A stretch of 64,000 nt of DNA from Methanococcus vannielii SB (GTDB taxonomy: Archaea; AGJL01; Methanococci; Methanococcales; Methanococcaceae): assembly GCF_000017165.1 (NCBI RefSeq), contig NC_009634.1:696249-760248 (forward strand), given 5' to 3'. The notes beneath the pieces were generated by a model. The model saw nothing but the letters and a program-made list of their open reading frames with translations, was not told the origin of the DNA and ran no database searches. This document shows, one piece after another, positions 1-64,000 of this stretch. A program made the translations under genes and the position numbers. How positions within the stretch are numbered: position 1 is the stretch's first letter; each line of letters opens with the position of its first letter.

Positions 1-816
1 CTTTTTTGAAGCTTCAATAACCAAATCTAGCTTTTCAGTTGAAATTCCAAATTTTTTTAAAATTTCATGGTTTTCAACCATTAATTTTCCAAGTTCTTCT
101 TTTGAACGGTTATGTTTTACTTTTTCAATTATCGTCCCGATTTTTTTAAATAATTCCTCTTTTTGAGGATGTTCTGAAACTTCCCACACTAAATCTGCTG
201 TTTTTCTCGTTCTTTCTTCAACGTTAACAATTAAAAAATTACACGTTTTTATAAATTCACTGAGTTCTTTTGGCATTATTTTATAATTTCCAGCATAAAT
301 TTCAATCATTCCAGATAAGGTAATTGTTGCAGTGTCAGTTATACTTGCACGCCCTTGAATATCCTTTTCAACCGAATAAGCCATGTTAATTACTTCTTCA
401 TTTTTAAGGGAAATTCCATAAAAATTTGAAATTGAATTAATTGTTGTTACAACAACTGATGCCGAAGAACCAAGACCGCAGCTTACGGGAATTTCTGAAA
501 ATATTTTAAGTTTAAACGGAGTTATTGACGTTAAACCCTTAAATTCAATTAGGTAGTTTATTGCATACTTTGTAGCGCATAATACATACTTTAAAGAGGG
601 ACTGAAATTTGAAATATCTAATTCTTTAATTAATTTAGGAGCTATTTCAAAAATTTCATTTAAATCTGAAAGTTCAATTGTTATTGTTTCAAAATTACCT
701 TTAATTTCCCCTGTTGTTTTAAGATCTATTGCCATTGCAATTGCAGAATATCCATCTACAACCGCATGTTCCCCAAATAATATGACTTTTGAAGGTGTTT
801 TAACAGTTAATGTCAT
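1..816 (-). CDS. mvk: Mevalonate kinase (partial, C-terminus outside window)
   Basis: GHMP-family kinase that phosphorylates mevalonate, an early step toward the isoprenoid units of archaeal ether lipids. I translated the minus strand from the ATG at 816: it begins MTLTVKTPSKVILFGEHAVV, the usual N-terminus of the family. It carries the glycine-rich ATP loop GLGSSASVV near residue 113. The frame stays open to base 1 (272 codons), so the C-terminal end lies outside the window. It follows selB by only 8 bases and probably shares its transcript. The GHMP assignment is very secure. Mevalonate rather than another substrate follows from the GEHAVVDGYSA segment and overall resemblance. Confidence 0.9.
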   Translation of the reverse strand, partial: MTLTVKTPSKVILFGEHAVVDGYSAIAMAIDLKTTGEIKGNFETITIELSDLNEIFEIAPKLIKELDISNFSPSLKYVLCATKYAINYLIEFKGLTSITPFKLKIFSEIPVSCGLGSSASVVVTTINSISNFYGISLKNEEVINMAYSVEKDIQGRASITDTATITLSGMIEIYAGNYKIMPKELSEFIKTCNFLIVNVEERTRKTADLVWEVSEHPQKEELFKKIGTIIEKVKHNRSKEELGKLMVENHEILKKFGISTEKLDLVIEASKK

Positions 817-824
817 GTTTTTAC

Positions 825-2231
825 CTAACCCCACCTTCTAAGTCGTTTTAAATTTATTTTATCACGATTTTCAACATTTCCATTAAAGTCCGCCATTAAA
901 AGTCCTTTTGTTCCAAAAGTGCTTTTTATTTTCCCAACAATATCTTTTCCAACAATTGAAATCTCTTCACCAATTAATTTTTCAGCAGCGACTTTTGATT
1001 CGGAAAGTCCTTCAATTACGGTTCTTCCCTTGTCTACTTTAATATTTCCTTCTTTTAAAACTTCCTTTTTAATATTTAAGTCTTTTATAGGTTTAAATTC
1101 TTCAATTACGCCATGACCGCAGATTCTTAGTGTTGTTGGTGGAAGGTCAAGCCTCGTAATTAAAACCCTATCGCCAAATTCTGCTAAAACTTTTTCTTCA
1201 AGTTCAAACGCACAATAGCATTCATTTCCAGAAACTACTTCATCTAAAATAACATTTTCAGTATAATTTCTAAAATCTACCTTTTTAAAAGGCACAATTA
1301 CTGCTGGAACAATTAACATTCCCACATTTAAGTGAACCTTCATTTTAGGCGTTAAATTGTATTTAAATATATCTGAAACCCTTATTTTAGCAACAATTTT
1401 ATTAACTGCCTGTAATTTAGTATCTTTTGAAGTTAATATACATCCTCGATAGATTTGTTTTGAGTCCACCCCTTGAATTGCCATCCCAACTCGATCACCT
1501 GCTTTTGCAAAAGTTACACTTTCTTTAAAACATTGTATACTCCTTACTTTTGCACCGATATTTATTGGAATTATCCTCAATTCATCCCCTATTTTAACAG
1601 TTCCCTTAATTATAGTCCCCGTTACAACGGTTCCTGCACCTTTTATAGGAAATGCATGGTCTATTGGCATTTTAAAATAGCTATCTGTTTTTCTAACTAT
1701 TTCCATATCATTTAACGTTTTAAAAATCGTGTTTTTAAGTTCAGAAATTCCAAAATCAGTCTTTGCAGAAATTGGGATTATTAAACTTTCTTTAAGATTT
1801 TTAGTTGACTTAAGTATGGTTTGCATAAACAGCTTTGTCCTATTAATTTCATCAGGATTTGCATTATCAACCTTTGTCATTACCACTATTGTTGGAATGT
1901 TGAAGTGGTCTAAAATAAGCATGTGTTCCCCAGTTTGCGTTTTTGGGCCCTCTTTTGCATCTACAACAATTAATGCTAGGTCAATTATATCTGCAGCACT
2001 AACTACTGCCCTAATCAAATCTGCATGTCCTGGAGAATCTACAAGAGTTACACGATAATTTTCAAGCTTAAAAGAAGAAAATCCAATATCTATAGTAATT
2101 CCACGTTTTTGAGATTCCGGAAGCTTATCAAGTGCTGATGTTGATGCAATTTCAGTTAAAACTTTTGAAAGTGTTGTCTTTCCATGATCAATATGTCCAA
2201 AAATACCCAAATTAATATTTATAAAATCCAT
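825..2231 (-). CDS. selB: Selenocysteine-specific elongation factor SelB
   Basis: GTPase that brings selenocysteyl-tRNA to the ribosome at UGA codons marked by a SECIS element. The 468-residue protein has the G1 loop GHIDHGKT at residues 12-19, then RGITID, DSPGH and TKVD, followed by EF-Tu-like beta-barrel domains and a short basic C-terminal domain ending LRRWG. That layout fits archaeal SelB rather than EF-1alpha (encoded separately at 35067) or aIF2-gamma. It is divergent from a hydrogenase-maturation protease gene and lies just upstream of mevalonate kinase. A Sec-encoding target, fruA, lies at 46692 in the same window, which supports the call. Confidence 0.93.
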   Translation of the reverse strand: MDFININLGIFGHIDHGKTTLSKVLTEIASTSALDKLPESQKRGITIDIGFSSFKLENYRVTLVDSPGHADLIRAVVSAADIIDLALIVVDAKEGPKTQTGEHMLILDHFNIPTIVVMTKVDNANPDEINRTKLFMQTILKSTKNLKESLIIPISAKTDFGISELKNTIFKTLNDMEIVRKTDSYFKMPIDHAFPIKGAGTVVTGTIIKGTVKIGDELRIIPINIGAKVRSIQCFKESVTFAKAGDRVGMAIQGVDSKQIYRGCILTSKDTKLQAVNKIVAKIRVSDIFKYNLTPKMKVHLNVGMLIVPAVIVPFKKVDFRNYTENVILDEVVSGNECYCAFELEEKVLAEFGDRVLITRLDLPPTTLRICGHGVIEEFKPIKDLNIKKEVLKEGNIKVDKGRTVIEGLSESKVAAEKLIGEEISIVGKDIVGKIKSTFGTKGLLMADFNGNVENRDKINLKRLRRWG

Positions 2232-2282
2232 GTCATTCTACCCTTTTTTATTCTAAAGTTTATGTATTCTTAGCTCCCTAGA

Positions 2283-2292
2283 CTATATATTA
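2283..2292 (+). promoter_or_regulatory. Putative TATA box for the maturation protease gene
   Basis: The 114-base gap between divergent selB and the protease gene holds CTATATATTA, about 54-63 bases before the ATG. It fits an archaeal TATA box with a short leader. No clear purine-rich BRE precedes it, so this is an inference from composition and position. Confidence 0.35.
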
Positions 2293-2345
2293 TATTAAGT
2301 ATAAAAAGGATTAAACAAAGTAAAAGTCATTATTGGTGGTTAAAT

Positions 2346-2828
2346 ATGATGCCTGATTCCCTAAAATACGAAATTTTAGTATTTGGTTGCGGTAATGTAA
2401 TATTTGCAGACGACGGGTTTGGATATGAAGTTATTTCAAGGCTTGAAAAAATGGAGCTGCCTAAAAACGTTGGTTTAATTGATGCAGGAACTGGGGCTCC
2501 ATTTTATTTAATGTCATTAATGGATGAAAGCTGTATTACTAAAAAAATCATTATAGTCGATATTATAGATTTTAAATTGCCCCCCGGTACCTTAAAAATT
2601 TTATCGATTAACGATCTTTCAAAAATAAAAAAATACACTTTTGATGCACACGATATGCCCCTTTCTAATTACCTAATTAAAGCTAAAAATGCTGGAATGG
2701 ATGTTGTAATTGTTGGATGCCAAGCAAAAAGAGTAACTACCCCAGATATTGAAGTAGGGCTAACTAAAGAAGTTAAAGACTCTCTTGATGATGCAGTTAA
2801 ACTTGTTCTTCAAGAACTTTCTAGGTAA
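2346..2828 (+). CDS. Orphan F420-hydrogenase-type maturation protease (FrhD/FruD-like)
   Basis: Predicted endopeptidase that trims the C-terminus of a [NiFe]-hydrogenase large subunit after nickel insertion. The 160-residue protein has the family signatures: GCGNVIFADDGFG near the N-terminus, LIDAGTGAP, IIIVDIIDF and DAHDMPLS, plus the late VIGCQ-like segment (VIVGCQ). It is clearly a paralogue of FruD at 48029, with matching motifs throughout, but no hydrogenase subunit gene sits next to it. Its target may be a Se-free F420 hydrogenase encoded elsewhere, which is inference. Start: ATGATG after GGTGGT, so the ATG at 2349 is equally possible. Confidence 0.82.
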   Translation: MMPDSLKYEILVFGCGNVIFADDGFGYEVISRLEKMELPKNVGLIDAGTGAPFYLMSLMDESCITKKIIIVDIIDFKLPPGTLKILSINDLSKIKKYTFDAHDMPLSNYLIKAKNAGMDVVIVGCQAKRVTTPDIEVGLTKEVKDSLDDAVKLVLQELSR

Positions 2829-2898
2829 TTTTTTCAATACTTATTTTAACTATTTATAAAATAGTTTACTTGTAAGTTTTTTGAATGGGGGAAACTTA

Positions 2899-3099
2899 AT
2901 GAAATGTTACATCATACGCCTATTTTTTACAGGAGATAAAGAAGTAGTTAAAACTGAAATCATAAATGCAGAAAATCCTTTTGAAGCAAAAGATATTGTT
3001 ATAAAAAAATATGGTGGCAAAATTATTCCAAAAATTAAAGGGAAGACTTTTGAAATTCTTTCAAAAATTGAAATAGTATCGTATAACACTATTAATTGA
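2899..3099 (+). CDS. Small conserved-looking hypothetical protein
   Basis: I do not recognise this 66-residue protein. The chosen ATG follows a GGGGG ribosome binding site at about 2887-2891; an upstream in-frame TTG at 2881 would place that site inside the gene. It starts MKCYIIRLFF and alternates beta-like strands with a charged helix (NPFEAKDIVIKKYGG). That suggests a small alpha/beta fold with no membrane segment or metal motif. It lies 70 bases after the maturation protease and could be co-transcribed. Good Shine-Dalgarno spacing and a normal Methanococcus codon pattern support a real gene. Confidence 0.6.
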   Translation: MKCYIIRLFFTGDKEVVKTEIINAENPFEAKDIVIKKYGGKIIPKIKGKTFEILSKIEIVSYNTIN

Positions 3100-3138
3100 C
3101 TTTTTCATAAAAGTACAAATAATTTAAATTTATCGAAT

Positions 3139-3168
3139 AATTTAATTTAATTTAATTTAATTTAATTT
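3139..3168. repeat. AATTT pentanucleotide tandem repeat, six copies
   Basis: Six perfect AATTT units run through the 3' end of the methyltransferase gene. Its minus-strand stop codon (3157-3159) lies inside the array, with the last copies coding and the rest downstream. Changes in copy number on the downstream side would leave the protein unchanged. A shorter run of the same unit occurs at about 16793-16808. Confidence 0.85.
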
Positions 3169-3963
3169 ATCTACCTTCACGGCCATTAGTATGTGACGTA
3201 TTCTTTTTCCAGTTTTTATAGTGGATTTTTCAAGAGCCATTCCAAGCTCTAAAATTTTATCCTCAACAAGTTTTCGCCGTTCATAGGGTTTTTCTGGAAA
3301 CATTATTGCAATAGCTCCGTTTTCATTTAAAAAATTCATTCCTTCTTCGATAATTTTTTCCGAAAACGTCTCACCATACTTTCCACCACCAATGAGCTCG
3401 ATTTCATTTGCATAGGCCCCTCCAAAGCTTTTTTTTGATGCAACCGAGTTTTCTGCATAGTAAGGAGGGTAAGATATTATTAAATCAAACTTTTTGCCAG
3501 TTAATTCAGCTATACCTTCAATTATTTTTCCTTTTGAATTTAATAGGTCTATTTCATTAGATAACTTATTTTTACATATATTTTCCATTGCAATATCTAA
3601 ATATTCGTTTAAAGTATCTGTTGCAGTGCATCTTGAATTAAAATACTTTGCAATCATTATTGAAAGAATTCCAGAGCCCGTTCCGATTTCTAAAACGCTT
3701 TTTATACCTTGTTTTTTTATAAAAACCTCGTTTATAAAAAGATATCGATTTATTGGAGTGGGAATAAGCGCATCTTCATGAAAATCCATATCTAATCCAA
3801 AAACCCCTTTTAATATAGCAATATTATATTCTTTCATTGCCTCTTTATTTTTAAAATCTATTTTGGGTTTTTCAAACTTATAATGTACATAATCAAGCAA
3901 TTTTTTATTTACATTAATTGCATCTTCAATTTTTAATCCCAAATCGTTTAAATCCAGCTTCAT
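3157..3963 (-). CDS. METTL16/RlmF-like SAM-dependent methyltransferase
   Basis: Predicted Rossmann-fold methyltransferase. The 268-residue protein has the SAM-binding loop VLEIGTGSGILSI at about residues 90-102. It also has the catalytic tetrapeptide YPPY (in IISYPPYYAENS), the variant of NPPF/NPPY seen in N6-adenine methyltransferases. The segment after it, SFGGAYANEIELIGGG, is the hallmark of the RlmF/METTL16 (DUF890) group, known for m6A in rRNA or U6 snRNA. The archaeal substrate is not evident from sequence. The gene converges on the small gene at 2899 and diverges from mre11 across about 130 bases. The family is clear; the substrate is inference. Confidence 0.8.
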   Translation of the reverse strand: MKLDLNDLGLKIEDAINVNKKLLDYVHYKFEKPKIDFKNKEAMKEYNIAILKGVFGLDMDFHEDALIPTPINRYLFINEVFIKKQGIKSVLEIGTGSGILSIMIAKYFNSRCTATDTLNEYLDIAMENICKNKLSNEIDLLNSKGKIIEGIAELTGKKFDLIISYPPYYAENSVASKKSFGGAYANEIELIGGGKYGETFSEKIIEEGMNFLNENGAIAIMFPEKPYERRKLVEDKILELGMALEKSTIKTGKRIRHILMAVKVDKLN

Positions 3964-4091
3964 ATTTTCACATTTATTTTAAAAGTGATTATCAAACAAG
4001 TATAAAAAAATATTTAATGAACGATTACAAAAGATAATTAAAAATACACTAAAACATGTTTTGTTTTGATTAGTATTTCTGGAGCGATATT

Positions 4092-5219
4092 ATGCAGTTC
4101 ATTCATTTATCAGATAGTCATCTTGGATACCGCCAATATAATCTTGATGAACGGGAAAATGATATTTATGAATCATTTATGGAATGTATTGACAAAATTA
4201 TCGAAATAAAACCAGACTTTGTAATCCACAGTGGCGACCTTTTTGAAAGTCCACAGCCTTCAGTAAATGCTCTTAGAACTGCAATTGAAGGCTTTTTGAA
4301 ATTAAAAGAAAAAAATATACCGATATATTTAATACATGGAAACCACGACATTCCAAAAAGCCAACAAAAGGGTAGGCCTTTTGGAATCTTAAAAAAAATT
4401 GTAGGAAGTAGCTTGAAAACTTTTTTAAGGGAAAAAAGCCATGTTTTTAAAGACAGCGTATTTATTGGAGGAATAGAATACGCCCCTCAAAATAAAATTC
4501 AAAAAAGCCACGAAGACATTCAAAAAATTATTTTAGATTCAAAAAATTATCATAAAAAAATATTGCTTTTTCACCAGAGTGTAACCCCATTCATGCCTCA
4601 AAGTTTTGAACTGCAGATTACTGACTTTCCAACAGATTTTAATTACTTTGCAGGTGGCCATATCCATCAACGGGCATTAAAACCAGTAAATGACGGAAAT
4701 TCAGTATTTTCTTATGCTGGTTCAACTGAAATAATGTCAGTTAGCGAAGTTTCTAATTATAAAAAACATAAAAAAGGTTTTTATCTTGGAGATTTAAGCA
4801 GGGACTTTGATATAAATTCCGTTGAAAAAATAGATACAGAATGTAGGAACTTTTTAACTGATAAAAAAATAGAAAATGAAAAAGACCTTAAAGAACTAAT
4901 TTTAGAGCTTAAAAGTTTTGAAAATAATTTAAAAAAACCAATATTATACTGTAATGTTTCTGAAAATATATTTAATACATCTTTAGAAGAATTAAAAAGT
5001 CTGGTTCTTTACAGTAGATTTAATAAGATTGACGAAGAAGGTTTTGAATCCATTTCATTTAATGAAAATAATATTGAAGAGGTATTTCAAGAATACGTTA
5101 AGCAAAAAGAAATGCCTGTTGATTTCGTATATCAACTCTACAAAAAATTGCTTGAAAGCGAAAAAGAGTGCATCGAGTATACTGATAATTATTTTAACAA
5201 TCATTACAGGGGGCAGTAA
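4092..5219 (+). CDS. mre11: DNA double-strand break repair nuclease Mre11
   Basis: Manganese-dependent nuclease that processes DNA double-strand breaks with Rad50. The 375-residue protein has the calcineurin-like phosphoesterase motifs in order: DSHLG (Asp8, His10), HSGDLFES (Asp49), HGNHD (Asn84, His85) and AGGHIHQR. A C-terminal helical tail is where Rad50 docks in known Mre11 proteins. The ATG follows a GGAG-type site. The gene is 3 bases from rad50 (stop TAA, then ATG), so the two are translationally coupled. The upstream 130 bases contain a 12-base palindrome AAAACATGTTTT at 4051-4062. Confidence 0.95.
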   Translation: MQFIHLSDSHLGYRQYNLDERENDIYESFMECIDKIIEIKPDFVIHSGDLFESPQPSVNALRTAIEGFLKLKEKNIPIYLIHGNHDIPKSQQKGRPFGILKKIVGSSLKTFLREKSHVFKDSVFIGGIEYAPQNKIQKSHEDIQKIILDSKNYHKKILLFHQSVTPFMPQSFELQITDFPTDFNYFAGGHIHQRALKPVNDGNSVFSYAGSTEIMSVSEVSNYKKHKKGFYLGDLSRDFDINSVEKIDTECRNFLTDKKIENEKDLKELILELKSFENNLKKPILYCNVSENIFNTSLEELKSLVLYSRFNKIDEEGFESISFNENNIEEVFQEYVKQKEMPVDFVYQLYKKLLESEKECIEYTDNYFNNHYRGQ

Positions 5220-5222
5220 TTA

Positions 5223-8200
5223 ATGATAATTAAAAGTATCAAGATTGAAAACTTTAAAAGCCATAGAAATACTAAACTACAGCTCAATAAAGGGATAACG
5301 ACAATAATTGGACATAATGGCAGCGGAAAATCCTCTATTTTTCAGGCCATGAACTTTGCACTATTTTCTCCCCGAGGTGCAAACTTTAAAATAGATAATA
5401 TGATGCAAAAAGGCTCTAAATCGTTTTCAATAGAGTTAGAATTTGAAATACGAGGTAATTCATATTTGGTAAAAAGAAAAAGGTACCAAAATAAAACTGA
5501 AGATAAATTATACATCAATGGTATTTTAAACGTAGAATCATCATCTGAGGTTAATAAAAAGATTGAAGAAATATTGGAACTTGATAACAGCATATTTTCA
5601 AATGCAGTGTATATAAAACAGGGCGAAATTGCAAATTTAATACAGATGACGTCTGGAGATAGAAAAGAAGTCATTGGAAAACTCCTTGGAATTGAAAGAT
5701 ATGAAAAAGTCTATGAAAAGATAAATATTATTAAAAAAGCTTACGAAGAAAGACTTTTTGAAATTAATGGGGAACTTAAACAAGAAATCGAAGTAACTAA
5801 TTTACTGGAAAAGCTAAATTTAGAGATATTAAGACTTGAAACGCTAAAAAAAGAAATTAATAACGAAATTATAAATTTAGAAAATATTAAAGTTGAAAAA
5901 AATAACGAATTAACTGAATTTAACCAAAAATTTATAAAAATTACTAAATTAAGGGAAGATTTACAAGAAAATATTTCAGAAATTAAAAATATTTCATTGG
6001 AACTTCAAAATCTTGAAAATTCATTAAAATCTGTTGACTATGAATCCTTAAAACTTGAAAACAACCAAGAAAACTATTTTAAGTATTTAAAAGTTGAATC
6101 AAGAATAAAAGAACTTTCAGAAAAAATAAAAAGTCATAAATTAGAATACGATGCATTTCAGAAATTAAAATTAAAAGAAGAATCATTAAGCATGGAAATT
6201 TTGGAAATAGGTAAAAAAATAAATGAATACAGTTTTCAGGAATCATTTAAGGATCTAAATTTAAACGAAGTTCAAATTTTGAAAAATATTAACAACAAAG
6301 ATTTAAAAAGTCATTCTATAGAAGACCTTAAAAAATATTTAGTGATATTAAACGAAGAAATTTTAAAACTTGATTTTATTAAAGAAAAGATTTCGGAACT
6401 TGAATTTGTTGAAAAACAAATTTTGGAAATAAACAATCAAAAAAAGCTGAAAAAAGAGTTTGAAATTGATTCGAAAAATTACGATATTGCAGTTGAAAAA
6501 ATTTCAGAACTAAATTTGAAAAAAAATCAGTATGCAAATAGCTTAAAAGAAAAAATAGAACTTGAAAAACGTTTAAATATAGAAAATAATGAAAAAATGC
6601 AATTAAACAAATCATTGAAAGAATTTATGGATATTGAATTAAAGATAAACCTTGAAAAAAATACTAAAGATAAGTACGACCAGATCTGTGAAAAAATATC
6701 AAAATTGACTGAAGTTATAGCTGGAAATGAAATTGTTTTAAAAAACAGTTTAGTATCTAAAGCCGAACTTGAAAAAACAGTGGATGAATGTAACATCTGT
6801 AAATCCAAAATAACCAACGACAAAAAGCAGGAACTACTTTTAGCTTATGAATTAGAACAGGAAAATCTTGAAAAGGTAATTGAAAGTCTTAAAAATCAGG
6901 TTGAAATATTAAATCGGAAAAAAGAAATTTTAAATAGCGAATTAAAAATAATTAATGGATTAAAACCCAAATATGGAGAACTCTTAGAAAAGAAAAATTC
7001 TATTTTAAAGGTTGAAAATTCAATTAACGAGCTTGAGTTAAAATTAACGGACATGAAAAAAAATTTATGTGAATACGAAGTGATTAAAAGTGAACTTAGC
7101 AATTACGAATTACAAAAATCGAGATTAAAAGAAATTAACAATAAATACCAGTACTGCATTCAATTTTTAAATAATATTGATGAAAACAACGTTTTAACTA
7201 CCCAATCAGAACTTTTAAAGGTCATTGGGGATTATGATGTTTTAAAAATTCAGTTAATGAAAAAAGACCTTGAAACGTTAAAAGATAACTTAAAAGAGAT
7301 ACTTCAAAATTTAGAACGGGAAAAAGTGTTAAATTTTGAACTAACAAACGTAAAAAATAATATTTATTCAAAATTAGGGCTTGTTGAACAATATTTAGAA
7401 TGGGAAACTGAAAAATCGAATTTAGAAGTGGAATTATCGATGCATAAAAAATATTATGAGGAATTTATGGAAAGCATGGCTGTTTTAAAAAGCCATTCTA
7501 AGGCATATTCTATCGAAATTACCAAATTAAATGACTACTTAAGAGAAAAAACTTTTGAAAAATATTCAGTTTTAACTAAAAAAAATACGTTAAGAAATAA
7601 ACTTATAAATGATATTCAAGAAATAAACTATAATGAAGAACGCCATAAAGAATTAAACATTTATTTTGAAAATATTCTAAAAGAATTACACGAATTTTCA
7701 AAAAAGTTCGAAAGAATTAGTTCTGAATTAACAGTCAAAAAAGAAAATTCCGAGAGTCTTAATAAAAAAATAAAAGAACTTGCACTAAAAAAGGAAGAAA
7801 AACAAAAAATTGAATCGTTTAAAGAATATCTTGAAAAGATTAGGAGAGAAGTATTTTCAAAAGATGGTTTTCAAAAATATTTAAGAGAAAAATACATTCC
7901 ACTAATTCAAAGACATGCTAATCAAATTTTTCAGGAATTCGAACTTCCCTATTCACATATACAGTTAAAAGAGGATTACAGCTTAATTGTTGACGGCCTT
8001 CCAGTAGAAACGTTAAGTGGGGGCGAACAGATTGCAGTTTCACTTGCACTTAGACTTGGAATTTCAAAAGCCGTTTGTAATAATATTGAATGCATTATTT
8101 TAGATGAACCTACTGCATATCTTGACGAAGAACGGCGTAAAAATTTGTTAAATATATTTAGAAATATAAAAACAATAAGTCAAATGGCAATAATTACACA

Positions 8201-8282
8201 TCACCAAGAGTTAGAACAGATTGCAGACAATATACTTACAGTTCGAAAAATTGGCGAAATATCAAAAGTAACTTTAGAGTAG
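5223..8282 (+). CDS. rad50: DNA repair ATPase Rad50
   Basis: SMC-like ATPase that clamps and tethers DNA ends with Mre11. The 1019 residues read as an N-terminal ATPase half with Walker A GHNGSGKSS (30-38), then a long coiled coil rich in Glu, Lys, Leu and Ile. A zinc hook CNIC lies at residues 523-526, followed by the returning coil. The C-terminal half has the ABC signature LSGGEQ near 931 and Walker B CIILDEPTAYLDEE near 957-970. All motifs needed for ATP-dependent dimerisation are present. It is directly coupled to mre11 and followed after 7 bases by a PIN-domain gene. Confidence 0.96.
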   Translation: MIIKSIKIENFKSHRNTKLQLNKGITTIIGHNGSGKSSIFQAMNFALFSPRGANFKIDNMMQKGSKSFSIELEFEIRGNSYLVKRKRYQNKTEDKLYINGILNVESSSEVNKKIEEILELDNSIFSNAVYIKQGEIANLIQMTSGDRKEVIGKLLGIERYEKVYEKINIIKKAYEERLFEINGELKQEIEVTNLLEKLNLEILRLETLKKEINNEIINLENIKVEKNNELTEFNQKFIKITKLREDLQENISEIKNISLELQNLENSLKSVDYESLKLENNQENYFKYLKVESRIKELSEKIKSHKLEYDAFQKLKLKEESLSMEILEIGKKINEYSFQESFKDLNLNEVQILKNINNKDLKSHSIEDLKKYLVILNEEILKLDFIKEKISELEFVEKQILEINNQKKLKKEFEIDSKNYDIAVEKISELNLKKNQYANSLKEKIELEKRLNIENNEKMQLNKSLKEFMDIELKINLEKNTKDKYDQICEKISKLTEVIAGNEIVLKNSLVSKAELEKTVDECNICKSKITNDKKQELLLAYELEQENLEKVIESLKNQVEILNRKKEILNSELKIINGLKPKYGELLEKKNSILKVENSINELELKLTDMKKNLCEYEVIKSELSNYELQKSRLKEINNKYQYCIQFLNNIDENNVLTTQSELLKVIGDYDVLKIQLMKKDLETLKDNLKEILQNLEREKVLNFELTNVKNNIYSKLGLVEQYLEWETEKSNLEVELSMHKKYYEEFMESMAVLKSHSKAYSIEITKLNDYLREKTFEKYSVLTKKNTLRNKLINDIQEINYNEERHKELNIYFENILKELHEFSKKFERISSELTVKKENSESLNKKIKELALKKEEKQKIESFKEYLEKIRREVFSKDGFQKYLREKYIPLIQRHANQIFQEFELPYSHIQLKEDYSLIVDGLPVETLSGGEQIAVSLALRLGISKAVCNNIECIILDEPTAYLDEERRKNLLNIFRNIKTISQMAIITHHQELEQIADNILTVRKIGEISKVTLE

Positions 8283-8289
8283 ATAGTTA

Positions 8290-8685
8290 ATGTATAAAGT
8301 AATCCCCGACACAAATTTTTTAATATACAGTTTTAAACACTGCATAAACTTTGAACATGAGCTAAGAAGTGTTTTAGATGTAAATTACAAATTATGTATG
8401 CTAAAATGTGTAGTAGACGAACTTGAAAAATTAAAGATGGAATTTAAAGGAAAAGAAAAATTATCCGTTAATTTAGCAATTAAATTTGCCAAAAATCATG
8501 AGATAATAGAATATAATACTGGAAAATATGCAGACGATATTATTTTAAACTATTCTAAAGAAAATAAAAGCGTTATAATATGTACGAATGATAAAAAGCT
8601 AAAAAGAGACGTTATGGATCATGGAATTCCAATAGTTTTAATAAAGCAAAAAACGCATTTTGAGTTTCAAGGATATCTAATATAA
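8290..8685 (+). CDS. Fcf1/FAF1-like PIN-domain protein
   Basis: Predicted metal-dependent RNase fold. The 131-residue protein begins VIPDTNFLIYSF, carrying the first catalytic Asp of PIN domains. It continues with VVDELEKL (acidic residue 2) and ends with ICTNDKKLKRDV (acidic residues 3/4), the order typical of the archaeal proteins related to eukaryotic rRNA-processing factors Fcf1/Utp24. It sits 7 bases after rad50, giving a three-gene mre11-rad50-PIN operon. Genes usually found with archaeal mre11-rad50 are herA and nurA; neither is here. It could act in rRNA maturation or be a nuclease partner in repair. No antitoxin gene is adjacent, which argues against a VapC toxin. Confidence 0.78.
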   Translation: MYKVIPDTNFLIYSFKHCINFEHELRSVLDVNYKLCMLKCVVDELEKLKMEFKGKEKLSVNLAIKFAKNHEIIEYNTGKYADDIILNYSKENKSVIICTNDKKLKRDVMDHGIPIVLIKQKTHFEFQGYLI

Positions 8686-8743
8686 CTTTAAAAATTTAAA
8701 AATGTAATAAATTTTTAAATAGTTTATATGGCAATTTATAAGA

Positions 8744-9553
8744 TTATAGCAAGTATTCTAAAGTAATGTACCGATTATCTAAATTTACTTTTAAACCGAT
8801 TTTTGCAGGTTCTACGGAAATTCCCGTATTTTTTGAAATATATTTTGCTTCTAAATCAGGTTCAGTTATTTTCATCCCCATATGATACATTACAAGCAAT
8901 TTTGGTTTTTTTGTCATTGAGTTTAAAACTTCAATTATATCGTTTGAACACATGTGTCCTGGAACTTTTTGATTTTTAACCCGAATAACGTTTGCAATTA
9001 AAATATCTACTGATTCAAAGTCACTGCTTAATGAATTAATGTATTCTGAGTCACTCGTATAACCTATAGTTCCAAAATCCGTTTCAAGTTTAAACCCAAT
9101 TGTTTCAGGGTCGTTGTGTTTTGTAGAAGTTGCAGTTATTTTCCAATTTTGAACTTTTGAAAAATCTCCGGATTTTAAAACTATTTTTTCAAATACTCTT
9201 GATTGGTGATACGCCGAAATTCCTTTTTCAAATCTTTTGTTCCCATTTAATACGGAATTATTCCCAATAAGCAAACCTTGTTTTTTTGTCATTCCTTTGG
9301 TCATTGCTTCAATAATACTTTCAGCATCAGTGTAATGATCAGGGTGGCAGTGTGAAACAAATAATATATCTGTTTTCCAAGGATTAATATTAAGTTGGTT
9401 CATCCTAACAAGGGTTCCAGGACCGGGGTCAACATGTGCAATTAATTTACCATCAGAAATTCTAAATCCGCCTGTTCCCTTATTTTGGGTAATGCTTTCC
9501 CATCTTCCGCCTCCGCCACCAAGAAACGTTATTTCAAATCCCAAATTCATCAC
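8744..9553 (-). CDS. Metallo-beta-lactamase-fold hydrolase
   Basis: Predicted zinc hydrolase of the MBL superfamily, RNase Z-like arm. The 269 residues open with a beta-strand ITFLGGGGGRWESI. They carry the metal motif SHCHPDHY (HxHxDH) near residue 68, a second metal His in STKHNDP, Asp in YTSDSEY and a late His in YHMG. It lacks the RNase Z exosite and is not one of the beta-CASP nucleases (one is at 45217). The start is GTG-ATG in tandem; the ATG at 9550 is likely. It lies 4 bases after the lipoprotein gene in the mtxX-uppS run. Substrate unknown. Confidence 0.75.
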   Translation of the reverse strand: MMNLGFEITFLGGGGGRWESITQNKGTGGFRISDGKLIAHVDPGPGTLVRMNQLNINPWKTDILFVSHCHPDHYTDAESIIEAMTKGMTKKQGLLIGNNSVLNGNKRFEKGISAYHQSRVFEKIVLKSGDFSKVQNWKITATSTKHNDPETIGFKLETDFGTIGYTSDSEYINSLSSDFESVDILIANVIRVKNQKVPGHMCSNDIIEVLNSMTKKPKLLVMYHMGMKITEPDLEAKYISKNTGISVEPAKIGLKVNLDNRYITLEYLL

Positions 9554-9557
9554 GACC

Positions 9558-10025
9558 TTAATTTTTACCGGTTTTTATATATTCAATATTTCGATAAATG
9601 CCTTCTACAATAACTATTTCGTAAGGGTAAACTATCCTTTTATCGGCATAATTTTCCGACGTTGTTTCTAAAATTATTACATATAATACTGCATCTTGTT
9701 CGTAAATCGAATCTATTCTTATTTCGTTATCAAGCCCAAATTTTTTTCCGGCATGAATTTTAATTACGGTATTATTTTCAATAATTTCACTTTTATAATT
9801 TCGATAAGGATTTCCATAAATTCCTAACTCAAGCACGTTAAATGGAATTTTAACTTTTTTGTTAATATTTAAGTCATTTTCTTTTGAATTTTTTGAAAAA
9901 TTATTTGTATCGTTTGATATATCTATCTTTAAATTAATATTATCATTTGTAGGTTCAAGATTTTCATTAGAGATACAGCCTGAAAACACGATTAACATTA
10001 AAATAACAATTAAAGAATTCTCCAT
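9558..10025 (-). CDS. Putative membrane-anchored lipoprotein
   Basis: I do not recognise the family. The N-terminus MENSLIVILMLIVFSGC is a hydrophobic segment ending in a lipobox-like FSGC. This predicts export and lipid attachment, followed by an Asn/Asp-rich linker and a beta-rich C-terminal domain of about 90 residues. I chose the ATG at 10025. The in-frame GTG at 10034 would overlap the stop of uppS by 4 bases and add MNI. Its place between uppS and an MBL-fold hydrolase suggests an envelope role, which is inference only. Confidence 0.55.
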   Translation of the reverse strand: MENSLIVILMLIVFSGCISNENLEPTNDNINLKIDISNDTNNFSKNSKENDLNINKKVKIPFNVLELGIYGNPYRNYKSEIIENNTVIKIHAGKKFGLDNEIRIDSIYEQDAVLYVIILETTSENYADKRIVYPYEIVIVEGIYRNIEYIKTGKN

Positions 10026-10030
10026 GATAT

Positions 10031-10825
10031 TCACTTTCCATAGCGTCTTTCACGTTTTTGGTATTCCCGAATAGATCTTAAAAAGTCTACTCTTCTAAAT
10101 GTGGGCCAGTAAGTTTCGCAAAAATATAGTTCAGAATAGCATGACTGCCAAGTTAAAAAATTACTTATTCTTTCTTCACCAGATGTTCTTATAATTAAAT
10201 CAGGATTTGGACATGGTAAATGGCTAGTATATAGATTTTCTGAAATTAGTTCAAGATTTATTTCTTCAATTGATAAACTACCATCTTTTACCTTTTTTGC
10301 AATTTTCTTAACGCTATCCACAATTTCCTGTTGACCGCCATAGGCTATTGCAAAATTAACGTAGTAATCCGAATAAAACTTTGTTTGTTCTTCTGCATAA
10401 TTTATTGCATCTTGAACATGTTTTGGAAGTAGTTTTTTTCGACCTATTACATTTACCTGGATTTTATTCTTATGGATATCGGGATGTTTTGCAATTTCCA
10501 GAAATTCACGTTCAAAAAGGTTCATTAATACATTAACTTCATCTTTTGGCCTTTCAAAATTTTCAAGGGAGAATGCGTAAAGTGTAACAGTATGTATCCC
10601 AAGAGAAACGCACCAGTTTATAACTTCCCTAACTTTTGAAGCCCCTAAATGGTGCCCGATTTCCGGATTTTCACCTATTTTTTTTGCAAGCCTCCTGTTT
10701 CCATCCATTATAATTCCAACATGTTTTGGAAGAGGATGCTTTATAACTCGAGCTTCGATTTCTTTTTCGTAGATTTTTAACAGTCCAAATTTACATAAAT
10801 ATTCGTAAAACATAAAAAGAGGCAA
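10031..10825 (-). CDS. uppS: cis-Prenyltransferase (UppS family)
   Basis: Makes the long polyprenyl diphosphate from which archaeal dolichyl-type carriers for N-glycosylation are formed. The signature HVGIIMDGNRRLAK holds the catalytic Asp and the pyrophosphate-binding Arg. Further family blocks are the LYAFSLENFERP segment, INFAI-like YVNFAIAYGGQQEIVD, and the late LIIRTSGEERISNFLTWQ and SELYFCETYWP. Length is about 264 residues. A GGTGA site fits a TTG start at 10825; the longer GTG start at 10834 would overlap that site. It is 10-19 bases after mtxX. Confidence 0.92.
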   Translation of the reverse strand: MPLFMFYEYLCKFGLLKIYEKEIEARVIKHPLPKHVGIIMDGNRRLAKKIGENPEIGHHLGASKVREVINWCVSLGIHTVTLYAFSLENFERPKDEVNVLMNLFEREFLEIAKHPDIHKNKIQVNVIGRKKLLPKHVQDAINYAEEQTKFYSDYYVNFAIAYGGQQEIVDSVKKIAKKVKDGSLSIEEINLELISENLYTSHLPCPNPDLIIRTSGEERISNFLTWQSCYSELYFCETYWPTFRRVDFLRSIREYQKRERRYGK

Positions 10826-10844
10826 AAAAATCACCAGTAACTAC

Positions 10845-11567
10845 TTAAAATCCATTTTTTAAAAATTTAACTGCGTTATAATACCTTTTAGAATCTCCGC
10901 TACGGCTTGTATCTATAAACTTAACTTTTTCACTATTTAAAATAATGGCACCAAAACCTTCAATTTCAAATACAAGTGCAAATACCCTAAATAACAAATT
11001 TCCAGAAATTCCATCATCTGCAACTATTATGTTAAATCCATCTTTTAAATACTCCTCTATTAAAATTCCCCGGTGTTCGATTTGAACATTCATTAGTTCA
11101 TTCGAATTTTTTACTTTTTTTAAAATTTCTTCACAATTTTCTATCGATTCATCGATTTTTAAACTTCTCCCTACATCTGAAAGCCTTCCTGCTGATAAAA
11201 GCCCTATTTTTGGGATTAATCCAATAGCTTGTATAAATTCAGAGGAATATTTAATGATATCCAGTTTATCAGAAAAATCATCTTTGATTTCATCGATACC
11301 CACTGGAGTAAGTAGAAAAACTTGCCCAGTAAATGGATTTTTTAAAATTGATGCTCGGTAAAACCTTCCAATTTTTTCCTTTAACTTTGGTATAACTTCG
11401 GATGAAGAAAGAGTCCCGCGGATAACTCCCTCGTATTTTCGGCTTAAAAGCCCTTGAATTAACTCTTCTGAATCTTCCACAGTTTCTACTAAAATGCCCT
11501 CTTTTTTTAAATTTTCAACTGCAATTAAAACTTCTTTTTTGTTTTTACCAACGCCAATAGCATACAC
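10845..11567 (-). CDS. mtxX: Methanogenesis marker protein 4 (MtxX)
   Basis: A methanogen-restricted protein of unknown reaction, distantly like the phosphate acetyl/butyryltransferase fold and once named for presumed methyltransferase activity. The 240 residues begin YAIGVGKNKKEVL and include ILKNPFTGQVFLLTPVGIDE, LSAGRLSDVGRS and a late VADDGISGNLLFR segment, which I associate with this family. The start is GTG with GGTG seven bases upstream; no ATG is available nearby. It is first in the mtxX-uppS-lipoprotein-MBL run. The family call is from memory of the sequence pattern; function is open. Confidence 0.72.
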   Translation of the reverse strand: MYAIGVGKNKKEVLIAVENLKKEGILVETVEDSEELIQGLLSRKYEGVIRGTLSSSEVIPKLKEKIGRFYRASILKNPFTGQVFLLTPVGIDEIKDDFSDKLDIIKYSSEFIQAIGLIPKIGLLSAGRLSDVGRSLKIDESIENCEEILKKVKNSNELMNVQIEHRGILIEEYLKDGFNIIVADDGISGNLLFRVFALVFEIEGFGAIILNSEKVKFIDTSRSGDSKRYYNAVKFLKNGF

Positions 11568-11708
11568 AATTATGCACCATTTGTAATAATATTAAAAAAG
11601 AAAGTGTTCACAAGATATAATAACTAACTATATATTATGCAAATTGTATAAAATATTTTTAGCAGTAGTAGTGAAAAAAATAAAATTAGCTAAAAATTGT
11701 TAAAGTAA

Positions 11709-11909
11709 TTATTTCATTGCATATTTTAAATCTTCTGCTTTAACAGTTTTTCTGCCAGCGTGCTTTGCTAATATTACTGCTTCTCTCGCTAAATCTGTTG
11801 CGATTTCTTCTAATGCCTCTGCGAGCATTACTGCTGCGTCCCTGCTTACTCTATCAGCACCTGCTGATTTTAAAATTCTTTCCATTGGTGCAACTGGAAG
11901 TTCTGCCAT
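11709..11909 (-). CDS. Archaeal histone
   Basis: A 66-residue histone-fold protein that wraps DNA as dimers and longer stacks. The sequence begins [21 protein letters not shown]-type, giving helix 1, the RVS loop, the long central helix with [15 protein letters not shown], and the final loop-helix with [15 protein letters not shown]. There are no N- or C-terminal tails, as usual for HMf-like histones. It is monocistronic: 799 bases on the far side belong to the TOPRIM fusion gene and spacer. It has a good TATA box upstream and an AT-rich untranslated region. Confidence 0.97.
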
Positions 11910-11956
11910 AAAATCACCTTAATTTCTTTCTATACTTAAAATTGGCTTTCTTCCAG

Positions 11957-11972
11957 TATTTATAATTTTCGT
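11957..11972 (-). promoter_or_regulatory. Archaeal BRE/TATA promoter of the histone gene
   Basis: Read on the minus strand the site is CGAAAATTATAAATAC, a purine-rich BRE followed by a TATA box, starting about 63 bases before the histone ATG. It matches the Methanococcus consensus well. With a normal 25-base offset, transcription would start near 11933-11935 and give a leader of roughly 25 bases. Confidence 0.65.
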
Positions 11973-12127
11973 TTAAAAATATATTCTTTTTTTAAATTTA
12001 AAGGATTGAAATGTTTTTAATTAAAAATATCTGGATAATTTATTTAAATTTATGTATTTAGATACATAATATATAACTTTAAAAAATAATATAAGAATAA
12101 TATAAAAATAGTATTTAGCAAGATTTT

Positions 12128-13210
<1,083 letters not shown>

Positions 13211-13305
13211 TTATTAACTAAAATAAATTTTAAATAAATTTAAAGTAATTACTAAAGATTATTCTTAAAGAAATAGTAAAAGTAAATACTAAAGTGGCAT
13301 TAAAA

Positions 13306-14082
13306 TTAAGGCATTGGAATTGGAATGGATTTATGCTTGTTTGATGAAATTCGAGTCATTATTTCGAGCATTTTTTCGATTGAAACGTTTAAAAATTCAG
13401 AAATATCTTCTATTTCCTTTCCTTTTTCCATTAAATTAAGTATTTGGTCTAGTTTTTCATAAGTAATTCCAAGTTCCCCTTCATCAGTTTGCCCTTCCCA
13501 CAATCCTGCCGAAGGTGCTTTTTCAATTATTTCCCTTGGAATTTCCAGATAATTTGAAAGTTGCCTTACTTCAGTTTTAAAGAGGTTACCTAATGTCAAA
13601 AAATCACAGCCTAAATCTCCGTGTTTTGTGCCATAGCCCATATATATTTCAGATTTATTTGACGTTCCTGAAACAAGGTAGTTCTTTTTATTTGCTTCAT
13701 AATAAAGTTTAGTCATTCTTATTCTGGGTTTTAAGTTTCCATCTGAACGCTTATCAAATTCTTTTCCTAAAACATAACCTCCCGCATCAAATGCGACTAA
13801 AACTGGAGTTATATCAAAAATAGAGTAATTAATACCCAGCTTTTCTGCAACTAATTTTCCATGTTTTTCATCTTTTGGATTTGAATTTTTTTCAGGCATT
13901 ATTAAGCCAAAAACATTTTCTTTTCCAAGTGCACGAACTAATAGGTAGGCTACAAGGGAGCTATCTATTCCCCCGCTTAAACCAACTACTGCGCCTTTTG
14001 CATTTGCATTTTCAACTTGTTCACGGATAAATTCGCATATTTCATTCGTAAGTTCTTTAAGTTCCATATCAGTTCTAATCAT
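13306..14082 (-). CDS. nadE: NH3-dependent NAD synthetase
   Basis: Converts nicotinate adenine dinucleotide to NAD with ATP and ammonia. The 258-residue protein has the PP-loop GLSGGIDSSLVA at about 34-45, LIMPEKNSNPKDE, and the substrate-binding SGTSNKSEIYMGYGTKHGD. There is no N-terminal glutaminase (nitrilase) domain, so it must use free ammonia, as expected in methanococci. The ATG follows GAGGGAG. It starts 12 bases after the radical SAM gene, so it probably shares that transcript. Confidence 0.95.
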   Translation of the reverse strand: MIRTDMELKELTNEICEFIREQVENANAKGAVVGLSGGIDSSLVAYLLVRALGKENVFGLIMPEKNSNPKDEKHGKLVAEKLGINYSIFDITPVLVAFDAGGYVLGKEFDKRSDGNLKPRIRMTKLYYEANKKNYLVSGTSNKSEIYMGYGTKHGDLGCDFLTLGNLFKTEVRQLSNYLEIPREIIEKAPSAGLWEGQTDEGELGITYEKLDQILNLMEKGKEIEDISEFLNVSIEKMLEIMTRISSNKHKSIPIPMP

Positions 14083-14094
14083 AATCTCCCTCGT

Positions 14095-15411
14095 TTAAAT
14101 TATAAAATTCCGGTATTTAAATAGTAATTCGGTAACTTTTCGAATATCCGCCCCTTGCATTTTTGCTTCTTCAAGGTATACTTTTGCAAGATTTTTAGTG
14201 ATTACTTTTTGGTTTGATTTCCACATTTCTGAGTGCATCATTAAGTCATAAGCTCTTGCTTCATTTTCTTTTAAACCATATTTTCGATATTGTCCACTGT
14301 GTACCATAAATGTTGGATTTTCTTCATATTTAGTATTCAAAACAGTTTTACATAATTCAGTTCCAGGAATTGGTTCTGCAGCACTTATAAATATATCATC
14401 AAGCTCCGCATCTACGATAAAATCCTTAGTAAGTAGGTAATCATACTCTGATTCATCAGGATGGCCAACAATAAAGCTTCCTGCAACTTTTACTCCACAT
14501 TCTTTTGCAGTTTTTATTGCTCTTAAGTTTTTGGCAGTATTTGTTCCTTTTTTCATTTTTTTAAGGAGTTCGTTACTCCCACTCTCAATCCCATAAAAAA
14601 CCCATCCTATTGAATAATCCCTGATTGCACAAAGTATTTCTTCATCGATATAATCTACCCTCATATCTGGAATGGATAAATTTTCTTTTCCAATAATTTC
14701 TGAAACCGATTTTACCATTTCTATAAAATTATCCCGATTTAAAGAATTTTTAAAATTATAAAGGCTTCCAGTGCCCCCACTTATTGCAATTCTATTTACC
14801 CCTCGTCTTTTAAGTGCTTTTACTTCATTTAATATTAATTCTAAAGGTTTACTTCTTATATCTCGCCCAAAAAATTCAGGAACCTGACAAAACGTGCAGT
14901 GTCCAAGACATCCCCTATGCGTTTCCATATAGATATTTGCCCCTCTTACTGTCTGTTTTTCAATATCTTTTGGAATATATATTTTTGAAAAATCGAGTTC
15001 TGGCTTTTTTTCTACATTATTTTTGATAATTTCATCGTTTTTAAAATACGCAAGGCCATTTTTACCTCCTAAAATAATTTCAGGGGTTGTAAGTTCACCT
15101 TCCCCTAAAATTACGCCATCTAAGTTTAATTCATTTAATATAATCTCAGGATAAGCAGAAACTGGCCCTGCAACATAAACCCTAGTTTTTCCAGACTTTT
15201 TTATTAATTCTATCGTATTTTTTATGTTTTCGTCCAAAATATTCAATGTTGAATAAAGGCTAAATATAACAACATCAGAATTTAAAAAAAGATTGTTTTC
15301 AGATAAATTTCGAACAAGTTTTACATCGTAGTTGTGTTTTTCCTTTAAAATTCCTGAAATAAGCATTGCACCGTAAGAATATATGTCCTTTGAATATATT
15401 ATAACTTTCAT
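14095..15411 (-). CDS. B12-binding-type radical SAM protein (MJ0865-like)
   Basis: Radical SAM enzyme with an N-terminal cobalamin-binding-like domain. Residues 1-130 show the Rossmann-type pattern ending ILNELNLDGVILGEGE, followed by the cluster motif CLGHCTFCQ (CxxxCxxC) in METHRGCLGHCTFC. After it come ISGGTGSLYNF and IGWVFYGIESGSNELLKKMKKG, typical of the AdoMet barrel. It resembles a methanogen family I know as MJ0865-like; B12-dependent members often methylate unactivated carbons. A role in modifying methyl-coenzyme M reductase is conceivable but not shown. The ATG at 15411 was chosen; an in-frame GTG at 15423 overlaps the upstream gene. It lies between an acetyltransferase and nadE. 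Confidence 0.7.
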   Translation of the reverse strand: MKVIIYSKDIYSYGAMLISGILKEKHNYDVKLVRNLSENNLFLNSDVVIFSLYSTLNILDENIKNTIELIKKSGKTRVYVAGPVSAYPEIILNELNLDGVILGEGELTTPEIILGGKNGLAYFKNDEIIKNNVEKKPELDFSKIYIPKDIEKQTVRGANIYMETHRGCLGHCTFCQVPEFFGRDIRSKPLELILNEVKALKRRGVNRIAISGGTGSLYNFKNSLNRDNFIEMVKSVSEIIGKENLSIPDMRVDYIDEEILCAIRDYSIGWVFYGIESGSNELLKKMKKGTNTAKNLRAIKTAKECGVKVAGSFIVGHPDESEYDYLLTKDFIVDAELDDIFISAAEPIPGTELCKTVLNTKYEENPTFMVHSGQYRKYGLKENEARAYDLMMHSEMWKSNQKVITKNLAKVYLEEAKMQGADIRKVTELLFKYRNFII

Positions 15412-15416
15412 AGTAT

Positions 15417-15902
15417 CTACCACATGTTTACAAAAATAGGGTAATTACCAACTAAATCTGACCTTCGTTTTATCATTAATATCGCATCTGCACCATCATC
15501 ATAATAATTGTAAAGAACCTTTCTATCCGAGTAATTTTTTGAATAGTAAAATTCCCTTGCAAATTTGTTGTCAAATCTTACTTCTAAAACGGTATGTTTT
15601 ACATGACATTCATTAAAAAGAAAATTTTCTATGGAACTTAAAAGGATAGTTCCAACACCAATTTGCCTATGGGATTCATCAACGGCAATAGCCACAATAT
15701 GGCCGTTACCCCATTCAACAAGAGCAATAACGTATCCTATTATCATGCTATTTTCATCTTCAGCAACTAAAAAACCGTCTGGAAATGTTGTATATATATG
15801 CATTATTAAAAATTCAGGGTAATTTTTATCAAAAGCCTGTTTTTCTATATCGGTTACACGTTTTAAATCTGTTTCCCTGAATTTTCTTATGTTTACTATC
15901 AT
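15417..15902 (-). CDS. rimI: GNAT N-acetyltransferase, RimI/Ard1-like
   Basis: Acetyl-CoA-dependent transferase of about 161 residues. The core motif A reads VAIAVDESHRQIGVGTILLSSIE, with the acetyl-CoA loop Q/R-x-x-G-x-G/A. This is followed by LEVRFDNKFAREFYYSKNYSDR, the block shared by RimI and archaeal N-terminal acetyltransferases (Ard1/NatA). Archaeal members modify protein N-termini; the exact substrate is inference. The start is uncertain among GTG 15911, ATG 15908 and ATG 15902; I chose the last because CGTGAT then acts as the binding site. Its 3' end reaches the start of the radical SAM gene. Confidence 0.8.
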   Translation of the reverse strand: MIVNIRKFRETDLKRVTDIEKQAFDKNYPEFLIMHIYTTFPDGFLVAEDENSMIIGYVIALVEWGNGHIVAIAVDESHRQIGVGTILLSSIENFLFNECHVKHTVLEVRFDNKFAREFYYSKNYSDRKVLYNYYDDGADAILMIKRRSDLVGNYPIFVNMW

Positions 15903-15955
15903 TAACATCACGAAATAAAAAAACCAGATAAAATTTATAAAAAAAATATGTTTAG

Positions 15956-17300
<1,345 letters not shown>

Positions 17301-18458
17301 TTGAGATTTTTGAAAAAATTTATAGTGAGATATGGCGAAATAGGGACTAAATCAAGAACTACAATGCACAGGTTTGAGAAATTACTTGCAAGTGGTATTT
17401 TCAAACTTGCAAAAAAACATGGCATAAGGGCAGATGTTGAAATAATTCATACAAGATTAATTGTGGATGTAGCTGACGAAAATTTTGAAAAGATGAAAGA
17501 ACTTTTAAAAAAGGTTCCAGGAATAGTTTCATTTAGCCCGTGTACTCTTGTAGAGCCAAAAATTGAAAAAATTAAGGAAGTTTCACTTGAACTTTTTGAA
17601 GGAGAACTCTCAAAGTACGAAAATAAAGACAAGGTTTCTTTTAGAGTAAAAACTCAGCGGCCTCAAAAAAAGTTTCCACTCACCTCTCTTGAGGTAAACA
17701 TGGCCGTTGGAGGGCCAATTGTTGAAAAACATGGCATAAAAGTAGATTTAACAAATCCAACGATTTCAATAGATGTTGAAATTTTAAACGAATATTCTTT
17801 CGTATTTGTTGAAAGAATAGATGGAATTGGGGGAATTCCCGTTGGAACCCAAGGTAAAGTTTTAGTTTTACTATCTGATGGAATAGATAGCCCCGTTGCT
17901 GCGTACATGATGGCAAAAAGAGGTTGTAAACTCGTACTTTTACACCTGAAAACTTCAGAAGAAGGCCTTGAAAAAACTAAAAAACTATATGATGTTTTAA
18001 GCGATTTTGACCCTGAAGCAAAATTTATACATATCGACTTTACTGAAGAACTTTTAAGAATTAAAAATGACCTAACAAAAATAGAACGGGAAAAATACAC
18101 GTGCCTATTCTGTAAAAAAACCATGTTAAGAACTGCTGAACGACATGCCTCTTATCAAAAATGTGATGCAATTATAAATGGAGATAATATGGGCCAAGTT
18201 GCGTCACAAACTCTTAAAAATCTCAGAGTAGTTAGTGAAGGAACCAAGTATCCAATATTAAGGCCACTGATTGGACTTGATAAAGTAGAAATTATGAATA
18301 TTGCAAGAAAAATCGGGACTTTTGATATTTCGATTAGTAAAGAGATAAGTTGTTTTGCAGTTCCAAAGTTTCCAATAACAAACACTACTATTGAAGAAAT
18401 GGAAAAGATTGAAGAAAGGTTAAAAACTCTTCACGAGTGCAACTGCTGTAAAAATTAG
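17301..18458 (+). CDS. thiI: tRNA 4-thiouridine synthase ThiI
   Basis: Adenylates U8 of tRNA and directs sulfur to it. The 385-residue protein has an N-terminal ferredoxin-like/THUMP part (YGEIGTKSR; later SFRVKTQRPQKKFPLTS) and a PP-loop LLSDGIDSPVAAYMMA. A CLFC pair and a C-terminal CNCC group follow, and there is no rhodanese domain. In methanococci sulfide is thought to serve directly. The start is TTG at 17301; using the next in-frame TTG (17310) numbers the CLFC cysteines 265 and 268, which I recall as the catalytic pair of the M. maripaludis enzyme. It is followed 8 bases later by an acetyltransferase gene. Confidence 0.93.
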   Translation: MRFLKKFIVRYGEIGTKSRTTMHRFEKLLASGIFKLAKKHGIRADVEIIHTRLIVDVADENFEKMKELLKKVPGIVSFSPCTLVEPKIEKIKEVSLELFEGELSKYENKDKVSFRVKTQRPQKKFPLTSLEVNMAVGGPIVEKHGIKVDLTNPTISIDVEILNEYSFVFVERIDGIGGIPVGTQGKVLVLLSDGIDSPVAAYMMAKRGCKLVLLHLKTSEEGLEKTKKLYDVLSDFDPEAKFIHIDFTEELLRIKNDLTKIEREKYTCLFCKKTMLRTAERHASYQKCDAIINGDNMGQVASQTLKNLRVVSEGTKYPILRPLIGLDKVEIMNIARKIGTFDISISKEISCFAVPKFPITNTTIEEMEKIEERLKTLHECNCCKN

Positions 18459-18466
18459 GTGAAATT

Positions 18467-19147
18467 TTGAATTTAAATCCATTTGAAAGCTATAGGGACA
18501 TTAAACTCCTTAAAGAAGATAAAGAGTTTCCAGTAAAAGGCCATAACATCATAAGGGAAAAAATAGATAATGACCTCATTGAAATCGGGGAATACACCTA
18601 CTATGCAGGATACTACGAAGGAAAAGACTTTAAAGAATGCATAATGTACCTTGATGAAGTTGACAGCGGAAAAGATGTTGATAAACTGATTATTGGAAAA
18701 TTTTGCAGTATTGCGTCGGGTGTTAAATTCATAATGGGTGGAAATCAGGGACATAGGTACGACTGGATTTCTACATACCCATTAACCTTAATTTCAGACT
18801 CTCCAGAAAACTTGGAAACTGAAATCCCGTTAGGATTTAAAAATAAAGGAAATACAGTAATTGGAAACGACGTCTGGATTGGGGCAAATGTAACTATTAT
18901 GCCGGGCGTAAAAATTGGAGATGGTGCAGTAATTGCAACTGAAAGCGTTGTTACAAAAGATGTGCATGCTTATGGAATTTTTGGTGGAAATCCTGCCAAA
19001 TTCATCAAAAATAGATTTAGTAATGAAAAAGTCGAACTTCTATTAAAGACAAAGTGGTGGAACTGGCCAATTTCAAAAATTAAAGAAAATATTTCGATTT
19101 TAATGAGCGATGAATTTGAAAAATTAAAAGAAATTTCTGAAATTTAA
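18467..19147 (+). CDS. Hexapeptide-repeat acetyltransferase (Vat/CatB-type)
   Basis: Left-handed beta-helix acyltransferase of 226 residues. The N-terminal NPFESYRDI, then GEYTYYAGYYEG and IGKFCSIASGVKFIMGGNQGHR, and IGNDVWIGANVTIMPGVKIGDGAVIA, are the hallmarks of the xenobiotic (virginiamycin/chloramphenicol) acetyltransferase group. These act as trimers with acetyl-CoA; the catalytic His is in the GNQGHR loop. The true substrate in an archaeon is unknown. It starts with TTG five bases after AGGTGA, which sits just behind the thiI stop, so expression is probably coupled. The family is common in bacteria and old transfer is plausible; base composition matches the neighbours. Confidence 0.85.
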   Translation: MNLNPFESYRDIKLLKEDKEFPVKGHNIIREKIDNDLIEIGEYTYYAGYYEGKDFKECIMYLDEVDSGKDVDKLIIGKFCSIASGVKFIMGGNQGHRYDWISTYPLTLISDSPENLETEIPLGFKNKGNTVIGNDVWIGANVTIMPGVKIGDGAVIATESVVTKDVHAYGIFGGNPAKFIKNRFSNEKVELLLKTKWWNWPISKIKENISILMSDEFEKLKEISEI

Positions 19148-19445
19148 TTTTTAATTATTCAAAATAATTTTTTGAATCTAACTCTTTTTGAATAATATTA
19201 AAATTGAAATCATGACAATTATAATTAAATAATGGATAAATTCGACTTTTGAAATGTAAAATACGTAAAATATCTTTTATTACATAATAAAAAACCAATA
19301 TTTATAATATTTTAATTAAAAATATTCATGTTCTTTTTAAATCCCCAATAATAAAATAAACAATAAAAATAATTAAACTATCTAAGGAAAAATTTAAAAT
19401 GACGATGTATACTCCAATAAATTTACTAAAAAATATTAAAAATTT
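19148..19445. other. AT-rich spacer between convergent genes
   Basis: About 298 bases between the convergent acetyltransferase and ncsA genes. It has T-rich tracts that could end transcription on either strand and no open frame with a ribosome binding site. I see no structured RNA. Confidence 0.6.
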
Positions 19446-20372
19446 TTAAAACTTAGACTTTTCTAAAATTTCAAGTTCTTTTAAATAAGTACAAACTTTA
19501 CAAATATCTCTTGAAGAAGCATCGCCACATATTTTACATACTCCAACTTCTTCTGGAACATTTAAATATTCTAAAAGTCTTTCAAAGCCTTTAACTATTG
19601 AATATTTTGCTCCAGGATGATTTTCTTCAAGTTGATCTGTAATTTCAGAAATTTCCGATCTATACGATAAACTTGAATATGGGCAAGGTGCTTTATGATA
19701 TTTTAGTTTTAAAAAATCTGCAAAAAGTAATACTTCATCTTCAGGTATTTTTTCTAAAGGTTTTATACGTTTTACAAATTTAGAATTTTTAGAATCTTTT
19801 CCTAAAACTGCTAGTTTTTTAATGTTTCCTTCAATGTAGTTCATCATGACTGCTTGTGAAATATCGTCTAAGTTATGGCCAATTGCAAGGTAATCGCATT
19901 TTTCAATTATTGCTATTTTATTTAATATTTTTCTTCGAATTACTCCACAAAATGAACACGGGTTCATTGTTAAATTTTTTTCTTTCGCCAATTTAACAAT
20001 TGTATCTAAATCCGTTTCAATATAATCTTTAAAATGAACTACTTTATATTCAATATCATATTCGTTACAAAAATCTATTGCGTTATTAATTCCATCAGTT
20101 CTAAATCCGTCAATTCCTTCATCAACCATTAATCCAATTAATTTTGCATTTGGAATAGGTTTAAAAAATTCACTTAATAGGTGTGCCATTACTAAGCTAT
20201 CTTTTCCACCACTTAATCCAATTCCAATTTTTACGTTGTTTTTAATAATATTTCTTCCAAGGGTTTTTCGAACCTTTTTAGTTATATCGTTTATAAAACA
20301 TTCCTTACAGAAGTGTTTTCCAGAATGTTTTTGATGATATATAGACGGACTTTTACATTTTTTGCATTCCAT
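19446..20372 (-). CDS. ncsA: tRNA 2-thiolation protein NcsA (Ncs6/TtuA family)
   Basis: ATP-pyrophosphatase that thiolates the wobble uridine of tRNA. About 308 residues: an N-terminal zinc-finger CxxC pair (CKKC...CKEC), the PP-loop GIGLSGGKDSLVMAHLL, the catalytic Cys pair in NPCSFCGVIRR, then AIGHNLDD, and a third Cys (CPYSS) that together can hold an Fe-S cluster. A C-terminal zinc finger CKICG...CKVC completes it. I chose the ATG at 20372 rather than the GTG at 20381. It is last in a four-gene run with a MoaD-like carrier, a ferredoxin and the COG1900 protein, so sulfur delivery is the shared theme. Confidence 0.92.
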   Translation of the reverse strand: MECKKCKSPSIYHQKHSGKHFCKECFINDITKKVRKTLGRNIIKNNVKIGIGLSGGKDSLVMAHLLSEFFKPIPNAKLIGLMVDEGIDGFRTDGINNAIDFCNEYDIEYKVVHFKDYIETDLDTIVKLAKEKNLTMNPCSFCGVIRRKILNKIAIIEKCDYLAIGHNLDDISQAVMMNYIEGNIKKLAVLGKDSKNSKFVKRIKPLEKIPEDEVLLFADFLKLKYHKAPCPYSSLSYRSEISEITDQLEENHPGAKYSIVKGFERLLEYLNVPEEVGVCKICGDASSRDICKVCTYLKELEILEKSKF

Positions 20373-20387
20373 ATTAATCACTTGGTC

Positions 20388-20642
20388 TTATCCGCCTGAA
20401 ACTGGAGGATATATCCCAATTTCGGAATCTTTAGTAAGAATATCATTTGCAGAAACTATTTCAAAGTCCTTTGAAACAATTATTTTTCCATTTTTAAATT
20501 CTTCTTTTAAATTAATGTTGTAGTTATCCGATAAAATTTCAATTAAATCGGAAATTTTTAATTTTTCCAAATCCGTAGATATAATAAGCCCATTTCCATG
20601 AATTTCCCTACATTTTGCAAAAAATTTTACTGTAAGTAACAT
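20388..20642 (-). CDS. MoaD/ubiquitin-like small sulfur carrier
   Basis: An 84-residue beta-grasp protein ending in YPPVSGG, the C-terminal Gly-Gly that is adenylated by an E1-like enzyme and then thiocarboxylated. The N-terminal VKFFAKCREIHG and middle LIEILSDNYNINLKEEF fit MoaD/SAMP. It starts 42 bases after the ferredoxin gene and ends 15 bases before ncsA. The position suggests it carries sulfur for tRNA thiolation, as SAMP2 does in haloarchaea. Molybdopterin synthesis is the main alternative. Confidence 0.85.
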   Translation of the reverse strand: MLLTVKFFAKCREIHGNGLIISTDLEKLKISDLIEILSDNYNINLKEEFKNGKIIVSKDFEIVSANDILTKDSEIGIYPPVSGG

Positions 20643-20684
20643 TAAATCACCTGAAAAATTTTAAAAGAATTAAAAAAGTAATTA

Positions 20685-21083
20685 TTAAATTTCAAAGACT
20701 TTAATGGCATTTACAGGGCATACTTTTGCACAGTTTTTACACCCTATACACTCATCTTCATCTAGCAATATTTTATAATCAGAATCAACTGAAAGTGCAC
20801 CAACAGGACAGTGTACTACGCATGAGCCACAATCAATACATAAATTATCGTCTTTTTGAATAATTTTTGGAATGTCTTCTGCTTCCCCGTATTTTTTCAA
20901 AATGGTTATTGCAGAATCAACTTGCAACTCTGAACCGGTTACTTCAAGGATTAAAAATCCCTCCCTTGGTTCCATTTTTGCCTTTAGTATGTTAACCATT
21001 GCACCAGTTTCCAATACAACTAGTGAAACTACAGGTTCACGAACATTATTTCCAGATATCCAGTAAAATACCCTTTTTTTCAA
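20685..21083 (-). CDS. NIL-domain 4Fe-4S ferredoxin (homocysteine pathway, MA1822-like)
   Basis: 132 residues: an N-terminal NIL domain (about 1-72, with the EPVVSLVVLETGAMVNI strand and a ferredoxin-like fold). Two cluster-binding motifs follow, CIDCGSCVVHCPVGAL and CIGCKNCAKVCPVNAI. Its partner gene, 15 bases upstream, is a COG1900 protein. In Methanosarcina the equivalent pair (MA1821/MA1822) is needed to build homocysteine from aspartate semialdehyde and sulfide, with this protein as the likely electron donor. Start is TTG after GGTGATTTAA. Confidence 0.85.
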   Translation of the reverse strand: MKKRVFYWISGNNVREPVVSLVVLETGAMVNILKAKMEPREGFLILEVTGSELQVDSAITILKKYGEAEDIPKIIQKDDNLCIDCGSCVVHCPVGALSVDSDYKILLDEDECIGCKNCAKVCPVNAIKVFEI

Positions 21084-21098
21084 TTAAATCACCAGATT

Positions 21099-22640
21099 TT
21101 AAATTTTATTTAATCCTGTTCTTCCAATAAGTTTTGATATATCTTCTGCAGATACAACTCCTACCACCATATTATTTGAATCAACAATCGGGAGTCCTGA
21201 AATGTTATTTCTACTCATTTTTCTTGCAGCCATGTCTATTGTTTCATCTGGTGTTGCACAAAGTACGCTTTTAGTCATTATTTCAGAAATTGAACCAATA
21301 TCTTGAGCCATTGCCTTTGCTATGTCCCATGAAGTAATTATACCTGAAAGCATTTCTTTTTCATCCACAATCGGTAAGTGATTAATGTTATTTTCAATTA
21401 ATATCCTTGAAGCTTCGGTAATTGACATTTTTATTGTTCCCACAACTGCGGGCCTACTTAATATATCTTTTACAAGCTTCATTTTTGCTTTCATAGGTTT
21501 TGGAGCGTATTTTTCTAACGGTTCAAGCCTTTCAGTTAACATGAATTCCCCATTTAAAATCCAATCCTGAAGTTCTTTTGAAATTTCTCTTGAAACCTTG
21601 TAACTTGAAACTGAAGCAGTTTTAATTGTTTTTTCAACTTTTTTACCCGAAACTTCTACTTCAAGTTTTACTTTTCCAGTTCTTGCTTCGTTATAGTTTA
21701 TAGTTCCAACAGTAGGCCTACTTCTTCTAGGTACTCCATAATCAAGTACTGGAATTTGAATATCTTCATCTTTTATTGCACATGCTTTCGCAATCTCTGC
21801 ATTTAATACTGGAATTGGAACACCTATGCCCATGAAAAGGGTGCATCCATATTTTGGAATTGTTGCCCCCCTTAAATATTTAATATTCATTTCCTTTAAA
21901 TTTCCTTTAACCATCATTGTTCCAAATGCATTGTTTGGGCTATGCTGGGTTCCTGCCCCAATAATGTAACCTTCTGCACCACCCAAAAATATTCTTGTAC
22001 CCATACCCAATGTATTGTACGTTTTTGTTTCCCTATTGTAGTCATTTTGCATAGGATTTAGTTGGCCTGCGCCAGAATAATTTAAATTCCCGTATTCTGG
22101 AAGTAGTGCTCCCATGTAGGTATATAATTTTTCTTCTGTGCTATTTGTAGCGCCATTATATGACTGATAGCAGTTTCTTGGATTTATTAAGATTGCTTGA
22201 TTTAAGTCATCAATCGTTATAGTTGTTGCTACTTTTTTTCGAGGATAGCAGTCAGTAGTATATCCTTCCGCAACCAATTCAACTTCTTTTCCTGCAACAA
22301 GGTCTTCAAGAACGTGTGCTCCACCATAGGCTATGTCTATATCATCGTCAGAATTTACTTGGGTTGCCCCCATATATGCATCAACTGCAGCAACCCCAGA
22401 ATACGCTTCAACCCCATTTATAAGTGTTCGATACATTTTTATCGGAGGATCTGAATGTCCAAAGTTTAAAAATGCCCCGCTAGAACACATTGCACCAAAT
22501 GTCCCAGTAGTTACCACATCAACTTCCAATGCTGCTTTTTCCGCACCTAGTTCATCTACGATGCTTATCATCTCTTCTGCAGTTACAACTACTGCATTAT
22601 TATTTCTTATTTTCTCGTTAATTTCAAAAACAGTCTTCAA
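21099..22640 (-). CDS. COG1900 (DUF39) homocysteine biosynthesis protein with CBS pair
   Basis: 513-residue protein whose first 370 residues are DUF39/COG1900, with conserved Cys segments GAMCSSGAFLNFGHSDPP, TTDCYPRKK and NPRNCYQSYNGA. The last about 125 residues are a CBS-domain pair (LIENNINHLPIVDE; MSRNNISGLPIVDS) that usually binds an adenine nucleotide. The family inserts sulfur into aspartate semialdehyde to give homocysteine in methanogens that lack the standard route. The CBS pair suggests control by AMP, ATP or SAM. It is the first gene of the sulfur run and starts TTG with GGTTGAT upstream, divergent from the RNA polymerase operon. Confidence 0.85.
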   Translation of the reverse strand: MKTVFEINEKIRNNNAVVVTAEEMISIVDELGAEKAALEVDVVTTGTFGAMCSSGAFLNFGHSDPPIKMYRTLINGVEAYSGVAAVDAYMGATQVNSDDDIDIAYGGAHVLEDLVAGKEVELVAEGYTTDCYPRKKVATTITIDDLNQAILINPRNCYQSYNGATNSTEEKLYTYMGALLPEYGNLNYSGAGQLNPMQNDYNRETKTYNTLGMGTRIFLGGAEGYIIGAGTQHSPNNAFGTMMVKGNLKEMNIKYLRGATIPKYGCTLFMGIGVPIPVLNAEIAKACAIKDEDIQIPVLDYGVPRRSRPTVGTINYNEARTGKVKLEVEVSGKKVEKTIKTASVSSYKVSREISKELQDWILNGEFMLTERLEPLEKYAPKPMKAKMKLVKDILSRPAVVGTIKMSITEASRILIENNINHLPIVDEKEMLSGIITSWDIAKAMAQDIGSISEIMTKSVLCATPDETIDMAARKMSRNNISGLPIVDSNNMVVGVVSAEDISKLIGRTGLNKI

Positions 22641-22795
22641 AATATCAACCTTAACTTAGTATATACTGAAAGCAGGATTATTTATTGAATATATCATGAA
22701 TGATTATTTATATGATTTAAAACTCATAATTAGTTCGGTAATTTATATATATCATATTATTTAACTATATCATATATTGTTAATACATACTCATT

Positions 22796-22810
22796 CGAAA
22801 AGTATATATA
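22796..22810 (+). promoter_or_regulatory. Strong BRE/TATA promoter of the RNA polymerase operon
   Basis: CGAAAAGTATATATA is a near-consensus BRE plus TATA box. It lies about 103 bases before the rpoH start, so transcription should begin near 22834-22836 with a leader of about 78 bases. The 270-base spacer also carries several ATATATCAT-like tracts that may serve the divergent COG1900 operon. Confidence 0.7.
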
Positions 22811-22912
22811 GACAGTAAACAATAAATAGTAGTTACCACTATTTTTCATGATACTAATATTATCGGTATAAAATTATTTTTATAACTATTTTAAACAAAA
22901 GGAGGCCAAATT

Positions 22913-23149
22913 GTGAAAGTATCCTCACATGAAATGGTTCCGGAACATGAAATTATCCCAGGAGACGAGATTCCCTTTTTACTCGAAAAGTACGGTATAA
23001 AAATACAACAATTTCCAAAGTTATTGATTAGTGACCCGCTGGTTATTGAAGTCGGTGCAAAAGTTGGAGACATTGTAAAAATAACTCGAAAGAGTCAGAC
23101 TGCAGGCGAAACAGTTTACTTTAGATTAGTTGTATCCAATTCAGTTTAG
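22913..23149 (+). CDS. rpoH: RNA polymerase subunit H (Rpo5)
   Basis: 78-residue archaeal counterpart of the C-terminal domain of eukaryotic Rpb5. It has the typical [20 protein letters not shown] opening, the [11 protein letters not shown]-like segment ([17 protein letters not shown]) and a [22 protein letters not shown] ending. The start is GTG at 22913, eight bases after AAAGGAGG. As in other methanogens it heads the rpoH-B''-B'-A'-A'' operon. Confidence 0.97.
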
Positions 23150-23235
23150 TATTACCATAATTTATATTAAAAATATTTTTTCAAAATCAATCTTTATCAT
23201 ATAGTACCTTATCTAAAAACGTAAGGGGTAAAACC

Positions 23236-24735
23236 ATGGAGTCCCGTGTTATTGTAGATGCATTTTTTAGAGAAAACAGTCTGGTTAAACACCATATTGA
23301 TTCTTATGACGATTTTGTTGAAAACAAGATTCAAGGAATCATTGATGAGGTAACTGGCGTTGAAACGGAAATCAAAGGAGGTTATAAGGTATCCTTTGGA
23401 AAAGTAAGGGTAACTAAACCCATAAATAAAGAAGCAGATGGTTCAGTAAAAGAAATAACGCCAATGGAAGCAAGAATTAGAAATCTTGCATACTCTGCGC
23501 CCCTCTACCTTGAAATGATACCTTTAATTGGTGAAGGTGATGAAGAAAAAACACTTTCACCAATTGAAGTTTATATTGGAGAACTTCCAGTAATGCTCGG
23601 TGCAAAAATCTGTCATCTCTCTGGAAAAAGCGAAGAGGACATGATTAACTATGGTGAAGATCCAAAAGACCCATTAGGTTATTTTATTGTTAATGGTTCA
23701 GAAAAAGCTGTTGTTGCCCAGGAAGATTTGATTCCAAACAGAATCCTCTGTGAAAAGGTTGAAAAAAACAACAAAATTGTTGATATTGCAAAAGTATTTT
23801 CAACTAGACATGGGTTTAGGGCGTTATGTACTGTTGAAAGAAGTCCAGATGGACTTTTAAACGTATCTTTCCCAGGTATGCCAAGCACTATTCCGTTAGT
23901 TATACTAATGAGGGCACTTGGTGCGGAATCTGACCGGGAAATTATGGAATTAATTTCAGACGAGCCTACTGTAGTCATGCAGTTAGTTGCAAACTTACAG
24001 GAAGCTAGAGAAGAACATGGGATAAACACAACTGAAGATGCACTTGAACATATCGGAAAAAGAGTTGCTCCAGGACAGCCAAAAGAATACAAATTAAAAA
24101 GAGCTGAAACAATTCTATGTAATTATTTGTTGCCACATATGGGAATTGAATCTGAAAAATTAGGTGCTAAATGTAAATACCTTGGAAGAATGGCTAAAAA
24201 TTCAATAGAACTTTATTTAGGTTCAAGAGTTGAAGACGATAAAGATCATTATGCAAACAAGAGATTGAAATTAGCAGGAGACTTGATGGAAGACTTATTT
24301 AGACATTCATTCAACCAGTTAATTAAAGATATTAAATACCAGCTTGAAAGACAGGCAATAAGAAATAAAGAACCTTCTATTCAAGCGGCAGTTAGAAGCG
24401 ATGTGTTAACTGAAAGAATGAGACATGCAATGGCTACAGGAAACTGGGTAGGTGGAAGAACAGGGGTATCCCAGCTTCTTGATAGGACTAGTTATCTTGC
24501 AACAGTATCCCAATTGAGAAGAGTTGTATCACCACTATCCCGATCACAACCTCACTTCGAAGCAAGAGACTTGCACGCAACTCAATGGGGTAAAATTTGC
24601 CCATCAGAAACACCGGAAGGTCCAAACTGTGGTCTGGTTAAAAATCTTGCGGTAATGTGTAAAGTAACTACTGATGAAGAAGATGAAGGTATTATTCAAT
24701 TAATAAAAGAAATTGGACTTTCAAAAGACATTTAA
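23236..24735 (+). CDS. rpoB2: RNA polymerase subunit B'' (Rpo2N)
   Basis: N-terminal half of the second largest RNA polymerase subunit, 499 residues. Recognisable blocks are [16 protein letters not shown], the [22 protein letters not shown] fork region, [34 protein letters not shown], and the C-terminal [25 protein letters not shown]. The subunit is split into B'' and B' as in other methanogens; the split is natural, not a frameshift. ATG after AAGGGGT. A 43-base gap separates it from rpoB'. Confidence 0.97.
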
Positions 24736-24778
24736 ATCCCTATTAAAGATTCAGTCACTTAAGAAGAAGGTGGATACC

Positions 24779-26614
24779 TTGGAAAAACAGGCAAACGTTT
24801 ACGTCAATGGGAAATTGATAGATACTTCAAAAGACCCTGAAAACCTCGTTAAATCATTAAGGATACAGAGAAGAAGCGGAAAATTATCTCCAAACACATC
24901 TATTTCATTTAATGAAGAAAGTAACGATATTCATATATCAACCGATGGCGGTAGGGCTGTAAGGCCGCTAGTGGTAGTTGAAAACGGGTTTTCAAAATTA
25001 ACAAACGAACTTTTAGAAAAAGTTAATAATAATGAACTTACTTTTGAATACCTTGTAAAAACGGGCGTTATTGAGTTTTTAGATGCTGAAGAAGAAGAAA
25101 ACGCAAGAATTGCAATGTACAATGACGAAATTACTTTTGAAAATACGCATGTTGAAATTGACCCACTTGTAATTTTAGGTATCGGTGCAGGTGTTGCACC
25201 TTATCCTGAACATAACTCAGCCCCAAGGATTACGATGGCTGCTGCAATGGGTAAACAATCATTAGGAATTCCAATGGCGAATATAAAGTGGAGAATGGAT
25301 ACAAGGGGACATCTACTTCACTACCCTCAAGTTCCATTGGTTAGAACAAAACACCAGGAAATATTAGGATTTGATAAAAGGCCTGCGGGACAAAATTTCG
25401 TTGTAGCAGTTATGAGTTACGAAGGATACAACATGGAAGATGCATTCGTAATTAATAAAGCATCTCTTGAAAGGGGCCTTGGAAGGAGTACATTTTTTAG
25501 AAGTTATGAAAGCTTTGAAAAAAGATACCCTGGTGGACAACTTGATAAATTCGAAGTTCCTGAAAAGGGCGTTAGGGGATATAGGGCTGAAGAAGCATAC
25601 CGAAATTTGGGAGATGATGGTTTAATAGACTTAGAATCTGAAGTAAGGTCTGGAGATGTAATATTGGGAAAAACTTCACCTCCAAGGTTTTTAGAAGAAC
25701 AAGAAATAACCCTTCAAACAAAATCACAGAGAAGAGACACATCCGTTACAATTAGACACGGTGAAGAAGGAGTAGTTGACCTCGTAATTTTAAGTGAAAC
25801 TAAGGAAGGAAATAGACTTGGAAAAGTTAGAGTTAGAGATTTAAGAGTTCCCGAATTTGGAGATAAATTTGCTTCAAGACACGGACAAAAAGGAGTTATA
25901 GGGCTCGTTGTACCCCAGGAAGATTTACCATTTACCGAAGATGGAGTAATTCCTGATTTAATTATTAACCCACACGCAATTCCCTCAAGAATGACTATTG
26001 GACAGGTTCTTGAAATGATTGGCGGTAAAGTTGGTTCATTAGAATGTAGACGAGTTGACGGAACTATATTCAGTGGTGAAGGAGAATGGGCTCTAAGACA
26101 TGCTCTTGAAAACTACGGGTTTACACATAGTGGTAAAGAAACTATGTATGATGGAAAAACAGGCCGAAAATTAGAATGTGAAATATTTGTTGGAGTTGCA
26201 TATTACCAAAAACTACACCACCTTGTTGCAGGGAAAATCCACGCAAGAAGTAGGGGCCCAATTCAAGTCCTTACACGGCAACCTACTGAAGGTAGAGCTA
26301 GGGAAGGAGGTCTCAGGTTTGGAGAAATGGAGAGAGACGTTCTTGTTGCCCACGGTGCTGCACTACTACTTAAAGAAAGATTACTCGATGAATCAGACCC
26401 GCATGAAGATTATGTATGTGCAAAGTGTGGTGAAATCGCAATCTTTGATTACAAAAGAGGCATGAAATTCTGTCCAGTATGTGGCGAATCAGAAGACATT
26501 CAGGATAATAGAAAAATTCCGCCTGTAAAAATTGCTTATGCATTCAAATTACTATTGGATGAACTTAAGAGTATGGGAATCGATCCAAAATTAAAATTAA
26601 AAGATAGAGCATAA
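24779..26614 (+). CDS. rpoB1: RNA polymerase subunit B' (Rpo2C)
   Basis: C-terminal half of the second largest subunit, about 611 residues. It contains [26 protein letters not shown], with the catalytic-region residues, then [24 protein letters not shown] and a C-terminal zinc ribbon CAKCG...CPVCG. I place the start at the TTG at 24779, six bases after GGTGGA, giving [11 protein letters not shown]. The longer frame from 24713 would overlap the end of rpoB'' and adds 22 residues unlike the family. Confidence 0.96.
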
Positions 26615-26671
26615 CTTAAATTAATTTTTTTTATTATTAACAGAATTTAAAGACCACAAACGGTGAAATAC

Positions 26672-29341
26672 ATGGATAGATTTGATGTTCCAAAGGAAAT
26701 CGGAGATATTACATTTGGATTGCTCTCTCCAGAACAGATAAGGACAATGTCTGTTGCAAAAATCGTTACAGCAGATACTTATGATGACGATGGATATCCA
26801 ATTGATGGCGGACTAATGGATACAAGATTAGGTGTTATTGACCCAGGTTTAGTTTGTAAAAGTTGTAGTGGGAGAGTTGGAACGTGTCCAGGGCATTTTG
26901 GACATATTGAGCTTTCAAAATCAGTTATTCATATTGGTTTTGCAAAAGATATTTATAAACTTTTAAAAGCAGTTTGTCCACACTGCGGTAAAGTTACGGT
27001 TACCGAAATAAAACGGGATGAATATTTAGAAAAAATGCTAAAACTTGAAGAAGACGGTGGAGACCCATGGACTCTTTCCGATGACCTGCTAAAAGAAGCT
27101 GCAAAAAGTAGTGTTTGCCCTTCCTGCGGTGAAGTAAAATATGATATAAAATATGACAAACCAACTACCTACCACCAGTTAGACGGTAAATCACAAAAAC
27201 AGCTTACATCATCAGAAGTAAGGGAAATTTTAGAAAAAATTCCAAATGAAGACTGTAAACTTCTTGGAATAAATTCAAGAGTTGCAAGACCTGAATACAT
27301 GGTTTTAACTGTACTTCCAGTCCCCCCGGTAACGGTTAGGCCCTCTATAACGCTAGAAAGTGGTGAAAGAAGTGAAGATGATTTAACCCACAAGTTAGTT
27401 GATATCATTAGAATTAACCAGCGTTTAGAAGAAAACATCAACGGTGGTGCTCCAAACTTAATTATTGAAGACTTATGGGATCTTTTACAGTACCACATAA
27501 ATACGTACTTTGATAACGAAGCACCAGGTATCCCTCCAGCAAGGCACAGAAGTGGAAGGCCACTTAGAACTCTTGCTCAAAGATTAAAAGGAAAAGAAGG
27601 AAGATTTAGACACAATTTAGCTGGTAAAAGGGTAAACTTTTCAGCTAGAACTGTTATTTCACCAGACCCAAGACTTAGTATTAATGAAGTTGGAATTCCA
27701 GAATTAATTGCAAAAGAACTAACGGTTCCAGAAAAGGTTACGCCATATAACATTGAAAGAATCAGAAAATTAATTGAAAATGGTTCTGATAAACATCCTG
27801 GTGTAAACTACGTAATTAAGAAAGTTAAAACTAAAGATGGTAAAGAAGAAGAATATAAGATTAAAATTACTGACACCAACAAAAAAATGTGGGTAGAAAA
27901 TATTGTTGATGGAATGGTCGTTGAAAGACATTTGGGGGATGGTGACGTCGTTTTATATAACCGACAGCCATCTTTACACAGGATGTCTATCATGGCACAC
28001 AAAGTAAAAGTTCTCCCATATAGGACTTTTAGGCACAACCTTTGTGTATGTCCGCCATATAACGCAGACTTTGACGGTGACGAAATGAACGTTCACGTTC
28101 CACAGTCTGAGGAAGCAAGAGCGGAAGCTGAAACACTAATGCTTGTTGAAAAACATATTATTTCCCCAAGATACGGTGGACCAATTATCGGTGCAATTCA
28201 CGACTTCGTTTCGGGAGCATATGTTCTTACAAGTTCGAATTTTATAAAAGATGAAGCATTAACTCTTCTTAAAAGTTCAGGATTTGGTTCAGAACTTGGA
28301 GAGCCGGACTTTGTTGAAAATGGAATAGAATACTACAGCGGAAAATCATTATTTAGTAAAACTCTTCCAAAAGGACTAAATTTACAGTACAAAGCTAAAG
28401 TCTGTAAAAAGTGTGTTCAATGTAAAAGGGAAGAATGTGAAAACGATGCGTTTGTTATTATTAGAAATGGCAGACTAGTTCAAGGAGTAATCGATAAAAA
28501 CGGTTTTGGTGCGGAAACAGGTGTCGTTTTAAACACAATCGTTAAAGACTTTGGTTCAGAAGATGCAAGAACATTCCTTGATTCAGCAACGAAAATGTCA
28601 GTAAAATCGATGATGTTAAGGGGATTTACAACCGGGATTGACGATGAAGATATTCCTTCTGAAGCTATTCAAGAAATTCAAGATTTATTGGACAAAGCAG
28701 AAAGTGACGTTCAGGAAATCGTTGAAAGATATGAAGGTGGAACGCTAGATCCACTTCCAGGAAGAGGCATTGAAGAATCAAGGGAAGCCTACATCATGCA
28801 AATTCTTGGTAAGGCAAGAGACGATACAGGTAAAGTTGCAGAAAAATACTTAAGTAAAGAAAATCATGCTGCCTTGATGGCAAGAACCGGTGCAAGAGGG
28901 TCTCTTCTTAACATTACTATGATGGCCGCAAGTGTCGGTCAGCAGTCTGTTAGAGGGGGCAGGGTATTTAGAGGATACCGTGGAAGGACGCTCCCCCACT
29001 TTGGAGAGGGAAGTTTAGATGCAAAATCACACGGGTTTGTTAGAAGTTGCTATAAAAAAGGATTAGCGCCTACAGAATACTTTTTCCACGCAATGGGTGG
29101 TAGAGAAGGTTTAGTTGACCAAGCAGTAAGAACTGCACAGTCAGGTTACATGCAGAGAAGGCTTGTAAATGCATTACAGGATATAAAAGCAGAATATGAT
29201 GGTACTGTAAGGGATTCACGAGGAATTATTGTTCAATTTAATTACGGGGAAGATTTAGTAGATCCTTCAAAAGCAGACCACGGAAAAGGCGTAGATTTAG
29301 ATAAAGTATTTACAAAAGTCATTTCAAAATATGAAAATTAA
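26672..29341 (+). CDS. rpoA1: RNA polymerase subunit A' (Rpo1N)
   Basis: N-terminal two-thirds of the largest subunit, 889 residues, holding the active-site motif YNADFDGDEMNVHVPQ whose Asp residues bind the catalytic magnesium. Zinc-binding CKSCSGRVGTCPGHFGHIEL and CPHCG...CPSCG lie near the N-terminus. Also seen are GKRVNFSARTVISPDPRLSINEVG and the bridge-helix region GREGLVDQAVRTAQSGYMQRRLV. The ATG at 26672 is five bases after GGTGA. No intein interrupts the active-site motif. Confidence 0.97.
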   Translation: MDRFDVPKEIGDITFGLLSPEQIRTMSVAKIVTADTYDDDGYPIDGGLMDTRLGVIDPGLVCKSCSGRVGTCPGHFGHIELSKSVIHIGFAKDIYKLLKAVCPHCGKVTVTEIKRDEYLEKMLKLEEDGGDPWTLSDDLLKEAAKSSVCPSCGEVKYDIKYDKPTTYHQLDGKSQKQLTSSEVREILEKIPNEDCKLLGINSRVARPEYMVLTVLPVPPVTVRPSITLESGERSEDDLTHKLVDIIRINQRLEENINGGAPNLIIEDLWDLLQYHINTYFDNEAPGIPPARHRSGRPLRTLAQRLKGKEGRFRHNLAGKRVNFSARTVISPDPRLSINEVGIPELIAKELTVPEKVTPYNIERIRKLIENGSDKHPGVNYVIKKVKTKDGKEEEYKIKITDTNKKMWVENIVDGMVVERHLGDGDVVLYNRQPSLHRMSIMAHKVKVLPYRTFRHNLCVCPPYNADFDGDEMNVHVPQSEEARAEAETLMLVEKHIISPRYGGPIIGAIHDFVSGAYVLTSSNFIKDEALTLLKSSGFGSELGEPDFVENGIEYYSGKSLFSKTLPKGLNLQYKAKVCKKCVQCKREECENDAFVIIRNGRLVQGVIDKNGFGAETGVVLNTIVKDFGSEDARTFLDSATKMSVKSMMLRGFTTGIDDEDIPSEAIQEIQDLLDKAESDVQEIVERYEGGTLDPLPGRGIEESREAYIMQILGKARDDTGKVAEKYLSKENHAALMARTGARGSLLNITMMAASVGQQSVRGGRVFRGYRGRTLPHFGEGSLDAKSHGFVRSCYKKGLAPTEYFFHAMGGREGLVDQAVRTAQSGYMQRRLVNALQDIKAEYDGTVRDSRGIIVQFNYGEDLVDPSKADHGKGVDLDKVFTKVISKYEN

Positions 29342-29363
29342 CAATTTTCAATTTCTTAAATAA

Positions 29364-30545
<1,182 letters not shown>

Positions 30546-30580
30546 TTTATAACTTATAAGTTATAAAATTTGCTTTTTTT
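30546..30580 (+). terminator. Hairpin plus U-tract terminator after rpoA2
   Basis: A perfect 22-base palindrome (30546-30567, centred on ACTTATAAGT) begins right after the rpoA2 stop and is followed within 5 bases by a run of eight T (30573-30580). This is a good candidate for intrinsic or U-tract-guided ending of the polymerase transcript. The stem is nearly all A-U, so the U tract is probably the main signal. Confidence 0.65.
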
Positions 30581-30642
30581 TATTTATTTTTGAAAAATCC
30601 CTAATTTTAGTCAAATACTCTTTTTTTTGAATAATAACTATG

Positions 30643-30657
30643 CAAAAGTATAAAAAT
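30643..30657 (+). promoter_or_regulatory. BRE/TATA promoter of the L30e-NusA-S12-S7 genes
   Basis: CAAAAGTATAAAAAT is a good BRE/TATA match about 104-118 bases before the L30e start. With the preceding terminator it suggests that the ribosomal/translation genes have their own promoter, although read-through from rpo is likely in part. Confidence 0.55.
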
Positions 30658-30760
30658 AACATCTAACTATTAACTTACTCGTATATTCATGAGGACATAA
30701 ATTTTCCAAAATACATAAGGGAAAAACCCTCTGGAGAATATAATGAGAAGGAGGTATAGC

Positions 30761-31060
30761 ATGGACATAAACAGAGCTATAAGAGTAGCAGTAGATACTG
30801 GAAACGTAGTCTTAGGTACAAAGCAGGCTATAAAAAACATAAAACACGGCGAAGGTAAACTCGTTATCATTGCTGGTAACTGTGCAAAAGATGTAAAAGA
30901 AGACATTTTTTACTACACAAAGCTTTCAGAAACTCCGGTTTACACCCATCAGGTAACATCAATTGAACTTGGTGCAATTTGTGGAAAACCATTTCCAGTT
31001 TCGGCATTGTTGGTTTTAGAACCAGGAAACTCGGCTATTTTGAACATTAACAACGAATAA
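30761..31060 (+). CDS. rpl30e: Ribosomal protein L30e
   Basis: 99-residue RNA-binding protein of the L7Ae/L30e fold. It starts [19 protein letters not shown], followed by [19 protein letters not shown] and [20 protein letters not shown], the standard family core. The ATG at 30761 is four bases after GGAGGTAT; a longer frame from 30743 would run through this binding site. It leads the L30e-NusA-S12-S7 group known from M. vannielii and other methanogens. Confidence 0.96.
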
Positions 31061-31075
31061 CCGAGGTGATGGTTA

Positions 31076-31597
31076 ATGAGAATTAAATTAAACACAGAAG
31101 ACATCATGAGGATCAGTCTTTTCGAAAAGATGACTGGTGCCAACGTAATTGACAGCACTTCAGACGATGAAAAGATAGTATTCGTCGTAAAAGAAGGTGA
31201 CATTGGAGCTGCAATTGGAAAAGGCGGCGAAAATGTAAAAAACGCAACCGATAAATTCGGAAAAAAAATAGATTTAATTGAATACTCTGAAGATTTAAAA
31301 CAGTTTATTAAGAACATTTTTGCTCCAATCGAATTAGAAGACGTTTGGGTTAAAAAATTCGGTAACGACCTCGTAGTTTACGTTAGAGTTCACCCTAGAT
31401 TAAGGAGGGCTATTATCGGAGACAAAGGGAAAAACATTGATAGAGCAGTTGACATTGCAGGAAGACTTGCAGGCGTTAAAAATATCAAAGTCGTTGCAGG
31501 GTTAAGAAAAGACGCTGATAACAGGCCTAAAAAAGATGAAATACCTGAAAAAGCAGCAGAATCATCTGAAAATGTTCAAGCTGAAGAAAACCAATAA
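31076..31597 (+). CDS. nusA: Archaeal NusA-like transcription factor
   Basis: 173-residue protein with two KH RNA-binding domains: AAIGKGGENVKNATDKFG and RAIIGDKGKNIDRAVDIAG carry the G-x-x-G loops. The bacterial N-terminal RNA polymerase-binding domain and S1 domain are absent, as normal for archaea. The C-terminal tail is acidic and low in complexity (after RKDADNRPKK). It is 15 bases from rpl30e and 9 from rps12, so the genes are co-transcribed. Confidence 0.94.
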   Translation: MRIKLNTEDIMRISLFEKMTGANVIDSTSDDEKIVFVVKEGDIGAAIGKGGENVKNATDKFGKKIDLIEYSEDLKQFIKNIFAPIELEDVWVKKFGNDLVVYVRVHPRLRRAIIGDKGKNIDRAVDIAGRLAGVKNIKVVAGLRKDADNRPKKDEIPEKAAESSENVQAEENQ

Positions 31598-31606
31598 GGT
31601 GATTTT

Positions 31607-32050
31607 ATGTCAGGAAGTAAATCTCCAAAAGGAGAATTCGCAGGAAGAAAATTATTATTAAAAAGAAAAGCGACAAGATGGCAACACTACAAATACGTTA
31701 ACAGAGAATTAGGCTTAAAAGTAAAAGCTGACCCGTTAGGAGGAGCTCCAATGGGTAGGGGTATTGTTGTAGAAAAAGTTGGTCTTGAAGCAAAACAGCC
31801 AAATTCTGCGATTAGAAAATGTGTTAAAGTTCAGTTAATCAAAAATGGTAGGGTTGTAACCGCATTTGCCCCAGGAAATCATGCTATAAACTTCATTGAC
31901 GAACACGATGAAGTTGTAATCGAAGGTATCGGTGGTCCATCAGGTCAAGCTAAAGGGGACATTCCTGGAGTAAGATACAAAGTATTAATGGTTGGTAAAA
32001 ACTCAATCAGGGAACTCGTTAGAGGAAGGCAGGAAAAAGTTAAAAGATAA
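31607..32050 (+). CDS. rps12: Ribosomal protein S12
   Basis: 147-residue small-subunit protein near the decoding centre (universal uS12). It contains [25 protein letters not shown] and [24 protein letters not shown], the conserved loops that monitor the A site, and a basic tail. The ATG follows AAGGTGATTTT. The length is that of the archaeal/eukaryotic S23-type form, longer than bacterial S12 at its N-terminus. Confidence 0.97.
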
Positions 32051-32083
32051 TTTAAGAATAGATAGATTAAAAAGGGTGAAAAA

Positions 32084-32650
32084 TTGGAAATCAAATTATT
32101 TGGTAAGTGGGACAGTACTTCTGTCACAGTTAAAGATCCAAGCTTAAAATCACACATTAGCTTAAATCCAGTTTTAATTCCTCACACTGCAGGAAGAAAC
32201 TCAAAGAAAATGTTTGATAAAAACAAAATGCACGTTGTAGAAAGATTAGCAAATAAATTAATGGCTACGCAAGTAAACACTGGGAAAAAAAACGAAGTTT
32301 TGTCAATAATTGAAGAAGCTTTAACTATTGTTGAAAATAGAACTAAAGAAAACCCAATTCAAGTTGTAGTTGATGCTTTAGAAAATTCAGGGCCTAGGGA
32401 AGAAACTACAAGAATTTCATACGGTGGTATCGCATTCCTACAGTCAGTAGACGTTTCGCCTTCAAGAAGACTCGATACTGCATTTAGAAACATTTCACTC
32501 GGTGCTTCACAGGGTGCCCACAAAAGCAAAAAATCTATTGCTCAGTGCTTAGCAGATGAATTAGTTGCAGCTTCAAAAGCAGATATGCAAAAAAGCTTTG
32601 CAGTTAAGAAAAAAGAAGAAAAAGAAAGAGTTGCACAATCTGCAAGATAA
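32084..32650 (+). CDS. rps7: Ribosomal protein S7
   Basis: 188-residue universal uS7 that nucleates assembly of the 30S head. It shows [56 protein letters not shown] and the C-terminal [19 protein letters not shown]. It starts with TTG four bases after GGGTGA; no ATG is available in this frame before the conserved region. It is followed by a 103-base spacer with a possible promoter before the EF-2 gene. Confidence 0.96.
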
Positions 32651-32753
32651 AACCATACATTTTTTATATTTCTTTATACATAACTCTATATCATAAAATG
32701 ATAACTAGAGTATACATATTGTGAACTGCTCAAAAAAATAAAAGAGTGAAAAT

Positions 32754-34937
32754 ATGGGAAGACGAGCAAAAATGGTTGAAAAGGTTAAATCCTTAATGGA
32801 AACCCACGACCAAATTAGGAACATGGGTATTTGTGCCCACATTGACCACGGTAAGACTACATTATCTGATAACTTACTTGCAGGAGCAGGTATGATTTCA
32901 AAAGATTTAGCAGGAGACCAACTTGCACTTGACTTCGATGAAGAAGAAGCTGCAAGAGGTATTACAATCTATGCTGCAAACGTTTCAATGGTACACGAAT
33001 ATAATGGAAAAGAGTATTTAATTAACTTAATTGATACACCAGGTCACGTTGACTTTGGTGGTGACGTAACAAGGGCAATGAGGGCAATCGACGGTGCAGT
33101 AGTTGTTTGTTGTGCAGTAGAAGGCGTTATGCCTCAGACTGAAACTGTTTTAAGACAGGCGTTAAAAGAAAAAGTTAAACCTGTTTTGTTTATTAACAAA
33201 GTTGACAGGTTAATTAACGAATTAAAGTTAACTCCTGAAGAATTACAAGGACGATTCATGAAAATTATCGCTGAAGTCAATAAATTAATCGAAAAAATGG
33301 CTCCAGAAGAATTTAAGAAAGAATGGCTCTGTGATGTAGTCACTGGAAAAGTTGCTTTTGGTTCAGCATACAATAACTGGGCAATTTCAGTTCCATACAT
33401 GCAGAAATCAGGAATTTCATTTAAAGACATTATTGACTACTGTGAACAGGAAAAACAGTCAGAATTAGCTGATAAAGCTCCACTTCACGAAGTTATTCTT
33501 GACATGGCAATCAAACACTTGCCAAACCCACTCCAAGCTCAAAAATACAGAATTCCAAACATTTGGAAGGGAGATGCAGAATCTGAAGTTGGTAAATCCA
33601 TGGCAATGTGTGACCCTAATGGACCACTTGCAGGTGTTGTTACAAAAATTATTGTTGACAAACACGCAGGTTCAATTTCAGCATGCAGATTGTTTTCTGG
33701 AAGAATCAAACAAGGTGACGAATTATACCTTGTAGGCTCTAAACAAAAGGCAAGAGCACAACAAGTTGCTATCTTCATGGGTGCTGAAAGAGTTCAAGTG
33801 CCAAGCATTTCCGCAGGAAACATTTGTGCATTAACGGGTTTAAGAGAAGCTACTGCTGGAGAAACCGTATGTAGCCCATCAAAAATTTTAGAACCCGGAT
33901 TTGAATCTTTGACCCACACATCTGAACCAGTAATTACTGTTGCAATCGAAGCTAAAAACACGAAAGATTTACCGAAATTAATCGAGATTTTAAGGCAGAT
34001 TGGAAGAGAAGATAACACTGTAAGAATCGAAATCAATGAAGAAACCGGTGAACACTTAATCAGCGGTATGGGTGAACTCCACATTGAAGTTATCACAAAT
34101 ACCAAGATTGGAAGGGACGGTGGAATTGAAGTAGATGTTGGTGAACCAATTATCGTTTATAGGGAAACCATTACAGGAACTTCCCCTGAAATTGAAGGAA
34201 AATCACCAAACAAGCACAACAAGCTCTACATGATTGCAGAACCAATGGAAGAGTCAGTTTATGCAGCATACGTTGAAGGTAAAATCCACGATGAAGACTT
34301 CAAAAAGAAGACTAACGTAGATGCAGAGACTAGGTTAATCGAAGCTGGACTTGAAAGAGAACAGGCTAAAAAAGTTATGTCAATTTACAATGGAAACATG
34401 ATTGTAAACATGACAAAAGGTATTGTTCAACTCGATGAAGCAAGAGAATTAATCATTGAGGGTTTCAAAGAAGGTGTAAAAGGAGGGCCACTTGCATCTG
34501 AAAGAGCTCAAGGAGTAAAAATCAAACTAATTGATGCAACTTTCCACGAAGATGCAATCCACAGAGGGCCTTCACAAATCATCCCTGCAATTAGATTTGG
34601 AGTAAGAGATGCAGTTTCAAGTGCAAAACCAATTCTCTTGGAACCTATGCAAAAAATTTACATTAACACGCCACAGGATTACATGGGTGATGCGATCAGA
34701 GAAATCAACAACAGGAGAGGGCAGATTGTTGACATGGAACAGGAAGGTGACATGGCAATTATCAAAGGAAGTGTTCCTGTTGCTGAAATGTTTGGATTCG
34801 CTGGTGCAATTCGTGGTGCAACCCAAGGTAGATGTTTATGGAGTGTTGAATTCTCAGGATTCGAAAGAGTACCAAATGAAATTCAAACTAAGGTTGTTGC
34901 TCAAATTAGAGACAGAAAAGGTTTAAAATCAGAATAA
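32754..34937 (+). CDS. fusA: Elongation factor 2
   Basis: Translocation GTPase of 727 residues. It carries G1 [39 protein letters not shown] and NKVDRL in the GTPase domain, then domains II-V. His603 in [10 protein letters not shown] is the residue modified to diphthamide in archaea. There is no intein. The ATG follows GAGTGAAAAT. Possible TATA tracts lie at about 32663-32690 in the upstream spacer. Confidence 0.97.
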
Positions 34938-34950
34938 ACGACCACCATAA

Positions 34951-34960
34951 AATATATATA
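34951..34960 (+). promoter_or_regulatory. TATA box upstream of the EF-1alpha gene
   Basis: AATATATATA, preceded by the ACCACCATAA stretch, lies about 107-116 bases before the EF-1alpha ATG in a 129-base spacer, so transcription would begin near 34984. It suggests an internal promoter for EF-1alpha and S10 within the translation cluster. Confidence 0.5.
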
Positions 34961-35066
34961 CCTTTTTCTACTACACTTATTACACTTTACGGTTGAGTCT
35001 AAAACTTGAATCAATCTAAATAAATGAAAAAACATCAATCTAAAACTCTATTATGGAGGAATGATC

Positions 35067-36353
35067 ATGGCAAAAACAAAACCAATTCTTAACGTTGCTT
35101 TTATCGGTCACGTAGACGCAGGTAAATCAACAACCGTAGGAAGATTATTATTAGACGGTGGAGCTATTGACCCACAATTAATCGTTAGATTAAGAAAAGA
35201 AGCTGAAGAAAAAGGAAAAGCAGGATTCGAATTTGCTTACGTTATGGACGGTTTAAAGGAAGAAAGAGAAAGGGGAGTTACAATTGACGTAGCTCACAAA
35301 AAATTCCCAACCGCAAAATACGAAGTTACAATCGTAGACTGCCCGGGCCACAGGGACTTCATTAAAAACATGATTACCGGTGCTTCACAAGCTGATGCAG
35401 CTGTTTTAGTTGTAAACGTTGACGATGCTAAATCTGGTATCCAACCCCAAACAAGAGAACACGTGTTCTTAATCCGAACTTTAGGTGTAAGACAGTTAGC
35501 TGTTGCAGTTAACAAAATGGACACCGTAAACTTCTCAGAAGCTGATTACAACGAATTAAAGAAAATGATTGGCGATCAGTTATTAAAAATGATTGGATTT
35601 AACCCTGAACAGATCAATTTTGTTCCAGTTGCTTCACTCCACGGTGACAACGTATTCAAAAAATCAGAAAGAACCCCATGGTACAAGGGCCCTACAATTG
35701 CAGAAGTTATTGACGGCTTCCAACCGCCTGAAAAACCAACTAACTTACCATTAAGATTGCCTATCCAAGATGTTTACTCAATTACAGGTGTAGGTACAGT
35801 TCCAGTAGGAAGAGTTGAAACCGGTATCATTAAACCAGGTGACAAAGTTGTCTTTGAACCTGCTGGAGCAATTGGAGAAATTAAAACTGTAGAAATGCAC
35901 CACGAACAATTACCAAGTGCTGAACCTGGAGACAACATCGGTTTCAACGTAAGAGGCGTTGGTAAAAAAGACATCAAGAGAGGAGACGTTTTAGGACACA
36001 CTACCAATCCTCCAACAGTTGCTACTGACTTTACTGCACAGATTGTTGTTTTACAACACCCTTCAGTATTAACCGTAGGATACACTCCAGTATTCCACAC
36101 ACACACAGCACAAATTGCATGTACTTTTGCAGAAATCCAGAAAAAATTAAATCCTGCAACTGGTGAAGTTTTAGAAGAAAACCCAGACTTCTTAAAAGCT
36201 GGTGATGCTGCAATCGTTAAATTAATTCCTACAAAGCCAATGGTTATAGAAAGCGTTAAAGAAATTCCACAACTTGGTAGATTCGCAATCAGAGATATGG
36301 GTATGACCGTTGCTGCAGGTATGGCTATCCAAGTTACAGCTAAAAACAAATAA
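35067..36353 (+). CDS. tuf: Elongation factor 1-alpha
   Basis: GTPase that brings aminoacyl-tRNA to the ribosome, 428 residues. It has [39 protein letters not shown] and NKMDTVNF in the G domain, then two beta barrels. The ATG at 35067 follows GGAGGAATGATC; the in-frame ATG at 35061 sits too close to the binding site. The sequence is very like the M. vannielii protein as I remember it, with fewer agreements to M. maripaludis at variable positions. Confidence 0.97.
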
Positions 36354-36406
36354 TTTAGCTTAACTCCCATTCCTTTTATTTAAAACACGGAAAAGAGAGG
36401 AATATT

Positions 36407-36715
36407 ATGCAAAAAGCAAGAATTAAACTATCAAGTACTAAACACGAAGAATTAGACAGCGTATGCAACCAGATAAAAGCAATTGCTGAAAAAACTGGTG
36501 TAGATATGGCGGGACCAATTCCATTACCAACAAAATCATTGAAAATCACGACAAGAAAATCAACTGACGGCGAAGGTTCATCATCATTTGATAGGTGGAC
36601 TATGAGAGTTCATAAAAGAGTCATTGACATTGAAGCCGATGAAAGAACTATGAAACACATCATGAAAGTAAGAATTCCTGACGCAGTCCAGATAGAAATT
36701 GAATTAAGAAGCTAA
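36407..36715 (+). CDS. rps10: Ribosomal protein S10
   Basis: 102-residue universal uS10. The middle block [20 protein letters not shown] and the C-terminal [20 protein letters not shown] are diagnostic. In archaea the gene commonly follows EF-1alpha, as here after 53 bases. ATG with GAGAGGAATATT upstream. After it come 282 bases of AT-rich spacer before the phosphomutase, in which I see TATA-like tracts and no gene. Confidence 0.97.
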
Positions 36716-36997
36716 TTTTTGTTCATTTAATCCTGCAAAAGCCAGACATATTGTAATCTGAGATATGAGGATTGCAATAAAAATTCTTTTTTTCAAATTT
36801 TAGAAATTTAAATCATAACTTATTTATAAATACGAGAGTATAATAATTATACCTTATTCCAAAGTGGATAGGGAGTAAGATTTTTTTCGACCATTGTTCA
36901 AAGTAATTATGGTATATTTTTTATTTTTTAATAAAGTATTAATAACAATTTAAACACAATATGCCCATGTATAACTTTTTTAATAAGCGGTGGTAAA

Positions 36998-38311
36998 TTG
37001 GTATTTAAAGCGTATGACATTAGGGGCATTTATAAAAATGAATTAGATGACGATTTTGCATATTCTCTTGGAAAATTACTTGGGGAAAAATACAAAAAAA
37101 TACTTGTAGGGCAAGACATTAGAATCGGCTCTGAAAAACTATTAAAACCCCTTATCTATGGTTTACTTGAAAACTCAGATGTTTATTACGCTGGAGAAAT
37201 TTCTACCCCACTGATGTATTTTGGAACTAAGGATAACTTTGACCTAGGAATTGTTTTAACTGCATCGCATAATCCAAAAGAATATACGGGATTTAAAATG
37301 TGTGATATATTTGGAATTCCTCTTTCCCCTATAGATGAAATAAAGCCTTTTTTTAAAAAATACACTTTATCCGAAAAACAGAAGCTCGAAATAATAAATA
37401 TTGATTTAGAAAAAATTAAAACAGACGTTGTGACAAAATACGAAGACTTTTTTAAAAAAAAGATTGAAAAAACGTCTAAAAAAATCGCTGTTGATTTTGC
37501 AAATGGTGTAACAACGCATGCTGAAAAAAAAATACTAAATGACGTTATTATAAATAAAGTATTTATTAACGAGTTTCCAGATGGGAATTTTCCAGCCCAT
37601 GAACCAGATACCCTAAAAAAAGAGTGTTTAGAAGATATTATCTCTTTAGTAAAGGAAGAATACTGCGATATAGGTTTAATTTTTGATGGAGATGGAGATA
37701 GGCTTGGAATAATTGATGAAAGGGGAGCCGTACTTTCAGGAGACATAATTACTGCAATTATCTCAAACGAAATACTTAAAGAAGTAACTGGAAAAATTGT
37801 ATACGACCTAAGATGTAGCAAAATTGTTCCTGAAGTAATTGAAAAAAATGGTGGAATCCCAATAAAGACTAGAGTTGGCCACTACTTCATAAAAAAATTG
37901 ATGCATGAAATTGATGCAGAATTTGCTGGTGAATTTAGCAACCATTTTTACTTTAAATCAATTGGATATTTTGAAAGTCCGTTATTAGCACTTTATTATA
38001 TCTTAAAAGCCGTTGAAAATGAAAAAAAGCCACTTTCAGAAGTTGCAAAGGGATATAAAAAATATTTTCATAGTGGGGAAATAAACTTTAAAGTAATTGA
38101 CCAAAAAAATGCAATTTTAACGATTGAAAAAAATTATGAAAATGAATGCCGTATTGAAAAATTAGATGGAATATCCGTATACTGTAAAAATTTCTGGTTT
38201 AACGTTCGTTCATCAAATACTGAGCCACTTTTAAGACTTAATATTGAAGCAGATTCTGAAAATATTATGAAAGAGAAATTAGAAGAAATAAAAGGGATAA
38301 TAACTTCTTAA
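36998..38311 (+). CDS. Phosphomannomutase/phosphoglucosamine mutase family protein
   Basis: Alpha-D-phosphohexomutase of 437 residues, interconverting 1- and 6-phosphates of mannose, glucose or glucosamine for glycan precursors. It starts VFKAYDIRGIYKNEL and has the phosphoserine loop TASHNPKEYTG (Ser90). The magnesium motif DGDGDR lies near 230-235, followed by GEFSNHFYF and a C-terminal phosphate-binding RSSNTEPLLRL. The start is TTG four bases after GGTGGT. The GEFSNH sugar loop (GExSxH) points to mannose/glucose rather than glucosamine, but specificity remains uncertain. Confidence 0.88.
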   Translation: MVFKAYDIRGIYKNELDDDFAYSLGKLLGEKYKKILVGQDIRIGSEKLLKPLIYGLLENSDVYYAGEISTPLMYFGTKDNFDLGIVLTASHNPKEYTGFKMCDIFGIPLSPIDEIKPFFKKYTLSEKQKLEIINIDLEKIKTDVVTKYEDFFKKKIEKTSKKIAVDFANGVTTHAEKKILNDVIINKVFINEFPDGNFPAHEPDTLKKECLEDIISLVKEEYCDIGLIFDGDGDRLGIIDERGAVLSGDIITAIISNEILKEVTGKIVYDLRCSKIVPEVIEKNGGIPIKTRVGHYFIKKLMHEIDAEFAGEFSNHFYFKSIGYFESPLLALYYILKAVENEKKPLSEVAKGYKKYFHSGEINFKVIDQKNAILTIEKNYENECRIEKLDGISVYCKNFWFNVRSSNTEPLLRLNIEADSENIMKEKLEEIKGIITS

Positions 38312-38405
38312 ACTTTTTTTATCTGTAAATTCAATTTAAATAAACCTAAATATACTTAAATAAATTTAAATACCCTATTTTAATGCTGAATAAAAAATAA
38401 ATAAG

Positions 38406-39491
38406 TTAGGATATAACTTTTTCTATCATTTTGAGCTCAAGAGCCAATTTGATTTCTTTTGCAATTCTTTGACCCATGCTTAGTGGTTCAGCATTATATA
38501 AATATGAATATGGGCTTCCATTCATAAAGGTGTTGTTTCCACCGTCTGATCTTGCACTCATCTCAAATACAACGAGTTCTAAGTTTTCAGTACATAGTGA
38601 CTGTAAGCAAAACGGCCCAAGCATTCCAGGTTTTACAAGTTCTTCTGCCTTTTTACATAACTTGTCCCCCATATCAAACACTTGTGGAAGCAGACTTTCC
38701 CTTATGACTACTGGGAAATTTCCAGTGATAACGTATGAAGGGTCAATATCCAATTCTAACTGGTCTTTTGAAGGAACCCTAACAAGTCCATCAATACTGC
38801 TTTCGTATCTTCTATCAATACCCATTAGTTCTACCCTATCCTTTAATGGCGAATAGAAATAATGAATACAGTAGTTTGCACCAACTACGTATTCTTCAAT
38901 ATGTGCCTTTTTAACATCTTCTTCAGAAAGAACGCCTTTAGCCTTGAAATCGTTAATTTTTCTCCAGAATTCTTCAGTTGAAGAACATGGGAAGTATCCT
39001 CTACCCCCCCTTGCACCTGGGAATTTAACCATTACTGGCCCATCAATTTCATCTGGACTGTTATATTTTTTTGGAAGTCTAAGACCACTGCCGCCTAAAA
39101 GTTGCCCTTCGAGGTCTCTTTCCGCTTCCCACCTTAAAATGGCCCTATTGCCAAACATTGGAACTTTAAATGTACTTTCCACATTGTCTAACCCGCAATA
39201 AGCAATAAATGAACCGTGTGGAACAACAATTGCGTTCATTTCCCGTAGTTGTTCTTGAATTTCTTCGCTTGAAATATCGGAAAATTTATCAACATATATG
39301 AATTTGTCTGCTACTCCAAATCTTTTGTAAGGAACATCTCTATCTTTAGTAGTAATTACGGCAGTTGAAAAACCTTCCAACTTTGCTCCCTTTAGGATGT
39401 GTAAGGAGGTATGGCTCCCAACAGTTGCGATAGTTATCTCATCCTTGTTGTATTTCTCAAAAATCCCCATTATTTCTTCTTTTGGAATCAT
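38406..39491 (-). CDS. purP: FAICAR synthetase PurP
   Basis: Formate- and ATP-dependent ligase that makes FAICAR from AICAR in archaeal purine synthesis, replacing the folate-dependent enzyme. The 361-residue ATP-grasp protein shows TIATVGSHTSLHILKGAK at the N-terminus, VMVKFPGARGGRGYF (nucleotide loop), EEYVVGANYCIHYFYS and FEMSARSDGGNNTFMNGSPYS. I chose the ATG at 39491, six bases after GGTGGT, and not the longer upstream frame. It converges on the phosphomutase gene and diverges from rnhB. Confidence 0.94.
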   Translation of the reverse strand: MIPKEEIMGIFEKYNKDEITIATVGSHTSLHILKGAKLEGFSTAVITTKDRDVPYKRFGVADKFIYVDKFSDISSEEIQEQLREMNAIVVPHGSFIAYCGLDNVESTFKVPMFGNRAILRWEAERDLEGQLLGGSGLRLPKKYNSPDEIDGPVMVKFPGARGGRGYFPCSSTEEFWRKINDFKAKGVLSEEDVKKAHIEEYVVGANYCIHYFYSPLKDRVELMGIDRRYESSIDGLVRVPSKDQLELDIDPSYVITGNFPVVIRESLLPQVFDMGDKLCKKAEELVKPGMLGPFCLQSLCTENLELVVFEMSARSDGGNNTFMNGSPYSYLYNAEPLSMGQRIAKEIKLALELKMIEKVIS

Positions 39492-39608
39492 TTTACCACC
39501 ATGGTCTATAGGGTATTTAAAATAGAGTAGTATGTACAATATTCAAGCATAGGTATATTCGTGTTACTATTTTTTATACGTTTCCAGTCAACTAGTCTAC
39601 GTGATAAA

Positions 39609-40343
39609 ATGAATAAAAATTACAAAAATAATTTAAATGAATCGATTAATAATCCATCCAAAATACTAAATGAAAAGATAATTTTAGGACTTGATGAAGC
39701 CGGAAGAGGGCCAGTACTTGGTCCAATGGTTATTTCAGTGGTAAAAGTCACCGAAAAAGATTTGGATAAGATAAACAGTCTTGATTTAAAGGACAGTAAA
39801 CAGTTAACGAAAAAAAGGCGGGAAGAATATTACAATATTATTAATGAATGCTTTGAAGTTCAAAAAATTGTACTGGCTCCTGAAAAAATAGACGAATACA
39901 TGAAAACATCTAATTTAAATAAAATAGAACTCAGTGCATTTTCCAAGCTTTCAAATCACTTTTTAAAGGAATATGAAAATGTAAAAATATTTATCGATGC
40001 ATGTAGTAGCAGTGAGCAGTCTTTTTTAAATCAATTTAAAGCAAAACTTATTAATAAAAAAGTAGAAATCATTGCTGAACATAAGGCTGATGAAAAATAC
40101 AAAATTGTTTCAGCTGCCTCAATCATTGCCAAAGTAACACGGGATAATATTATTGAATCATACAAAGAAGAATTCGGAGACATTGGAAGCGGATATCCGG
40201 GTGATCCAAAAACTAAAGAATTTTTAAAACGATTTGTAAAAGAACATAAAAAACTACCTAAAATTGCTAGAGGAAGTTGGGCAACCTCAAAAAAATTGTT
40301 AAAAGAATTTGAAGAATCAAAACTCCATAAATGGGTGAAATAA
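39609..40343 (+). CDS. rnhB: Ribonuclease HII
   Basis: Removes RNA from RNA-DNA hybrids, including Okazaki primers and single ribonucleotides. About 244 residues with the catalytic acidic residues in LGLDEAGRGPVLGPMVI, the FIDACSSSEQ segment and EHKADEKYKIVSAASIIAKVTRD, and a basic end ARGSWATSKKLL. The ATG at 39609 follows GTGATAAA; an upstream ATG at 39561 would add 16 hydrophobic residues unlike the family. Between the start and the first motif is a 23-residue Asn-rich extension. Its stop TAA overlaps the ATG of trmI by one base. Confidence 0.93.
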   Translation: MNKNYKNNLNESINNPSKILNEKIILGLDEAGRGPVLGPMVISVVKVTEKDLDKINSLDLKDSKQLTKKRREEYYNIINECFEVQKIVLAPEKIDEYMKTSNLNKIELSAFSKLSNHFLKEYENVKIFIDACSSSEQSFLNQFKAKLINKKVEIIAEHKADEKYKIVSAASIIAKVTRDNIIESYKEEFGDIGSGYPGDPKTKEFLKRFVKEHKKLPKIARGSWATSKKLLKEFEESKLHKWVK

Positions 40344-41200
40344 TGAATAATAAAAGATTAATTATAGACAGTCGTGAAAAAAAATACTTGTTAAATAGGG
40401 ACGTTGAAAATTTTGGAAATGATATGGGCGTTGTTGATTTAAAAGAAATTGATGATGGTTCATACTTAACAACCCATAAAGGCGGAGAATTTTATGTTTT
40501 AACACCTACAATACATGATATTGTTAAAAAAATGAAAAGAACTGTTACAACCCTCCTTCCAAAAGATATAGGATTAATTATTGCAGAATGTGGAGTTGAA
40601 AATGGGGAACTTATTGTTGAAGCAGGAACTGGTTCTGCCGCCCTTACAATATACCTTTCAAACGCCGTTGGAAAAGAAGGTAAGGTAGTAACTTACGAAA
40701 AAAGACCTGAATTTGCAGTTGTTGCAAGGAAAAATTTGGAGATCGTTAATTCAGTTAGAAAAAACCAAAAAATTACTGGTTTTGAAGAAGAAATTGAAGA
40801 AGGAACTTTTGAAGAAAAAGGGCTTTACAATGTAATTCAAAAAATAGGGGATGTTACAGACGGAATTGATGAAGAAAATGTAGACGTAGTTGTTTTAGAT
40901 ATGCCTGACCCTTGGAATGTTGTGCCCCATGCAAAAAAGGCATTGAATAAGGCAAAGGGAAGAATTGCAATATATGTCCCATATGTAGAACAAGCTAAAA
41001 AAGGAGTTGAGGCTCTGAAAGAACATGGGTTTTTGGACATAAAAACTGTTGAATGTATTGTTAGAGACATTGAAATTTCAGAAAAAGGAGTAAGGCCTTC
41101 AACAAGGATGATAGGACATACTGGATACATTACAACTGCAAGAGTATGCCCTGAAAGAAAAGAAGAAAATAAATTTGTAAAAAAGGAAACTTTAGAATAA
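40343..41200 (+). CDS. trmI: tRNA (adenine-N1)-methyltransferase TrmI
   Basis: SAM-dependent enzyme making m1A at positions 57/58 of tRNA. About 285 residues: an N-terminal beta domain, then IIAECGVENGELIVEAGTGSAALTIYLS (SAM loop), VVTYEKRPEFAVVARKNL, and VVVLDMPDPWNVVPHAKKAL with the DMPDPW catalytic motif. A C-terminal STRMIGHTGYITTARV completes the family pattern. The ATG at 40343 shares a base with the rnhB stop and follows GGTGA, so translation is coupled. Confidence 0.94.
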   Translation: MNNKRLIIDSREKKYLLNRDVENFGNDMGVVDLKEIDDGSYLTTHKGGEFYVLTPTIHDIVKKMKRTVTTLLPKDIGLIIAECGVENGELIVEAGTGSAALTIYLSNAVGKEGKVVTYEKRPEFAVVARKNLEIVNSVRKNQKITGFEEEIEEGTFEEKGLYNVIQKIGDVTDGIDEENVDVVVLDMPDPWNVVPHAKKALNKAKGRIAIYVPYVEQAKKGVEALKEHGFLDIKTVECIVRDIEISEKGVRPSTRMIGHTGYITTARVCPERKEENKFVKKETLE

Positions 41201-41303
41201 AATGCATATCCCTCGTTGTTGCATGAAATTTTTAAATACCAATTTAATTAAATATATTATTTAATTAAATAATATTATCGTAATAAAATAAAAAAGGGGT
41301 ATT

Positions 41304-41594
41304 ATGAAAAGACTTTATAGATCTAAAAACGAAAAAATGCTTGCGGGTGTGTGCGGAGGGCTTTCAATATATATCAATATAGATCCAACATTAATGAGGC
41401 TCTTATGGGTGTTATTATTCATTATAAACCCAGGAGTATTAATTGCATACATTATAGCAGCAGTAATTATCCCCATACAACCTGAAGGGGTATTTTATAA
41501 TTTTAAGGATGAAAAAAATTCTGAAGAATGTTTGGATAATTTAAAAGTAGAAAATGTTGAAGAAAAAAACGATAAATATAAAGAAAGTAACTAA
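41304..41594 (+). CDS. PspC-domain membrane protein
   Basis: 96-residue protein with a PspC domain: LYRSKNEKMLAGVCGGLSIYINIDPTLMRLLWVLL, followed by one long or two short membrane segments (LFIINPGVLIAYIIAAVIIPI). An acidic cytoplasmic tail ends it. In bacteria PspC senses envelope stress; the archaeal role is unknown. ATG after AAAAAGGGGT. The next gene, 58 bases on, is a membrane-anchored transglutaminase-like protein and may be functionally linked. Confidence 0.85.
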   Translation: MKRLYRSKNEKMLAGVCGGLSIYINIDPTLMRLLWVLLFIINPGVLIAYIIAAVIIPIQPEGVFYNFKDEKNSEECLDNLKVENVEEKNDKYKESN

Positions 41595-41652
41595 CCTAAA
41601 AACATAATCAATTTATTCTTTTAACAGCTTTTTTTAAAGTTAGGGTGCTTTA

Positions 41653-42729
41653 ATGAAATCAAATACCAAAAAATTAACATACTTTCTTGTAATTTCCTTT
41701 TTAGCATATTCAACATTCTCATTTATGCATACAAGTTTTGATACAGCTGATTTTTTAAATATTTTAGATAAATCTGGGCTTTATCCGGTAAAATATACTT
41801 CCGAAAAACTCCCAAAATACTTCTTTGAAGATTCAATTGAGGTTTACTTATCAAAAGAAGAACTTTTAAAAACAAAAAATATTTCAAATGCATTGAAAGG
41901 AAATTCAATAGAAGAATCTATATGGAATATAATAATTTTTGAAAGCGAAAACATTGAATACGATTACGAAAAAGCACTTTTAAAGACTCCTACAATTACG
42001 TATTGGGTTAACGGAAAAATAGAAGTAAACGACCCATATAATAATACCATACAAACCCCATATGAAACTTTATTGAAGAAAAAAGGAATTTGTATGGATT
42101 ACTCTCTCCTTACTGCATCAATTCTTTTAAATCAAAATTATTCTCCGATATATATCCTTAATTTTGAATCTAAAGGAAACCCCGGTCATGCAGCCACTGC
42201 AGTAAATTTATATGGAAATTACTATGTTATAGACCAGCATCCCCCAATACTGGAGCTTTTCAGCTATATTGATTACAAAAAAAACAGCGAAAACTACCAA
42301 ATAGATAATATAACATTTTACAGGATTGAATTAAGGGATGAAAAAGTGCATTATGATGTAGGGTTTGAAAGTGTAGCTGATTACAATATTTCGGCTGAAA
42401 AATATGAAAGTATTCCAAGCCTTTCAAGGAATATAATGACGTTGTTTGAAAAAAATTACGATATTTCTAGTGATTCAAATATTATATATCTTGATTCAAC
42501 CACTTATCTTCCAAAAGGTTACGAAAAAGGCATAACTTTGAAATATTTCTTTGAAGTTACTAGCTACGATGCAATTTTTCATAAACAATATTCCGATTGG
42601 GTATTTTGGCATATCAAAAAAGATTCAGCCTTAAATGGTTACCGAATTTCAGATTATAATAAAATTTGGGTAAAAAGTTCTCACGACGGAAAAAAACTTA
42701 CAATAACATTAAATTTAGCTAAAAAATAG
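41653..42729 (+). CDS. Secreted or membrane-anchored transglutaminase-like protein
   Basis: 358 residues. The N-terminus (MKSNTKKLTYFLVISFLAYSTFSF) is a signal anchor. The middle has the papain-like transglutaminase core: Cys in KKKGICMDYSLLTASILL (about 147), His in NPGHAATAVNLYG (about 179) and Asp in YYVIDQHPP (about 194). This triad is used by archaeal transglutaminase-like proteases or cross-linking enzymes. The C-terminal 130 residues are beta-rich and unrecognised. ATG after AGGGTGCTTTA. An imperfect direct repeat around TTTAGCTAAAA spans the stop codon, and a hairpin AAAACCT/AGGTTTT lies at 42769-42788. Confidence 0.75.
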   Translation: MKSNTKKLTYFLVISFLAYSTFSFMHTSFDTADFLNILDKSGLYPVKYTSEKLPKYFFEDSIEVYLSKEELLKTKNISNALKGNSIEESIWNIIIFESENIEYDYEKALLKTPTITYWVNGKIEVNDPYNNTIQTPYETLLKKKGICMDYSLLTASILLNQNYSPIYILNFESKGNPGHAATAVNLYGNYYVIDQHPPILELFSYIDYKKNSENYQIDNITFYRIELRDEKVHYDVGFESVADYNISAEKYESIPSLSRNIMTLFEKNYDISSDSNIIYLDSTTYLPKGYEKGITLKYFFEVTSYDAIFHKQYSDWVFWHIKKDSALNGYRISDYNKIWVKSSHDGKKLTITLNLAKK

Positions 42730-42768
42730 TTAATTTAGCTAAAATATTATTTAATACATAAACAAATT

Positions 42769-42788
42769 AAAACCTCAAAAAAGGTTTT
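42769..42788 (+). terminator. Possible hairpin terminator
   Basis: A 7-base inverted repeat AAAACCT/AGGTTTT with a 6-base loop lies 40 bases after the transglutaminase-like gene; a T-rich run follows about 20 bases later. The stem is short and AT-rich, so the call is weak. Confidence 0.35.
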
Positions 42789-42969
42789 TAAAATAATTAA
42801 TGCTTTTTTAACCGTTGAAAAAATTTAATAAATAAAAACGTTTCTATTTTTATTATATCAAAATACTAATATAATACCTAAAAAGTAGATTATATGTACA
42901 GATATTACATTGTTTTTAATTTTTAGCAAGATTTTGCAACCGATTACAAAAAATATGGAGGAATTAAAT

Positions 42970-43146
42970 ATGAGTATTTTAAAATCCGTAAAAAATATAT
43001 GGCGTAAATTTAGAGGTAAGCCGGATATCGACCTTCAAGAATTTATTGATTTTTGTAAGAAAAGAGGTTCTTTTAAAAGTATCGAAGACTGTAAAGAATA
43101 CCTATTATTAAAAAAGAAGTTAAAGGAAGTATCTAATAAAGAATAA
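42970..43146 (+). CDS. Small basic hypothetical protein
   Basis: 58 residues, unrecognised. ATG seven bases after GGAGGAA, a strong binding site, and the upstream longer frame ignores it. It begins MSILKSVKNIWRKFRGKP, an amphipathic basic helix, followed by two helices (DLQEFIDFCKKRG; SIEDCKEYLLLKKKLKE). The spacer before it (about 240 bases) is AT-rich. The strong Shine-Dalgarno site makes a real small protein likely; function unknown. Confidence 0.6.
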   Translation: MSILKSVKNIWRKFRGKPDIDLQEFIDFCKKRGSFKSIEDCKEYLLLKKKLKEVSNKE

Positions 43147-43171
43147 AAATTTATTAATTTTTAAAAAACCA

Positions 43172-43810
43172 TTAAAAATTAAATTTTTTCAAATTATCTG
43201 CATCCCTTTCGAAATAAACATGCATTGAAACTGAATGATGAGTATATCTTACTAATTCAATTCCTAATTTTTCTGCAATTAATTCTCCAAGACTAATTAA
43301 CCCTATTGCATTTGCGTGGAATGCTAAAAACGCATCATTTGACCTGAAAAGAACCGTCTGATAAAGTTTATTATCCCGTATAAGAAACTGTACAAATTGT
43401 AAACATGGAACGTCCTTTACTTCAGTATCAATATATGGGTTCCACGTAATTGAAACTGCTCGCCTTGAATTTTTCTCACTTTTTAATTTGTTTACAATAT
43501 ATTCAATTTGATCGAATTTTCTATTCTTTAAATCGTTTGGATATTTGAAAATTCTTTCATGGTAATCATAAACAAAAGTTGCGGTACATCCATTTATCAA
43601 CTGTTCAGTATATGATTTAACTGCCCGTTCCCCAAGCGGATACAATTTAGATATGGATTTGTCTTTTGGATTTGTAATTTCAATTACCATATTCATTATT
43701 TCTTTACATTTTTGATTATCTTCGGTAACCATATCAGTACCATATTTCATTATTCTTGGAATCATTTCTTCAAATGCAGATTTAACTGTCTGTTTTTTTA
43801 AGAGTAACAT
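43172..43810 (-). CDS. thyA: Archaeal-type thymidylate synthase
   Basis: Methylates dUMP to dTMP. The 212-residue protein is shorter than bacterial ThyA (about 264) and belongs to the methanogen-type branch. It has NSRRAVSITWNP (phosphate-binding Arg pair), the nucleophile Cys136 in DVPCLQFVQF, RSNDAFLAFHANAIGLISLGE (the SND.FLG-like region) and HHSVSMHVY near the end. Methanogens use a methanopterin-type C1 carrier, so the co-substrate may differ from folate. ATG after GGTGAAAAAGCA. Confidence 0.9.
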   Translation of the reverse strand: MLLLKKQTVKSAFEEMIPRIMKYGTDMVTEDNQKCKEIMNMVIEITNPKDKSISKLYPLGERAVKSYTEQLINGCTATFVYDYHERIFKYPNDLKNRKFDQIEYIVNKLKSEKNSRRAVSITWNPYIDTEVKDVPCLQFVQFLIRDNKLYQTVLFRSNDAFLAFHANAIGLISLGELIAEKLGIELVRYTHHSVSMHVYFERDADNLKKFNF

Positions 43811-43925
43811 TGCTTTTTCACCAACTGATTAATAATATGATAATTAAAATGATATTTTAATATTATGATTTACAATTATGATTTACAATTTTTTTAGTAA
43901 TTGTTGTAAAAAGGTGCATTAAAAA

Positions 43926-45056
43926 ATGGTTTATTTAAATTCCAATTTTTTATATGGCAATGAATTTAAGTTCGTAAAAGGAACCCTTGTTATTGAAGAT
44001 GGCATGATAAAAGGATTTACTAATGAACACAATCTTAAAACTATAAACTACCGTGGGTTAGTAATACCCCCATTAATTAACGCCCATACACATATCGGGG
44101 ACTCCGCAATTAAAGATATTGGAATTGGAAAAACTCTTGATGAACTTGTAAAACCACCAAATGGTTTAAAACATAAGTTTTTAAATAGTTGTAGTGATAA
44201 AGAATTGGTTCAAGGGATGTCAGAAGGGCTTTATGAGCTAGAAAATAATGGCGTTAAAGCTTTTTGTGACTTCCGTGAAAATGGCATTAAAGGGATAAAT
44301 TTATTTAAACAGGCTTTTAAAAGTTCAAATTCATCTATAACTCCAATAATTCTTGGAAGACCTACCAAAAATGATGAAAAACATTTAAAAGAAGAAATAT
44401 CCCTTATTTTGGATAGTTGCGAAGGCCTTGGATTGAGCGGTTCAAATGAGTACTCCAACTTAGAACTTAAGTTAATTTGTAAAGTTTTTAAAAGGAAAAA
44501 TAATAAAATATTTTCTATTCACGCAAATGAACATAAGGGCTCTGTAGATTACTCAAAGGAAAAATATGGACTTTCAGAAATTGAAAGATTAATCAAGTTG
44601 AAAGTTAAGCCCGATTTTATAATACATGCAACTCACTCAAGTTCTGAAGACATCTCCTTAATTAAAGAAAATAATATTCCAATCGTAGTGTGTCCAAGGG
44701 CAAATTCATCATTTAATATCGGGCTTCCAGATGTTTTGAAATTACATGAAAGTGGAATACTTCTAGGAATTGGAACAGACAACTTTATGGCAAATTCGCC
44801 CTCATTATTTAAAGAAATGGATTTTATTTATAAAATTTACCATTTAAACCCGAAAGAAATTTTAAAAATGGCTACAAAAAATTCTGCTTTGATATTGGGG
44901 CTTGAAAACGTTGGATTAATTGACGAAGGATATAAAGGAATATTTACGTTTATAAAAAATGACAATATCTTAAAAACATCTAAGAATATGGTTGCATCAG
45001 TTGTAACTCGGCTTGAAAATGGAGATGTGGATAAATCATTTTTAAATTTTAAATAA
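43926..45056 (+). CDS. Amidohydrolase-family metal hydrolase, substrate unknown
   Basis: 376-residue TIM-barrel hydrolase of the amidohydrolase superfamily. It has a beta-sandwich start, metal motif NAHTHIGD (HxH), then His in SIHANEHKG, ATHSS, CPRANSSFNIGLP, and the final Asp in GIGTDNFMAN. The CPRANSSFNIGLP and GTDNFM segments match the ATZ/TRZ chlorohydrolase-cytosine deaminase branch (COG0402), so a deaminase acting on a nucleobase-like ring is the first guess. It is not adjacent to a pathway that would reveal the substrate. ATG after AAGGTG. Confidence 0.78.
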   Translation: MVYLNSNFLYGNEFKFVKGTLVIEDGMIKGFTNEHNLKTINYRGLVIPPLINAHTHIGDSAIKDIGIGKTLDELVKPPNGLKHKFLNSCSDKELVQGMSEGLYELENNGVKAFCDFRENGIKGINLFKQAFKSSNSSITPIILGRPTKNDEKHLKEEISLILDSCEGLGLSGSNEYSNLELKLICKVFKRKNNKIFSIHANEHKGSVDYSKEKYGLSEIERLIKLKVKPDFIIHATHSSSEDISLIKENNIPIVVCPRANSSFNIGLPDVLKLHESGILLGIGTDNFMANSPSLFKEMDFIYKIYHLNPKEILKMATKNSALILGLENVGLIDEGYKGIFTFIKNDNILKTSKNMVASVVTRLENGDVDKSFLNFK

Positions 45057-45216
45057 ATTGTATAAAAAAATTAATTTTAAATAAATTTATAATTTATAAA
45101 AATTTCAAAGATTTTATAAATTTTAAAAAGTTTCTAAAAAAATAAAATAATAAAAATTTAATAAAAAATTTAAAAATTATGGAATTTAATGAACATTTAT
45201 TTGATTAAGTGATATA

Positions 45217-46482
45217 ATGGCAATTGTAAAATTTCATGGTGGATGCCACCAAATTGGAAAATCGTGTGTAGAGGTAAACACTAAAAAATCAAAAATACTC
45301 CTTGATTGTGGGATGGATCCATCAGACAATAGTTTACCTGATATTAAAGACTCAGAATATGATGCAGTTTTAGTTTCACATGCACACCTTGACCACTGCG
45401 GTGCAATACCTTATTTTAACTTCAAAAAAGTCTATTGTAATCCTCCAACAGCGGATTTAATGTATAACGTATGGAAGGATACCGTAAATCTTTCGAAAAT
45501 ATACAAAGAAGAAGATATTAAAAAAACTATGGATGTAATCAAAACAGTGAAGTACAGAGAAGAAAAACAGGTTACTTCCGACATAAAAATGAAAATGCAC
45601 GATGCAGGACATATTTTAGGAAGTTCTTCAATTTATTTAGACGTGGATGGAAAAAAACTATTATATACTGGAGATATTAATGAAATAGAAACTAGAACGC
45701 TCTGTTCGGCAGATACGGATATTGATGAAATTGATACAATAATTATAGAATCTACTTACGGGTCACCACTTGACATTAAACCTGCAAGAAAAGTTTTAGA
45801 AAAGCAGCTTATTGATGAAATTTCTGAAACTATTGAAAACGGTGGAAAGGTAATAATTCCAGTATTTGCTGTTGGGAGATCTCAGGAAATTATTGTTGTT
45901 ATAAATAACTACATGAAAAGTGGAGCACTAAAAGAAGTTCCAATATATGTTAATGGTTCTTTAACACACACCATTGGAATGTACATGGGATATTCCGAAT
46001 GGCTAAACCCAAAAATAAAAAATACAATTGAAAACAGGATAAATCCCTTTGGAAACCTAATAAAAAATTCTGATGAAGTATTTAATAAAGAGCCGTGTAT
46101 TATAATATCCACTTCAGGAATGGTTCAGGGAGGGCCAATTTTACAGTACTTATCTCTTTTAAAAAATCCTAAAAATAAGCTGATATTAACAGGTTATCAA
46201 GCTGAAGGCACCATTGGTAGAAGTCTTGAAGAGGGAGTAAAAGAAATAACCCCGTTTAAAAGAGCAATTCCAGTAAATGGGACGGTTATAAAGGTTGAGT
46301 TTTCTGCACATGCCGATTATAATTCCCTTATAAGATATTTAAAAAAGATACCTGAGCCAAAAAAGGCAATAGTAATGCACGGAGAAAGATATCAAGCTCT
46401 TTCATTAGCAATGACCATCTGGAAGACATTTAAAATTCCTGCAATCGCACCTACAAACGGGAGTATTTTACCGTTATTTTAA
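45217..46482 (+). CDS. Beta-CASP ribonuclease aCPSF2
   Basis: 421-residue metallo-beta-lactamase/beta-CASP nuclease. It starts VKFHGGCHQIGKSCVEV and has the metal motif SHAHLDHCG, HDAGHILGSSS, YTGDI and ESTYGS. The beta-CASP part has PVFAVGRSQEI, IISTSGMVQGGP, VEFSAHADY and MHGE. It lacks the N-terminal KH domains of aCPSF1 and the insertions of aRNase J, so it fits aCPSF2, an RNA-processing enzyme of archaea. It lies directly before the fru operon, about 200 bases upstream, same strand. aRNase J is the alternative but less fitting. Confidence 0.85.
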   Translation: MAIVKFHGGCHQIGKSCVEVNTKKSKILLDCGMDPSDNSLPDIKDSEYDAVLVSHAHLDHCGAIPYFNFKKVYCNPPTADLMYNVWKDTVNLSKIYKEEDIKKTMDVIKTVKYREEKQVTSDIKMKMHDAGHILGSSSIYLDVDGKKLLYTGDINEIETRTLCSADTDIDEIDTIIIESTYGSPLDIKPARKVLEKQLIDEISETIENGGKVIIPVFAVGRSQEIIVVINNYMKSGALKEVPIYVNGSLTHTIGMYMGYSEWLNPKIKNTIENRINPFGNLIKNSDEVFNKEPCIIISTSGMVQGGPILQYLSLLKNPKNKLILTGYQAEGTIGRSLEEGVKEITPFKRAIPVNGTVIKVEFSAHADYNSLIRYLKKIPEPKKAIVMHGERYQALSLAMTIWKTFKIPAIAPTNGSILPLF

Positions 46483-46629
46483 ATAATATTTTAAGTTCCT
46501 ATTAAGTAATTTAATAATTATTATATTATCCATATTATTAATCTATTTTTAGAAAAATTAATTATTTAATTGTCCATTAGATATTTAACATGTTATTTTC
46601 CCATATTTAGATTTTTAAAGAAGCATCCC

Positions 46630-46638
46630 TTTATATTA
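46630..46638 (+). promoter_or_regulatory. Probable TATA box of the fru hydrogenase operon
   Basis: TTTATATTA lies 54-62 bases before the fruA GTG, preceded by AAAGAAGCATCCC. It would start transcription near 46660, about 30 bases ahead of the start codon. A second T-rich TATA-like tract (GTATTTATATT at 46660-46670) is closer to the gene and less likely. Confidence 0.45.
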
Positions 46639-46691
46639 TCCCGTAGAGAAAAAATCTAATGTATTTATATTTACCCTTGGAGGTGACTAGT

Positions 46692-47936
46692 GTGGCAGAA
46701 TCTGTAACTATTAGCCCCACAACAAGGCATGAGGGGCATGCTAAACTTGTGTTAAATGTTGATGACGAAGGAATAGTAACTAAAGCATTTTACCCAAATA
46801 CCACGCCAGTAAGAGGTTTCGAGACGATGTTGCAAGGAAAACCTGCAGCATTTGGACCTATTGCAGTTATGAGAATTTGCGGTATCTGCCAAGCAACCCA
46901 TGGTATTGCTTCATGTGAAGCTGTCGAAAATGCAATTGATGCAGAAATTCCTGAAGATGGTAAAATCTTAAGAGAATTACTCGGTTTAGGAAACAGGATG
47001 CATTCACACCCATTACATCACTTGTTAATTGCTGATGATTTATTAAAACCTGAAGAATCAGGAACATTAAGAGTTGATGCAATTAAACTAATCCAAAAAA
47101 TGAGAAAAGCTGGACAATTAGTTGTTGATGTAACTGGTGGAGAAGGTATTCACCCGCCAAACTTAGTAGTAGGTGGTATGAGAACAAATATTTCTGAAAG
47201 AGCTAAGGCAAAACTCTACTATGCATGCAGGGAATATGAAAAAGACTGTAACACCATGTTAGAGGTATTAGAAACTTTAATTGAAAGATACTTAGGGGAA
47301 ATTGGCATTCCGGATTTGGGTAAACACGACTACCCATATATTGCAACCGATACCACATTCGGCAATAGGGATGCAATTAACTGGAAAGATGTAACAGAAG
47401 TTCCGGCACAAAGGTTCTATGCTGCATATCCTGAAATTGCAGAAACTGCTACAAACCAGATTCCATTCTATAGAGGAAACCCCGCAGAAGGGGGCCCAAG
47501 AGCAAGAATGGTTAAATACGGAAACTTTAAATCAGGCGGCGGAGCAATGGATCTCAACCTTGCAAGAGCATTAGAAAACTTCGAAGCTGTTAAACGATCA
47601 TTAGAACTCATTGATGAATTAAATATCAACGGTGCTACAAAAATAACTCCCGACTACTCAAAAGCTAAAGAAAGCTTTGGTATCGGAGTACATGAAGCTC
47701 CAAGGGCCACAAACACCCACATGGCTAAAATGGGTAAAGACGGTAGAATTGAAAATTACAACATTATTGCTGCATCAACGTGGAACTTCCCGGCTGTCGA
47801 AAAAGCTATTGAAGGATACCACCACAAATATGCAGAAGTAATTATGAGAGCTTATGATATATGAGCATCATGTGCTACGCACGTCATTGTAAAAGATGAA
47901 CAGACTAAAAAAGTTATAGAAGTAAGAGAATTTTAA
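46692..47936 (+). CDS. fruA: F420-reducing hydrogenase large subunit FruA, selenoprotein (in-frame TGA)
   Basis: [NiFeSe] large subunit that splits H2 for reduction of coenzyme F420. The gene runs through an in-frame TGA at 47862-47864 (Sec391) to TAA at 47936, giving 414 residues. N-terminal RICGICQATHG binds nickel; the C-terminal motif is D-I-Sec-A-S-C-A-T-H (389-397). A 17-residue tail after His397 is what the maturation protease FruD should remove. The start is GTG at 46692, five bases after GGAGGTGA; an ATG at 46659 precedes that site. Evidence for readthrough is the intact nickel motif across the TGA and the SECIS hairpin just downstream. SelB is encoded at 825. Confidence 0.96.
47862..47864 (+). 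other. Selenocysteine codon (TGA) of fruA
   Basis: The TGA occupies the place of the first Cys in the C-terminal nickel-binding motif (DPCxxCxxH in Cys enzymes; here D-I-U-A-S-C-A-T-H). Twenty-three codons with full family similarity follow before TAA, so it is a recoded codon and not a stop. Confidence 0.95.
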
Positions 47937-47951
47937 TTCTTGAAAAAAATG

Positions 47952-47985
47952 GCTTTAAAAGGGAACCAAATGGACCTTTAAAAGC
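47952..47985 (+). promoter_or_regulatory. Archaeal SECIS element in the fruA-fruD intercistronic region
   Basis: The hairpin has a lower stem GCTTTAAAAGG (47952-47962) pairing with CCTTTAAAAGC (47975-47985) with one A-A mismatch. An asymmetric internal loop follows, GAA (47963-47965) on the 5' side and A (47974) on the 3' side. A CC/GG upper stem closes an AAAU loop. The GAA/A internal loop and GC-closed upper stem are the defining features of archaeal SECIS elements. It starts 16 bases after the fruA stop, in the 92-base gap before fruD. It directs SelB to Sec391. Confidence 0.92.
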
Positions 47986-48028
47986 TAAAATGTCTTTCAA
48001 ATAATTCAAAAATTTCAATGGTATTGAC

Positions 48029-48544
48029 ATGGATTATAGTTTAACCCCTTCTTACTTGCTAAAAGAAAATATGGTTCTTGCCTGCGGAAATATACTGTTT
48101 GCAGACGATGGATTTAGTGTACACGTAATCGAAAAACTACACGAAGTACTTACTGAAGAAGAAAAAGAAAATATTGCACTGGTAGATGCTGGAGCAGGGG
48201 CTCCACAACAAGTACTAACCTTAATTGATAGTGAATCAAGGACTAAAAAAATTATTGTCGTGGATATAATCGATTACGGACTAGAACCTGGGGAAATTAA
48301 AATACTTGAAAAAGAAGATCTACCAAAACCCGAACATACTAAACTTGACAGCCACGACTGGCCACTTTCAACTACGCTCTATAGAGTTTGTAGAGATGCA
48401 CCTCATGAAATTGAGTTTAAAGTAATTGGCTGTCAGAAAAAGTATGTTTCAGAACCTGACGTAGTAATTGGGCTATCTGAAGAAGTTCAAAATTCTGTAG
48501 ATCTTGCCGTAGACTTGATACTTTCTGAATTTAGGGGACAATAA
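48029..48544 (+). CDS. fruD: Hydrogenase maturation protease FruD
   Basis: 171-residue endopeptidase that cleaves the FruA tail after nickel insertion. Family motifs: [69 protein letters not shown] and [19 protein letters not shown]. The Asp and Glu/His residues that bind nickel in HycI/HybD-type proteases have counterparts here. It lies between fruA and fruG, in the order fruADGB. A paralogue is encoded at 2346. The ribosome binding site (GGTATTG) is weak, and the SECIS hairpin sits 43 bases upstream. Confidence 0.93.
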
Positions 48545-48566
48545 TCAAAAAGGGAGGAGAAAAGCC

Positions 48567-49253
48567 ATGGTAAAAGTTGCCCACGTGCAATTAAGTAGCT
48601 GCTGTGGGTGTCTAGTTTCCCTCGCAGACACCTATGAAAAGCTTTTAGACGTTTTGGGAGCTATTGAATTAGTTTACTCCCAAACACTTGCGGATGTAAA
48701 AGAAGTTCCAGATAATGTTGATATTATATTACTCGAAGGTAGCGTTTGTTTAAGCGACCACCACGCACTTGAAGTCGCACTTGAATCCAGAAAAAAAGCA
48801 AAAATATTGGTTGCTTTAGGGGCATGTGCAGCTAGTGGAAATATTACAAGATTCTGTAAAGGAAACCAGATGTCAAAACCAATTCACGATTCATTTGCCC
48901 CATTAACTGAAGTTGTGAAATGTGACCTTGCAATTCCAGGATGTCCTCCATCACCTGAAGCTATTGTTGCAGTTATTGAGGCAGCACTAAAAGGCGATAT
49001 GGAATACTTAGAACCGTTTGCTGAACTTGCTAAATACGGGTCTGAAGCCTGTGGATGCGACCTACTTGTAAAAGTAATTAATAAGTCACTTTGTATGGGT
49101 TGCGGTTCATGTGCTGCAGCATGTCCAACAAGGGCAGTTTCAATGGATGCAGGAAGGCCGTTAGTTGACAAAGAAATTTGTATAAAGTGTGGTGCATGCT
49201 CAGTACAGTGTCCAAGAATTAGATTCCCTGAATTGATTGGAAATATTGAATAA
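48567..49253 (+). CDS. fruG: F420-reducing hydrogenase small subunit FruG
   Basis: Electron-transfer subunit, 228 residues. The N-terminal [18 protein letters not shown] and [26 protein letters not shown] and [13 protein letters not shown] carry the Cys ligands of the proximal cluster. Two ferredoxin motifs follow: [12 protein letters not shown] (about residue 175) and [12 protein letters not shown] (about 205). It passes electrons from FruA to the flavin of FruB. ATG after GGGAGGAGAAAAGCC, 22 bases after fruD. Confidence 0.95.
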
Positions 49254-49286
49254 TTGCAAATATGGAAAATAAAAAAAGGTGATTAG

Positions 49287-50135
49287 ATGGATCCCTTTGG
49301 AAAATATATAAAAGCAGTTTCTGCAAGAGCTGCAGACAAAGAGATACTTAAGAAATCGCAAGACGGAGGTATCATTTCTGCCGCATATATTTACGGTTTA
49401 GAAAATGGACTTCTTGACGGCGTAATAGTTGCCGATAAAGAAGACAAATTTACGGCAGTTCCAAAAGTTGCTACAACAAAAGACGAAGTTTTAAGTGCTG
49501 CTGGAACAAAATATACCACCTGTCCAAACCTTTCAGTAATAAAAAGTGCTGTGAGAGAGTATGGGTGTGACAAGATAGGTTTTGTTGGAACTCCTTGCCA
49601 AATTCAGTCAATAAGAAAGGCAATAAAATACCCAATTGGATATAGGCACGTTCCAGACAAAATTGCTTTAATTATGGGTATATTTTGTATGGAAAACTTC
49701 CCATATAATGGTATGAAAACTATCGTTGAAGAGCTTTGTGGAGTTAGAATGGAAGATGTTGTTAAGACGGATATTGGAAAAGGTAAGTTCTGGGTTTACA
49801 CTAAGTGGGGCGACGTAAAAACCGTTGCTTTAAAAGATACTCACCCTTATGAACAAGTTTCATGCCACATATGTATGGACTACACTGCAGAACTTGCTGA
49901 TCTTTCAACCGGTTCAGTTGGTAGCCCTGACGGATGGAGTACAATCTTTGTTAGAACTGGAAAAGGAGACGACTATTTAAACAAGATGATTAAGGCAGGA
50001 GCTCTTGAAACCAGGCTTATTGAAGAAGTAAAACCCGGACTTGACTTAGTTCAAAAACTTGCCCTCCAAAAAAAGGAGAAAAATGCAAAGGAAAGAGAAC
50101 ATAGAAAAGAAATTGGGTTACCACTTCCATATTAA
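49287..50135 (+). CDS. fruB: F420-reducing hydrogenase beta subunit FruB
   Basis: 282-residue F420-binding flavoprotein that reduces coenzyme F420. It starts with [18 protein letters not shown]. Diagnostic blocks are [59 protein letters not shown] and [14 protein letters not shown] Cys pair [15 protein letters not shown] for a 4Fe-4S cluster and [20 protein letters not shown] follow. It closes the fruADGB operon. Confidence 0.95.
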
Positions 50136-50243
50136 TTCTTTTAAAATTTTTTATTTATTTTTTTAATTATTTAAGAATTTTTTTCGACAGATATATTACC
50201 TCCTAAAATGATAATATTATTATACTTAAGGAGGGGATTTATC

Positions 50244-51254
50244 TTGAACTTGAGACTTATCGAGTGTTATGTCCCTAAAAAAATTTACTGTGGGTATGAA
50301 GAGTCATTGAAAGGAGATGTATCCAATATAATATGGTACAGCATATCTGAAGAATTAAAATATACAGTAATTAGATTACTTGTATTTTCAGAAAATACTG
50401 AAAAAACAGTCGATACATTATCTGTAACGTACGGGGGTTCAAATTTTAGAATTATTGTAACAGAACCTAATTCAACAATTCCAGAACTTAAAAAAGAAGA
50501 ACTAAAAGAAGAGCTACAAAATAAATCACCTAAAAGAATTTCAAGACAAGAAATTATCGGTAAAATAGGGGATGTTTCAAAAATTTCAAAAGAATACTAT
50601 TCTTTATTATTTTTAGCAGCTTTAGTCGCATCCATTGGAATATGGAAAGATGATGTTGCATTAATTATTGGTTCAATGATAATTGCCCCTTTTTTAACGC
50701 CTATGATTTCACTTACATTTTCTATGGCAGTTATGGATTTAGGTCTCACGAAAAAATCAATTAAAAATTTACTTGCAGGAATTTTAACAGTTGTATTATT
50801 ATCAATACTACTTGGTTCTTTAATGCACGTTAGTCCAGATAACCCGCAAATAGCATCTAGAATGAATATTGGAATTCAAAATGTAGTTATTGCAATTTGT
50901 GCGGGACTTGTTGGGACCCTTTCAATACTGATTCCAGAAATTTCATCAACAGTTGTTGGAGTTATGATTGCGGTTGCTTTAATGCCTCCACTTGTTGCAT
51001 TTGGACTCATGGTCGGTTCAGGATATTATATTGAATCAGTACCAATAATTTTATTGTTTCTCGTAAACTTAATAGCAGTTAATTTCTCTTCTGCAATATT
51101 ATTCCATTTTTATGGAATAACCCCGTATAAATGGTGGGAAATTGAAAAAGCAAGAAAATTATCAATTATTGGAATAATATTTTGGTTTTTAAACCTTTTA
51201 TTACTTACAATAGTAATTTTGTATTTTAGTAACGGTGGTTTGAAAATAATATAA
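50244..51254 (+). CDS. DUF389/TIGR00341 membrane protein
   Basis: About 336 residues of unknown function. A soluble N-terminal domain of about 110 residues (MNLRLIECYVPKK, ending EEL) is followed by about six membrane segments. The family signature is FLAALVASIGIWKDDVALIIGSMIIAPFLTPM, then STVVGVMIAVALMPPLVAFGLMVGSG. The TTG at 50244, six bases after GGAGGGGATT, is my start; the frame from 50208 would swallow that binding site. It follows fruB by about 110 bases and precedes the MEMO gene by 45 bases. Confidence 0.85.
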   Translation: MNLRLIECYVPKKIYCGYEESLKGDVSNIIWYSISEELKYTVIRLLVFSENTEKTVDTLSVTYGGSNFRIIVTEPNSTIPELKKEELKEELQNKSPKRISRQEIIGKIGDVSKISKEYYSLLFLAALVASIGIWKDDVALIIGSMIIAPFLTPMISLTFSMAVMDLGLTKKSIKNLLAGILTVVLLSILLGSLMHVSPDNPQIASRMNIGIQNVVIAICAGLVGTLSILIPEISSTVVGVMIAVALMPPLVAFGLMVGSGYYIESVPIILLFLVNLIAVNFSSAILFHFYGITPYKWWEIEKARKLSIIGIIFWFLNLLLLTIVILYFSNGGLKII

Positions 51255-51299
51255 GTCTAAAAATAGATAACTTAATCTATGAACTTAGGGGGTCTTAAA

Positions 51300-52154
51300 A
51301 TGATTAGAGATACTGTTGTTTCAGGTATTTTTTACCCTTTAGAATACCATGATTTAATAGAAATGATTGAATACTGCTATTTAAATCCTAGGGGGCCAAA
51401 AAAACTGCCTTCAAAACTGGGAAGATATGAAAAGCCAATTGGGGTTATTTCACCCCATGCAGGCTATGTTTATTCAGGGCCAATTGCTGCACATTCATAT
51501 AAAGAAATATCAAAAAAAGTAAGTGGGAACATTACTGCTGTAATTATTGGGCCAAATCACTCGGGAATGGGCTCGGTAGTTTCCACAATGGAAGGAATTT
51601 GGAAAACTCCTTTGGGCAATCTTGAAATAGATAACGAATTTTCAGAAAGGCTTTGGAAGGAATGCGATATAATTGATCTTGATGAAACTGCGCATTTAAA
51701 AGAACATTCAATTGAAGTACAGCTTCCTTTTTTAAAACATCTTGAATTACTAAATATCGCTAAATTTAAATTTGTTCCTATTTCAATGAGTTTGCAAGAC
51801 TACGATACTGCAGTAGGTGTAGGGTACATGGTTGCAAAAGTTGCAAAAGAATTAAATAGAAAAATTATAATCATTGCTTCAAGCGATTTTTCACACTATG
51901 AACCAGAAGAAATTGCCTCAAAAAAAGATGCCATAATAATAAAAGATATTTTAAAAATGGAAGAAGAAGAAATTTTCACGGATGTTGTAACAAATAACGT
52001 TACAATGTGTGGATACGGGCCCATTATTGCAATGATAAAAGCAATGAAAGTGCTTGGTGCAAAGGAATCTAAACTGCTATCATATTCAACCTCAGGAGAT
52101 GTTACAAAAGATTATTCTGAAGTTGTAGGGTACGGAGCACTAATTATTGAATAA
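51300..52154 (+). CDS. MEMO1-family protein (AmmeMemoRadiSam protein B)
   Basis: 284-residue protein related to class III extradiol dioxygenases. Blocks: [20 protein letters not shown] (metal His), [37 protein letters not shown] and the C-terminal [19 protein letters not shown]. Members often occur with AMMECR1 and a radical SAM protein; neither is adjacent here. The biochemical role is not established. ATG at 51300 after GGGGGTCTTAAA. Confidence 0.9.
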
Positions 52155-52222
52155 GTTTAAAATTAAAAAAGTTTAGTAAAATGTAATGTATTTTTAAAAG
52201 ATTTAAATAATAACATATAAGT

Positions 52223-52465
52223 TTATCTCTTTAAATACATTTCAAGTTCTTTTTTTACTTCCAAAATACTTGGCACTTTTCCTTCAAAAATTATGTCATC
52301 ATCAAAAGAAACTGCCGGAGTCATTAATACCCATTCTGAAATTTCGTTTAAATCCATTATTTTTTTTATTTCTGCATTTATTTCAAGTTCTTCCAAAGCC
52401 TTTTTTACATTTTCGTACGTTTCAGTACATTTTTTACAGCCCATACCAAATACTCTAATTATCAT
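52223..52465 (-). CDS. Small thioredoxin-like redox-active disulfide protein
   Basis: 80 residues with a glutaredoxin/thioredoxin fold. The start IIRVFGMGCKKC gives the CxxC redox pair, followed by YENVKKALEEL and a helix. The cis-Pro loop LMTPAVSFDDDIIFEGKVPS is near the end. It belongs to the methanogen 'redox-active disulfide protein 2' group (MTH895-like). ATG after GGTGATTTTC. It is last in a set of four minus-strand genes with a zinc ribbon protein, a permease and an MFS carrier, which suggests a thiol-linked transport or detoxification role. Confidence 0.87.
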   Translation of the reverse strand: MIIRVFGMGCKKCTETYENVKKALEELEINAEIKKIMDLNEISEWVLMTPAVSFDDDIIFEGKVPSILEVKKELEMYLKR

Positions 52466-52494
52466 GAAAATCACCCGAAATTTACATCAGACAT

Positions 52495-53646
52495 TTAATT
52501 TTGGATTATTTTAATATCTTTTGGAATGTATTTAACAAAAAATAGTGAAATTGCACTAAAAATAGCGCCCATTATAAATGGTGTTTTCCAATTCGTCATC
52601 CATAATATTCCACCAATTATCGGAACTATAACTGCCGAAATATGATTTATTGCAAAACCTACGCCCATTGATGGTGCAATGTCTTCTGAATCAGCGGTTT
52701 TTTGAAAGTATGTGTTTATCCCAATTGCAAAGCCAAATATGACGTGGTCTATAATATATAATATTAATGCAACGTTCCGGCTTTCTATAAATGCATACCC
52801 TAAAAATATGAAAATAAGAGCCAAATATTCAAAAGTCAGCACTTTTCGTTCGCCAAATCTATTTATTCCCTCTGCAATTTTTGGTGCGGTTAAGAATACA
52901 AATATATTATTTAAAACAAATAATATGGCAACCTCCAAAACCGTAAAGTTGTAGTGCTTTACGAGTAAAAATACTGCAAAAGCAATAAAAATTTGCCGTC
53001 TAGCTCCTGCTAAAAAATTTAATGCATAGTATAGCCAGTATTTTTTCTTTAAAACCATTCCTTTTTTCTGTTTTGGAACTTCTAGAAATATTGGATTTTT
53101 AAATAAAAAGTAAAGTCCGATAGTTGAAATTATTATCCCGTAAACTAAGTAGTTTAACCATATTGGGAAGAATTTTACACTTATAAGGAGCATTAATCCA
53201 AAAAATATGCTTACAATTGCCGAATAACTTCCAAATCTACCTAAAACTAACGGAGCTTCTTTTTTTCCAAAATGTTGCAGTGTGAGTGATTTATTGGTTG
53301 TTTCAAAGTAGTGAAATCCAAGTGACATTAAAAATGTTGTGAACAATAAACCTTTAAACGAGGGAAATAGTCCAGTAATTGCAACACCTATTCCCATTAA
53401 AACCGTTGAGAGTGCGGAAAGCCGGTGTTCTTTAATTACTATTAAAATATAAACTACAAGAAATGTCAAAAATCCTGGAATTTCTCTAACGGATTGAATT
53501 ATACCCATTTGAAAGCCATTTATTCCAACAATATCTACAGCATAGTTATTAAAAAGTGTGTTCCACGCTTGATTTGATATTGCCGCTGCAACTACTAGGT
53601 AAAATAAGTAACCATACATTGGATTTTTCTTAATTTCTTTTATCAT
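52495..53646 (-). CDS. MFS transporter, substrate unknown
   Basis: 383-residue membrane protein with about 12 hydrophobic segments in two halves of six, typical of the major facilitator superfamily. After the first segment is GFQMGIIQSVREIPGFLTFLVVY, and the linker between halves (NPIFLEVPKQKKGMVLKKKYWLYYALNFLAGARRQ) is basic. No motif reveals substrate. ATG with GGTGCATA upstream; 67 bases from the permease gene and 29 bases from the thioredoxin-like gene, so all may be one transcript. Confidence 0.85.
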   Translation of the reverse strand: MIKEIKKNPMYGYLFYLVVAAAISNQAWNTLFNNYAVDIVGINGFQMGIIQSVREIPGFLTFLVVYILIVIKEHRLSALSTVLMGIGVAITGLFPSFKGLLFTTFLMSLGFHYFETTNKSLTLQHFGKKEAPLVLGRFGSYSAIVSIFFGLMLLISVKFFPIWLNYLVYGIIISTIGLYFLFKNPIFLEVPKQKKGMVLKKKYWLYYALNFLAGARRQIFIAFAVFLLVKHYNFTVLEVAILFVLNNIFVFLTAPKIAEGINRFGERKVLTFEYLALIFIFLGYAFIESRNVALILYIIDHVIFGFAIGINTYFQKTADSEDIAPSMGVGFAINHISAVIVPIIGGILWMTNWKTPFIMGAIFSAISLFFVKYIPKDIKIIQN

Positions 53647-53713
53647 TATGCACCGGAAGAATAGTTTTCATTAACGTAATAAGCCGGTAAGAGTATATCT
53701 GCCTTTTGATTTT

Positions 53714-54793
53714 TTAAAGGAATTTTCCAGCAAAAATCCCTGCAATTGTTGAAAATATCACTACAAGTAAACTATACACTAAAGTTTTTTTGTTGCCAAT
53801 CACTCTTGAAATAACGAGTATACTTGGAATACTAAGGCTCGGGCCAGATAAAAGAAGTGCTGTTGCAGGGCCAAAACCCATTCCAAGTTCCATTAATGAT
53901 TTTACAATTGGGACTTCGGTTAATGTTGAAAAATACATTAAAGTTCCAATTATCGATGCAGTAAGGTTTGAAGATATATAATTTCCCCCAACATAATTTT
54001 TAATTATTTCTTGAGGGATTACTGATTTTAAAATTCCTGCAATTATTACCCCTAAAAGTAAAAGGGGTACTACAAGTTTCATTAAAGAGTACGTTTCTTT
54101 AAACCATAATTTGAGTTCGTCATTACTAAACCAATTTTTAGTTATTATAACCAGTGTTGCAGTTAAAATTACTGTTAAAAGGTGTTTTAATAAAAATCCT
54201 CCATATATGGACAAACTAAGAAATGGAATCAAAGTTTGTGATGCAGTAATTATAATTAACATTATAAGCTGTACTAAAAAGAAAATTGATGTTTGATACC
54301 CCCGTCTTGTTGAAATACTCTCTTCAACACCGATTCTAAAGTTTTTATTGTTTTTTTCATCTTTAAAAAGTAATGCCATTGATAATCCAATAACTATTGA
54401 TAAAAATACTGCTGAAATCGTCCTAAATATCCCTAAACTCCACCCTAAAAGAGCTGCTGAATAGAATATTGCAAGAACATTTATTGCAGGCCCTGAAAAC
54501 AAAAATGTTGTTGCAGGCCCAATTCCTGCTCCTCGCTTATATATTCCTGCAAAAAGAGGAATTATTGTGCAAGAACAAACTGCTAAAAGGCAGCCACTAA
54601 CTGAAGCTACTATGTATGAAATATGTTTTGGGGTTTTGGGTCCAAAGTACTTTAGTATAAAATTTTTATTTATCATTGAGGCTATTCCCCCGGCCATAAA
54701 AAATGCAATAAAGAGTGCAATAATTCGATTTACATTTAAATAATCGATTAAAGTTTCTATTGCAATATTTATTATTGTTGAAACATTTATCAA
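53714..54793 (-). CDS. DUF318/ArsP-like permease
   Basis: 359-residue integral membrane protein of the permease family PF03773 (ArsP/SO0444 type). Two repeats each have a GPA/GPS motif: GAGIGPATTFLFSGPAINVLAIFYSAALLG and GMGFGPATALLLSGPSLSIPSIL. The N-terminal segment GCLLAVCSCTIIPLFAGI contains the CSC cysteines used in metalloid or thiol-linked transport. The start is TTG at 54793, after AGGAGGCGAATAAA, and the upstream zinc ribbon gene overlaps it. Known members export organoarsenicals; the actual substrate is not shown. Confidence 0.88.
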   Translation of the reverse strand: MINVSTIINIAIETLIDYLNVNRIIALFIAFFMAGGIASMINKNFILKYFGPKTPKHISYIVASVSGCLLAVCSCTIIPLFAGIYKRGAGIGPATTFLFSGPAINVLAIFYSAALLGWSLGIFRTISAVFLSIVIGLSMALLFKDEKNNKNFRIGVEESISTRRGYQTSIFFLVQLIMLIIITASQTLIPFLSLSIYGGFLLKHLLTVILTATLVIITKNWFSNDELKLWFKETYSLMKLVVPLLLLGVIIAGILKSVIPQEIIKNYVGGNYISSNLTASIIGTLMYFSTLTEVPIVKSLMELGMGFGPATALLLSGPSLSIPSILVISRVIGNKKTLVYSLLVVIFSTIAGIFAGKFL

Positions 54794-54957
54794 TTTATTC
54801 GCCTCCTACCTTTAAGTCCTGAAGTATCTACTTCCATTTTTTCCCTGCAATTTTCACAAAACGGGAGTTTTACTTCTGATGCATTACACATACAAACTTC
54901 AACTTTAAATTTTACTCTTTTTCCACATTTTGGACATTTTAAATTCCAGAAAAGCAC
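54790..54957 (-). CDS. Small zinc ribbon protein preceding the permease
   Basis: I translated this 55-residue frame by hand. It starts GTG after GGTGG (rc of 54955-54957) and has four cysteine clusters: CPKCGKR, CMC, and FCENC near residue 34-37. The central part is LKCPKCGKRVKFKVEVCMC. It ends RRRIN. The stop codon TGA overlaps the TTG start of the permease, so the two are translationally coupled. Paired CxxC and CxC/CxxC suggest a zinc or metalloid-binding accessory. No family name is certain. Confidence 0.65.
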   Translation of the reverse strand: MLFWNLKCPKCGKRVKFKVEVCMCNASEVKLPFCENCREKMEVDTSGLKGRRRIN

Positions 54958-55103
54958 TAAACCACCACACAGATATACTCCTGTTAATATTTTTTAACAA
55001 AGTTATATTTATACCTTTCAATATATCGATTAATTCTAATATATTTAAAAAATATTAAAATATTTAAAAGTATAAATTAATGCATTAAAAAAGAAAGAAT
55101 AAT

Positions 55104-56150
55104 TTAGAGATATTTTTGAACAAATAACTCCGCATTTAGAACGCTTGCTCCTGCAGCTCCCCTTATAGTGTTATGTTCAAGTGCAGTGTATTTTACAGTA
55201 AATATTGGGTCTTTTCTAACCCTCCCAACAACAATAGACATTCCATTTCCAGTATTTCTATCAAGTCTTGGCTGGGGCCTATCAATTTCGCTTCTAATAA
55301 CAATAGGTTTTGCATAACTTGGAAGGTTAAACCTTTTTAATGGGTCAAAATCATTCATTGCGTTTATGATTTCTTCAGGAGTTGTTTCTTCAGTTGTTTT
55401 TACGAAAATACTTTCAGTATGGCCATCAATTACCGGTACTCGGTTACAAGATACGCCCATTTTAAAATTGGCATTTTTAAATCCGTTTTCTTCAAAATTC
55501 CCAAGAATTTTTAAAGATTCTGTCTGCATTTTTTCTTCCTCTCCACCAATATGGGGAACAAGATTGTCTAAAATTGCCATTGAGGGAACTCCGTCATATC
55601 CTGCACCACTTACGGCTTGCATTGTTGTTATATTTACTAAATCTATACCAAATTTATCCATAATTGGTTTTAAAGAAAGTACTGCTGCAATTGTTGAACA
55701 GTTTGGGTTAGTTATCACTGCACCGTCAGTATTATTATTGCTCTTTTGAACTTCAATCATTCCAAAATGCTCATAATTTACCTCTGGAACGATTAATGGT
55801 ACATCTTTTTCCATCCTCATTGCGGACGCATTTGAAAATACATATTTTCCGGCTTTCGCAAATGCGGGTTCAAGTTTTTTTGCTAAGTCAGAGGGTAATG
55901 CTGAAAACACTATGTCAACATCTTCATATGCTTTATCATCCGGGTTTGTTGAAACAACTACTGCTTTTGAAACATCTTCAGGAATTGGTTCAGTCTGGTA
56001 CCAGTAACATGCTTCTTTATAAGTTTTTCCCAAACTTCGTTCTGAAGCACCTAATGCTTCAAGTTCAAATATGGGGTGGTTTTCGAGCATTTGTATAAAT
56101 CTCTGCCCAACATTTCCAGTTGCCCCCAATATTCCTACTTTAATTTTCAT
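55104..56150 (-). CDS. asd: Aspartate-semialdehyde dehydrogenase
   Basis: Makes L-aspartate semialdehyde from aspartyl phosphate for lysine, threonine, methionine and, in methanogens, homocysteine via the COG1900 pair. The 348-residue protein has [17 protein letters not shown] (NADP fold), the catalytic Cys151 in [27 protein letters not shown] (active-site His) and the late [15 protein letters not shown]. It is the archaeal/fungal-type of about 350 residues. ATG with GGTGAAAC upstream. It stands alone between the permease set and rtcB. Confidence 0.95.
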
Positions 56151-56216
56151 TGTTTCACCTTCAATACGATTTTAGCTTAAATTTACGTAAAATATTCCTT
56201 TTATATATTAATAAAA

Positions 56217-57659
56217 TTATCCTTTTACTACACCCATTGGCCTCATTTTAGCAACTTTTAAAGATATTCCTGAATCATTGCATACGTTTGCAACAGTTTC
56301 AATGTCTTTGTATGCCTCAGGACATTCTTCTGCAATAACCCCTTTAGAATCTGCTAAGACCAATATTCCTTTTTTCTGAAGCTTTTCTTGAACTTCATTT
56401 CCTTTGTATAATTTAAGAGCCTGTACTCGACTTAAAGCTCTTCCCGCACCATGTGCAGTTGATCCAAAGGTTTCATTCATTGCTTTTTCAGTCCCATGCA
56501 TTAAATAAGACGCAGTGCCCATATCACCTGGAATTATAACTGGTTGTCCTATTTTAACATATTCTGATGGAATTTCATCATGTCCTGGCCCAAATGCCCT
56601 TGTTGCACCTTTCCTATGAACTATAACGTTTTTCATTTTTCCATCAATTATATGCTGCTCTTTTTTAGCAATATTATGTGCAACGTCATAGATTATATCC
56701 ATTTCTAAATCTTCTGCAGACATTTTAAATACTTGTTCAAAACTTTCCCTTATCCAGTTTGTGACAAGCTGTCTATTTACCCATGCATAATTTGCACCCG
56801 CAGACATTGCGTTAAAATAACGCATTCCTTCTTCAGAACTTATCGGTGCACATGCAAGCTGTCTATCCGGTAACTTGATATTATATTTTTTTGATGCGCT
56901 TTCCATGTATCTTAAATAATCCGCACATATCTGGTGGCCCAAGCCTCTTGAACCAGTATGTATCATTAAAACGACTTGATCTTTTTCAACACCGTATGCT
57001 TTTGCTGCATTTTCATCAAATATTTCATCAACATACTGAACCTCTAAAAAATGGTTTCCACTACCTAAAGACCCTAACTGGGGAAGTCCCCTTTTTTTTG
57101 CATTATCTGAAACTAATGAAGCGTCTGCATTTTTCATTTTTCCGTGTTCTTCAATATGCCTGTAATCATTTTTCCAAGCGTAACCCTCACTTGATGCCCA
57201 GTCAACGCCTTCTTCAAGTACGTTATCAATTTCATTTTTAGTAATTTTTATTTTTCCCTTACTTCCAAGTCCAGAAGGAACATTTTTAAATATTTCCTGT
57301 AAAAGCCCTTTCAAGTTTGAATCTACATCTTTTTTTGTTAAATTGGTTTTTAAAAGTCTTACTCCACAATTAATATCGAAACCAACGCCCCCTGGACTTA
57401 TTACTCCTGTTTTTTCATCAAATGCTGCAACCCCTCCGATACAAAACCCGTAACCGTAGTGACAGTCTGGCATTGCAAGGGAATACTTTTGAATGCCGGG
57501 TAAACATGCAACATTTGCAATCTGTTCAAATACGTCTTCTTCAAGGTTTTTAAAAAGTATGTCATCAAGATAAATATTTCCTGGAACTTTCATATCAGAT
57601 TTATAATCAGTTGAAAGTTGGTACGTTTTTTCAGCTATTTTTTTCACATTTGCTTTCAA
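56217..57659 (-). CDS. rtcB: tRNA-splicing ligase RtcB
   Basis: GTP- and manganese-dependent RNA ligase that joins exons of spliced tRNAs. About 480 residues with [33 protein letters not shown] (metal Cys), [39 protein letters not shown] (GMP-binding region) and the C-terminal [12 protein letters not shown] with the nucleophile His. No intein is present; inteins are common in other archaeal RtcB genes. I prefer TTG at 57659 after GGGTGAGAAA; GTG at 57680 with its own GGGTGA adds seven residues. Confidence 0.95.
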
Positions 57660-57803
57660 TTTCTCACCCGTAGAATTCACCCGTAAAATAATACCTGTTA
57701 AAATAAATTATTTTATATTCAAATAAAAGAATAATCCTAGCTAATTAAAAACTTATGCTACAATGTATTAATGATTACTGTTTTTAATTTTAAGGTGAAA
57801 ATT

Positions 57804-58220
57804 ATGACTTTTGAATTTACAATATTTGCAAAAGGCCATGAAAATATAATTGGAAGCCATAAAAGTACTTTAGAGATTACAAAAGAAGAGCATTTAACAT
57901 GTGCTGGTGACTGCATTTTAGGCATTTGTGCAGATCAATCAATGGTAGATTTTCCCAAAATTTTTAAGGAAAATTTAAAGACTTCTAAAAAAATAGTTGT
58001 CGAAATTGAAGTTGAAGGTTTAAAAGAAATAATAACTGGGAAAGGAAACCCAAATTTAACGTATACTCATGAAAAAGATATTGTAATTAGAAAAAGCGAT
58101 TTTTTATGTAGTAGAACTTTAATGATTAATTCAGATAAAGCTTCAAAAGATATAAATCGAGAAATTATTGAAAAATTAAAAAAAGGAGCAGATTTAAAAT
58201 TTAAAATTATTTTAGAATAA
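57804..58220 (+). CDS. DUF371 protein
   Basis: 138-residue archaeal protein of unknown function. It starts TFEFTIFAKGHENIIGSHKSTLEITKEE, then CAGDCILGICADQSM with three Cys, KGNPNLTYTHEKDIVIRKSDF and TLMINSDKASKDINREII. These match the DUF371 pattern. ATG at 57804 after AAGGTGAAAATT; a frame from 57771 adds 11 residues across the binding site. It diverges from rtcB across about 120 bases and converges on aroD. Confidence 0.75.
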   Translation: MTFEFTIFAKGHENIIGSHKSTLEITKEEHLTCAGDCILGICADQSMVDFPKIFKENLKTSKKIVVEIEVEGLKEIITGKGNPNLTYTHEKDIVIRKSDFLCSRTLMINSDKASKDINREIIEKLKKGADLKFKIILE

Positions 58221-58226
58221 TTTTAT

Positions 58227-58883
58227 TTATTCAATCAAATTTAAAATTTCTTTTAATTTCGTAACATCAATCTGGCCTGGTGCAGATGATTTTCCTTTCA
58301 TTGATGCAAAGGTTAAAATTGAGCCAAATCTAAGCCCTAAAATCCTAGTAAGTTTTCCTGATTCGCCCATGCCTATTGCAATTATATCTCCTGGATACTT
58401 GTTCATTACCTCTAAAATTTTTAAGACATCTTTTTTTGAATTTGAAAACGTTGCAAATTTTGCAATATCTCCAATTTTTAGTTCTTTTTCAACTACATCA
58501 ATTAATTCATTTATTTCTGGTGTTTTTTCAAAATCATGGTATGAAACTATAATTTTTGTTTTTGAACCAATTTCATTCCGATATGTAACGAGTTCTAAAT
58601 TTTTTTCTTCTTTTAATTCAACATCAATAAACTTTGCACCATGTTTTATTGCATGTTTTAAAAATTCAATTCTCTTATTATTTGACTCTTTCCAAGCGCC
58701 GCCTTCCCAATTTGCCCTTATTGTAATAATCGAAGGAATTTTTGCAAATTTTTCAATGTCAAATTTAGTTAAGTTATCAAGTAAATCAAGCCGAAATTCA
58801 ACAATATCACCATATTTTAAAGCTTCTTTTGCTGAAATTAACGCTTTTTCTACCGTATTATCAATTATTGGTATGCATATCAT
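58227..58883 (-). CDS. aroD: 3-Dehydroquinate dehydratase, type I
   Basis: Shikimate-pathway enzyme that forms a Schiff base with its substrate. The 218-residue TIM barrel has [13 protein letters not shown] (substrate-binding Glu/Arg), [12 protein letters not shown] (catalytic His) and GDIAKFATF (Schiff-base Lys). The [27 protein letters not shown] loop and a C-terminal [11 protein letters not shown] follow. Its ATG overlaps the hef stop by 4 bases (ATGA), so the two genes are translationally coupled although their functions are unrelated. Confidence 0.95.
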
Positions 58884-61210
58884 AATAAATCCTCATTTTT
58901 CATTGTATTTTTTTCGTTATAAGTTTTAGTAACTACTTCACGTATTTTTTTAGCCGTAATTTTTCCAATCCCTTCAACTGCGGTTAATTCTTTTTCACTT
59001 GCACCAAATATTTTTTCAACCGTTTGAAGGCTATTTAAAAGATTTTCCGCCATTACTGGCCCAATATCGGGAAGTCCTTCAACCAAAAACTTCTGCCTTT
59101 CTTTTATCGACATTAGTCTTTTACCATATCGTATAGATATTCCTCTCTTTTCCTTTAATTGCTCTTTTTCTGCAATTTTCACTAAAATATTTGCAGTATC
59201 TTCCATATTTTTTGAAAAGATTATCGGAATTTGGTAGTCTATCATTATAGAAAATATCGTTCCTTGTATTGCATTTTCACGAAGTCTGTAAAAATTATCT
59301 CCTTCAATTATTAAAAGCGGTTTTTCATATTTTTTTAAATCGATAAGTTGATTAAACAATCTTTTATCGATTATTGAGCTTTCAAAATCTTCTGCAGTTT
59401 TTCTTTCAACTGCAACCCTGTCACTCACGATATAATCTCCGATTTCGAGGGTTTTAAATTCCAGATTTGCTTTTTTTGAGATGTATCTACCGATATGCCG
59501 TTCTCTTGAATCAATTATTATTTTTGCCAAACTTTTATTTTCAAAGCCTCTTTCAATATTATCTGTAAGTAGGTAATCCAGAGTTTCGGATTTAGATTCA
59601 TTTTCAAGTTTAACGGCGCTATTTTCTTTTTTAAGTACTGTTTCATCAGCTTTTAATCTTGCAATATTATTTAAATTCAAATTATTATTTTTTTCATTTT
59701 TGATTTCAGAATTTTCAAATTTTGACTCTGAAAGTTTTTTATTTAGTGTTTCTTGCATATTTTTTAATATATTTTTCATATTTTTTTCTTTAGAAATTCC
59801 TGCTCGGTAATAACCCTCATCTCGTGTTTTTTCGGCAATTAATACTATTACTTCGCCACCTTCGCCTCTTGCAGCACGTCCTCTTCGCTGAATCATTCTA
59901 ATTTCTGAAGGAACTGGTTCGTAAAATAAAACATAATTAACGCTTGAAATGTCTATTCCTTCCTCAGAAACGCTTGTTGAAACAAGCACATTTGCATCAG
60001 ATTTAAACCGTTCAATAGCTTTTATCTGTTCTTTTTGGCTCATTCCTTTTCCATCTTTATTAGACTGCCCAACAAACGTTATTGCTTCGATGTTATGTTT
60101 AGAGAGTAATTCTACAATTTTTTGAACTGTATCGCGATACTGTGCAAAAATAATCATTTTTTCATTCTGCTCTAAAATTTCTTTCGTGATTTCAAGAAGT
60201 TTATCGTATTTTGGATGTTCTATATTAATTTCATTTAAATTTTCAACGACTTGTAAAAATCTATGGTCTAATGTAATACTTTTTGCAGATTTCGTGTTTT
60301 GTGAGAGCATTTTTTGATAGTAATTTAAAAAAGTGCTTTTTCCTTGGGTTTCAAGCATTTCTATTGCGTGTTCAATTTTAACTGCTTCTGATGACACTTT
60401 TAACATCTCGTATTTAATTGAATCGTCCATTGTCATTATTTTTTTATTTAACCCAATTAAGTCGGATTTATTTACGTTTATAGTATAAATTACTTTATTA
60501 TCTTTTAATATAGTTAGACGTTCTTTTAATGCGTTTTTCAAAAGTTTTAAATTGTCTAAAAACTCTTTTGGAAGTTCTACCTTTCTAGGCCTCATTTTAA
60601 CTTTTGCAACATATGGTAAAACATCTGGATCTTCTTCAGTTTTAATTTCGACGTGTTCAACCCCTAAATTCTCACATATTTCCATTATTTTTTCAATATT
60701 TGAACCCGGAGATGCCGTTAAACCCAAAATATGGGAATTTTGTTTAAAAGTATTTGCAACAAAAGTGTAAGAATGATTTCCCGTTGTGTGATGTGCTTCA
60801 TCTGCAATTAAAAGTGAAAAATCTTTTGTCTTTAAAATTCCAGAAATTATATCATTTTCTGCAACTTGAGGAGTTGCAATAAAAATTTTCCCGGTTTTCC
60901 ACATTTCTTCTCGTTTTAAAGGGGAAATTTTTCCATTTAAAACAATTATTTTTTCTGGGTCAATATTTAAAAATGAATTCATACTTTTTTGGTGCTGATC
61001 TACAAGGGGTCTTGATGGTGCAATAATTAAAACTTTTCCATTTCTTTTTGATAAAATTCCTGCAATAGTAAGTGCTGCAATTGCAGTTTTACCTAAACCT
61101 GTTCCAAGAACACACAAAGTATTTTGCTTTAACGCATTTGCAACTACGAGTTGTTGGTAAATTCTCGCTTCAATTATATTATTTTTTATTAATGGATGAT
61201 TTATGTGCAA
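58880..61210 (-). CDS. hef: Hef helicase-nuclease (XPF/FANCM homologue)
   Basis: Acts on stalled replication forks. The 776 residues have an N-terminal SF2 helicase, with Walker [12 protein letters not shown] (36-42), DEAH (137-140), LTASPGSN, the C-terminal helicase half with [11 protein letters not shown] and [12 protein letters not shown] low-complexity linker follows, then an XPF-type nuclease with [19 protein letters not shown] (ERK at 602-604). Tandem helix-hairpin-helix motifs ([26 protein letters not shown]) end it. TTG start with GGTG upstream. Both domains look intact. Confidence 0.95.
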
Positions 61211-61381
61211 AATTCAACACCTTAAAGTCGACAGTAATAAATTTTCATTCTTCTTTAAAAAATAGGTATTTATAAAATATATAGCTAGTGGAAAGGGATT
61301 AGGTGGAGTTAAAAAAAATAGCATTTACAAAATAACGTTTAAAAATAACATTAAAAGAATATTAAAATTAAGATAGTAAAA

Positions 61382-62683
61382 TTAATTACTTAAAATATAT
61401 TCTTCAATTTTTTCAGCCATTATCTCAAATGTGTTATTCATAATTTCCATATTTCTTTCAAGAAGTGTAAATCTAAGGCCATTGTGTTCAGAACAAAAGG
61501 ATGTTAAAGGAACAGTGCAAATTCCTGTTGAACCAAGAAGGTAGTATACGAACCTCTTGTCATTTGGGATTCCCTTTGAAATAGTTTCAATATAATTTTT
61601 AAGTCCATTATCTTCAATTTTCAATGATTGATCTTCATTTAAATATTCTTTCTCTAAAACTAATGTGTTGTAAAATGCACCGTTAGTTTTATTTACCGTA
61701 ACTCCTTCGATTTTTTTCATTCTATCGTAAACATAGTTTGAAGCATATTCATAGTGTTTTTTTCGCTCTTCTAGATATTTACCATACCTGTTATCGGACA
61801 TTACTCTTGGAATTACTTTTTGAGGGAGCGTTGTTGAACATACTTCAATCATTTTAAACTTACATATGTTTTCAACGTATTTATGGAAAATCGGGTCTTT
61901 TTCAACATTATAAAACTCTGCCCAACCGCATCGTGAACCTGGCCACGGAAGATCTTTTGAAATGCCTTTTAAAGAAATTCCTGAAACGTCATCAATTACT
62001 TCAGATAAATAATTATGTTTTTTACCGTTATAAACAATATTTGAATATATTTCGTCAGTTAAAATAAATAAATCATATTCATTTGCAATATCAACGATAT
62101 TACTCAGTACTTTTTTCGAATAAACTGCACCAGTTGGATTTCCTGGATTTATAAGTAAAATTCCTGCAATTGAAGGATTATATTTTATTTTATTAGTAAG
62201 GTCTTCAATATCCGGATTCCAGTTGTCATCTTTATTTAACTCATACATTACCGGATGACAGTTTGCATGAAGGCCTTCTGCAGAAGAATGTGTTGAATAA
62301 GCAGGTTTTGGCCCGATTACACGACATTCTTTCCTTAAAAGTCCATATATATTTGTTATGGCATCTCCAAGGCCGTTAAAAAATAAAATATCTTCAGAAG
62401 ATATATTCGCTCCATTTCTACTATTGTTTAAATCTGCTAAAAATTCACGTGTTTCAAGAAGGCCTTTTGTAGGGCAGTACCCGTATGAACTATCTTCCAT
62501 TGCAGTTTCTGCGACAATTTCCTTTATCCAGTGTGGAAGCTTTTCCCCCTTGGCAATTGGATCCCCAATATTTTCCCAGACAATTTCCAATCCCGAATTT
62601 TCGGCCCTTTTCGCCACCTTCACAATTTCCCTGATTTCATATGACAATTCTCCAACTCCCGAACTTACGATATCTGTTCTCAT
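61382..62683 (-). CDS. PLP-dependent class I/II aminotransferase
   Basis: About 433 residues, fold-type I aminotransferase. Blocks: EIVWENIGDPIAKGEKLPHW, the YGYCPTKGLLETREFLAD segment, LLINPGNPTGAVYSKK, FILTDEIYSNIVYNG and the PLP lysine in GISKDLPWPGSRCGWAEF. A substrate-binding Arg lies in GLRFTLLERNME. The longer size and SKDLPWPGSR(C)GW type are seen in methanogen alanine/aspartate aminotransferases; substrate is inference. I chose the ATG at 62683, five bases after GGAGGTGG; an in-frame TTG at 62698 lies inside that site. Confidence 0.85.
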   Translation of the reverse strand: MRTDIVSSGVGELSYEIREIVKVAKRAENSGLEIVWENIGDPIAKGEKLPHWIKEIVAETAMEDSSYGYCPTKGLLETREFLADLNNSRNGANISSEDILFFNGLGDAITNIYGLLRKECRVIGPKPAYSTHSSAEGLHANCHPVMYELNKDDNWNPDIEDLTNKIKYNPSIAGILLINPGNPTGAVYSKKVLSNIVDIANEYDLFILTDEIYSNIVYNGKKHNYLSEVIDDVSGISLKGISKDLPWPGSRCGWAEFYNVEKDPIFHKYVENICKFKMIEVCSTTLPQKVIPRVMSDNRYGKYLEERKKHYEYASNYVYDRMKKIEGVTVNKTNGAFYNTLVLEKEYLNEDQSLKIEDNGLKNYIETISKGIPNDKRFVYYLLGSTGICTVPLTSFCSEHNGLRFTLLERNMEIMNNTFEIMAEKIEEYILSN

Positions 62684-63123
62684 TGCTTCCACCTCCAACT
62701 GGGTTAAAACTTGAATTTTAAGTGTTTTTAACTGTTTTTAAGTGTTTTACATTTTTTTAAATTTTGATTCTAATACTTCGTATCAAATACTGGATTGAAA
62801 TATTAAATTGGGCTCTATTATATTATAGATACCATGCAAATAATGCGTAATTAGACTAGTTATAATTAATAATATATAAATATAACGATTTTTAATTTTA
62901 TAATAGAGCCATATTTATTAATATAATATATGAAGATATTGAAAGTTTCTTCAAGATTATGATTAAAAATTATGCCCTATAGCATATTACTTCAAAAACT
63001 AAAAGTTAATTTAATAAAAGTAACCCAACAATCAACAACCTAATATACCAGTACTCAAAAAATGTTAGCAATAATTAATTTTAATCTTGTTAAATTCTTC
63101 TTTCATGTTTATCGGTGAATAAA
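62684..63123. other. Long divergent spacer upstream of smc
   Basis: About 440 bases, AT-rich, between the aminotransferase gene and smc. It contains a 12-base perfect inverted repeat 100 bases across (listed separately), a small inverted repeat ATACTTCGTAT at 62773-62783, and many TATA-like tracts. A 23-codon plus-strand frame (ATG near 62970) lacks a ribosome binding site. I see no tRNA or other structured RNA. Confidence 0.55.
62811..62910. repeat. 12-base perfect inverted repeat spaced 76 bases
   Basis: GGCTCTATTATA at 62811-62822 is the exact reverse complement of TATAATAGAGCC at 62899-62910. The interval is AT-rich and has no open frame. The arms could be paired operator sites for the divergent genes, a long RNA stem, or the ends of a 100-base mini-element. 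No flanking target duplication is visible, which weakens the last idea. Confidence 0.75.
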
Positions 63124-64000
63124 ATGGCTTCATTATCTGAAATCCATATGAAAAATTTTAAATCTTTTAAAAATGCAAAACTGAAAATTCAAAATGGTTT
63201 TACCGCAATACTTGGGCCTAATGGTTCAGGTAAATCAAATACTATTGACGGCATCTGTTTTGTTCTTGGAAAAACGTCTGCAAAATCCCTTCGTGCTGGC
63301 AAGTTTAATCAGCTTATAACGTACCATGGTGGAAAAAGGGAAACTTTTGCAGAAGTGACTCTTTATTTTAACAATAAAGACCGTAGAATGCCTGTAGACT
63401 CTGATAAGGTCGGAATTTCTAGAAAAGTAAAGATAAATGGGGATAATAACTACTATTTATTATGGGATGAAGAAAAAGAAGTGAAAGAAGGTGTAGTAAT
63501 TAAGCGAATTAAGGAAGAACAGCGTAAAAAAGTAAAAAAATCTGATATACTTGGTATTATTGGGAAAATATCTTTAAATGCAGATGGATTTAACATTATA
63601 CTCCAAGGAGATCTTATAAAAATAATAGACACGACTCCAAATGAAAGGAGAAAAATTATTGATGAAATCAGCGGTGTTGCAGAATTCGATGAAAAAGGGG
63701 AAAAAGCAACAAAAGAGCTTGAAAAAGCGAGAGAATTTATCGAAAAAATAGATATAAGAATTAATGAAGTTAAAAACAACCTTGAAAAGCTTAAACGGGA
63801 AAAAGAAGAAGCAGAAACATATGTAAAGTTAAATGCGGAGTTGAAAGCTACAAAATACATATTCACATCTAAAAGAATAGAATTTTTAAAAGGCATTTTA
63901 GATAAAACTGGAGAAGAAATAGAGGCATTAGTAGAAATGAAATCCTGTTTTATGAAAGAAATATCAGAATATGATGTAAAATCAAATGATATTAAAATTA
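63124..64000 (+). CDS. smc: Chromosome segregation ATPase SMC (partial, 5' part)
   Basis: I read this from the ATG at 63124, six bases after GGTGAATAAA-type site; the gene runs off the window. The visible 292 residues start MASLSEIHMKNFKSFKNAKL, with Walker A GPNGSGKSNTIDGI at about 32-39. They continue with FVLGKTSAKSLRAGKFNQLITYHGG and the ISLNADGFNIILQGDLIKIIDTTPNERRKIIDEISGVAEFDEK block typical of SMC. The first coiled coil follows. Rad50 at 5223 is a separate gene with a different ATPase sequence. The hinge and C-terminal half lie outside. Confidence 0.94.
   Translation, partial: MASLSEIHMKNFKSFKNAKLKIQNGFTAILGPNGSGKSNTIDGICFVLGKTSAKSLRAGKFNQLITYHGGKRETFAEVTLYFNNKDRRMPVDSDKVGISRKVKINGDNNYYLLWDEEKEVKEGVVIKRIKEEQRKKVKKSDILGIIGKISLNADGFNIILQGDLIKIIDTTPNERRKIIDEISGVAEFDEKGEKATKELEKAREFIEKIDIRINEVKNNLEKLKREKEEAETYVKLNAELKATKYIFTSKRIEFLKGILDKTGEEIEALVEMKSCFMKEISEYDVKSNDIKI

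Follow-up and report, generated by a model that had tools for sequence, protein, structure and literature searches.

Among the described systems closest to the locus treated here is the fruA SECIS element of Methanococcus maripaludis, which directs selenocysteine (Sec) insertion into a reporter as judged by activity and 75Se, and in which a single A-to-C change in the GAA/A loop abolishes Sec insertion (PMC9622424). Systematic mutagenesis of this element was published in 2025 (PMC11881835), after SECIS elements had been surveyed in 2024 across approximately 30 Methanococcales and Methanopyrus genomes (PMC11227280). In a heterologous host, 75Se incorporation depended on the fruA SECIS of M. jannaschii (Wilting 1997 and Rother 2001, both cited in PMC9622424). 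For M. vannielii itself, selenocysteine was chemically identified in a hydrogenase (Yamazaki 1982, as cited in PMC3439257). No gene sequence existed at that time; the enzyme was very probably the product of the fruA gene of M. vannielii SB described below, which lies in a window of 64 kb, the whole stretch of DNA analyzed here, within a single contig of 1,720,048 bp.

On the forward strand of the window, fruA (46692–47936) encodes the large subunit of an F420-reducing [NiFeSe] hydrogenase (TIGR03295 frhA, 597.3 bits; curated cut-off 392.5 bits). The reading frame starts with GTG at 46692, behind GGAGGTG, ends with TAA at 47934–47936, and contains an in-frame UGA as codon 391 (47862–47864) within the C-terminal D-I-U-x-x-C-x-x-H motif. 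Both motifs of the Ni site are present, the N-terminal CxxC (RICGIC) and the C-terminal UxxC (DIUASCATH). The claim of an earlier sequence-only reading that fruA encodes Sec was borne out. That reading had also placed the TGA at the first Ni-site Cys; the codon does occupy a Ni-site Cys position, but Sec391 is the first position of the C-terminal CxxC pair and, with the N-terminal pair lying within MRICGICQATH, the third of the four Ni-ligating positions. UGA is normally a stop codon and, taken alone, would truncate FruA at residue 390. Codon 391 might accordingly be a true stop, or a sequencing or assembly error, with the frame beyond it not translated. We regard this as scarcely credible, however, because a single in-frame TGA occupies the same site in all 35 of the 36 Methanococcales genomes that have a full-length FruA, because the codons following it (ASCATH and the C-terminal tail), Ni-site residues included, are conserved in these 35 genomes, and because the paralogue FrcA has Cys at the equivalent position. 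The exception among the 36 genomes (G031) is 54% complete and has no full-length FruA match. Among the 35, one FruA (G009) shows an additional apparent TAA inside the matched stretch.

A hairpin at 47950–47987 (+), delimited by motif scan, fold prediction and covariation, occupies the spacer between fruA and fruD. Its basal stem consists of 12 pairs (47950–47956/47981–47987 and 47958–47962/47975–47979) with an A·A mismatch at 47957/47980. The internal loop is formed by GAA at 47963–47965 opposite A47974 and has two G-C pairs on either side, those at the apex (CC/GG, 47966–47967/47972–47973) being two C-G pairs under the four-base loop AAAU. The stem begins 85 nt after the UGA and 13 nt after the UAA, and is followed by the ATG of fruD at a distance of 41 nt; the GAA/A hairpin between the two genes thus stands as originally proposed, but not the 43 bases then given for the distance to fruD. 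Archaeal SECIS elements, as known from the Methanococcales, are characterized by an asymmetric GAA/A loop, flanking G-C clamps, a basal stem of approximately 10 bp, an untranslated location in a gene whose reading frame contains a UGA, and stem covariation among relatives. A further hallmark, the requirement for Sec insertion in vivo, has been shown only for the M. maripaludis and M. jannaschii copies (PMC9622424, PMC11881835). The fruA hairpin shows the loop, clamps and stem, the untranslated location and the covariation. In M. maripaludis JJ the element belongs to the same gene and spacer and has the same GAA/A kink-turn-like loop and two-base-pair C-G apical clamp, with a published UGA-to-stem distance of 88 nt versus 85 nt in the window (PMC9622424, PMC11881835). 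The loop and lower-stem sequences of the two copies differ by compensatory changes, and the in vivo data refer to the M. maripaludis copy. The M. jannaschii fruA SECIS has the same position past the fruA stop codon and the same loop as the window copy. Unlike the latter, the locus that we take to be this M. jannaschii element (L019) has three apical G-C pairs, a mid-stem purine-purine mismatch and a stem that starts directly past the UAA.

The window copy is A/U-rich and carries the A·A mismatch. The minimum free energy predicted for 47945–47992 is -12.9 kcal/mol (z -3.6), an equally good fold being reached by 1 of 200 shuffles, and in longer context the z-score is modest (-1.9 for 96 nt, -0.4 for 124 nt). 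A stringent scan of both strands of the 64 kb for GAA/A hairpins yielded exactly one match, the fruA SECIS, compared to a mean of 0.0 matches in 60 dinucleotide-shuffled windows. Rfam 15 returned nothing above the gathering score for the hairpin and no SECIS family even at E-values up to 10, and consequently does not test this element. A role as transcription terminator was rejected because no T-run follows the hairpin.

A GAA/A hairpin is found 3′ of the fruA stop codon in each of the 35 genomes that have a full-length FruA. Covariation of the two stem arms in related species, on which the sequence-only reading had staked its case beforehand, was assessed for 32 distinct fruA SECIS sequences against 500 shuffles and is present: the covariation score is 0.446 versus 0.172 in shuffled alignments, a value reached by none of the 500, and it falls to 0.135 or less once the structure is slid by one to three columns. 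Paired cells amount to 91.6% (75.3% in shuffles) and doubly changed cells to 47 (13.0 in shuffles), and eight of the ten stem pairs have double changes. The outermost aligned pairs fail in three to nine of the 32 sequences owing to shifts in lower-stem register from clade to clade. In many copies from thermophiles, the basal stem is interrupted midway, at alignment columns 12–13/37–38, by a two-by-two purine mismatch in which GA or AA faces GA; the corresponding positions of the window copy form A-U pairs. Across the relatives, the stem lies 64–96 nt from the UGA and 12–159 nt from fruD, and in many of them it starts directly past the UAA, the median gap in the predicted folds being 0 nt.

As the hairpin lies 41 nt upstream of fruD, it might primarily be a control element of that gene, which acts on translation initiation or on mRNA processing or stability to set fruA apart from fruDGB, its SECIS likeness being secondary. 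Two further observations could be read in this direction. The Shine-Dalgarno match of fruD is weaker than those of fruA, fruG and fruB. Moreover, in M. maripaludis deprived of selenium the fruA mRNA declines more steeply (-7.3 log2) than that of fruD (-5.0 log2), which a stability boundary could explain (PMC11097638). The paralogous frc operon of this genome, however, speaks against such a role: frcA (C1:73029-74234) is followed, as in fru, by an FrhD-type protease gene, but FrcA has Cys in place of Sec, there is no SECIS, and the gap to frcD is just 10 nt. The hairpin is absent from the FrcA paralogues (DPCxxC) in all nine genomes examined although frcD follows; the frcA-frcD gap is usually 10–14 nt, and the three longer gaps (74–106 nt) also lack a GAA/A hairpin. 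Conversely, one relative (G025, locus L033) has the order fruA-SECIS-fruG, with the SECIS intact and fruD missing from the operon; its assembly is fragmented, so this junction serves as supporting evidence only. The rest of that assembly yielded no more than part of an FrhD-like gene, located at the edge of a contig, and one weak, distant match. In addition, the distance from the stem to fruD varies far more widely than that from the UGA to the hairpin, and the predicted fold shows no pairing between the hairpin and the start of fruD. We therefore consider a primary function in fruD control very unlikely. Being absent from the Cys-containing FrcA and kept without fruD, the hairpin belongs to the UGA and not to fruD, and these comparisons gave no sign of a SECIS that serves fruD.

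A different possibility is that the intercistronic SECIS elements of Methanococcus, besides their role in recoding, also set expression of the next gene (fruD, vhuD, vhuG, vhuB) via ribosome spacing or mRNA stability. The unequal loss of fruA and fruD mRNA without selenium is compatible with such a coupling of SECIS and fruD but far from evidence for it, and we consider the idea unlikely. If true, selenium status would be coupled to how strongly the downstream hydrogenase genes are expressed. Immediately ahead of the fruD ATG, at 48013–48031, the sequence UCAAU-GGU-AUUGA could form a tiny hairpin whose loop contains the Shine-Dalgarno-like GGU. Three close relatives retain a similar stretch (TTTCAACGGTATTGATATG), and the stability of the predicted hairpin is no greater than that of shuffles.

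The sequence-only reading had further treated the position of a SECIS between two genes as an anomaly. This view did not hold, as the element occupies the same place in essentially every Methanococcales genome, and three more intercistronic cases occur in this genome. These SECIS-like hairpins lie in the hdrA-vhuD spacer (52 nt before the vhuD start) and in the vhuD-vhuG and vhuU-vhuB spacers (47 and 50 nt, respectively, ahead of the next start), and another lies past fwuB, the final selenoprotein gene in their cluster; all four were identified by motif and position. Since fruADGB is an operon (PMC11097638), the “fruA 3′-UTR” of the literature is the fruA-fruD spacer. The hdrA-vhuDGAUB-fwuB selenoprotein cluster (L044) is located on the minus strand at C1:1003000-1020000. 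Its vhuD gene has two in-frame TGA codons, as does that of M. maripaludis, and its fwuB hairpin is of the GAA/A type, while the fwuB SECIS of Methanococci has been described as AAA/A. With a covariance model built on the fruA SECIS, the fruA copy was the sole significant match in this genome; four weaker matches (E 0.08–4.8) look like chance. The other SECIS elements of the genome required a direct motif scan beyond this model.

The remainder of the operon follows on the same strand with fruD (48029–48544), encoding a hydrogenase maturation protease (TIGR00130 frhD, 192.5 bits; cut-off 135), fruG for the small subunit (48567–49253; TIGR03294) and fruB for the F420-binding subunit (49287–50135; TIGR03289). 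The Sec-specific elongation factor SelB, correctly assigned to 825–2231 from the sequence alone, is encoded on the minus strand and comprises 468 amino acids with a short C-terminal part (TIGR00475, 388.6 bits; cut-off 242 bits). A second gene for an FrhD-type maturation protease (2346–2828, +; TIGR00130, 163.6 bits, above the cut-off) adjoins selB in divergent orientation. The genome also encodes tRNA-Sec (60.8 bits), SepSecS (563 bits), PSTK (410 bits) and a selenophosphate synthetase (SPS) with an in-frame TGA of its own, all above curated cut-offs, so that the archaeal Sec-decoding gene set of SelB, tRNA-Sec, PSTK, SepSecS and SPS is complete. Two fdhA genes with TGA are present as well. 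One of them (C1:1154514-1156509; L062, L063) is split over two frames near model position 480 and hence looks frameshifted, or affected by a sequencing error. A hairpin scan with relaxed loop found no element near either fdhA gene and did not recover the reported 5′-UTR SECIS.

Taken together, we put the probability at roughly 97% that fruA encodes a Sec-containing large subunit of the F420-reducing hydrogenase, that UGA-391 is recoded via the spacer SECIS, and that fruD is initiated separately. With UGA-391 in the A site, SelB and Sec-tRNA(Sec) would insert selenocysteine, the recoding signal being the GAA/A kink-turn-like hairpin 85 nt downstream, which presumably acts through a SECIS-binding factor. 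While the ribosome is at the UGA, the hairpin ahead would be free to fold. Ribosomes that terminate FruA synthesis at the UAA, 13 nt upstream, may touch or briefly melt the base of the hairpin, which would then refold. As the stem starts directly past the UAA in many relatives, we infer that the ribosome most likely to disturb the SECIS is the one finishing FruA and not the one starting fruD. Initiation of fruD would proceed separately from its own start codon at 48029, 41 nt past the hairpin, and the FruD protease is predicted to trim the C-terminal end of FruA. The open-access literature yielded no ribosome-profiling paper on Methanococcus selenoproteins.

The Sec-encoding fruA and its SECIS are confirmed as real, strongly conserved, ordinary for the Methanococcus group and already known. 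Sec-FruA with a SECIS in the fruA-fruD spacer has been studied since the 1980s–1990s and was dissected in vivo in 2022–2025, to which the present locus adds little. A mildly useful result is the comparison, in which the SECIS accompanies the UGA rather than the protease gene downstream. Furthermore, the very short spacing in thermophilic relatives, with a median of 0 nt from stop codon to stem and as few as 12 nt from stem to start codon, bears on how a SECIS and ribosome traffic coexist.
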